Shown one piece after another: positions 1 to 33,132 of a stretch of DNA of 33,132 nucleotides. The notes beneath the pieces were generated by a model, which was not told the origin of the DNA, ran no database searches, and saw nothing but the letters and a program-made list of their open reading frames with translations. The stretch comes from Nitrospirales bacterium (GTDB taxonomy: Bacteria > Nitrospirota > Nitrospiria > Nitrospirales > UBA8639): assembly GCA_022824735.1 (NCBI GenBank), contig JAJDZI010000001.1:1-33132 (forward strand). Reading direction: 5' to 3'. Position numbers and translations under genes: made by a program. Positions within the stretch are counted from its first letter, which is position 1, and every line of letters begins with the position of its first letter.

Positions 1-870
1 GGGTCGCTGATAGTTCCAGACCACCCAGGACCAGGGGGATTGGGGCGGTTCGATGGTGGCATCGAGCCACGTTTTCTCCTGGTCGAAACTCAGTTGTACC
101 TGCGCAATGGAATTGGGCCCGCCGAAGGCAATGCCGCGGAACTGCACGTTGGGGCCGCGGATATCCTGGTAATGGCCCGGACTGTCGATTCGGGAAAAAA
201 TATGGATCGTGCCATCGTCGGTCCACCCTTTGCGCTGCCAGTAGCCCTGATAGTCTCCGTTGTACACTTCAATTTCCGTAATCCACTTGACGTTCTTGAT
301 CCCGTATAACCCGGGGACGATCAAGCGGACCGGAAAACCATGGGCCTTCGGAAGTTTTTCCCCGTTCATCAGGTAGGCCAACATCACTTCATCGTGCATG
401 GCCCGTTCAAAGGGAATGCTGTCATGGTAGGCGTCGGCTCCCCGAACAATGACGTCTCTTGCGGTCTCCGCGTCGGCCCCGGCTTCAAGCAGTAACTCCT
501 TCAGGGAAATTCCCCGCCAGATGGCATTGCCGAGACTCGTTCCTCCCGGCAGGGTATCGATGCACATGAGGGTGGAGACCTGGTCGAACGGTCTGCGATT
601 CAGGAGGTCTCGCCATTTGAGCACCATGGGGTTGGCGACTGCGCCCTTGACCACCATTTGCCATTGTTCCTGGTCCAGGTCGCGCGAGAGGTTGTACGGA
701 GAGTCCATGTAATTGACGGTATAAAATTTTTCATTGGGCGTGAAATAATGTGTTTCGCGGGCAGGGACGGCAAACATGCTACCGAGGTCGCATCCGGCGG
801 TAAGACTGCCGAGTCCCACCAGGGTGCCAAAGCTGCCAAGTTGAAACAATTTGCGTCGGGTGATGTCCAT
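1..870 (-). CDS. Tat-exported molybdopterin oxidoreductase of the sulfite oxidase family, partial
   Basis: The gene runs off the left edge after 290 codons, so the C-terminus is missing. The product starts with a Tat-like motif (TRRKLFQ, residues 4-10) and a hydrophobic stretch ending in a lipobox (LTAGC, Cys27). This suggests a Tat-exported, lipid-anchored protein facing the periplasm. Residues about 70-205 form the molybdopterin-binding domain. Cys103 in STLMCIDTLPGG is the expected Mo-ligating cysteine of the sulfite oxidase fold. The segment from about residue 215 (WQRKGW, FRGIAFGG) matches the family's immunoglobulin-like dimerization domain. Members oxidize sulfite or reduce sulfoxides; the substrate here cannot be told. 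ATG at 870 is chosen because it gives the Tat motif, though it lacks a clear ribosome binding site. It lies 93 bp downstream of a BNR-repeat lipoprotein gene on the same strand. Confidence 0.85.
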   Translation of the reverse strand, partial: MDITRRKLFQLGSFGTLVGLGSLTAGCDLGSMFAVPARETHYFTPNEKFYTVNYMDSPYNLSRDLDQEQWQMVVKGAVANPMVLKWRDLLNRRPFDQVSTLMCIDTLPGGTSLGNAIWRGISLKELLLEAGADAETARDVIVRGADAYHDSIPFERAMHDEVMLAYLMNGEKLPKAHGFPVRLIVPGLYGIKNVKWITEIEVYNGDYQGYWQRKGWTDDGTIHIFSRIDSPGHYQDIRGPNVQFRGIAFGGPNSIAQVQLSFDQEKTWLDATIEPPQSPWSWVVWNYQRP

Positions 871-915
871 GGGCGAGAAGGGGAGACGTTGTCGAGGATC
901 TTCAGCCTCTTGCAA

Positions 916-952
916 GTACTATAACTATAGTACAGTACCCGACCCTCTGCAA
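916..952 (-). promoter_or_regulatory. Putative promoter with embedded perfect dyad upstream of the sulfite-oxidase-like gene
   Basis: Positions 916-933 form a perfect palindrome: GTACTATA, two bases, TATAGTAC. On the minus strand it contains a -10-like TATAGT (924-929), 17 bp from a -35-like TTGCAG (947-952). A wider inverted repeat (TCTTGCA at 908-914, TGCAAGA at 948-954) encloses it. The start codon at 870 lies about 47 bases after the expected transcription start. A dyad over the -10 suggests repression. This is inferred from sequence only. Confidence 0.45.
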
Positions 953-963
953 GAAGAAGAGCG

Positions 964-2061
964 TTATGGCTGCTGAGCCAGGACCAGCGGAAGAGGGTCC
1001 CACGTCCTGCCTTCGTTGTGTGACCGGAAAAGACCTGCGCGATTCGTGCCGACGTACAAGGTTGAAGGGTCCGTTTGACTGATAACCAAAGCCCGAATGT
1101 TGAGATTGGTCAGCCCCTTATTGGCCGCATCCCAGGTCTGGCCTCCGTTTCGGCTGATATGGACCCCGGCTCGACTCGCCACGTACACCACGCCGGGGGT
1201 CATCGGGTTGAGAATGAGATCGCTGAAAAATTGGTCGGGCAGGGTTTCACCGATCCGTTGCCAGGATTCCCCGCCATCGGTTGTTTTAAAGAGGCCTTTT
1301 AACGTGGCCGTATAGACGGTGCGAGGCGCGTGGGGGTCGATCTTGATTTTCACCACGCTGAGGGCGCGCGACGCTTTCAGTACCTCGGGCGGCACCAGGC
1401 CGTTGTTGACCTTTGTCCAATGCCTGGCTCCATCGAGCGAACGATAGACGCCCCCACTGGTGCCGGCGTACAGGGTCTGCGGCTGGTTGGGGTCCACGTC
1501 GATCGTGACGACCATGAGGACTTCGATCATCCCGTCCATGCGTTTGGCCCAGGTGTCGCCGGCATTCTCCGTTTCGAAGACGCCCATTGACGTGGCCGCA
1601 AAAATATGCTGGCTCGATCCCGGAACGAACTTGATTTCATGTACCACCGAGGTAATGGTCACGCCTTCCAACCCCTTGCGTTGCGAGATCCACTGCTGGC
1701 CGCCGTTAAAACTCTTGAAGACCGCATCGCCCTTGGTGCCGGCGTACACGTTGGCCGGAAGCAAGGGATCGACGGCCAGTGAAATGACACGTGAGTGAGT
1801 CATGCCCTTGGATACGTTGACCCAGGTTTTACCGGCATCGCGGGTCTTGAAGATGTAGTCGTTCGTTGCTACGTAGAGCAGGTTGGGCTTGGTGGGGTGT
1901 AACGCGATCTCAACGACCGTTTCGCCGCTTCCCCCACAAGCGGAAAAGAACAGACACAAAATGAGAAGTGATGGGAGGCGTATCAACGTGGCTGCACGAT
2001 TGGGGATGGATCGTTTCGCCACACTATCACACGGACGATTGGTTGAGAAGGGACGTTTCAC
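964..2061 (-). CDS. BNR/YCF48-like beta-propeller lipoprotein
   Basis: The 365-residue product has a hydrophobic N-terminal segment ending in a lipobox (LFFSACGG), so it is probably a lipoprotein. The rest is a run of BNR-type repeats with the Asp-box pattern, for example TRDAGKTW, SLDGARHW, TTDGGESW, SRNGGQTW and SHNEGRTW. Each is followed by a LYVGT/VYAGT-like strand, as in a seven-bladed beta-propeller. YCF48/Asp-box propellers serve as assembly factors or binding proteins; no specific function can be assigned. It is colinear with and closely similar to the protein at 23309-24343. The longest reading frame begins at GTG 2061 without a good ribosome binding site. In-frame GTG or TTG codons nearer the signal peptide are plausible alternatives. 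The sulfite-oxidase-like gene follows after 93 bp. Confidence 0.85.
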   Translation of the reverse strand: MKRPFSTNRPCDSVAKRSIPNRAATLIRLPSLLILCLFFSACGGSGETVVEIALHPTKPNLLYVATNDYIFKTRDAGKTWVNVSKGMTHSRVISLAVDPLLPANVYAGTKGDAVFKSFNGGQQWISQRKGLEGVTITSVVHEIKFVPGSSQHIFAATSMGVFETENAGDTWAKRMDGMIEVLMVVTIDVDPNQPQTLYAGTSGGVYRSLDGARHWTKVNNGLVPPEVLKASRALSVVKIKIDPHAPRTVYTATLKGLFKTTDGGESWQRIGETLPDQFFSDLILNPMTPGVVYVASRAGVHISRNGGQTWDAANKGLTNLNIRALVISQTDPSTLYVGTNRAGLFRSHNEGRTWDPLPLVLAQQP

Positions 2062-2127
2062 GTGCTAAATGCCGTAGGCGAATAGGTTCGAAGGAAAGCT
2101 TCATGGCAGGCACGACGCTTGAGGTGA

Positions 2128-2442
2128 TTACGTTGGCTTGTCTTCATGTCCCGTCAGCCGAAGCTGACGCTCACTGCGCCATATCCGCACAATCCGCACG
2201 GTTTTGGGATCGCGCCGATACACGATGCGAAACGGGGAGTAGATGATTTCTCTCAAGAAGGGTTGACCGAATTCCGGGACGATGCGTCCCATATCGGGAT
2301 GCTCGGCAAGGCGTTCAATTCGTTTGACGATCTCGCCAACCAGACGAGTGCCGACAACAGGTACTCCCTGTTCAGTGTACCAGACTTGGATAGTCCGGAG
2401 GTCAGTCAACGCGGACTTGGCAAAGCGGACCGGGAGGGACAT
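2128..2442 (-). CDS. ParE/RelE-family toxin
   Basis: This 104-residue protein fits the RelE/ParE toxin fold. It has an N-terminal helical hairpin (FAKSALTDLRTIQVWYTEQG) and a central FLREIIYSPFRIVYRRD strand pair. It ends with the typical VRIVRIWRSERQL strand and C-terminal Arg. Length matches the family (about 95-105 residues). It lies three bases downstream of the antitoxin stop codon (TAG at 2446-2448, ATG at 2442), so the pair is translationally coupled. The antitoxin-first order is classical for type II modules. The motif set resembles ParE (gyrase-directed) more than RelE, but the target cannot be settled from sequence alone. Confidence 0.88.
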   Translation of the reverse strand: MSLPVRFAKSALTDLRTIQVWYTEQGVPVVGTRLVGEIVKRIERLAEHPDMGRIVPEFGQPFLREIIYSPFRIVYRRDPKTVRIVRIWRSERQLRLTGHEDKPT

Positions 2443-2445
2443 CTT

Positions 2446-2715
2446 CTACTTGAGGCCGAGTTCGATCTTGACTCTGTGTAACGAGACATCGTGTCCTTTC
2501 TCGAGATCGGAGAGCCCCTCAACGACCGCCCGCATGAAAGCCCGCTCCTCCTCGGCAGTCTCAAATTCAGCGACCGACTGGACGACTGCAACGCCGCGCC
2601 CTCGGCTGGTCAATAGCACCGGGCGGTGCGTTTCGGCAACCTGTTTCACGACGCGGCCGGGATTAGTTTTCAGATTTGTCAATGGTATGACGTCCTGAGA
2701 AAACTTCATGGTCAT
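2446..2715 (-). CDS. Phd/YefM-family antitoxin
   Basis: This 89-residue protein begins with the Phd/YefM pattern: MKFSQDVIPLTNLKTNPGRVVKQVAET, then RPVLLTSRGRGVAVVQSVAEFE. That is the DNA-binding, dimerizing N-terminal domain. The C-terminal half is charged and probably wraps the toxin. Two ATG codons (2715 and 2709) are possible starts; the second gives MKFSQ, the more usual family N-terminus. A near-consensus promoter with a dyad over its -10 box lies about 40-70 bp upstream, consistent with autorepression by the antitoxin-toxin complex. The toxin gene follows after three bases. Confidence 0.88.
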   Translation of the reverse strand: MTMKFSQDVIPLTNLKTNPGRVVKQVAETHRPVLLTSRGRGVAVVQSVAEFETAEEERAFMRAVVEGLSDLEKGHDVSLHRVKIELGLK

Positions 2716-2751
2716 GACTCGGCTTTCTGACGAGATGGGCTACACTAGATA

Positions 2752-2786
2752 GGTCTTATTATAGGACCATTACAACAGTCTTTCAA
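2752..2786 (-). promoter_or_regulatory. Promoter and operator of the Phd/ParE module
   Basis: On the minus strand, TTGAAA (2781-2786) and a perfect TATAAT (2758-2763) are separated by exactly 17 bp. A 17-bp palindrome with GGTC arms (2752-2768, one mismatched pair) is centred on the -10 box. This is where an autoregulating antitoxin would bind. Confidence 0.75.
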
Positions 2787-2872
2787 CAGGTCTTTTAAAA
2801 TCATGCATTACAATGAAAACAGGCACTCATTTGTGGAGTAATTTCGTGCCACGCAGATGCTGGCGTGTGGAT

Positions 2873-3820
2873 TCACATGTCGAAAAAGTACTTGAAATTC
2901 AACGATATTCCAAAGAAACTTAAATCTTTAGCTTTAATAGCGTAATGGATCGGAAGATCGGCGCCAGGAGTCCCTGGCCGGCCAACCGTGGAGGCGTGGC
3001 CTCTCAACGGCGTCCATGCGTTATTGCCGTTCTTGAAATCGTTGAAGGCATCGCCATAGCGGAATTTGAATCCTATGGAAGATCGCTCACTCCATGCGTA
3101 ATCCAGGCCGGCTATCCACTGGTATCCGAATATCGTATCGGACAGGACATCATCAGCTAATGAAGCCAGTCCTGCCGCATGACGATTGCGCCCCAATTCG
3201 TAGAGCGTATCACGATCGCTTGTTCGGATCGAAGCCCCCGAATAATCCATCCGTACGTGCATCACCCCCAACCCAGCGCCCAGATAGGGAGTGAACTTGG
3301 CGGGTAGCACGTTATGAAGGTCATAGTAGACGTTTGCGAAAAAGTTATCGGCCCGGAAAGTACTAACCCTTTCACTTCGTTCGATAAATTCATCCTGTTT
3401 CGGATCGTTGGGAACGTTAAGATCCGAACTGCCACCACTTTGCTGACGACGAAAATACTCGACTTCAAAACGAAAATCGTGGAAGACGTAGCCGAGGTTC
3501 GCTCCGGCCAACAAGCCCGTACCGAGATCAAATTTGGTCGCTCGTCCAGGCAAGGCACTGGGGGAACAGTCTTCCAACGGAAGCGGGACCACGGTTCCGT
3601 CATTCAACGTGTCCATATCCAACCACTGATCGCAGTTTGTTTGAATGCCGTTATTCGTACGGGTGGACTCGAGATCATTCGGGACCGAGACCCCTATGTC
3701 CGCACCGAAATAGAATCTCCGTTGGGCATCCGAAGCTTCCACGTCCACGACCGGGAGCAAGACAGCCAGCAGGACAACCGTTGCAATAAAATGATGCGCT
3801 GTTTTGATCATTTTAGTCAT
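2873..3820 (-). CDS. Outer-membrane beta-barrel protein
   Basis: The 315-residue product has a cleavable signal peptide (MTKMIKTAHHFIATVVLLAVLLP, cleavage near VEASDA). An alternating amphipathic beta pattern follows: FYFGADIGVSVP, LLAGANLGYVFHDFRFEVEYF, FFANVYYDLH, TPYLGAGLGVMHVRMDY, IFGYQWIAGLDYAWSERSSIGFKFRYG. It ends in LSFFGISLNFKYFFDM, an aromatic-rich final strand near the C-terminus, as outer-membrane barrels require. The pattern resembles the OmpW/OprF-like small barrel class (porin-like opacity proteins). The start at 3820 is supported by GGAGG (3828-3832) seven bases upstream; a longer frame to 3943 lacks this. It follows the M48 protease gene after 47 bp on the same strand. The cargo or function is unknown. 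Confidence 0.85.
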   Translation of the reverse strand: MTKMIKTAHHFIATVVLLAVLLPVVDVEASDAQRRFYFGADIGVSVPNDLESTRTNNGIQTNCDQWLDMDTLNDGTVVPLPLEDCSPSALPGRATKFDLGTGLLAGANLGYVFHDFRFEVEYFRRQQSGGSSDLNVPNDPKQDEFIERSERVSTFRADNFFANVYYDLHNVLPAKFTPYLGAGLGVMHVRMDYSGASIRTSDRDTLYELGRNRHAAGLASLADDVLSDTIFGYQWIAGLDYAWSERSSIGFKFRYGDAFNDFKNGNNAWTPLRGHASTVGRPGTPGADLPIHYAIKAKDLSFFGISLNFKYFFDM

Positions 3821-3867
3821 CGATAATCCTCCATAGTGCATCGATATTGCATTATATTGTAGCAGTT

Positions 3868-4740
3868 TTACTCTATAGCAGGAAGTGTGGAGACGTGGGC
3901 TTTGTCGGCGCGTTCGTAGCGGGCCATGGCTTCGGGCATCCATTTTCGAAGGTTGTCAATGCGTGTCTCATGGGCAGGGTGGGTTGACAAAAATTCCGGA
4001 GGGGAGTTTTTGGACGATTCCGCCATGCGTTCCCACAGCAGTACGGCTTCCCTGGGGTCGTATCCGGCCTCGGCGGCCAGGAGTAACCCGATATAGTCTG
4101 CTTCCGATTCATGGCTTCGACCAAAGGGCAGCAGGACGCCGACCCCCAACGCCTGCATGGCCAATGCCTGAGTGATAGGTTTCATGTCCAAGGCCGCCGC
4201 GGCGATCTGCATTCCGACGTTGGCTACCGAATGTTGGCTGATTCGTTCGGCGCCGTGGCGGGCCAATGCATGAACGACTTCATGGCCCATGATTGCCGCC
4301 AACCCATTTTCGTTTTTGGCCTCGGGAAAAATGCCCGTATAAAATCCGATTTTACCGCCGGGCAAAGCCCATGCATTCTTGGTTTTGTCGTCTTTGATCA
4401 CCGTGACTTCCCATTGGAACGATTTCGCGCGTTCGGCGTATTTGGATTGTTTGGCCGCGGCAATAATCCGTTCGGCCACGCGCTGCACGGGTTCCACTTC
4501 CTCCGGGTTGTTGGAGATGACCACCTCCGGATCATTGAGCGTTTGGGCGTAGGCCTGGTTGCCCATGTGAATTTCCTGGCTTTCCGGGATCAGCAGAAAC
4601 TGCGACCGGTTCGTGTACGGGTTTGTCGCACATCCCGCCACGTTGATGATGAGACAAAACAGGGCAAGCGTTTGAATCACACGTTTGACCCTATGCCGAG
4701 CGTGCATCGAAGTCTTCTTTCCTGACCGGTTTTGCCCCAT
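3868..4740 (-). CDS. M48-family zinc metalloprotease lipoprotein
   Basis: The protein has a lipoprotein signal (LALFCLIINVAGC, Cys37) followed by the conserved NPYTNRSQFLLIPESQE segment of periplasmic M48 proteases. The zinc-binding HEVVH motif is at residues 153-157 and the third-ligand region is HESEADYIGL. Family members (BepA/LoiP-like) degrade or assist outer-membrane proteins in the periplasm. It lies 18 bp downstream of the inactive M16 subunit and upstream of an outer-membrane barrel gene, which fits envelope quality control. The longest form starts at ATG 4740; the ATG at 4707 (MHARHRVKR) is preceded by a purine-rich stretch and may be the true start. Confidence 0.92.
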   Translation of the reverse strand: MGQNRSGKKTSMHARHRVKRVIQTLALFCLIINVAGCATNPYTNRSQFLLIPESQEIHMGNQAYAQTLNDPEVVISNNPEEVEPVQRVAERIIAAAKQSKYAERAKSFQWEVTVIKDDKTKNAWALPGGKIGFYTGIFPEAKNENGLAAIMGHEVVHALARHGAERISQHSVANVGMQIAAAALDMKPITQALAMQALGVGVLLPFGRSHESEADYIGLLLAAEAGYDPREAVLLWERMAESSKNSPPEFLSTHPAHETRIDNLRKWMPEAMARYERADKAHVSTLPAIE

Positions 4741-4758
4741 GGGGGTAGAATCCTGTTC

Positions 4759-6195
4759 CTACGATTCAGGGATGGAAATGTCGAGTTCTTCGACAGTTTC
4801 ATATTGCGCCAGGGCCGGGGCCGTGCCTTGGCGGGGTCCGATGATCAGAAGCACGAATTGGTCCGGCTTGATGTGTGTGCGAGCCGCTTTCCTGACCTGA
4901 TCCGCAGTCGTTTGCTCAATGCCCGTCCTGAACCGGGTAAGCCAATCGGACGGATAGTCGAAATATTCATAGGTAAGGAATTTCCCAAGGAGTTTTCCGG
5001 GAGAATCCACGGAAAAGACAAAAGAATTCAGGAGACTGGTCTTGGCCTTGCGCACTTCCTCTTCAGTCGGAGGTTCCGTCTCCATGATCTTCCGGGCTTC
5101 CTCCAATAACGCGTCGATGCCTGCTTGTGCGGTTTCCGTTTTGGTGGACATTGAAAAACTGGCGGTGGCCGGATAGTCCCACCCGAACCCGATTCCGCCA
5201 CTCACGTCATAGGCCAATCCTTTTTGCGAACGAACGTTGGAAAAGAGCCGGGCCCCGAAAGACCCGGAGACGATTTGGTTGATAATGACCACCGGATGGT
5301 AGTCCGGGTGTTTTCGCGTGAGGCCCATATGTCCGATGATGATCTTGGCTTGGGTCATGTCGTCTTTCTCAACGTAATAGACCTTTTTCGCGGTAGAGGT
5401 CCGGTAGGGGACAACCGGATCGTCGAAGGCTTTCCCTTGCGGCCAACTCCCGAACGTGTGTTTGATCAGGTCCAGGGCCTTCTCCGTTTGGAAATCGCCG
5501 ACCAGGCCCAGGATGACGCGATTGGGGACAACATATTTGGCATGCCAATCGACGAGATCCTGCCGGGAAATATTGTTGACGGTGGCATACGTCTCGACCC
5601 GGGCATAGGGTGAATCGTTGCCGTATATCAACTTCGCAAATTCCCGGGACAGGATACCGCCCGGATTGTCATTTTGCCTGGCGATCCCGGCCATGACCTT
5701 CTTTTTAGCGAGGTCCAGTTTTTCCTGGTCGAAGCGCGGGTTTTGCAGGACGTCGCCGAATACCGCAAAGACTTCGGCAAAATCTTCGATCAAGCACGTC
5801 ATCGAGGCTGAGCCGCTGGCCATGCCGATGCCGGTTTCAATCGATGCGGCCTTGCGTTCCAGGTAGTCATCGAGGGCGTCGCCGGTCCGCGTCGTCGTTC
5901 CTCCGCTTCGGATGACGGTTCCCGTGAGCGCGGCCAGGCCGGCCTTGTCGGCCGGTTCCAGACGGGAGCCGGTCCGGATACGCGCCGAAACCTGGACAAT
6001 CGGGAGTTCGTGATCTTCCAGGAGAAACACCACCATGCCGTTGTCCAGGACGATCCGGGTTGGTTGCGGAATATGCAGATCCGGCAGAGGGGGGTACGTC
6101 AGTTGCTCTACCGTGTCCACCTGACCGGCTACCGGCGTGGCCAGGAAGAGGACGAGCACGGCGCATGCGAAGAAGAATGGCGAACGTTTACTCAT
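4759..6195 (-). CDS. M16-family peptidase-like subunit lacking the zinc motif
   Basis: The 478-residue product has a signal peptide (FFFACAVLVLFLATPVAGQ) and the two-domain M16 layout. The first is an N-terminal domain with TRIVLDNGMVVFLLEDHELPIVQVSARI. The second domain contains VILGLVGDFQ and KGLAYDVSGGIGFG. Where active members have HxxEH it reads LAALTGTVIRSGG, so the zinc site is absent. This is the non-catalytic partner of heterodimeric M16B peptidases, analogous to the mitochondrial processing peptidase alpha subunit. It starts eight bases after the stop of the catalytic subunit gene, with AAAGGA inside the end of that gene. The pair probably forms a periplasmic heterodimer that cuts peptides or unfolded proteins; the substrate is unknown. 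Confidence 0.93.
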   Translation of the reverse strand: MSKRSPFFFACAVLVLFLATPVAGQVDTVEQLTYPPLPDLHIPQPTRIVLDNGMVVFLLEDHELPIVQVSARIRTGSRLEPADKAGLAALTGTVIRSGGTTTRTGDALDDYLERKAASIETGIGMASGSASMTCLIEDFAEVFAVFGDVLQNPRFDQEKLDLAKKKVMAGIARQNDNPGGILSREFAKLIYGNDSPYARVETYATVNNISRQDLVDWHAKYVVPNRVILGLVGDFQTEKALDLIKHTFGSWPQGKAFDDPVVPYRTSTAKKVYYVEKDDMTQAKIIIGHMGLTRKHPDYHPVVIINQIVSGSFGARLFSNVRSQKGLAYDVSGGIGFGWDYPATASFSMSTKTETAQAGIDALLEEARKIMETEPPTEEEVRKAKTSLLNSFVFSVDSPGKLLGKFLTYEYFDYPSDWLTRFRTGIEQTTADQVRKAARTHIKPDQFVLLIIGPRQGTAPALAQYETVEELDISIPES

Positions 6196-6203
6196 GCCGC
6201 ACG

Positions 6204-7757
6204 TCAGAGTCCTTTCCGGGCTTCGGTTGACGTGGAGGAAGCGGGTGCCACGGTTTCGATCCGGGCCACGATCCGATTGGAGTCCGTGAACGTTTGCCGG
6301 GCGATACGTCGGATGTCTCCTTTCGTGACACGGTCAAAGCGTTGAATGTAGCGAAACAGTTCGCGCCAATCGCCAAAAAGGGTCTGGTAGTCCGTCAAGC
6401 TCATGGCCAATCCGAGGTTGCTTTTCAAGGAATAGATCAAGCTGGCTTTGGCCCGTGTTCGAAATTTGGCCAATTCCTCGTCCGTGACGTCCTCAGTTTT
6501 CAGGCGATCCAATTCTTCGCGGATCGCTTGCTGAACGGTTTCGTTGGCAACTCCACGCGCGGGTACCGCATAGGCCACCCACAGGTGCGGATATTTTTCT
6601 CCCGGGTAGGCTCCATAGGCGCCGGCGCTGACTGCGATCTGTTTATCTCGAACCAAAGAGCGGTAGAACCGGGAAGTCCGTCCGTTCGTCAAAATGTCGT
6701 CGATGGCGTCGAAGACCGGTTGATCGGGATGCGTGGCCGCGGGTTTATGGTACCCTTCCATGTAAAAGGGTTGAGCGGGATCCTTGATCGTCACCACTTT
6801 CTCCGCAATAGACGGGGGTTCCACGGTTCTTAAGGCCGGCGGTTTCGGTCTGCCGGGAATCCGGCCGAAATAGGTTTCCAGCAAGGGGATCAAGGTCTTC
6901 GGGTCAATATCTCCGACGATTGCCGTGACCATGTTGGATGGCACGTAATACGTGTCAAAGAATTCTTTGGCATCGGTCATGGTATAGGATTGAATGTCGC
7001 TGGCATAGCCGATTACCGGATGATGATAAGGATGAGCCGTAAAGGCCGTGACCACGAATTGTTCAAACAGCCGGCCGACGGGCCGGCTCTCCGTGCGCAT
7101 CCGGCGCTCTTCCATCACCACGTCCCGTTCTTCGTAGAACTCGCGAAACACCGGGTGCAGAAATCGTTCCGACTCCAGGTAACAGAAGAGTTCGATCTTG
7201 TTGGCCGGGAGTGCATAAAAATAGCCGGTGACGTCGGCCCCGGTAAAGGCGTTTAAGGCGACTCCGCCTTCTCGTTCAACGACGTCCCCGAATGCGTTTT
7301 TTTTCACAAATTTCGCAGCGGCTTCTTGCTTGCTTTTAAAGACCTTCAAGAGGTCTTCGATGTGTTGGGCATCGGACCGGGCACTCAACTTGGCTTCCTG
7401 ATACGCCAGATACGCCCGTTCCAACTCCTCCAGGGCTTTTTTCTCTTCTTTGTAGTTCTTGGTGCCGAGTCGCGGCGTGCCTTTAAAGGCCATGTGTTCA
7501 AACATGTGCGCGAGCCCGGTTCTCCCCGTGCCTTCCTGCGCGGACCCCACGTTCACGGCCGTCATAAAGGCAAACACCGGGGCTACGGGGCGTTCAACGA
7601 GAATAAAGGTCCAGCCGTTCTTGACGGTGTATTCCGTGACGTTCTGTTCGAAGGACGCAAGGTCAATGGCTTGAGAAGCGGAAGGAAAACAGAGAATGCA
7701 GAGCAGGAGCAGGGTAAAAAGGCGTCGTGGCGGTCGCTGTGCGGGAATCGAAAGCAT
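6204..7757 (-). CDS. M16-family zinc peptidase, catalytic subunit
   Basis: The 517-residue product has a signal peptide (RRLFTLLLLCILCFPSASQA) and the M16 inverted zinc motif HMFEH at residues 84-88 (GLAHMFEHMAFKGT). The likely third zinc ligand is in VVMEERRMRTES. Between them lies a long Lys/Glu-rich helical insertion (residues about 100-160, predicted coiled coil), seen in a subset of exported M16B enzymes. The second domain carries MVTAIVGDIDP and the VSAGAYG region. It is the first gene of a minus-strand operon with the inactive M16 subunit and the M48 protease. A weak promoter is visible upstream. Confidence 0.94.
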   Translation of the reverse strand: MLSIPAQRPPRRLFTLLLLCILCFPSASQAIDLASFEQNVTEYTVKNGWTFILVERPVAPVFAFMTAVNVGSAQEGTGRTGLAHMFEHMAFKGTPRLGTKNYKEEKKALEELERAYLAYQEAKLSARSDAQHIEDLLKVFKSKQEAAAKFVKKNAFGDVVEREGGVALNAFTGADVTGYFYALPANKIELFCYLESERFLHPVFREFYEERDVVMEERRMRTESRPVGRLFEQFVVTAFTAHPYHHPVIGYASDIQSYTMTDAKEFFDTYYVPSNMVTAIVGDIDPKTLIPLLETYFGRIPGRPKPPALRTVEPPSIAEKVVTIKDPAQPFYMEGYHKPAATHPDQPVFDAIDDILTNGRTSRFYRSLVRDKQIAVSAGAYGAYPGEKYPHLWVAYAVPARGVANETVQQAIREELDRLKTEDVTDEELAKFRTRAKASLIYSLKSNLGLAMSLTDYQTLFGDWRELFRYIQRFDRVTKGDIRRIARQTFTDSNRIVARIETVAPASSTSTEARKGL

Positions 7758-7787
7758 AGACGGGTCTGCGCAAGAGTGCTTTCTGGT

Positions 7788-7816
7788 ATCCTAACCAGTT
7801 CAATGACGCCTTGCAA
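7788..7816 (-). promoter_or_regulatory. Putative promoter of the M16/M48 protease operon
   Basis: On the minus strand, TTGCAA (7811-7816) and TAGGAT (7788-7793) are 17 bp apart. They lie about 30 bases upstream of the first protease start codon. Each matches four of six consensus bases, so support is moderate. Confidence 0.35.
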
Positions 7817-7833
7817 GCGACGGGCATTTGGGG

Positions 7834-8511
7834 TCAGGCGACGTGGGCGACTGTGGGAAGAGCCTGACCGCGAGTTCGATCCTTGCGGGATTGCGGGACG
7901 GGGCTGGGAAGCACTGCATGTTCCCCGGGTGGCAAAAGGGCGTTGACCTGAGTCTTGAACGAGTTCAGCAAGGCCTTGTTCGGGCGGTTGCGGGAAAGCA
8001 CTCGTAATCCGATCAACAGACTTAGCAAGGTGCGAGAGGTTGTCTCCGGAACCACCTCTTGGGAAATCTCTCCCATGGCTTGGCCTTGCACGATCATTTG
8101 GCGGAAAAAATTTTTTTCTACGTATGCGAAGATTCGATTGACGATTCTTGCCACCTTTTTATCATGCGGAGACATCTCCAAGGCCGTGTTGACGATATAA
8201 CATCCGTTTTGTTCCTCGCCCTTCGATACTCCATCACAAATTTCGTCGAATAAGGCGATGATAGCCTGGCGGGGTGAATTCGTCTTTCTGATCCTTGTGA
8301 AAAAGGGCTTCGCATAGGTGTCGTTATAGTTGTGCAACGTTTCAATAAACAGGGCGTACTTATCGCCGAATGTGTCATACAGGCTGGCCCGGTTGATCCC
8401 CATGTTCTCCACAAGATCTTGTAGTGATGTCCCCCTGTAACCTTGACTCCAGAAGGTCTGCATCGCTTTTTGCTTGGCGTCATCAACGGCAAATTGTTTT
8501 TTTCTTGACAT
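7834..8511 (-). CDS. TetR/AcrR-family transcriptional regulator (paralogue 1)
   Basis: The 225-residue protein has an N-terminal TetR helix-turn-helix: KAMQTFWSQGYRGTSLQDLVENMGINRASLYDTFGDKYALF, residues about 15-55. The C-terminal ligand domain contains EEQNGCYIVNTALEMSPHDKKVA; the GC...VNTALE motif is typical of one TetR subgroup. The start is supported by GGAG seven bases upstream of ATG 8511. It is clearly paralogous to the regulator at 8711-9376, which lies directly upstream in the same orientation. A strong promoter flanked by operator-like repeats precedes it, suggesting autoregulation. The last 25 residues are basic and Pro-rich and probably disordered. Its effector and targets are unknown. 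Confidence 0.92.
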   Translation of the reverse strand: MSRKKQFAVDDAKQKAMQTFWSQGYRGTSLQDLVENMGINRASLYDTFGDKYALFIETLHNYNDTYAKPFFTRIRKTNSPRQAIIALFDEICDGVSKGEEQNGCYIVNTALEMSPHDKKVARIVNRIFAYVEKNFFRQMIVQGQAMGEISQEVVPETTSRTLLSLLIGLRVLSRNRPNKALLNSFKTQVNALLPPGEHAVLPSPVPQSRKDRTRGQALPTVAHVA

Positions 8512-8545
8512 GGGTATCTCCAGTTCGAGTCTGAAAGTCCAAACC

Positions 8546-8626
8546 GAAATATTTCCTCAGAGTGCTTCGCATTTTACTAACGCTATCTCAAACTGTCAAA
8601 TAATACAAGCACTTAGGAAAATATCC
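8546..8626 (-). promoter_or_regulatory. Promoter of TetR paralogue 1 flanked by inverted operator-like repeats
   Basis: On the minus strand, TTGACA (8594-8599) and TAAAAT (8571-8576) are 17 bp apart. Immediately outside them lie two inverted copies of a motif resembling AAGCACTyAGGAAAATAT. One is at 8607-8626 on the plus strand, upstream of the -35. The other is at 8546-8567 on the minus strand, over the expected transcription start. A related motif lies at 9445-9464. The arrangement suggests TetR autorepression. Confidence 0.6.
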
Positions 8627-8710
8627 CTACAACTTGCACGAGTTCTGCAATAGACAGAAAACACGAGGCAGCAACCCCACGGCAGGGTCGCGGGGTATAG
8701 TCCGCCGAGG

Positions 8711-9376
8711 TCATCCTGCGTGAGCAACGCCGGACGGGATATCCCGGTTGTGGTTCTTGGGGGTGCGCGAGACAGGATTGGGAAGGGCGACGTGATCGCC
8801 AAGGGGTAAAAGCGACTTCACCTGTGACACGATTGCCTGCAGCACCGGCTTGTTCGCCTCGCTACGGGAAAGGACGCACAACCCGACAAGCAGACTCAGC
8901 AAGGTTCGTGCGGCTGTAATCGGAATCACCGACTTGTCGATTTCTCCGCTGGCCTGACCCTGCTCGATCATTCTGCGGAAGAACTTTCTTTCTATGTAAT
9001 GGAAGCTTTGATCGACGATTTTCGCCACGTTCTTGTCATGCGGAGATAACTCCAATGCCGTATTGACCATCAAACACCCGTTCCGTTCCTCTGCCTTCAA
9101 CACCATATCCACAAAGTAGTTGATGATGGCTTGGCGGGGTGTGTGCGTTTTCATTTGCTTCGTCAAATAGGCTCTGATGTAGATTAAATTATATATATAT
9201 AAACTATCGAGGAATAGAGAATATTTATCTTTGAACGTGTCGTAGAGGCTGGCACGGTTGATACCCATGCATTCCACGAGATCCTGTAAAGAGGTCGCAT
9301 GATAACCATGGTTCCAGAACGTAAGCATGGCTTTTTGCTTGACGTCATCAACGGTGAATTGTTTTTGCCTTGGCAT
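8711..9376 (-). CDS. TetR/AcrR-family transcriptional regulator (paralogue 2)
   Basis: The 221-residue regulator has the same layout as its neighbour. The helix-turn-helix is KAMLTFWNHGYHATSLQDLVECMGINRASLYDTFKDKYSLF and the ligand domain includes EERNGCLMVNTALELSPHDKNVA. The two proteins align end to end, including the C-terminal ALPNPV/VLPSPV tail, so they arose by tandem duplication. Between the genes lie about 200 bp of relatively AT-rich DNA that contain the other gene's promoter. The ribosome binding site is weak. A motif like the operator of the other regulator occurs about 70-90 bp upstream of its start, so cross-regulation is possible. Confidence 0.92.
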   Translation of the reverse strand: MPRQKQFTVDDVKQKAMLTFWNHGYHATSLQDLVECMGINRASLYDTFKDKYSLFLDSLYIYNLIYIRAYLTKQMKTHTPRQAIINYFVDMVLKAEERNGCLMVNTALELSPHDKNVAKIVDQSFHYIERKFFRRMIEQGQASGEIDKSVIPITAARTLLSLLVGLCVLSRSEANKPVLQAIVSQVKSLLPLGDHVALPNPVSRTPKNHNRDIPSGVAHAG

Positions 9377-9444
9377 GGTGTCGTCTTCGGAGGGGAGAAC
9401 GTGAAAGCTGTGCCGAAAATATCACATACTTGGATAGAATAATC

Positions 9445-9464
9445 AAGTGTTCAGGGAAAGTAAC
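9445..9464 (+). promoter_or_regulatory. Operator-like motif upstream of TetR paralogue 2
   Basis: AAGTGTTCAGGGAAAGTA at 9445-9462 resembles the two motif copies around the promoter of the other TetR gene (AAG, four to six bases, AGGrAAA). It sits between the end of the molybdoenzyme gene (9471) and the TetR start (9376), where a repressor site would be expected. Confidence 0.4.
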
Positions 9465-9470
9465 AATCCC

Positions 9471-10118
9471 TCACCCATATCGATCATTTTCCCATGGTAA
9501 GGCGGTGTTGGAATACCCACGCACTTCCCAGAACCCTTTTTGGTCTTTTTCCGCGAAGGTGATGGTTCGGATCCACTTGGCTCCCTTCCAGGCATACCGT
9601 TTGGGGATGATCATGCGAACGGGCCCCCCGTGGTCTTTGGATAGTGGCCTGTGATTCCAGGAATCGACAAGAAAGACGTCCTCGTCGTCGCAGACCGAAA
9701 GAGGTAAGTTGGTCGTGTAGTCGTCATACGACTCAAAGAGCACGTATCTGGCTTCCGGTTTGGGTCGAACCAGGCTGAGCAAATGCCGAAAGCTGACCCC
9801 GGTCCATTCCATCTCAAGCTGGCTCCACGAGGTTACGCAATGGAAATCCGACGTAAACGCCTGGTGTGGCTGAGCCTGATAGTCCTCCCAGGTCCACGTG
9901 AGGGGATGGTCAACCAATCCATCCACCGAGAGCTTCCATTCTTCAAGTGAAATTTGAGGTTTGTATCCAAGGTCCAGGACGGGCCAATTATTGACAAGGT
10001 GTTGTCCGGGGGGCAGGCGATCATCCTGGTACTCCTCGTCGACCTCGCGCCCGGAAATCTCACGGCGGTGCAAAGCCATTTTCTGTTTGGCTCGAACAGT
10101 TTTTTCGTTAAATTCCAT
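9471..10118 (-). CDS. Cytoplasmic sulfite-oxidase-fold molybdopterin protein (YuiH/COG2041-like)
   Basis: The 215-residue protein has no signal peptide. It consists only of the molybdopterin-binding domain of the sulfite oxidase family: DLGYKPQISLEEWKLSVDGLVDHPLTWTWEDY, then DFHCVTSWSQLEMEWTG with Cys94 as expected Mo ligand, then GGPVRMIIPKRYAWKGAKWIRTITF. It lacks the C-terminal dimerization domain of classical sulfite oxidases, as usual for this short subgroup. Substrate and partner are unknown. It starts 20 bp downstream of the VKOR-thioredoxin fusion gene, so the two are probably cotranscribed. Confidence 0.9.
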   Translation of the reverse strand: MEFNEKTVRAKQKMALHRREISGREVDEEYQDDRLPPGQHLVNNWPVLDLGYKPQISLEEWKLSVDGLVDHPLTWTWEDYQAQPHQAFTSDFHCVTSWSQLEMEWTGVSFRHLLSLVRPKPEARYVLFESYDDYTTNLPLSVCDDEDVFLVDSWNHRPLSKDHGGPVRMIIPKRYAWKGAKWIRTITFAEKDQKGFWEVRGYSNTALPWENDRYG

Positions 10119-10138
10119 CTGTCACTCTTTGTTCTCCG

Positions 10139-11017
10139 TTATTTCTTCCACGTGAAACCGGTGGCGCCGGCGAGGGTCCTGGGAGTCTGTAACCCGGTGT
10201 GGCGTTTGTCGTCGATGATCCAAGTCGGATAACTGCGAATGTTGTTGGCCGCGCACGGCGCGGTAAGAGGACTGCCGCGTCCGCCGGAACTGCATTCCAC
10301 GTACGGCAGCCGTTTCGCAGACGCCTTGAACAGGGCTTTCTGTTCCTGGCAACGAGGGCACCAATAGGCTCCATAAAACTTGGCTCCCGTCTCGGTCAGG
10401 TGGACGGCCAGCGCCTGAAGCTGCGGGTCCTCGGGGCCGGCCGCTTCGTCGAATACCCCGCTGTAATGCAGGTGGAGTCCGCCGACGATAAGCACGGCGA
10501 CCACGCTTGCTTCCTTCAACGACGTTGTCCAATCCGAAGATCGCTGCAACAGGGTCAGGACCATGATGGCCGTGATGATGCCGAATGAAGTGAGGCAGTA
10601 GGCGCAGGTCGCTTCGATTTCCACGATGGAGATTGCGGTCAGGTAGGCACTGATGCCGAATCCGCCGACTGCGACGAAAATCAGGGGAGTCCAACTCTTG
10701 GGTTTTGTCCTGGCTCGCCAAGTCAGCGCGGCCAACACGAGGTACGTGAACAGGCCCCACGTGGCCGTGGGTATTCCCAGAAACGTGGCCCAACGACTGC
10801 TTTGAACAAGGTCGCATCCCGACCCCTCGCTACAGAAAGCCGGGTGTGCTTCAAACAAGGCGGTGTAACTGAGGTACGTCGTCAGGACGACGCCAAGGAC
10901 GCTCAGCGTGAGCAGGATGAGGGGAAGCGGGGCGTTCGGCGCCGGGGCGCGAGTTGGCGGAGTGTGCTGGAGACCCCCCGCGCTCCCGGCATGTTGCCTT
11001 TTACGGTGCTTTGCCAT
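10139..11017 (-). CDS. VKOR-family disulfide-forming protein with C-terminal thioredoxin-like domain
   Basis: The 292-residue membrane protein has a VKOR domain. Hydrophobic helices begin near residue 32. A periplasmic-loop cysteine pair is C62/C68 (FCSEGSGC) and the quinone-proximal active pair is C138/C141 (ATCAYC). After a last membrane segment (about 170-182) comes a thioredoxin-like domain with CPRC at 220-223 (FYGAYWCPRC) and the cis-Pro region SYPTWII. Such bacterial fusions reoxidize a DsbA-like domain in cis and pass electrons to quinone, making disulfides in exported proteins. The N-terminal 30 residues are basic and Pro-rich. It is followed after 20 bp by the short molybdoenzyme gene. 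The promoter region upstream is occupied by repeats. Confidence 0.95.
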   Translation of the reverse strand: MAKHRKRQHAGSAGGLQHTPPTRAPAPNAPLPLILLTLSVLGVVLTTYLSYTALFEAHPAFCSEGSGCDLVQSSRWATFLGIPTATWGLFTYLVLAALTWRARTKPKSWTPLIFVAVGGFGISAYLTAISIVEIEATCAYCLTSFGIITAIMVLTLLQRSSDWTTSLKEASVVAVLIVGGLHLHYSGVFDEAAGPEDPQLQALAVHLTETGAKFYGAYWCPRCQEQKALFKASAKRLPYVECSSGGRGSPLTAPCAANNIRSYPTWIIDDKRHTGLQTPRTLAGATGFTWKK

Positions 11018-11067
11018 GACAGTCGGTGCTCATTGCTTGGTTGACAACTCCTACTCTGTTCTCCATT

Positions 11068-11124
11068 CCCCTCCTTTGCCTGCCCTGAGCGAAGTCGAAG
11101 GGGCAGGAGGGGTGTAGGGGAGGT
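11068..11124. repeat. Nested REP-like repeat
   Basis: The outer repeat is CCCCTCCTTTG (11068-11078) with GGAGGGG (11106-11112) and a tail AGGGGAGGTAGAG. It is the same element as the uninterrupted copy at 32228-32264. In its loop sits a second element with arms CCTGCCC (11079-11085) and GGGCAGG (11101-11107) around a TGAGCGAAGTCGAAG core. That core recurs at about 12130-12160, 15975 and 20325. Confidence 0.7.
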
Positions 11125-11198
11125 AGAGAAAGAGGAAGAACTGAATTGAAGCGCACTGCATGATACTCGTTGCCGCGCGGAGGATGCAAAGGGTTCTC

Positions 11199-12269
11199 TC
11201 ACTCCAAAGCAGAAGGCAGAGCCTTTCCCATAATCACTCGTAGCACTTTTTCTTTGTGTTGACGCAGGATACGGACGTTGACCTGTTGCATGGGGCGCGT
11301 GTGTTCGATCACATACGTCTTGAGTTGACTGGCCGAGTGAATCGGCTGGTCGTCGATCGACAGCAGGACGTCGCCTTTCTTGAATCCCGCCCGTCGTGCC
11401 GGTCCCGTTGCTCGTGCTACGGCCATGCGCCACCGGTTTTCAAATTTGACGGAGGTCAGTTGGAGCCCGAGTTTCGAAAAGTGAAACGGCTGTCCCTGTT
11501 TGAGGGCCGTCACGATTTTGTTGACCAATGGTCCCGGCACGGCAAAGGCGAACCGGCTGCATCGACGTTCCTCTCGAACGGTTTCGGTTTGGATGATCGC
11601 GTGGACAAGGCCGACGATTTCCCCCCGCGCATTGAACAGCCCTCCGCCGGAATTGCCGCTGCATGCTGAGAGGTCGATTTGCAGAAGACGGGATTGGACG
11701 GTTTGCAAAAACGTATTGGGATTGCCGACGTGTCCGTAGCTGATTGCAGGGCCCCAACCTAGGGGGTAGCCCACGGTGAAGACCCGTTCTCCCGGCAAGG
11801 CCGCGGTTTGACTGAACGTTTGTGCTGCAAGTCCGTGGGGCACCTTCTCTTGAGGGATGCGATACAAGGCGACGTCCAAAAAATGATTCACGCCGACTAA
11901 TGCGGCAGGTGCTTCCTCCAACGTGCCGGCTATAACGGACACGTGTGGAGGGTTCGCCGTTGTTCCGGCACCCTGGCGCGTTGTGGCGTGTCGGGCCGTG
12001 AGGATATAGCCGTCTCCCAGGTAAATTCCCGACCCTCTCACGGAGAAAGTTTTCGCATCAGGTTGAGCCGATTGAGCGAGAATGCCCACGGTTCCGAGTT
12101 TGGCCTGCTCGACGACTTCGGCAAAGCCTGCACTGAGCCTGTCCTGAGCCTTGTCGAAGGGCGTCGTCGAAGGGCCGGCCGTGTTGGCCCAAAGCAGCGA
12201 CGGGATAAACAGTGCCCCGCTCCAGGCCACGCATGTGACGATTGCTTTCAGATAAGAGTCGGTCTTCAT
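11199..12269 (-). CDS. HtrA-like trypsin-fold serine protease with PDZ domain
   Basis: The 356-residue protein has a signal peptide ending near SLLWANTA. The trypsin-like domain carries the triad His94 (LTARHATT), Asp132 (HFLDVALYRI) and Ser207 (CSGNSGGGLFN). A single PDZ domain (residues about 255-345) includes GPARRAGFKKGDVLLSIDDQPI. It should act in the periplasm on misfolded proteins. Directly after the signal peptide, residues 36-48 (TPFDKAQDRLSAG) are the translation of a dispersed genomic repeat, so this linker seems to come from repeat insertion. The domain order is that of a DegS/HtrA class enzyme with one PDZ. It is divergent from msrA. Confidence 0.92.
   Translation of the reverse strand: MKTDSYLKAIVTCVAWSGALFIPSLLWANTAGPSTTPFDKAQDRLSAGFAEVVEQAKLGTVGILAQSAQPDAKTFSVRGSGIYLGDGYILTARHATTRQGAGTTANPPHVSVIAGTLEEAPAALVGVNHFLDVALYRIPQEKVPHGLAAQTFSQTAALPGERVFTVGYPLGWGPAISYGHVGNPNTFLQTVQSRLLQIDLSACSGNSGGGLFNARGEIVGLVHAIIQTETVREERRCSRFAFAVPGPLVNKIVTALKQGQPFHFSKLGLQLTSVKFENRWRMAVARATGPARRAGFKKGDVLLSIDDQPIHSASQLKTYVIEHTRPMQQVNVRILRQHKEKVLRVIMGKALPSALE
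12126..12162. repeat. REP-like repeat inside the HtrA-like coding region
   Basis: The stretch contains TGAGCCTGTCCTGAGCCTTG followed by TCGAAGG. This is the same family of TGAGC...CGAAG repeats found between genes at 11079-11107 and 20325-20360. Here it lies in frame and encodes PFDKAQDRLSAG. Confidence 0.7.
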
Positions 12270-12382
12270 CAGAGGTCCCTGTATGCTATGGACTCAAGGA
12301 ACCACGTGCTTTCAATGGCGTTCCAGTGTACCATAAAGGGAGTCTGGAAGAAGGAACGCAGCAAAAGAAAGGAGCCGCCGTC

Positions 12383-13003
12383 ATGAAACTTGTTCTTGTG
12401 CTTGTGCTGGGTGGAGGGTTGCTCTTCGGTATGAACGGCACGTCGGTTAGTCAAACGGCCAAGGAAAATTATGCGATCGCCACGTTTGCCGGAGGATGTT
12501 TCTGGTGTATGGAAGGCCCGTTTGATGAACTCAATGGAGTGATCTCCACGACGTCGGGGTATACCGGCGGGCAGACGGTCGATCCGACCTACGAAGAGGT
12601 GTCCGCCGGGGGAACCGGCCATGCCGAAGCCGTTCAGGTAACGTATGATCCTCAGAAAATCAGTTATCGCGAGTTATTGGCCGTCTACTGGCCCAATACG
12701 GACCCCACGACGCCGAATGCCCAGTTCTGTGATCATGGCGACCAGTATCGCCCCGCGATCTTTTATCACAATGATGAACAGCGCGAATTGGCGGAGGCTT
12801 CGAAAGACGGAATCGAACGGACCAGGACGTTCAGCGCTCCGGTCGTAACGGAGATTACTCAAGCTACGGCGTTTTATCCGGCGGAGGACTATCACCAGGA
12901 TTTTTATCGGAAAAATCCCATTCGATATAAATTTTACCGCTTGACCTGTGGACGCGACTCCCGGTTGGCTGCTTTGTGGGGGGACGACGGCGGGCATTCC
13001 TAA
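12383..13003 (+). CDS. msrA: Exported peptide methionine sulfoxide reductase A
   Basis: The 206-residue product carries the MsrA active site GCFWC (FAGGCFWCMEGPF), whose first Cys is catalytic. The GYTGG, YEEVSAGGTGHAEAVQV and EDYHQDFY motifs of the family follow. It reduces methionine-S-sulfoxide in proteins. A hydrophobic N-terminus (MKLVLVLVLGGGLLFGMNGTSVS) indicates export, so it probably repairs periplasmic proteins. A cysteine near the C-terminus (LTCGRDSR) could resolve the sulfenic acid. The start at 12383 is set by AAAGGAG about eight bases upstream; an upstream in-frame extension has no such site. A MITE-like element begins at the base after its stop codon. Confidence 0.95.
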   Translation: MKLVLVLVLGGGLLFGMNGTSVSQTAKENYAIATFAGGCFWCMEGPFDELNGVISTTSGYTGGQTVDPTYEEVSAGGTGHAEAVQVTYDPQKISYRELLAVYWPNTDPTTPNAQFCDHGDQYRPAIFYHNDEQRELAEASKDGIERTRTFSAPVVTEITQATAFYPAEDYHQDFYRKNPIRYKFYRLTCGRDSRLAALWGDDGGHS

Positions 13004-13146
13004 AGGAACCTCTGATTGACTGCACTATCGGGTGCATGGCGGCGTTGTGTCCTCGCTCAACCCTCACCTATCTCCATGATAAGCTTCGGGTTTCGCTCCG
13101 GGACGCCTTGCCCTGCATCCCGCTATCACAATAAATCAGATGTTCA
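13004..13146 (+). repeat. MITE-like foldback element, copy A
   Basis: This copy begins with AGGAACCTCTGATTG directly after the msrA stop codon and ends near 13146 with a decayed inverted end. It matches the reverse complement of 18685-18830 over most of its length, for example GGCGTTGTGTCCTCGCTCAA and TTTCGCTCCGGGACGCCTTG. It has no open reading frame of its own. Confidence 0.8.
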
Positions 13147-13154
13147 TAAACAAT

Positions 13155-13195
13155 ATATAGTATCCATAGTCATAGACTTATACTATATCTTGACA
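13155..13195 (+). promoter_or_regulatory. Dyad and -35-like site upstream of the OmpA-domain lipoprotein gene
   Basis: ATATAGTAT (13155-13163) and ATACTATAT (13180-13188) are perfect 9-bp inverted arms separated by 16 bp. TTGACA follows at 13190-13195. The -10 expected near 13213 (TAAGTT) is weak. The dyad may bind an activator or repressor, or form a hairpin. Confidence 0.4.
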
Positions 13196-13299
13196 TGATG
13201 AATGTAACTTGCTAAGTTTTAAAAGTTAGAACGTTAAGCTGGCGCGCGGTGCGTGGTCAGACAGGTTGAGGGATGCAAATAACAAAAGGAGGGTTCGGC

Positions 13300-14391
13300 A
13301 TGGCCAGCATAAGGGCGAACAACGTCGTTGCTCTGATTGTTATCGGCATGGGTCTGTTGGTGACGTTGTCGGCATGTGGGAATTCGAAATATGCCGAAGT
13401 CCTGAGTGCCGAAGATTTATGGGCAGACGGTCAAACGGCGACAGTTCCCGATGCCGACACACAGACAGAGAGACGGGCACGCAGTGATCAAACGGATCAA
13501 ACCGGTGGTTCGTTCGAGGGACCATCCATCGACGAGGAGTCATTGGGCTTGTCGGAATCTCTCGTGTCTGCCACGGAACCTCCGTCGATTCCGGTCTCGC
13601 CTGCTCCCGATGCATCCGATGCTGAGGCGACCCCTTCATCTCCTGCGCGTGTTCTCCCGGAAGGATACTCGCAGTCCCCGCGGGTGGAACGAAGTCCGGT
13701 ATCGGACTACGTTCCCGGCTTACCCCCTCAAGTGTTTCGGGACGCCCGTGTCAGGGAGTTTCGTGTCAGTGCCCCGGATCAACCGGCGAAGGCAATCGTT
13801 CAGGCTGAGGTGCCTGCATCGACGTCAACGCCAACGCCAGCATCAACACCGAACCCAGCATCCGTGAGTGAAGTCGCGAAGAACCCCTTGTCAACGGCGA
13901 AAGCTCTGTCAACGGAGGAACCCGTTGTCGAGCCGGAGATGGAGCCGGAGATCGCCGAACTTGACCCATCCGATTTCATTTCCGAAGCGCCGGAGCCGCC
14001 GCTGGGAGCCGGTCGCGTTGAAACGGGCATGGAGTCAGCGTTGGACGACGTCTTTTTTGATTTTGATCAATACGCAATTCGTTCCAGTCATATTCCCGTG
14101 TTGGAGAAGAATGCCGAACTGCTGAGAGAGGCCTATCAAGCATCCAACGTGCTGATCGAAGGCCATTGTGACGAACGAGGGACGGGGGAGTATAATTTGG
14201 AATTGGGGAAACGCCGGGCGCAAGCCATCAAAGGATATTTGATTGATCTGGGAGTCGAGGCCTCCAGAATTGAAATTGCCAGCTACGGAAAAGAAAAACC
14301 TTTTTGCGCGGAATCCACGCCAAATTGCTGGCAACATAATCGACGCGGACATTTTGTGGAGCGCGTCCTCCGGACCTCCTTGTCAAAGTGA
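13300..14391 (+). CDS. OmpA/Pal-type peptidoglycan-binding lipoprotein
   Basis: The 363-residue protein has a lipoprotein signal (MGLLVTLSACGNS) and a long Pro/Ser/Thr/Glu-rich, probably disordered middle region (residues about 40-240). A C-terminal OmpA domain carries VFFDFDQYAIR, LIEGHCDERGTGEYNLELGKRRAQAIKGYL and IASYGKEKPF. These residues bind diaminopimelate-containing peptidoglycan, so the protein should tether the outer membrane to the wall. It is much longer than canonical Pal (about 170 residues) because of the linker. The start at 13300 is preceded by AAAGGAGG with good spacing; an in-frame upstream codon at 13273 lacks this. No tol genes are adjacent. Confidence 0.9.
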   Translation: MASIRANNVVALIVIGMGLLVTLSACGNSKYAEVLSAEDLWADGQTATVPDADTQTERRARSDQTDQTGGSFEGPSIDEESLGLSESLVSATEPPSIPVSPAPDASDAEATPSSPARVLPEGYSQSPRVERSPVSDYVPGLPPQVFRDARVREFRVSAPDQPAKAIVQAEVPASTSTPTPASTPNPASVSEVAKNPLSTAKALSTEEPVVEPEMEPEIAELDPSDFISEAPEPPLGAGRVETGMESALDDVFFDFDQYAIRSSHIPVLEKNAELLREAYQASNVLIEGHCDERGTGEYNLELGKRRAQAIKGYLIDLGVEASRIEIASYGKEKPFCAESTPNCWQHNRRGHFVERVLRTSLSK

Positions 14392-14461
14392 GTGGACGCA
14401 GAAGGTTGCGCGACCCAAGCGTTCAAGGACATGATAAGGAATCTCTGATTGCCGAACTCAT

Positions 14462-15952
14462 GTGCCTTCACGGGTTGCGCACGTGCAGAAACTCGAAACA
14501 CTGAATTTTGACAACACCTACGCCCGGTTGCCCGAGGTCTTTTTTGAACGGGTCATGCCCACGGGCTTCGAATCCACCCACCTGGTCAGTTTCAATCCTT
14601 CGGCTGCAGCCCTGATCGGCCTGGACCCGGATGAAGCCAAGCGCCCGGAGTTCCACAAGGCGATGGGTGGCAAGCTCCTCATGCCGGGCAGCGACCCCAT
14701 TGCCATGCTCTATGCCGGCCACCAGTTCGGTCACTACGTGTCGCCGCTGGGGGACGGACGGGCGATCCTGTTGGGCGAAGTCCGCAACCAGGGTGGCGAA
14801 AAATGGGACCTGCATCTCAAAGGGGCGGGGATGACGCGGTTTTCACGGGACGGCGACGGGCGGGCGGTGCTTCGTTCGACGATCCGGGAGTACCTGTGCG
14901 GTGAGGCCATGCACGGGTTGGGCGTTCCGACGACCCGCTCCCTGTGTCTCATCGGCAGCGATGAAGCCGTACTGCGGGAGAGCGTGGAGACCGGCGCGAT
15001 GCTTGTGCGCATGGCGCCAAGCCACGTCCGGTTCGGGACCTTCGAAGTCTTCTTTTACCGTCGCCAACATGAACACCTCAAGACGCTGGCGGATTACGTC
15101 CTGGCCCAGCACTTCCCGCATCTTGGCGGCGGCCCCGGCGTCTACGCGCGATTCTTGCGTGAAGTCGCCGAACGAACGGGCCGGCTGATTGCCCAATGGC
15201 AGGCCGTGGGTTGGGCGCACGGAGTCATGAACACCGACAACATGTCGATTCTCGGGCTGACCCTCGACTACGGGCCCTATGGCTTCATGGATGATTTCAG
15301 CCCCGGGTTCATTCCCAATCATTCCGACCATCACGGCCGGTATTCGTTTCAGAACCAGCCCGATATCGGGTATTGGAACGTCCGTGCGATTGCGCAAGCC
15401 CTGTCCCCCCTGGTGGAAGAAGCCGACGTCCTCGGAGCCCCTGAAATCTATGAAGCCGTCATGCAGCAGACCTATGCGGATTTGATGCAGGCCAAGTTGG
15501 GATTGAAAGAAGCCCGGGAAAGCGACGACAAGCTCCGGCGCGACCTGCTCGCGCTCATGCACGGCAACCACGTGGATTACACGAATTTCTTTCGCGCGCT
15601 TGGAACCTTCAACCAGGATGATCCCTCTGCGAACGGGTGCCTGCGCGATCAGTTTCTCGACCGGGAAGGATTCGACTGGTGGGCGGACCGGTACTGCGCG
15701 CGGCTCAAAGCCGAACACAGCGTGGACGCCGACCGCAAGGCAGGTATGGACGCCTGCAATCCCAAATACGTGTTGAGGAATTACCTGGTCCACATCGCGA
15801 TTGAACGGGCAGCCCGGCACCGGGATTATTCCGAGATCGACCGCCTGCGGGAATTGTTGCGTCACCCGTTCGATGATCAACCCGGGATGCACGAGTATGC
15901 CGCCCCCCCGCCGGATTGGGGCAAGCAGATTGTGGTGAGTTGCTCGTCATAA
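14462..15952 (+). CDS. selO: Protein adenylyltransferase SelO (YdiU family)
   Basis: The 496-residue protein matches the SelO pseudokinase family along its whole length. Motifs include LNFDNTYARLPEVFF, AMLYAGHQFGHYVSPLGDGRAILLGE, HLKGAGMTRFSRDGDGRAVLRSTIREYLCGEAMHGLG, WAHGVMNTDNMSILG and DYGPYGFMDDFSP. Family members transfer AMP to Ser, Thr or Tyr of target proteins and help defend against oxidative stress. The C-terminus ends in CSS; the Cys corresponds to the selenocysteine of eukaryotic orthologues. The first possible start is GTG 14462. The GTG at 14483 gives an N-terminus (QKLETLNFDN) closer to that of most family members and is a serious alternative. It is a single-gene unit between repeat regions. 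Confidence 0.95.
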   Translation: MPSRVAHVQKLETLNFDNTYARLPEVFFERVMPTGFESTHLVSFNPSAAALIGLDPDEAKRPEFHKAMGGKLLMPGSDPIAMLYAGHQFGHYVSPLGDGRAILLGEVRNQGGEKWDLHLKGAGMTRFSRDGDGRAVLRSTIREYLCGEAMHGLGVPTTRSLCLIGSDEAVLRESVETGAMLVRMAPSHVRFGTFEVFFYRRQHEHLKTLADYVLAQHFPHLGGGPGVYARFLREVAERTGRLIAQWQAVGWAHGVMNTDNMSILGLTLDYGPYGFMDDFSPGFIPNHSDHHGRYSFQNQPDIGYWNVRAIAQALSPLVEEADVLGAPEIYEAVMQQTYADLMQAKLGLKEARESDDKLRRDLLALMHGNHVDYTNFFRALGTFNQDDPSANGCLRDQFLDREGFDWWADRYCARLKAEHSVDADRKAGMDACNPKYVLRNYLVHIAIERAARHRDYSEIDRLRELLRHPFDDQPGMHEYAAPPPDWGKQIVVSCSS

Positions 15953-15969
15953 TGATGGGTCTCGCCTGC

Positions 15970-16250
15970 CTCTTGTCATTCTGAGCGAAGCGAGGAATCG
16001 CCTTGCTGTCATCCCTGACTCCCCCCTCTGTCATCCCCGACATTTTTAATCGGGGATCCAGCATCTTTGTTTTTTGCAGTTGTAGCTGCCGCATCTCATG
16101 CGGCTTGGAAAAGCCAAGGGCAAGAAGCGCCATGAGGCATGTCCCGGACTTTGATCCGGGATGGCGCGGCTACACATGCAAAAAGAAAACCTCTGGATCC
16201 CCGATCGGAGTCGGGGATGACGGAGGGGGCGGAGTCGGGGATGACGGAGT
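15970..16250. repeat. Cluster of structured intergenic repeats
   Basis: The 431-bp gap between selO and the YugP-like gene holds no gene. It contains a REP-like GTCATTCTGAGCGAAGCGAG near 15976. An inverted pair follows: GTCATCCCCGA...TCGGGGATCCAG at 16030-16061 and CTGGATCCCCGA...TCGGGGATGAC at 16193-16221. Between them are perfect hairpins GCCGCAT/ATGCGGC (16088-16104) and TCCCGGA/TCCGGGA (16142-16161). An 18-bp unit, GGAGTCGGGGATGACGGA, occurs at 16208 and again at 16231. Confidence 0.7.
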
Positions 16251-16383
16251 GGGAATTGTCAACGAATTACTGAACACATACAAGGATGACCAATCCGGTG
16301 GTCTGAAGCGACTTCTATCCCCGGTGGTGTCCACAAAAGAAAAATTGTTATCCTTGGGTAGTCTGGGAGGTCTGTGAATCACG

Positions 16384-17070
16384 ATGATACGAGGCGTTCT
16401 TCTGTTGCTTCTGATCATGGCCGTGTTGATCGGGCCGCAGTTGTGGACGAAATGGGTCTTCAACAAACATCGTGGTCATCGTGAGGACTACGCCGGGACG
16501 GGCGGCGAACTGGCTCGGCATTTGCTCGATCGGTTCGAGATGTCGCACGTGCAGGTCGAGACCACGGAACTCGGGGACCACTATGACCCGCAGGCCAAGG
16601 TGGTCCGGTTGCTTCCGGATCACTACAACGGCAAGTCGTTGACCGCGGTGACGGTCGCGGCGCACGAGGTGGGACACGCGATTCAGGATCACACCGGCTA
16701 CAGGCCGCTGCACGAACGCACGAAACTCATCCGGTTGGCGCAAGGCGCGGAAAAGGCCGGGTCCTTCGTCATGCTCGGGATTCCCATCGTCGCCGGGCTG
16801 ACCCGTTCACCGGCCGGTGGTTTACTGGTATTGCTGGCGGGGCTTGCCGTGATGTCGATGGGGGCGTTGGTGCATCTCGTGACTTTGCCCGTGGAATGGG
16901 ATGCCAGCTTTCGCCGGGCCCTGCCGATCCTCGAACAGGGGCACTATATCCCGCCGAAGGACATGGAAGGGGCGCGAACCATCCTGACGGCCGCCGCGCT
17001 CACCTACGTTGCAGCATCCCTAGGCGGCCTATTGAACATCTGGCGCTGGATCACGCTCCTGCGACGGTGA
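16384..17070 (+). CDS. YugP-type neutral zinc metallopeptidase, membrane protein
   Basis: The 228-residue protein starts with a hydrophobic segment (MIRGVLLLLLIMAVLIGPQL). It carries HEVGH at residues 94-98 (VAAHEVGHAIQDHTGY) and the family segments AKVVRLLPDHYNGKSLTAVT and LVTLPVEWDASFRRAL. Further membrane segments lie around 130-165 and 198-222. This matches the Zn_peptidase_2 (YugP) family, about 225-230 residues long, with the active site near the membrane. The physiological substrate is not established. It appears to be transcribed alone. Confidence 0.93.
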   Translation: MIRGVLLLLLIMAVLIGPQLWTKWVFNKHRGHREDYAGTGGELARHLLDRFEMSHVQVETTELGDHYDPQAKVVRLLPDHYNGKSLTAVTVAAHEVGHAIQDHTGYRPLHERTKLIRLAQGAEKAGSFVMLGIPIVAGLTRSPAGGLLVLLAGLAVMSMGALVHLVTLPVEWDASFRRALPILEQGHYIPPKDMEGARTILTAAALTYVAASLGGLLNIWRWITLLRR

Positions 17071-17140
17071 AGAGAACGCATGTTCATTTCTCTCGAGGGT
17101 CCTGCGCCGTTGCCCTGACGACGGCAGGGCCGGCTGTCCC

Positions 17141-17449
17141 TCAATTTTCTGAAAGTTTCCTCAGCACCGTCTCCACCGGGGTTTCGAGCTTCTTTTTTTG
17201 ATTGCACTCGTGACATGCCGGGACGGTGTTGCCCTTGGTGGATTTTCCGCCGCGGGCCAGCGGCACGACGTGATCCATGGACAGTTGGTCCGGCTGGAAT
17301 TGGTTGCCGCAGTAGTGGCAGCGGCCTTGGTGAAGTTGCTGTTTCCACCAGGCTGTTCGTTTGAGTGCGCGGGCTTTGTCCCGCTCCTTGCGGATTCGTT
17401 TGGCGGTTTCGGGATCAGGGTCGATGTCAAAGTAGGGTTCGGGGGCCAT
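17141..17449 (-). CDS. HNH endonuclease domain protein
   Basis: The 102-residue protein has a classical HNH nuclease core. Zinc cysteines are C44/C47 (RCHYCGNQF) and C79/C82 (ACHECNQKK). The catalytic DH is at residues 59-60 (SMDHVVPLARGG) and Asn74 is in KGNTVPAC. The first 40 residues are a charged helix (AKRIRKERDKARALKRTAWWKQQ). Small stand-alone HNH proteins of this type occur near phage, restriction and toxin-antitoxin genes. It begins five bases after the end of the broken hicA frame, so it may have been third in a hicB-hicA-HNH unit. Its target is unknown. Confidence 0.92.
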   Translation of the reverse strand: MAPEPYFDIDPDPETAKRIRKERDKARALKRTAWWKQQLHQGRCHYCGNQFQPDQLSMDHVVPLARGGKSTKGNTVPACHECNQKKKLETPVETVLRKLSEN

Positions 17450-17454
17450 GCGTC

Positions 17455-17643
17455 CTACTTCTTCTGTTCAAACCCCAGTTGTTTGCGAATGAGATTGCAG
17501 AGACTCTCTTTGATTTCGGAATGACGGGGAACAAGTGCCTATTTGCCGTTTTGTGGATTGGAATACATGTCGTGTTTCTTTCCGTGTCTCCTCAGGTAAC
17601 AGCCTGACCCTACCAATTCCCGGATGAAAATCCCCCGCTTCAC
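17455..17643 (-). pseudogene. hicA: hicA toxin gene interrupted by an in-frame TAG
   Basis: From GTG at 17643, which overlaps the hicB stop as GTGA, the frame reads MKRGIFIRELVGSGCYLRRHGKKHD, then MYSNPQNGK. A TAG follows at codon 35 (17539-17541), then ALVPRHSEIKESLCNLIRKQ and a final stop at 17455-17457. The two halves together are a full-length HicA (62 codons) with the family's RHGKKHD catalytic-His region and the VPRHSEI motif. Only one codon separates them, and at this place HicA proteins normally have Lys, Arg or Gln. A single substitution to amber is the simplest explanation, and the toxin should be inactive. A sequencing error remains possible. Confidence 0.82.
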
Positions 17644-17849
17644 GCCACATGCACCGTAATTTCCTTCCTCTGTATGCCTGAATGTTCCAAAGAAGGTTCT
17701 GTTTCTACCATCAGGTGATAGGCATCTCTAATGTTTGTTTCTAACTCGTCCAAGGTTGCCCCTTGGCTGAATACACCGGGAACTTCTTTGAGTTGTCCGA
17801 CGTACCATTCGTCATCCATCCAGTACTCAAGCGTAAAGTGTCTTTCCAT
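17640..17849 (-). CDS. hicB: HicB-family antitoxin
   Basis: The 69-residue protein has the HicB partial RNase H-like fold: FTLEYWMDDEWYVGQLKEVPGVFSQGATLDELETNIRDAYHLMVETE. It is the short form without a C-terminal DNA-binding domain. GAGGA precedes the start at 17849. It overlaps the hicA start by four bases, with antitoxin first, an order found in many hicBA loci. With hicA broken, the antitoxin may be a relic or may neutralize HicA from elsewhere in the genome. Confidence 0.88.
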   Translation of the reverse strand: MERHFTLEYWMDDEWYVGQLKEVPGVFSQGATLDELETNIRDAYHLMVETEPSLEHSGIQRKEITVHVA

Positions 17850-18005
17850 CTTCGCGTCCTCTGTTTAACCCTGGGGGCAGGGATGGGGTCAATGCTATCG
17901 AGTGTAAAGAAGTTTTCTGTAATTTGCACGTGTGTGCCCGAGCCGCTCATGAAGGGCTCCTCTCCCCCCCGGCGTTCCGGATGCTTGCACGAAATGACTT
18001 TGGCG

Positions 18006-18027
18006 GGGATTCGGGAGGGTGTATACT
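18006..18027 (+). promoter_or_regulatory. Putative promoter of the exported EF-hand protein
   Basis: TATACT (18022-18027) lies about 16 bp downstream of TTGGCG (about 18000-18005). The expected transcription start falls close to the ATG at 18034, so the mRNA may have almost no leader. The GGGAGG at 18013-18018 is 14-15 bases from the ATG, further than usual. Confidence 0.3.
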
Positions 18028-18033
18028 GTCAAC

Positions 18034-18666
18034 ATGTTTCGGACGGAATCATGGAAACGGGTTCGTCGGTTTGCAGCGTTGGCGTTAGCGGCGGCGCTTT
18101 GCATGGGGGGCATGAGTTGGGCTGCGGTCGGCAACGGCGTCTTCGAGGGATTCGTGCACCATATCGCCCAACAGATTACCAGGGACAAAGTTGAGTTTGC
18201 CGTCGCGGAGTCCTGTACCTCGTGGTTTTATGAGCAATTGAAAAAGCCTTCCCCTATGCGCCCTGACGTGCAACAGCTTTCTTTCGTCACGGAAGAAGAC
18301 CGCTCCCATGCGTGTGCCGGTCGATACCCCGGCATCAATGAAGCGCGTCAGGCCTTTGCGCACAGTCAATCCACGCTCTCGTTGAGCCTGACGTTTTATC
18401 AGTTGGCGTTGGTGGCCGATCGTGACGATGATGAGCGGTATGACGCGAACGAACTACGGGATATCCTGACGTCCCTGAACGTCGTGTTGTTACAGGAAGA
18501 CCTTCCCGTTCAGCTTCTTGGGAAACTGAAGGGAAAATTCGACGACGTCCGTGAGACGGTCGAATTCACGATCCTGACCGATAGCATGCAGGCGTTGTAC
18601 AGCAAGGGGTACCGGTTTACCCAAGCGGATCAGGCCGCGATGGGTCGCGTGACGGGCGAATCCTGA
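18034..18666 (+). CDS. Exported protein with an EF-hand-like loop, function unknown
   Basis: The 210-residue protein has a signal peptide (WKRVRRFAALALAAALCMGGMSWA). The mature part is mostly helical and of no family I can name. Residues 129-140 fit an EF-hand loop: Asp at positions 1, 3 and 5, Tyr at 8, Asp at 9 and Glu at 12, between helices SLTFYQLALV and LRDILTSLNVVL. Calcium binding is thus plausible. Two cysteines (Cys61 and Cys94) could form a disulfide. ATG 18034 is chosen because the peptide before it (GTG 18019) adds nothing typical of a signal sequence. A MITE-like element lies just downstream. Confidence 0.75.
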   Translation: MFRTESWKRVRRFAALALAAALCMGGMSWAAVGNGVFEGFVHHIAQQITRDKVEFAVAESCTSWFYEQLKKPSPMRPDVQQLSFVTEEDRSHACAGRYPGINEARQAFAHSQSTLSLSLTFYQLALVADRDDDERYDANELRDILTSLNVVLLQEDLPVQLLGKLKGKFDDVRETVEFTILTDSMQALYSKGYRFTQADQAAMGRVTGES

Positions 18667-18684
18667 TGCCGCAGGAGATACCGC

Positions 18685-18830
18685 AGGAACCCTCTGATTT
18701 TTGTGATAGCGGGATGCAGGGCAAGGCGTCCCGGAGCGAAACCCGAGGCTTATCAAACGAGAGAGGCGAGGGTTGAGCGAGGACACAACGCCGCCCTGCG
18801 CCCGATAGCGCAAGAAAGCAGAGGGTTCCT
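18685..18830 (-). repeat. MITE-like foldback element, copy B
   Basis: The element is about 144 bp and bounded by perfect 12-bp inverted ends: AGGAACCCTCTG at 18685-18696 and its complement at 18819-18830. Its two halves also resemble each other in inverse orientation (for example GCGGGATGCAGGGC against CGGGCGCAGGGC), so the whole can fold back. On the minus strand it starts in the stop codon of the HEAT-repeat gene (TGA followed by GGAACC). Copy A at 13004-13146 is oriented the same way relative to msrA. Confidence 0.85.
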
Positions 18831-19483
18831 CAAGACATGCGTTCGACGGCTTCCTTGGACCGGCTCCGTACGGTCTGATCCCAGTCCTCCTTCATTGTAT
18901 ATTCCAATTTGGTTTTGGCTTCCGTGGCGCGCATGCGTCCCAGGGCCAATGCCGCGCAGCCCCGCACGTACGCGTGGTCGTCCTCCAACGCCTTGATCAA
19001 CAGGGGAATGCTTTCCCTGTGTTGCACGACGCCCAGGTAACTGGCCGCCATGCCCCGGAAGCGGTGCTGTTTGTCGCCCAGGGACCGTTTGAACGTATAC
19101 AGGAAGACCTCGGCCATGTCTGCGGCGACGCTTTCCAGCCCTTCCAGTTGAAACTCGTTCAGTTCAATCAGTTGGCTCGCGAGATCGAACCGTTTGCGTG
19201 GCGCCTTTTCATTGGAAAATTGTTTGAGGAGCCCGTCTCGCCGTTTCTTTTTGTTTTTGGCCCGTCTGACCTTGCGCACGTTCACCCACGTAATGAGGGT
19301 AAGCGCGACGGTCAGGAACAGGACGGGGACGACTTCATCGATGATAAAGTCCTGGGTGTCGAAGTCCAAGTGGTTCCAAATCCAGACCCCGCCGACGATC
19401 AGGATGATCAGGGCCAAGGCCACGCTGATGTTGGCTTGTCCCCGTTGATTGGTGAGATGAGATGAAGGCGCGTCGATGGCCAT
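18830..19483 (-). CDS. Membrane-anchored HEAT-repeat protein
   Basis: The 217-residue protein has two hydrophobic segments near the N-terminus: ISVALALIILIVGGVWIW, and VVPVLFLTVALTLITWV. A basic stretch (RKVRRAKNKKKRR) should lie in the cytoplasm. The C-terminal half is helical with HEAT/PBS-like repeats: FRGMAASYLGVVQHRESIPLLIKALEDDHAYVRGCAALALGRMRATEAKTKLEYTM. HEAT repeats usually bind other proteins. It begins 18 bp after the ABC permease gene and is probably the last gene of that operon. Its role in relation to the transporter is not known. Confidence 0.85.
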   Translation of the reverse strand: MAIDAPSSHLTNQRGQANISVALALIILIVGGVWIWNHLDFDTQDFIIDEVVPVLFLTVALTLITWVNVRKVRRAKNKKKRRDGLLKQFSNEKAPRKRFDLASQLIELNEFQLEGLESVAADMAEVFLYTFKRSLGDKQHRFRGMAASYLGVVQHRESIPLLIKALEDDHAYVRGCAALALGRMRATEAKTKLEYTMKEDWDQTVRSRSKEAVERMS

Positions 19484-19501
19484 GACGCCAAGTCGCGAAC
19501 C

Positions 19502-20287
19502 CTACCCGATTGCCCGGCGGAAGGCTTTCGCTCCACCGTACAGGCACACGGCGTCGAAGATGGCCAGGATCACGAACGCCATGCCGACCCGGGGAATGGC
19601 TGCGTCCCATCCCGTAATGATGAGCGGGCGGACGGCGTCGATGACCCAGGTCATCGGGTTCACCAGGGCGACCACCTGCATCCATCCCGGCATGGCCGAC
19701 AGGGGCACGAGCGCCGAACTGAGAAAAATCATGGGTAGGGACAGAAAGCCCAACATGGAAAAGAAATCTCCGTGGCTTTTGACGGAAAACGCCAGGGCCA
19801 TGGAGATAGCGGTCAGTCCCACGCCGAACAGCATTCCGATCACCAGGATCACGGCGATGCCCGGCAGCCCGGTTTCGAGGCGCACGCCGAAGATGAACGC
19901 GATGCTCAGGATGACCAGGATCTGCATGCCGGTAATGGCCATCACGAAGAGATACCGGCTCAGGATCACGGATGACCGGTGAATGGGCGTGGACATCATG
20001 CGTTCCAGGAATCCGTTCTCCTTGTCGAACAACAGGTCGACGCCGCCGGCCAGCCCGTTGTTGAGGACCGTCATGACGACCACCCCGCCCGCCAGGAAGC
20101 TCATGTAATTCGGGGCTTGCAGGACCTGAATGTTGGCGGCGTGCTGAAAGAGGCTGCCGAAGAAGATCAGCCAGAACAGCATGGGCTGGACCAGGGTGAA
20201 CAGCATGCTGAACTTCTCCCGGCTGAGCCGGCGTACCCACCGCATCGTCAGGGCCAGCACTTCCTGTCTGTAGTGTTGGAAGGTCAT
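19502..20287 (-). CDS. ABC-2 type transporter permease
   Basis: The 261-residue protein has six hydrophobic segments in the ABC-2 permease arrangement. The N-terminal amphipathic region is VRRLSREKFSMLFTLVQPMLFWLIFFGSLFQ. The conserved ENGFLERMMSTPIHRSSVILSRYLF loop follows, and then FLSLPMIFLSSALVPLSAMPGWMQVVALVNPMTWVIDAVRPLI. It matches DrrB/NodJ-like exporters that work with a DrrA-type ATPase. The ATPase gene lies upstream on the same strand, separated by 92 bp that contain a REP-like repeat. The exported substrate is unknown. Confidence 0.94.
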   Translation of the reverse strand: MTFQHYRQEVLALTMRWVRRLSREKFSMLFTLVQPMLFWLIFFGSLFQHAANIQVLQAPNYMSFLAGGVVVMTVLNNGLAGGVDLLFDKENGFLERMMSTPIHRSSVILSRYLFVMAITGMQILVILSIAFIFGVRLETGLPGIAVILVIGMLFGVGLTAISMALAFSVKSHGDFFSMLGFLSLPMIFLSSALVPLSAMPGWMQVVALVNPMTWVIDAVRPLIITGWDAAIPRVGMAFVILAIFDAVCLYGGAKAFRRAIG

Positions 20288-20312
20288 CAGTACACTTTCT
20301 TGAAACGACGAG

Positions 20313-20362
20313 ATGCTTCGCCAGGTCCTTCGCTTCGCTCAGGACAAGCTCAGAATGACAAA
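20313..20362. repeat. REP-like repeat between ABC ATPase and permease genes
   Basis: TTCGCTTCGCTCAGGACAAG followed by CTCAGAATGACAA is the reverse complement of the TTGTCATTCTGAGC...GAAGCGAAGG repeat type, also seen near 15975. It fills most of the 92-bp gap inside a putative operon and could form a hairpin that sets the relative expression of the two genes. Confidence 0.65.
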
Positions 20363-20379
20363 TTATGACTTATCGGCTC

Positions 20380-21363
20380 CTATTCTTCTTCCGTCGTGTC
20401 CGGGGTCCCGCCCCGTAATCCATGCCCGGTGTGGGCGACGAACACGTCATCGAGCCGGGGCCGATGGTATTCGATCCCATCCAGGCTGCAATCGAGACGT
20501 TGGGCCACTTCGATCACCGCGGGCAGGGATTTTTCCGGAGATTCCACGAGAATATCCAGCCCGCCGGATTTGAGGCGCACGTCCCGGACCAGGGGTAACG
20601 CCATGACCCCTTCACGCAGGCGAGGCAATGTATCCGTTTCGTGTTCCTTGATCGTCACCGACAGGCGGTCGCCCCCCAGCCCGGTTTTCAATTCCAGGGG
20701 CGACCCGATGACTCGAATGGTCCCGCCGTCGATAATCGCCAGTCGATCGCACAGTTGATCGGCTTCTTCCAGGTAATTGGTCGTCATGACGATGGTGATG
20801 CCGTTCTCGCGGAGTTGCCGGATGTAGTCCCATATCTTGAGCCGGCTTTGAACGTCCAGCCCCAGGGTCGGTTCATCCAAAAACACGATCCTGGGATTGG
20901 GGAGTAACCCGCAGGCAATATCCAGTTTGCGTTTCATGCCCCCGGAATAGGTCTTGGCCACGCGGTCCGCGTGCTCTTCGAGATTGACGAGCTTCAACAG
21001 TTCGTCGATCCGCGCGTTCGTTTCCGTCCGGGAGAGATGGTAGAGCCCCCCCAACAGTTCGAGGTGTTCGCGACCGGTGAGAAACCGGTCGACGGCGCGT
21101 TCCTGCGGCACGTAACCGATCAGGCTCCTGACGGTATCCGCCTCCCTGACGACGTCGTGGCCCAGTACCGTCGCCGTGCCGGCGGACGGGGGCAGTACGG
21201 TGATCAGCATCCGCAGGGTCGTGCTTTTCCCGGCGCCGTTGGGACCCAGGAGTCCGAAGATTTCACCGGCGCGCACCGTGAATGACAGGTCCTCGACGGC
21301 CGTCACCGGACCGAAGGTTTTCCCCAAACGCGCGACGTTGATCACCACGGCGGGATCCATCAT
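20380..21363 (-). CDS. ABC transporter ATP-binding protein, DrrA-like
   Basis: The 327-residue ATPase has Walker A GPNGAGKST, Q-loop GYVPQ, signature YSGGMKRKLD, Walker B IVFLDEPTLGLD and the switch region (MTTNYLEEADQL, with Asn where His is usual). The C-terminal extension after residue 230 (LKTGLGGDRLSVTIKEHE to the HRPRLDDVFVAHTG motif) is typical of the DrrA group of drug and polysaccharide exporters. Start choice: ATG 21363 overlaps the Lon-domain gene stop as ATGA, giving translational coupling. GTG 21369 is the only longer option. It pairs with the permease at 19502-20287. Confidence 0.95.
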   Translation of the reverse strand: MMDPAVVINVARLGKTFGPVTAVEDLSFTVRAGEIFGLLGPNGAGKSTTLRMLITVLPPSAGTATVLGHDVVREADTVRSLIGYVPQERAVDRFLTGREHLELLGGLYHLSRTETNARIDELLKLVNLEEHADRVAKTYSGGMKRKLDIACGLLPNPRIVFLDEPTLGLDVQSRLKIWDYIRQLRENGITIVMTTNYLEEADQLCDRLAIIDGGTIRVIGSPLELKTGLGGDRLSVTIKEHETDTLPRLREGVMALPLVRDVRLKSGGLDILVESPEKSLPAVIEVAQRLDCSLDGIEYHRPRLDDVFVAHTGHGLRGGTPDTTEEE

Positions 21364-22028
21364 CCCCACCCTGACAATTGAGTTTCACCGTCGAGTTTGA
21401 ACTTCAGGAAGTCGATCAGGCGGCGGGTTTGTTGGTGCAGGCTTTCGGCTTCGAGCAGGAACTGTTTTTCCAGCGGCGTCAAGTCCAGGCACGAGGAGAG
21501 CCCGTTGACAAGGACGCGATCCGTCATGGCTTCATCGGTCACAAGCTCGCACAGTTTATCGGCCTTCCGCGATTGCAGATAACGTATCGCCAACGCGGTG
21601 AGGGTAGTACGGACGGACCCTTGGGCAATCGTTTGAAACGGCTCGCCCGGTCCCAGCGTGATTTTGGCCTTGCGATACCGGGCGTCAAAATATTCCTCTT
21701 GAATCGTATAACGATACAAGCCTTGCAGGATCAGGTTTGACCGGCCATCCTGTAGCGGCTCGATATGGGTGATCCGACCGACGCATCCCAGCGGAAAGAT
21801 CGGGGGATTGCCGTAATACTGACTTTCCCATCCCTGTTTGAACAATGCCATCCCGATGCAGGAGCCTTTACGGCTGGCATCGGCCACCATGTCCCGGTAG
21901 CGCGGCTCGAAAATATGCAGGGGCAAATAGGTATCCGGAAACAGGACGACGTTGGGAAGCGGAAAGATCGGGATGATCTCGGGAACCGGAAAGGCCTTTG
22001 AAGAAGGCGTGTCATTTACCGCGGGCAT
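21360..22028 (-). CDS. Lon N-terminal (substrate-binding) domain protein
   Basis: The 222-residue product is a free-standing Lon N-domain. It begins IIPIFPLPNVVLFPDTYLPLHIFEPRYRDMV, continues with CVGRITHIEPLQDGRSNLILQGLYRYTI, and ends in a helical bundle. No AAA or protease domain is present. Such proteins are common in bacteria and may present substrates or act as adaptors, but their role is not established. ATG 22028 is preferred over the GTG at 22097, because the longer form would leave only three bases to the divergent start at 22101. It is the first gene of the ABC transporter operon. Confidence 0.9.
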   Translation of the reverse strand: MPAVNDTPSSKAFPVPEIIPIFPLPNVVLFPDTYLPLHIFEPRYRDMVADASRKGSCIGMALFKQGWESQYYGNPPIFPLGCVGRITHIEPLQDGRSNLILQGLYRYTIQEEYFDARYRKAKITLGPGEPFQTIAQGSVRTTLTALAIRYLQSRKADKLCELVTDEAMTDRVLVNGLSSCLDLTPLEKQFLLEAESLHQQTRRLIDFLKFKLDGETQLSGWG

Positions 22029-22100
22029 GCGGTACGATAGCCGACGCTCAAAATTCCTGTCAACGTGAAGGTTCGTTTGTATGGAGGATGGTGACACGAC

Positions 22101-23312
22101 ATGCCGGGATTTCGTTATGGGGTGAGAGGACTTGTTTATGCGCTGCTGATTGTTCTCCCTCTCCCCCCGGGAGAGGGCCGGGGTGAGGGAATTTTTTCTT
22201 CTCCGTCCGGAGTCTCCGCTGGCGCCGTTTCCGTCTCCTCATCCGGGCTGATCCCGGCGCGGCCGGGATATGTCTATGCGTTCCCCCGCGATCACGGTTC
22301 CCATGATGCCTACGGCCTGGAGTGGTGGTACTTCACCGGGCATCTTTATGATCAATCGGCGAGACGGTTCGGCTATGAAGTCACATTTTTCCGCAAGGCC
22401 ATCGATGACGCGCGCGTCCGCGAACACCCTTCCCGTTGGGCGTTGCGACATTTGTATTTCGCGCACCTGGCCTTGACCGACGTGGAAGGAGGCGCCTTTT
22501 CCTTTTCCGAAAAATTGAGTCGCGCGGCCTTTGGGAAAGCCGGCGCCGATCCCGGGCGAATGAAGGTTTGGATCGATCGCTGGAACCTGGAACCCGTGAC
22601 CGGGGAGCATCGGCAGTTGCGTCTCACGGCCCACGATGCAGGATTCGGGGTGGACCTGACGCTCACCCTGGACAAACCACCCGTGATCCACGGCCGGGAA
22701 GGCATCAGTCGCAAGGGCGCCGGCCCCGGCCAGGCGTCGCATTACTATTCACTCACGCGCCTGGCGACACGGGGCACCGTCCGTGTCCGGGGCGAACCGT
22801 TTGAGGTGACCGGCGCCAGTTGGATGGATCATGAATTCGGGTCCGGCAGCTTGGGCGAGGATCAAGTCGGGTGGGATTGGTTCAGCGTGCAATTTGATTC
22901 GAACGTCGAATTCATGCTGTATCTCTTGCGGAAACGGGACGGGTCCCATGATCCGGCGTCCAGCGGGACGTTGATCCTTGCGGATGGCACGAGCCGGCAC
23001 CTGACGCGCGCGGACTTCGTGGTTCGAACGACGGATCGATGGATCAGTCCGCACAGCCGAGTGCAGTACCCGGCGCAATGGATTGTGGAGGTTCCGTCCA
23101 TCCCGCTCGAGGTCACGATCACGCCGGTGTTGCCCGATCAGGAACTGCGGACCGAAAACAGTACCCAAGTGACGTATTGGGAAGGCGCCGTGGACGTACG
23201 CGGGCAGTACCGGAATGCGCCCGTCACCGGGACCGGATACGTGGAACTCACCGGATACGCGGACCCGCTGAAAATGGACCGTGATTCACGCCAACGTCGC
23301 CTGAGCCGATGA
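22101..23312 (+). CDS. Secreted CrtC/AttH-like (COG5621) lipocalin-fold protein
   Basis: The 403-residue protein has an N-terminal hydrophobic segment (LVYALLIVLPLPP). Family motifs are DHGSHDAYGLEWWYFTGHLYD, RRFGYEVTFFRKAID, SHYYSLTRLATRGTVRV, ASWMDHEFGSGSLGEDQVGWDWFSVQFD and GTGYVELTGYADPL. This is the AttH/CrtC-like lipocalin family (predicted secreted hydrolases; relatives include carotenoid 1,2-hydratase). Substrate is unknown; there are no carotenoid genes in the window. Residues about 18-30 (VLPLPPGEGRGEG) are encoded by a dispersed repeat lying in frame. Its stop overlaps the next start by four bases (ATGA), so the following BNR lipoprotein is translationally coupled and may work with it. 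Confidence 0.88.
   Translation: MPGFRYGVRGLVYALLIVLPLPPGEGRGEGIFSSPSGVSAGAVSVSSSGLIPARPGYVYAFPRDHGSHDAYGLEWWYFTGHLYDQSARRFGYEVTFFRKAIDDARVREHPSRWALRHLYFAHLALTDVEGGAFSFSEKLSRAAFGKAGADPGRMKVWIDRWNLEPVTGEHRQLRLTAHDAGFGVDLTLTLDKPPVIHGREGISRKGAGPGQASHYYSLTRLATRGTVRVRGEPFEVTGASWMDHEFGSGSLGEDQVGWDWFSVQFDSNVEFMLYLLRKRDGSHDPASSGTLILADGTSRHLTRADFVVRTTDRWISPHSRVQYPAQWIVEVPSIPLEVTITPVLPDQELRTENSTQVTYWEGAVDVRGQYRNAPVTGTGYVELTGYADPLKMDRDSRQRRLSR
22157..22190. repeat. REP-like hairpin repeat inside the CrtC/AttH-like gene
   Basis: CCCTCTCCC (22157-22165), three cytosines and GGGAGAGGG (22169-22177) form a perfect 9-bp stem, followed by CCGGGGTGAGGGA. This is a well-known type of dispersed bacterial repeat, usually intergenic. 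Here it is translated as PLPPGEGRGEG. Confidence 0.7.
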
Positions 23313-24343
23313 AGACCGTCATTCGACATGCCGTTGTGGTTTCGATAGTGGCGGGTCTGCTGCTGGGATGCACCCAGCGCAGCGATCGAGTGGTCGCAGT
23401 CGCCGTTCATCCGGCCAAATCGAAGTTGGTGTACGTGGCGACGGAAGAAGCCGTGTATAAAACCCGTGACGGGGGACAGTCGTGGAGGCGGTTGTCGGAG
23501 GGGTTGACCCGCGTTCGGGTCATGAACCTGGTCGTCGATCCGAGACTCCCGGCGAACGTGTTTGCCGGGACGCTGACCGACGGAGTGTACAAGAGTCCCG
23601 ACGGCGGGCGACGTTGGCTCCCGCGCAATGCCGGCATCCAGAAAGGGACGATCTCGGCCAACGTGAATGAACTGGTGTTCGATCCGCGAGACTCGCAAGT
23701 CCTGTACGCGGCCACGACCGTGGGGGTGTTCCGGACAAAGGATGCCGGCCAATCCTGGACCGAACGCATGCGGGGCATGAACGAAATCAATTTCATTGTG
23801 GCGTTGGCCGTCGATCCGGTCAGTCCCAATATCCTCTACGCGGGGACGAGTGGCGGAGTCTATCGGAGCTTTGACGGCACTGACCACTGGACAAAGACCA
23901 ATAACGGGCTTGTGCCCGACGATGCCAAAATGGCGTCCATGGCCCTGGGCGTCAATCGTTTGTTGATCGATCCTGCCGACCCGGACGTCGTCTACGCGGG
24001 AACGACTCAAGGCGTGTTCAAGACGCTCAATAAAGGAGAGGCATGGTCGAGACTCGCGACCGAACTCGGCGAACTCTACGTGAGCAGTCTGGTATTGGAA
24101 CCGGGAAACGGGCAACACCTCTACATGGGGACCAGCGCGGGCATCTTTCAAAGCCGGGACAGCGGGCAGACGTGGAACGCCACGAACGAGGGGTTGGCCA
24201 ACCTGAATATTCGAGCGATTGCCATGGATCCACAGGATTCACGAATCCTGTATGCGGGTACGAACGGCAGCGGTCTTTTCCGCAGTCAGGACGGCGGTGA
24301 ATCCTGGACCCATCTCCCCTTGACGGCCAAGGCTCAGGAATGA
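23309..24343 (+). CDS. BNR/YCF48-like beta-propeller lipoprotein (second paralogue)
   Basis: The 344-residue protein has a lipoprotein signal (IVAGLLLGCTQ, Cys21) and repeats of the Asp-box type: TRDGGQSW, SPDGGRRW, TKDAGQSW, SFDGTDHW, SRDSGQTW and SQDGGESW. Each is followed by a YAGT/YVAT-like strand. It aligns from end to end with the lipoprotein at 964-2061, including LYAGTSGGVYRS, NNGLVP and LNIRA. Its ATG overlaps the stop of the CrtC/AttH-like gene by four bases. A weak hairpin (AAACGG/CCGTTT at 24417-24431) lies about 75 bp after its stop. A role in assembling or binding an envelope complex is possible but unproven. Confidence 0.87.
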   Translation: MKTVIRHAVVVSIVAGLLLGCTQRSDRVVAVAVHPAKSKLVYVATEEAVYKTRDGGQSWRRLSEGLTRVRVMNLVVDPRLPANVFAGTLTDGVYKSPDGGRRWLPRNAGIQKGTISANVNELVFDPRDSQVLYAATTVGVFRTKDAGQSWTERMRGMNEINFIVALAVDPVSPNILYAGTSGGVYRSFDGTDHWTKTNNGLVPDDAKMASMALGVNRLLIDPADPDVVYAGTTQGVFKTLNKGEAWSRLATELGELYVSSLVLEPGNGQHLYMGTSAGIFQSRDSGQTWNATNEGLANLNIRAIAMDPQDSRILYAGTNGSGLFRSQDGGESWTHLPLTAKAQE

Positions 24344-24738
24344 TGGAATTTTTCCACGAATCAGTTACCGATAGGTAGCAATAGAAGGAAATGTCCGAGT
24401 TCTACCACATATCTCCAAACGGGTGCCGTTTTCTGTATTTCTTCCGTATTTCCCGTGATCTTTGTGCCAATAAACGTAAATAATGTCATGAATAGCACAG
24501 GAAATTGACATTATTTAACTTTATGTCAAATTATTTTGGTTTTCTGTCAAGCCATGTAGGATGAATGGGCCATCGAGTTACGAAAACTACACGTCTGAGG
24601 ATCAACATGTGACAGGCATTTTATTGAAAGAAATCATAAGACATTGTTTTTATTGATATATTATTGAATTTTGAAGATAGCGTGATTGCTCGGTACCATG
24701 GTGTCGAAAAATTTGGCCATCAGGGGTAGGTTCGTAGG

Positions 24739-24758
24739 CCATTCGTGCTACCGAATGG
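24739..24758 (+). promoter_or_regulatory. 20-bp dyad upstream of nxrA, candidate activator site
   Basis: CCATTCG (24739-24745), six bases and CGAATGG (24752-24758) form a perfect dyad. It is centred about 100 bp upstream of the -24 element of the sigma-54 promoter match, a usual distance for a bacterial enhancer-binding protein. Other dyads in the region are TTGACAT/ATGTCAA (24505-24529) and TATGT/ACATA (24782-24796). The rest of the 24344-24840 gap is AT-rich and shows no gene. Confidence 0.45.
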
Positions 24759-24846
24759 AAACGTTAGGGAAGACCAATCATTATGTATAAAACATATTTC
24801 TGTTTATTTTCAGATAGTTATAATTTCTACATGGTATAATTCAAAA

Positions 24847-24862
24847 TGGCCCGAAAATTGCT
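24847..24862 (+). promoter_or_regulatory. Sigma-54-type promoter of nxrAB
   Basis: TGGCCCGAAAATTGCT fits the sigma-54 consensus TGGCACG-N4-TTGCW with one mismatch. The invariant GG (24848-24849) and GC (24860-24861) are separated by exactly 10 bp. Transcription would start near 24872, leaving a leader of about 165 bases before nxrA. Confidence 0.6.
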
Positions 24863-24910
24863 AGAATACACGTGTTATTAATGGCAATCAGCCTGAAGTC
24901 GAGGCAGAGG

Positions 24911-25051
24911 ATGAACGGAATGATGAAGCAAGGTTCAAGAAAGGGGGTGGTCAGTCAAACGTTTTCCCCAACAGGGGGTTTTTTCATTAATCCATTCCAC
25001 GTTAGGCCAATCGGCCTTTACACGAGGAGGTTTCACAATGTTTCTTTCTAG
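24911..25051 (+). CDS. Possible 46-codon upstream ORF in the nxrA leader
   Basis: In the nxrA leader an ORF from ATG 24911 (or 24920, which has GAGG nine bases upstream) runs to TAG 25049-25051. It overlaps the first codons of nxrA in another frame. The predicted peptide (start MNGMMKQGSRKGVV) resembles nothing I know. Within it lie small hairpins: CCCC/GGGG followed by six T (24966-24984) and AGGCC/GGCCT (25004-25017), the latter nine bases before the nxrA ribosome binding site. It could regulate nxrA translation or be accidental. Confidence 0.3.
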   Translation: MNGMMKQGSRKGVVSQTFSPTGGFFINPFHVRPIGLYTRRFHNVSF

Positions 25052-28000
25052 ACGTCAGTTTTTGAAAGTGACCACCGGGACGGTGGCGGCAGTGGCGTTG
25101 GCGGATAAAGCCTTGGCCTTGACCGCGCTGCAACCGGTTGTCGAAGTGGGCAACCCGCTGGGCGAGTATCCGGACCGCGCCTGGGAGCGGGTGTACCACG
25201 ATCAGTATCGCTATGATTCGTCGTTTACGTGGGTCTGCTCCCCGAACGACACTCACGCCTGCCGCATCCGTTCCTTCGTGCGTAACGGCGTGGTCATGCG
25301 GGTCGAGCAAAACTACGACCACCAAACCTACGAAGACCTCTACGGCAATCGCGGAACCTTTGCTCACAACCCGCGGATGTGCTTGAAGGGCTACACGATG
25401 CATCGTCGGGTGTATGGGCCCTATCGGTTGAAAGGCCCCTTGATGCGCCGTGGTTGGAAAGCCTGGATGGATGCCGGTAGCCCGGAATTCACCCCGGACG
25501 TCATGAATAAATACAAATTCACTTCGCGGTACCTGGATGACATGTTGCGGGTAAGCTGGGATACGGCCTTTACGTACCTGGCCAAAGCCATGGTCATTAT
25601 CGCGGAGCGGTACAGCGGCGAAGCCGGTGCCCGTCGTCTTCGGGAACAAGGCTATCCGCCGGAAATGATCGAAATGACCAAGGGTTCCGGCGTGCGGACC
25701 ATGAAGTTCCGCGCGGGGATGCCCATTCTTGGTGTGATCGGCAAGATGGCCGTCACCCGGATGAACGGTGGCTGCGGCGCATTGCTCGACCACTACATTC
25801 GGAAAGTGAAACCTGCCCAGGCGCAAGGCGGCCGGTACTGGTCGAACTACACCTGGCACGGTGACCAAAACCCAGCGCATCCGTTCTGGTCCGGGGTGCA
25901 AACCTCTGACATCGACATGAGCGACATGCGGTTCGCGAAGTTGAACACAAGCTGGGGCAAGAACTTCGTCGAAAACAAAATGCCGGAAGCGCACTGGAAA
26001 CTCGAAAGCATCGAGCGCGGCGCGCGGGTGGTCGTGATCACGCCGGAGTACAACCCGACGGCGTATCGTGCCGACTACTGGATTCCGGTTCGGCCGGAAA
26101 CGGACGCGGCGTTGTTCCTGGGTGCCTGTAAGATCATGTTCGACGAGAACATGCATGACCATGATTTCTGCGCAGCCTACACGGACATGCCGATTCTGGT
26201 TCGTACGGATACCCTGCAATACCTGGATCCGCGCGACGTCATCAAGGGCTATAAATTGCCGGACTTCTCCAAGACCTATTCGGGGAAAGTGCAAACCCTG
26301 AATCCGGCGAAAATTGCCCGCCTCGGCGGTTTCATGGTGTGGGACGTCAATAAGAACCAGGCCGTGCCGATTCACCGTGAATTGGTGGGCTGGCACTATC
26401 GGAACAGCGGTATCGAAGCGGCGTTGAACGGGACCTTCCGGGTGAAATTGCTGAACGGCCGGGAAGTCGACGTGGCACCGATCTTCCAGTTGTATCAAGT
26501 CCACTTGCAGGACTACGACCTGGATACGGTCCACCAGATCAACCGGGCGCCGAAGGACCTGATCGTCCGCTGGGCCAGAGATTCAGGAACCATTAAACCG
26601 GCAACGATTCACAACGGGGAAGGAACGAACCACTACTTCCACCAAACCATCATTGCGCGTGGCGCGGCGATGGTGTTGATCATCGCCGGGAACGTCGGGA
26701 AGTTCGGGACCGGGCAACATACCTGGGCCGGGAACTACAAAGCGGGGATCTGGAACAGCACCCCGTGGTCCGGCGGTGGTTTGGGCACGCACACCGCGGA
26801 GAATCCGTTCAAGATCACGACGGATCCGAACGCACATGGTAAAGAAGTGCACGTGCGTGGCTACTACTATGGTGAAGAGGTGGCCTACTGGAACCATGGG
26901 GACACGGCGTTGATCGTGAACACGCCGAAGTATGGGCGCCGGGTGTTTACCGGAAAAACGCACATGCCGACCCCGACCAAGTTCCGGTGGGTGGCGAACG
27001 TCAACGTGTTGAACAACGCCAAACACCACTATGACATGGTCAAGAACGTGGACCCGCACATCGAATGTATCGTCACCCAGGATATCGAGATGACCTCGGA
27101 CGTGAACCACGCGGACGTGGCCATGGGTGTGAATACGTGGATGGAGTTCACGTATCCCGAACATACGGCGACGGTGTCGAATCCGTGGTTCCAGGTGTGG
27201 AAGGGGGGCATCCGTCCCTTGTATGACACCAGAAACGACCTGGATACGACCGCCGGCGTAGCCGCCAAATTGACCAACATGACGGGCGATGGGCGGTTCC
27301 GGGATTACTTCAAGTTCGTCTATGACAACCGCGTGGACGTGTACGTGCAACGGTTGTTGGACGCCAGTTGTACGGGGTACGGGTACAGCGTTGACACCAT
27401 GCTCAAGTCCGAAAAGGGCTGGATGGTGCTGTGCCGGACGTATCCACGGCAACCGTTCTGGGAAGAGACGAACGAATCGAAGCCGCAATGGACGCGGACC
27501 GGACGGTATGAAAACTACCGGACCGAGCCGGAAGCCATTGAGTACGGTGAAAACTTCATTTCGCACCGGGAAGGGACGGAAGCCACTCCATACCTGCCGA
27601 ACGCGATTATGACGACGAACCCGTACGTACGGCCGGATGACTACGGTATTCCTATCACGGCGCAGCACCATGACGACAAGACGGTGCGGAACATTGCGTT
27701 GCCGTGGCAGGAAATCAAACGGTACTCCAACCCGCTGTGGGAGAAGGGGTATCAATTCTACTGCGTGACGCCGAAGACGCGGCATCGTGTACACAGCCAA
27801 TGGTCAGTGAACGACTGGGTGCAGATGTACGAATCGAACTTCGGTGACGCGTATCGGATGGATAAACGGACACCGGGCGTGGGTGAGCATCAACTTCACA
27901 TGAACCCACAATCGGCGAAAGACCGGGGCATCAACGACGGTGACTATGTCTATGTTGACGGTAATCCGGTTGATCGGCCGTACCGCGGATGGAAGCCGAG

Positions 28001-28475
28001 TGACCCGTACTACAAAGTGGCTCGGTTGATGATTCGTTGTAAGTACAACCCGGCGTTCCCGTACCACGTGACGATGGCGAAACACGCTCCGTACGTGGCA
28101 ACCGCGAAATCCGTGAAGGGTCACGAAACCCGGCCGGATGGACGGGCCATCGCAATGGATACGGGTTATCAATCCAACTTCCGGTATGGGGCGCAACAGT
28201 CCTTCACCCGTGACTGGTTGATGCCGATGCACCAAACCGACTCACTGCCGGGCAAACATGCAGTGGGCTGGAAGTTCAAATTCGGTTATCAAGTGGACAA
28301 CCACGCGGTCAACACCACTCCGAAAGAATGTCTGATGCGGATCACCAAAGCAGAGGACGGTGGTATCGGCGGCAGGGGTCCATGGGAGCCAGTCCGGACC
28401 GGGTTTACGCCTGGGCAGGAAAATGAGTTCATGATCAAGTGGCTCAAAGGCGACCACATTAAGATCAAGGTGTAA
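25038..28475 (+). CDS. nxrA: Nitrite oxidoreductase alpha subunit, periplasmic Nitrospira type
   Basis: The 1145-residue protein is the catalytic subunit of nitrite oxidoreductase, oxidizing nitrite to nitrate at a Mo-bis-MGD centre (type II DMSO reductase family). The N-terminus has a perfect Tat motif, SRRQFLK at residues 4-10, followed by a hydrophobic stretch ending ADKALA, so the enzyme faces the periplasm. By alignment with NarG, the proximal [4Fe-4S] cluster would use Cys67, Asp71, Cys75 and Cys115 (CSPNDTHAC ... RMCLKG). Asp276 (TWHGDQNPAHP) matches the Mo-ligating Asp222 of NarG. GGAGG seven bases upstream supports ATG 25038. nxrB follows after 65 bp. No nxrC or NarJ-like chaperone is recognisable in the window. 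A sigma-54-type promoter precedes it. Confidence 0.97.
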   Translation: MFLSRRQFLKVTTGTVAAVALADKALALTALQPVVEVGNPLGEYPDRAWERVYHDQYRYDSSFTWVCSPNDTHACRIRSFVRNGVVMRVEQNYDHQTYEDLYGNRGTFAHNPRMCLKGYTMHRRVYGPYRLKGPLMRRGWKAWMDAGSPEFTPDVMNKYKFTSRYLDDMLRVSWDTAFTYLAKAMVIIAERYSGEAGARRLREQGYPPEMIEMTKGSGVRTMKFRAGMPILGVIGKMAVTRMNGGCGALLDHYIRKVKPAQAQGGRYWSNYTWHGDQNPAHPFWSGVQTSDIDMSDMRFAKLNTSWGKNFVENKMPEAHWKLESIERGARVVVITPEYNPTAYRADYWIPVRPETDAALFLGACKIMFDENMHDHDFCAAYTDMPILVRTDTLQYLDPRDVIKGYKLPDFSKTYSGKVQTLNPAKIARLGGFMVWDVNKNQAVPIHRELVGWHYRNSGIEAALNGTFRVKLLNGREVDVAPIFQLYQVHLQDYDLDTVHQINRAPKDLIVRWARDSGTIKPATIHNGEGTNHYFHQTIIARGAAMVLIIAGNVGKFGTGQHTWAGNYKAGIWNSTPWSGGGLGTHTAENPFKITTDPNAHGKEVHVRGYYYGEEVAYWNHGDTALIVNTPKYGRRVFTGKTHMPTPTKFRWVANVNVLNNAKHHYDMVKNVDPHIECIVTQDIEMTSDVNHADVAMGVNTWMEFTYPEHTATVSNPWFQVWKGGIRPLYDTRNDLDTTAGVAAKLTNMTGDGRFRDYFKFVYDNRVDVYVQRLLDASCTGYGYSVDTMLKSEKGWMVLCRTYPRQPFWEETNESKPQWTRTGRYENYRTEPEAIEYGENFISHREGTEATPYLPNAIMTTNPYVRPDDYGIPITAQHHDDKTVRNIALPWQEIKRYSNPLWEKGYQFYCVTPKTRHRVHSQWSVNDWVQMYESNFGDAYRMDKRTPGVGEHQLHMNPQSAKDRGINDGDYVYVDGNPVDRPYRGWKPSDPYYKVARLMIRCKYNPAFPYHVTMAKHAPYVATAKSVKGHETRPDGRAIAMDTGYQSNFRYGAQQSFTRDWLMPMHQTDSLPGKHAVGWKFKFGYQVDNHAVNTTPKECLMRITKAEDGGIGGRGPWEPVRTGFTPGQENEFMIKWLKGDHIKIKV

Positions 28476-28540
28476 CATCAGGATCAAATGTGGATTTTTA
28501 GCAATTGAACTAACTATGGTTCAAAGAAACGGAGGAAACC

Positions 28541-29830
28541 ATGCCAGAAGTCTATAATTGGCAATTAGGGCGGAAGATGCTGTATCCCTACGAGGAACGG
28601 CATCCAAAGTGGCAATTCGCCTTTGTGTTCAACATCAATCGCTGCTTGGCCTGTCAGACCTGTTCCATGGCGGATAAATCCACCTGGTTGTTCTCGAAGG
28701 GCCAGGAGTACATGTGGTGGAACAACGTGGAAACGAAGCCGTACGGCGGATATCCACAGTTCTATGACGTGAAAATCACGCAGTTGATTGAGCAAGTGAA
28801 CCCAGGCGGGCAGGTGTGGAACGTGCGGGTCGGCCGCAAACACCATGCGCCGTATGGGGTGTTCGAAGGAATGACCATTTTCGATGCCGGGGCCAAAGTC
28901 GGCCAGGCCGCGATCGGGTACATTCCGACGGACCAGGAATGGCGTTTTGTCAATATTTATGAAGACACGGCCACGTCAATGCGCGCCATTGTGGAAGGCA
29001 TTGATAAGACCGGGTTTACCAAGGAAGAACCATGGAAAATGACCGGCAGCAGCTTGCCGGAGCATGAAACCTACTTCTTCTATCTTCAACGCATTTGTAA
29101 CCATTGCACCTACCCGGGTTGTTTGGCTGCGTGCCCGCGGAAGGCCATCTACAAGAGGCCGGAAGACGGGATCGTGCTGATCGACCAGAACCGGTGCCGT
29201 GGGTACAAGAAGTGCGTGGAGCAATGTCCATTCAAAAAGCCAATGTATCGGGGTACGACTCGGGTCACCGAGAAGTGCATCGCTTGCTATCCGCGGGTCG
29301 AGGGGAAAGATCCTCTGACCGGTGGCGAGCCGATGGAAACCCGGTGTATGGCGGCCTGCGTGGGTAAGATTCGCTTGCAGAACCTCGTCAAGATTGGTGA
29401 TGACGGGCTGTGGGCGGAAGATCGGTGGAACCCCCTGTACTACACCATCCGTGTGGAACAGGTGGCGTTGCCGCTGTACCCGCAGTGGGGCACCGAGCCG
29501 AACGGGTTTTACATTCCCCCGCGGCAAGCGCCCCGTGGCTACATCCGGCAAATGTTCGGGCCGGGCGTGGACAATGCGATCGAGAAGTACTTGGTGCCGA
29601 GCCGGGAACTGTTAGCCGTCCTCCAGCTCTGGAGAGCGAGCCAGCAGATCGTCTTCCGGTACGACATCATTCCTGGACCGAAAGTGTTCGAAACCCAAAT
29701 TCACGGTCGGAAGTTCGAGATGTACAACGACACCGTGTTAGGGTTCAACAAGTCCGGGAAGGAAGCCGTGCGGCAGCAAGTCGAAGAGCCGATTTACATT
29801 CGGCCAGCCGAACGCGCTACCTGGCTGTAA
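28541..29830 (+). CDS. nxrB: Nitrite oxidoreductase beta subunit (Fe-S)
   Basis: The 429-residue protein carries the electron-transfer Fe-S clusters of nitrite oxidoreductase. It has the NarH pattern: CLACQTC at 35-41; C186, C189, C194 and C198 (CNHCTYPGCLAACP); C219, C225 and C229 (CRGYKKCVEQCP); C246 and C249 (CIAC); C269 and C273 (CMAAC). By NarH analogy these make three [4Fe-4S] and one [3Fe-4S] cluster. The fourth Cys of the first motif is Asp45 here, which would complete the cluster with C246, C249 and C269. No signal peptide is present, so the subunit is presumably exported with folded NxrA through Tat. GGAGG lies seven bases before the start. A strong terminator follows. Confidence 0.97.
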   Translation: MPEVYNWQLGRKMLYPYEERHPKWQFAFVFNINRCLACQTCSMADKSTWLFSKGQEYMWWNNVETKPYGGYPQFYDVKITQLIEQVNPGGQVWNVRVGRKHHAPYGVFEGMTIFDAGAKVGQAAIGYIPTDQEWRFVNIYEDTATSMRAIVEGIDKTGFTKEEPWKMTGSSLPEHETYFFYLQRICNHCTYPGCLAACPRKAIYKRPEDGIVLIDQNRCRGYKKCVEQCPFKKPMYRGTTRVTEKCIACYPRVEGKDPLTGGEPMETRCMAACVGKIRLQNLVKIGDDGLWAEDRWNPLYYTIRVEQVALPLYPQWGTEPNGFYIPPRQAPRGYIRQMFGPGVDNAIEKYLVPSRELLAVLQLWRASQQIVFRYDIIPGPKVFETQIHGRKFEMYNDTVLGFNKSGKEAVRQQVEEPIYIRPAERATWL

Positions 29831-29850
29831 GAGCCTGGTAGGGTACAAAA

Positions 29851-29887
29851 AAAGCCGGAGGTTTTCGGACCTCCGGCTTTTTTTTTG
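29851..29887 (+). terminator. Intrinsic terminator after nxrB
   Basis: A perfect 12-bp stem, AAAGCCGGAGGT (29851-29862) with ACCTCCGGCTTT (29869-29880), has a six-base loop and runs into a T tract to 29886. Located 20 bp after the nxrB stop, it should end the nxrAB transcript and separate it from the small genes downstream. Confidence 0.95.
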
Positions 29888-30008
29888 AACATCCGCGTAT
29901 GGAAAAGTCATCAAAAAAAATTCTTAGATTCCTGTTCCAAATGGTGTATCCTGAAGAGATCGTTTCGCGATCATCAGACAATTTCATGAAAGATGCGGTC
30001 CCGACAGC

Positions 30009-30338
30009 ATGAGTCTTGGTCCTCCCAATCCCGTTCCTGTTTCAGCTCAGGCCATTCCCTTTTGGGAACTTCTGGAAACCGGGAACGTGCCTGACGACTA
30101 TCTCAAGACGGAATACGTCACCCAGCAATTTGTTGAACGGTTAGTCCATTACGTCTTGAGCATTCCCTCGAAATCCATTTCCATCCCCCAGCTTTCGGCC
30201 ATTCTCGAACAAATTGACGCCCGTCAACAGATATTCTTTTTTAAGCGCTTGAAGGAAACGAGTCCCCACAGTTTGAAGGAATTTGCTCCGCTGTATTACG
30301 GTTTTATGGCGGAATTTCATCCGTTATTGTTTACCTGA
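30009..30338 (+). CDS. Small conserved-looking protein downstream of nxrAB, function unknown
   Basis: The 109-residue protein is acidic-neutral and mainly helical, without signal peptide, membrane segment or cysteine. Recognisable stretches are FWELLETGNVPDDYLKTEYV, SISIPQLSAILEQIDARQQ and APLYYGFMAEFHPLLF; I cannot assign a family. It begins 178 bp after nxrB, beyond the terminator, so it should have its own promoter. A small dyad (GATCG/CGATC) lies in the leader. The next two genes follow at 40 and 8 bp and form a likely operon. The ribosome binding site is weak. Confidence 0.75.
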   Translation: MSLGPPNPVPVSAQAIPFWELLETGNVPDDYLKTEYVTQQFVERLVHYVLSIPSKSISIPQLSAILEQIDARQQIFFFKRLKETSPHSLKEFAPLYYGFMAEFHPLLFT

Positions 30339-30378
30339 CCCCGGAGACCCCTGTGTTAGGAAGAACGTAGGAGGAACA

Positions 30379-30747
30379 ATGAACTCAACTTTGCACAGAG
30401 CGATTTCAAGCTTTTACAACCTGATTTATGAAGCACAGGCGTTTTCCACGACCATGGCCCGGATCGATTCGGCTGACCATGACCGGTATTTGGGGCGAGT
30501 GGAAGGGCTCAATTGGGTCCTGGACCGGTGTCAGGAGTTTGAAGACGTGGACCAGAATCTGACCACGCCCTCACTTCACAAACTGCTGGGTGACGTCAAA
30601 TCCGATCTTGACCACGAATTGTCCGTCCAGCGTCGTGAAAAGGGCCGAAGGGCTGACGGCCGTGAAGAAGCGCTCATCTTCGTGACCGATTACCTCACGA
30701 GCTTGATCACGGCCACGGAAATCGAATCGGCCAAAAGCCCCGTCTGA
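30379..30747 (+). CDS. Helical protein of unknown function, second gene of the post-nxr cluster
   Basis: The 122-residue protein looks almost entirely helical (FYNLIYEAQAFSTTMARIDSADHDRYL, LNWVLDRCQEFE, LHKLLGDVKSDLDHEL, EALIFVTDYLTSLITATEIE). It has one cysteine and no membrane segment. The start at 30379 is set by GGAGG about five bases upstream; a longer in-frame version overlapping the previous gene lacks such a site. I do not recognise a family. Its helical character and place beside nxrAB would allow an accessory or chaperone-like role, but nothing in the sequence proves it. Confidence 0.78.
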   Translation: MNSTLHRAISSFYNLIYEAQAFSTTMARIDSADHDRYLGRVEGLNWVLDRCQEFEDVDQNLTTPSLHKLLGDVKSDLDHELSVQRREKGRRADGREEALIFVTDYLTSLITATEIESAKSPV

Positions 30748-30755
30748 CGGCCTTC

Positions 30756-31004
30756 ATGTTCGCCGCCGACCGATTCAAGTCACGCTGGATACGAGAGTGG
30801 ATTATTTTCGCCGTTTGCCTCGGCTTGGGCGGACATATTGCTCTCGGCCTTTTGCTGCACGCTCCGGACCAATGGCCGGCCGGCAGTTTGTGGCTGTATG
30901 GCTTGTTATTCGCGCTTTCGGTCTACGTGTGCGTTCAGTTGTTGCGCTCGGTGTGGTGGTTGTGGAGAGGAGAGCGAACTGCCGATTCGCAGGAACACAT
31001 TTAG
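30756..31004 (+). CDS. Small membrane protein with two transmembrane segments, third gene of the post-nxr cluster
   Basis: The 82-residue protein has two hydrophobic segments (WIIFAVCLGLGGHIALGLLLH and LWLYGLLFALSVYVCVQLLRSVWWLW) joined by a short loop (APDQWPAGS). The N-terminus and the tail (RGERTADSQEHI) are charged. It starts eight bases after the preceding gene, so the two are almost certainly cotranscribed. No family is recognised. It could anchor a partner to the membrane. It converges with the Trm112-like gene, with 11 bp between the stops. Confidence 0.75.
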   Translation: MFAADRFKSRWIREWIIFAVCLGLGGHIALGLLLHAPDQWPAGSLWLYGLLFALSVYVCVQLLRSVWWLWRGERTADSQEHI

Positions 31005-31015
31005 CCGGTCGGGCA

Positions 31016-31306
31016 TCACAAGATGCCGGCTGTGGGGATTCCTTCCTCAACGAGCATGATCGGAATCATTTCCCTGATCGGATAGGTCACCTTTTCGTCG
31101 CGACGGATCAGCCCGCCGTCGAGTGGTTCCGTGACCGGGTTCCCACCCGTATTCTGCACTTCCCCATTCGCAATTTTTTGGTTCAGGACGCGGAGAGAGG
31201 CGGCATCCAGAAGCGTCACCGCCTGCTTGGTTTCCGGGCAACACAAGATCTCCAGAAGCGCCTCGTCCAACGGCATCGCCTGAGCTGACTCGCTGTCAGG
31301 ACTCAT
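31016..31306 (-). CDS. Trm112-like protein (UPF0434/YcaR family)
   Basis: The 96-residue protein carries the Trm112 core: LDEALLEILCCPETKQAVTLLD, a variable segment, then GGLIRRDEKVTYPIREMIPIMLVEEGI. Trm112 proteins are small activators of methyltransferases; in bacteria the partners are mostly unknown. The zinc-type cysteine pairs are not conserved here (only CC at the first site). ATG 31306 with AAGGGA upstream is preferred over the longer frame to 31357. A still shorter start (MPLDEALLEIL) is possible. No methyltransferase gene is adjacent. Confidence 0.88.
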   Translation of the reverse strand: MSPDSESAQAMPLDEALLEILCCPETKQAVTLLDAASLRVLNQKIANGEVQNTGGNPVTEPLDGGLIRRDEKVTYPIREMIPIMLVEEGIPTAGIL

Positions 31307-31387
31307 GAGTTCCCTTCCCGTTTGGATAGTTGTTTTCCACGACCATCTTTCATACACTAGTGAATAGGTCGATGGATTGCAACATCA

Positions 31388-31450
31388 CTCCCCCCTTGAG
31401 GGGGAGTCGGAGAGGCAAGGGCGTAGCCCGCAGCCGAACCGGTGGGGGGC
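31388..31450. repeat. REP-like repeat upstream of the DUF502 gene
   Basis: CCCCCCTTGAGGGGGAGTCG, then AGAGGCAAGGGCGTAGCCCG and CAGCCGAACCGGTGGGGGGC, has the composition and hairpin pairing (CCCCCTTGAGGGGG; GGGCGTAGCCC) of dispersed intergenic repeats. It lies in an open frame upstream of the DUF502 start, but I take it as noncoding. Confidence 0.55.
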
Positions 31451-31521
31451 GAGAAACGACGCCCGCCGGCAACGGGCACTCGCTCAGACACGGCGGCTCA
31501 ACGCTTTATCAGTTGGCGACA

Positions 31522-32157
31522 ATGACGATGGATACGCGCAGTCGATTGCAGCAACTCAAACGCTATTTTGTCGCGGGACTCTTTGTCGTCGTTCCGGCCT
31601 GGGGAACGTTCCTTATTCTCTCCACGTTGTTCGTGACATTGGATGGACTGTGGGAGGACCTGCTGGGTCCCGTGATGACGGTTGAAATGCCGGGAGCGGG
31701 AATCGCGCTGTTATTCCTGTTGATCCTGGGGTCGGGGATGTTGGGAACCCGTCTCGTGGGGCAACGCTTCGTCAAACGAATGGAGGATCTGTTCGAGCGG
31801 ATCCCATTGGTCAGGAGCATCTATTACACCCTCAAGGGGATGACCGACGTGTTTCAATTCCGGGAACGGTTCGGCCAAAGTACCGTGGTTGTCTTTCCGT
31901 TTCCCCGTACGGGCCTGTGGGCGATCGGATTTCTGATGGGCACCGCGCCTGAGATGCTCCAGGTTGCCAAAGACGATTCACTCGCCATGGTGTTTGTGCC
32001 GACGGCCATTCACCCCTTTACGGGCTACCTGGCGTTCGTGGGCGTATCCAGGATCCACCTCGTCAATCTGCGTCCCGAAGAGGCCATGAAATTGGAATTC
32101 TCCGCGGGGCTCTATCGACCACCCCAAGGCTGGCTGGCCGCTGCCCCTCACACCTGA
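31522..32157 (+). CDS. DUF502-family membrane protein
   Basis: The 211-residue protein matches the DUF502 family. Two membrane segments (YFVAGLFVVVPAWGTFLILSTLFV and PGAGIALLFLLILGSGMLGTRLVG) precede the conserved stretch FVKRMEDLFERIPLVRSIYYTLKGMTDVF. A soluble domain follows with VVVFPFPRTGLWAIGFLMG and MVFVPTAIHPFTGYLAFV. The molecular function of the family is not established. Start: ATG 31522 or 31528; the longer open frame upstream is repeat DNA and is not used. It seems to be transcribed alone. Confidence 0.92.
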   Translation: MTMDTRSRLQQLKRYFVAGLFVVVPAWGTFLILSTLFVTLDGLWEDLLGPVMTVEMPGAGIALLFLLILGSGMLGTRLVGQRFVKRMEDLFERIPLVRSIYYTLKGMTDVFQFRERFGQSTVVVFPFPRTGLWAIGFLMGTAPEMLQVAKDDSLAMVFVPTAIHPFTGYLAFVGVSRIHLVNLRPEEAMKLEFSAGLYRPPQGWLAAAPHT

Positions 32158-32227
32158 TCGTTCCTTAGGCCTGTCACGGAAAAAGTCTCTACCTTTTCGA
32201 CTTAAGGGTAGAACGGCTTCTTCTTTT

Positions 32228-32264
32228 CCCCTCCTTTGTAAGGAGGGGTGAAGGGGAGGTAGAG
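32228..32264. repeat. REP-like hairpin repeat
   Basis: CCCCTCCTT (32228-32236), TGT and AAGGAGGGG (32240-32248) form a perfect 9-bp stem, followed by TGAAGGGGAGGTAGAG. It is the uninterrupted form of the repeat at 11068-11124. It lies between the DUF502 and acetyltransferase genes. Confidence 0.75.
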
Positions 32265-32341
32265 ATTGAGGTAGTAGAGACTGAGGCAGTAGGGTAGGCC
32301 GTCAAGTTCCCGGATTCCGGCTAACACTGGACCCCAAGACC

Positions 32342-32827
32342 ATGAACCAGTCAGACTTCCATATCCGGTTGGCCGAACCTCGCGATCTTGAGTCATTAGT
32401 CACGTATAACGTGGCGCTCGCATCGGAAACCGAAGGGAGGCAATTGGAGCGATCCCTCCTCCAATCCGGTGTGGAATCGGTGCTGGCTGATGCTTCCAAG
32501 GGGTTTTACGTCGTGATGGAGCACCGGCCCTCCGGGCAGACGATCGGGCAGGTGCTGATCACCTTCGAATGGAGCGATTGGCGGAACGCGGTTTTCTGGT
32601 GGCTACAGAGCGTGTACGTCCATAAGGACTGGAGACGGCAAGGCGTGTTCAAACAGTTGTACGACTACGTGTTACGGGAAGGCAAACGCCAAGGCAACGT
32701 GGCCGGCATCCGCTTATACGTAGAACAGGACAACGCCGTGGCCCAGGGGGTATATGCGCACGTCGGCTTGGCGGCGGCCCCGTACAAAGTATTCGAAACC
32801 GATTTCATCCTGCCGCCTAAGCCGTAA
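32342..32827 (+). CDS. GNAT-family N-acetyltransferase
   Basis: The 161-residue protein has the GNAT fold: FHIRLAEPRDLESLVTYNVALA at the start, QTIGQVLITFEW as the central strand, WWLQSVYVHKDWRRQGVFKQLYDYV as motif A with the acetyl-CoA loop (WRRQGV), and GIRLYVEQDNAVAQGVYAHVGL as motif B. Length matches the family. The substrate cannot be inferred. The sequence immediately before ATG 32342 (CCAAGACC) is a poor ribosome binding site, but the protein begins in the right place for the domain. Confidence 0.9.
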   Translation: MNQSDFHIRLAEPRDLESLVTYNVALASETEGRQLERSLLQSGVESVLADASKGFYVVMEHRPSGQTIGQVLITFEWSDWRNAVFWWLQSVYVHKDWRRQGVFKQLYDYVLREGKRQGNVAGIRLYVEQDNAVAQGVYAHVGLAAAPYKVFETDFILPPKP

Positions 32828-32891
32828 ACCTGAACAGCCCTGTCCCAGCGACAGTAGTCGTTGATACCACAATAGCCAACAACACACCGAA

Positions 32892-32998
32892 CTGTCATTC
32901 CCGACCATATGGACTGGATCCTCGATTAAGGATGTCGAGGAGGAATCCAGTGTCTTTGCAGTCAAGGTAGGTCGGGTTAGCCGAAGGCGTAACCCGAC
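32892..32998. repeat. Hairpin repeats downstream of the acetyltransferase gene
   Basis: GTCATTCCCGAC near 32894 is followed by an inverted pair CTGGATCCTCGA and TCGAGGAGGAATCCAG (about 32911-32950), related to the repeats at 16030-16221. GTCGGGTTA (32971-32979) and TAACCCGAC (32990-32998) are perfect 9-bp arms around GCC-GAA-GGC. Confidence 0.7.
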
Positions 32999-33019
32999 AA
33001 CGACTTTAAAATATGACGA

Positions 33020-33109
33020 TATGTAACAAAGTTTACAAATTGTACAAAACGTAATAAATATTACAAAATGTACATATTGTACAGTTCATCGCAAATTTTA
33101 CAAAAATAA
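33020..33109. repeat. AT-rich array of TACAAA-like units with 9-10 bp period
   Basis: Six-base units resembling TACAAA start at about 33025, 33034, 33043, 33053, 33062, 33071, 33080 and 33099, nearly all 9 bp apart with one 10-bp step. A degenerate unit (CGCAAA) lies near 33090. TGTACA palindromes occur inside (33069-33074, 33078-33083). No gene is visible. The window ends soon after, so the right limit is unknown. Confidence 0.6.
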
Positions 33110-33132
33110 AATTTTTGAAGAAATGTAAAAAA

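Follow-up and report, generated by a model that had tools for sequence, protein, structure and literature searches.

Promoters of the sigma-54 class are silent until an ATP-driven activator acts on them, a dependence on ATP that is established sigma-54 biology. The promoters that depend on NifA, NtrC and NorR combine a -24/-12 element with palindromes at least about 100 bp upstream and an IHF-like site between the two, in genomes that carry rpoN and several bEBPs. NifA binds TGT-N10-ACA and NtrC binds GCACC...GGTGC, whereas in systems of the AtoSC and ZraSR type the regulator is a sigma-54 response regulator paired with a sensor kinase. The upstream region of nxrA described here shares the promoter layout and the gene complement of the NifA, NtrC and NorR systems, but its palindrome, GYTAC-N6-GTARC, is unlike the NifA and NtrC sites.

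Nitrospira are leading nitrite oxidizers. Sigma-54-dependent control of nxr, the genes of their nitrite oxidoreductase, was proposed earlier because genes for such regulators lie next to some copies (PMC6606698, with Lucker 2010 and Koch 2015 as its sources; PMC7522533), and for stand-alone nxrAB copies a regulator had not previously been found, N. moscoviensis nxrAB_1 having none nearby (PMC6606698). A two-component system in the nxrC cluster (NITMOv2_3614-3631) has been listed among the genes diagnostic of nitrite oxidation, in a paper from which the words "sigma" and "promoter" are absent (PMC12342949). We found no description of the nxrA promoter, of the palindrome or of the activator assignment in the openly readable full-text literature. 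What this analysis adds is a predicted order-wide enhancer sequence and a named candidate activator, which together make nxrAB control directly testable.

The window, by which we mean the whole 33,132-base stretch of DNA that was analysed, is contig 114 of a 2.3-Mb genome that is 98% complete. On its forward strand it carries nxrA (25038-28475; 1145 aa), encoding the alpha subunit of nitrite oxidoreductase, a molybdopterin protein with a TAT signal, and nxrB (28541-29830; 429 aa), encoding the beta subunit, the iron-sulfur partner of NxrA. The intergenic gap 5' of the nxrA ATG at 25038 measures 694 bp. The closest NxrA matches, at 97-100% identity, are from sponge and other Nitrospirales MAGs, relatives that would fit lineage IVb of PMC12342949. 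For comparison, 79 nxrA loci were fetched, 72 relatives among them had usable upstream sequence, and dropping near-identical upstream regions left 56 non-redundant Nitrospirales nxrA loci.

A conserved -24/-12 element upstream of nxrA

A sequence-only reading of the window had placed nxrAB under sigma-54 control, and the promoter match that it named, TGGCCCG-AAAA-TTGCT (TGGCCCGAAAATTGCT), is present at 24847-24862 on the forward strand, 175 bp 5' of the nxrA ATG. The element has the claimed GG-N10-GC spacing together with TGGC and TTGCW, and it would set the transcription start of nxrA near 24872. Dinucleotide shuffles of the 694-bp gap gave 0.0015 exact TGGCN7TTGCW matches on the same strand. 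Over the whole genome, TGGCNNGNNNNTTGCW has 16 matches versus 12 for the reversed pattern, and because this is hardly above the reversed control, a single genome-wide match is weak evidence; the pattern being unremarkable on that scale, the weight of the argument rests on position and conservation.

Both can be judged from the upstream regions of other Nitrospira nxrA genes, where the same reading had proposed to look for the -24/-12 bases and where they proved to be conserved. At -300 to -100 relative to the ATG, [TA]GG-N8-TTGC occurs in 40 of the 56 non-redundant loci, compared with a mean of 1.5 and a maximum of 5 in shuffles and a single occurrence on the reverse strand. Positions 3-6 and 9-10 of the element, which were not used in selecting loci, are also conserved, and the window's genome has one copy of rpoN. 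With near certainty, the element at 24847-24862 can be taken for a genuine sigma-54 promoter, and these comparisons strongly support the placement of nxrAB under sigma-54.

Palindromic sites and an IHF-like block

The activator site was originally sought in a perfect 20-bp dyad, CCATTCG-N6-CGAATGG, at 24739-24758. Its arms of 7 bp are indeed perfect, but the dyad is at chance level: the gap contains two such dyads against a shuffle mean of 0.8, with two or more in 20% of shuffles, and this one is kept in only 4 of the 72 related loci (L003, L004, L005 and L015). Since it is expected by chance and retained by these four near relatives alone, we rejected it as an activator site. The broader expectation of an activator site about 100 bp upstream is supported by the alignments, with another sequence in that role. 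Among the closest relatives, the bases conserved at the place of the dyad are TGCTACC.A.TGGAAAC, not CCATTCG, and they define a predicted proximal activator site, the imperfect palindrome GCTACC-GAAT-GGAAAC at 24747-24762 (forward strand), which is shifted by 8 bp relative to the CCATTCG dyad and overlaps it. The dyad is probably a by-product of this overlap. The spacing of the proximal site is conserved, with 100 bp (96-103 bp) to the TGG in 16 relatives, where variants such as GCTACCAATTGGAAAC and GTTACCATTTGGAATC are found.

Judged by sequence, the proximal site is an imperfect copy of the order-wide palindrome GYTAC-N6-GTARC. This palindrome lies upstream in 26 of 38 non-redundant sigma-54-type nxrA loci, where 0.01 would be expected, and in 1 of 18 other loci, L033, which bears a near-match promoter. 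The window also holds a full palindrome, GTTACC-GATA-GGTAGC, at 24364-24379, 483 bp 5' of the TGG; it is conserved in near relatives and is predicted to be a distal activator site (UAS). It is the one match to GNTACCN4GGTANC in the genome, a pattern with 10 fixed bases for which about 2 matches are expected by chance. Elsewhere, GNTACC-N4-GGTANC is located ~210 bp upstream in N. lenta-like MAGs and 222-257 bp upstream in others. Between the two sites, 270 bp 5' of the TGG, is a middle half-site that is a weaker call, GTTAC-GAAAACTACAC (GTTACGAAAACTACAC) at 24577-24592 on the forward strand; its GTTAC is identical in all 10 of the clade sequences aligned, and close copies occur in 8 relatives. 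Across loci, the palindrome distances cluster at about 100, 209-216, 221-227, 237-244 and 253-257 bp, and a Rayleigh test for helical phasing of site and promoter at 10.5 bp gave p about 0.06 on loci that are non-independent.

An IHF-like site, TTTATTTTCAGATAGTTA, lies at 24803-24820 (forward strand) in a conserved block downstream of the activator sites and upstream of the promoter. Of 38 loci, 18 have the core TCAA-N4-TTR at 35-50 bp 5' of the TGG, where shuffles give a mean of 1.0 and a maximum of 3 and the reverse strand gives 1; the copy in the window, which reads TCAG, is one base off this core. Three HU/IHF-family proteins are encoded in the genome; an IHF alpha-like protein scores above one NCBIfam cut-off and a beta-like protein just under (113.9 vs 115).

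A candidate activator beside torD-nxrC

The genome encodes eight full bEBPs, and four weak AAA+ hits were found in addition. Our candidate among them is the response regulator L081 (G000:C39:34659-36098), which is encoded beside torD-nxrC; named by synteny, its assignment as the activator is tentative and falls just short of probable. The protein consists of a receiver, a sigma-54 AAA+ and a Fis-type HTH domain, and its top NCBIfam match is AtoC, far under the cut-off. Its gene adjoins that of a sensor kinase with Cache, HAMP, PAS, HisKA and HATPase domains, in the order secD-secF-kinase-regulator-WD40-P333-ferredoxin-torD-nxrC. This order is syntenic from secD to nxrC in five genomes, including those of N. 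moscoviensis, whose regulator is at 3425266-3426693, and N. defluvii, and in the window's own genome a contig end falls just inside nxrC. The pairing of kinase and sigma-54 response regulator is that of AtoSC and ZraSR, from which the L081 pair differs in its synteny with nxrC-torD and in four invariant cysteines in the linker between the AAA+ and HTH domains (C-x5-C-x10-C-x2-C in the window genome's protein). The recognition helix is almost invariant. The four-cysteine linker may serve redox or metal sensing, possibly as an Fe-S or metal sensor, and in our estimation brings to mind the cysteines with which rhizobial NifA senses oxygen.

L081 is present in 13 of 14 genomes (orthologs L202-L213). 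A search of the remaining genome, CG24B (G009), did not find it, though the palindrome and promoter are present there. CG24B keeps the torD-nxrC cluster, and other genes, which include a 1289-codon frame for a restriction-enzyme-like protein, replace the kinase, the regulator and secF beside secD (L292, 14000-19000); no secF turned up in the portion of the genome that was read. Loss of L081 from CG24B and misassembly are both possible. In N. defluvii, L081 is present and both nxrA copies are without this UAS, so the presence of L081 does not track the site.

Proposed mechanism and alternatives

We consider it highly likely that the nxrAB promoter is read by sigma-54 RNA polymerase with an activator at GYTAC-N6-GTARC and IHF-like bending, L081 being the likeliest activator. 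The polymerase carrying sigma-54 would read the element at 24847-24862 as the nxrAB promoter, activator hexamers would bind the GYTAC-N6-GTARC sites at 24364, 24747 and perhaps 24577, and an IHF-like protein would bend the DNA between these sites and the promoter. The activator, most plausibly L081 paired with the adjacent sensor kinase, would then spend ATP to open the promoter. Activator binding, DNA looping and the use of ATP at nxrA are what we infer from these elements.

It is a serious possibility, though somewhat less than probable, that a sigma-54 promoter and its GYTAC palindrome are served by another bEBP in place of L081, such as the NtrX-like L082, L086 or a lineage-specific protein. 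Close relatives of L082 exist in all five other genomes searched by sequence, CG24B included, and CG24B has the site and promoter without L081. On the other hand, the recognition helix of L082 is of the NtrX type, and known NtrX sites differ from the GYTAC palindrome. The palindrome is order-wide, whereas the NifA-like L083 is restricted to the clade of the window plus a single further genome and the PAS-type L088 to that clade plus one relative, and both were rejected as order-wide activators on this ground. None of the alternative bEBPs is known to adjoin nxr genes.

The remaining alternatives concern the DNA elements themselves. Genes of obligate energy metabolism frequently have sigma-70 promoters, and sigma-70-like matches at 24505-24534 and 24840-24867 could be taken to make the -24/-12 match secondary; but such matches number three against 1.9 expected by chance, and the bases 3' of the -12 element are unconserved beyond the clade while the GG, the TTGC and the bases between them are selected order-wide, so that sigma-70 transcription of nxrA with a merely secondary -24/-12 match is improbable, although a sigma-70 start may exist in addition. 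We find it similarly hard to see the palindrome as the operator of a repressor or of a non-bEBP activator. Its position alone is no proof of a bEBP, and the full palindrome of the window is 483 bp away, but it accompanies the -24/-12 element, in 26 of 38 loci against 1 of the 18 that lack the element, that one having a near-match promoter, and its clustered distances far upstream are bEBP-like and too great for a classical repressor. Chance matches throughout would be consistent with the genome-wide count of the -24/-12 pattern, barely over its control, and with the frequency of dyads like CCATTCG in shuffles. As an account of the CCATTCG dyad this stands; for the -24/-12 element and the GYTAC palindrome it is refuted by order-wide conservation at fixed positions, and as an explanation of the whole it is scarcely credible.

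Two classes of nxrAB and an apparent single target

Among the loci fetched, a gene for a bEBP lies no more than a few kb from nxrA in 14 cases, which come from N. moscoviensis, N. defluvii and their relatives, and a search upstream of these 14 copies found the palindrome in none. Stand-alone copies, in contrast, bear it: N. moscoviensis nxrAB_1 (L034) has the -24/-12 element TGGTTTGGTTATTGCG, with GTTACTCTGCAGTAAC 224 bp upstream. From this distribution, the palindrome seems to belong to stand-alone nxrAB. Several of the regulator-adjacent paralogs have conserved -24/-12-like elements of their own, TGGCAYGNNNNGTGCA and CGGCAYGNGAATTGTA, at about -256 in L067, L068 and L070-L072 and at -200 in L057, L060, L061 and L079. 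The existence of two regulatory classes of nxrAB may explain the divergent expression of paralogs whose proteins are nearly identical.

The palindrome is rare, with 1-5 copies per genome in 14 genomes versus 7-32 for the reversed pattern. Among those copies whose flanks were fetched, a convincing -24/-12 element within 520 bp occurs solely before nxrA. One non-nxrA palindrome, L151, has a weak AGG...TTGCG promoter match (AGGAAGTGTTCTTGCG), and L157 has an additional chance -24/-12 match on the opposite strand. Apart from the weak L151 match, nearby -24/-12 elements are absent and no wider regulon was found among the palindromes examined, and the palindrome appears to serve nxrAB only. It was also sought as a UAS at torD-nxrC and not found there. 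The torD upstream regions of five genomes, read by eye, show TTGAC(A/T)-N17/18-TAT(C/G/T)AT, a sigma-70-like promoter, so sigma-54 control would be specific to nxrAB and not extend to the whole nitrite-oxidation set. These observations allow for an order-wide switch with a single target, in which a dedicated two-component system, the nxrC-side one, senses redox state or metal through its four cysteines and turns on nxrAB only, by way of an enhancer sequence of its own, and nxrAB depends wholly on sigma-54. We regard this fuller picture as rather doubtful, if conceivable; were it true, the central energy enzyme of Nitrospira would be wholly sigma-54-dependent.

The nxrA leader

Directly before nxrA is a Shine-Dalgarno sequence, GAGGAGGT, at 25024-25031 (forward strand), whose AGGAGGT is shared without change by the 20 aligned loci. 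A search of the leader for known RNA families returned none, and its overall folding is no stronger than that of shuffles. A second, extended Shine-Dalgarno-like element, GAAAGGGGGTGGT, is located at 24939-24951 on the forward strand, ~95 nt before the ATG; it reads GAAAGGAGGTGGT in near relatives, and GAAAGGAGGTGGT or AAGGAGGTGA recurs ~65-115 nt before nxrA across many related loci. We take it to resemble the mRNA-stabilizing STAB-SD of Bacillus cry3A. At 24964-24978, CCCC-AACA-GGGGG followed by TTTTTT forms a terminator-like sequence that is conserved in the clade and may be an attenuator or a product of chance. A short hairpin, AGGCC-AATC-GGCCT, sits directly 5' of the Shine-Dalgarno sequence at 25003-25020, and other lineages have hairpins of different sequence in the same place (GGGCTT..AAGCCC and CTGG..CCAG), a variation between lineages that suggests covariation.
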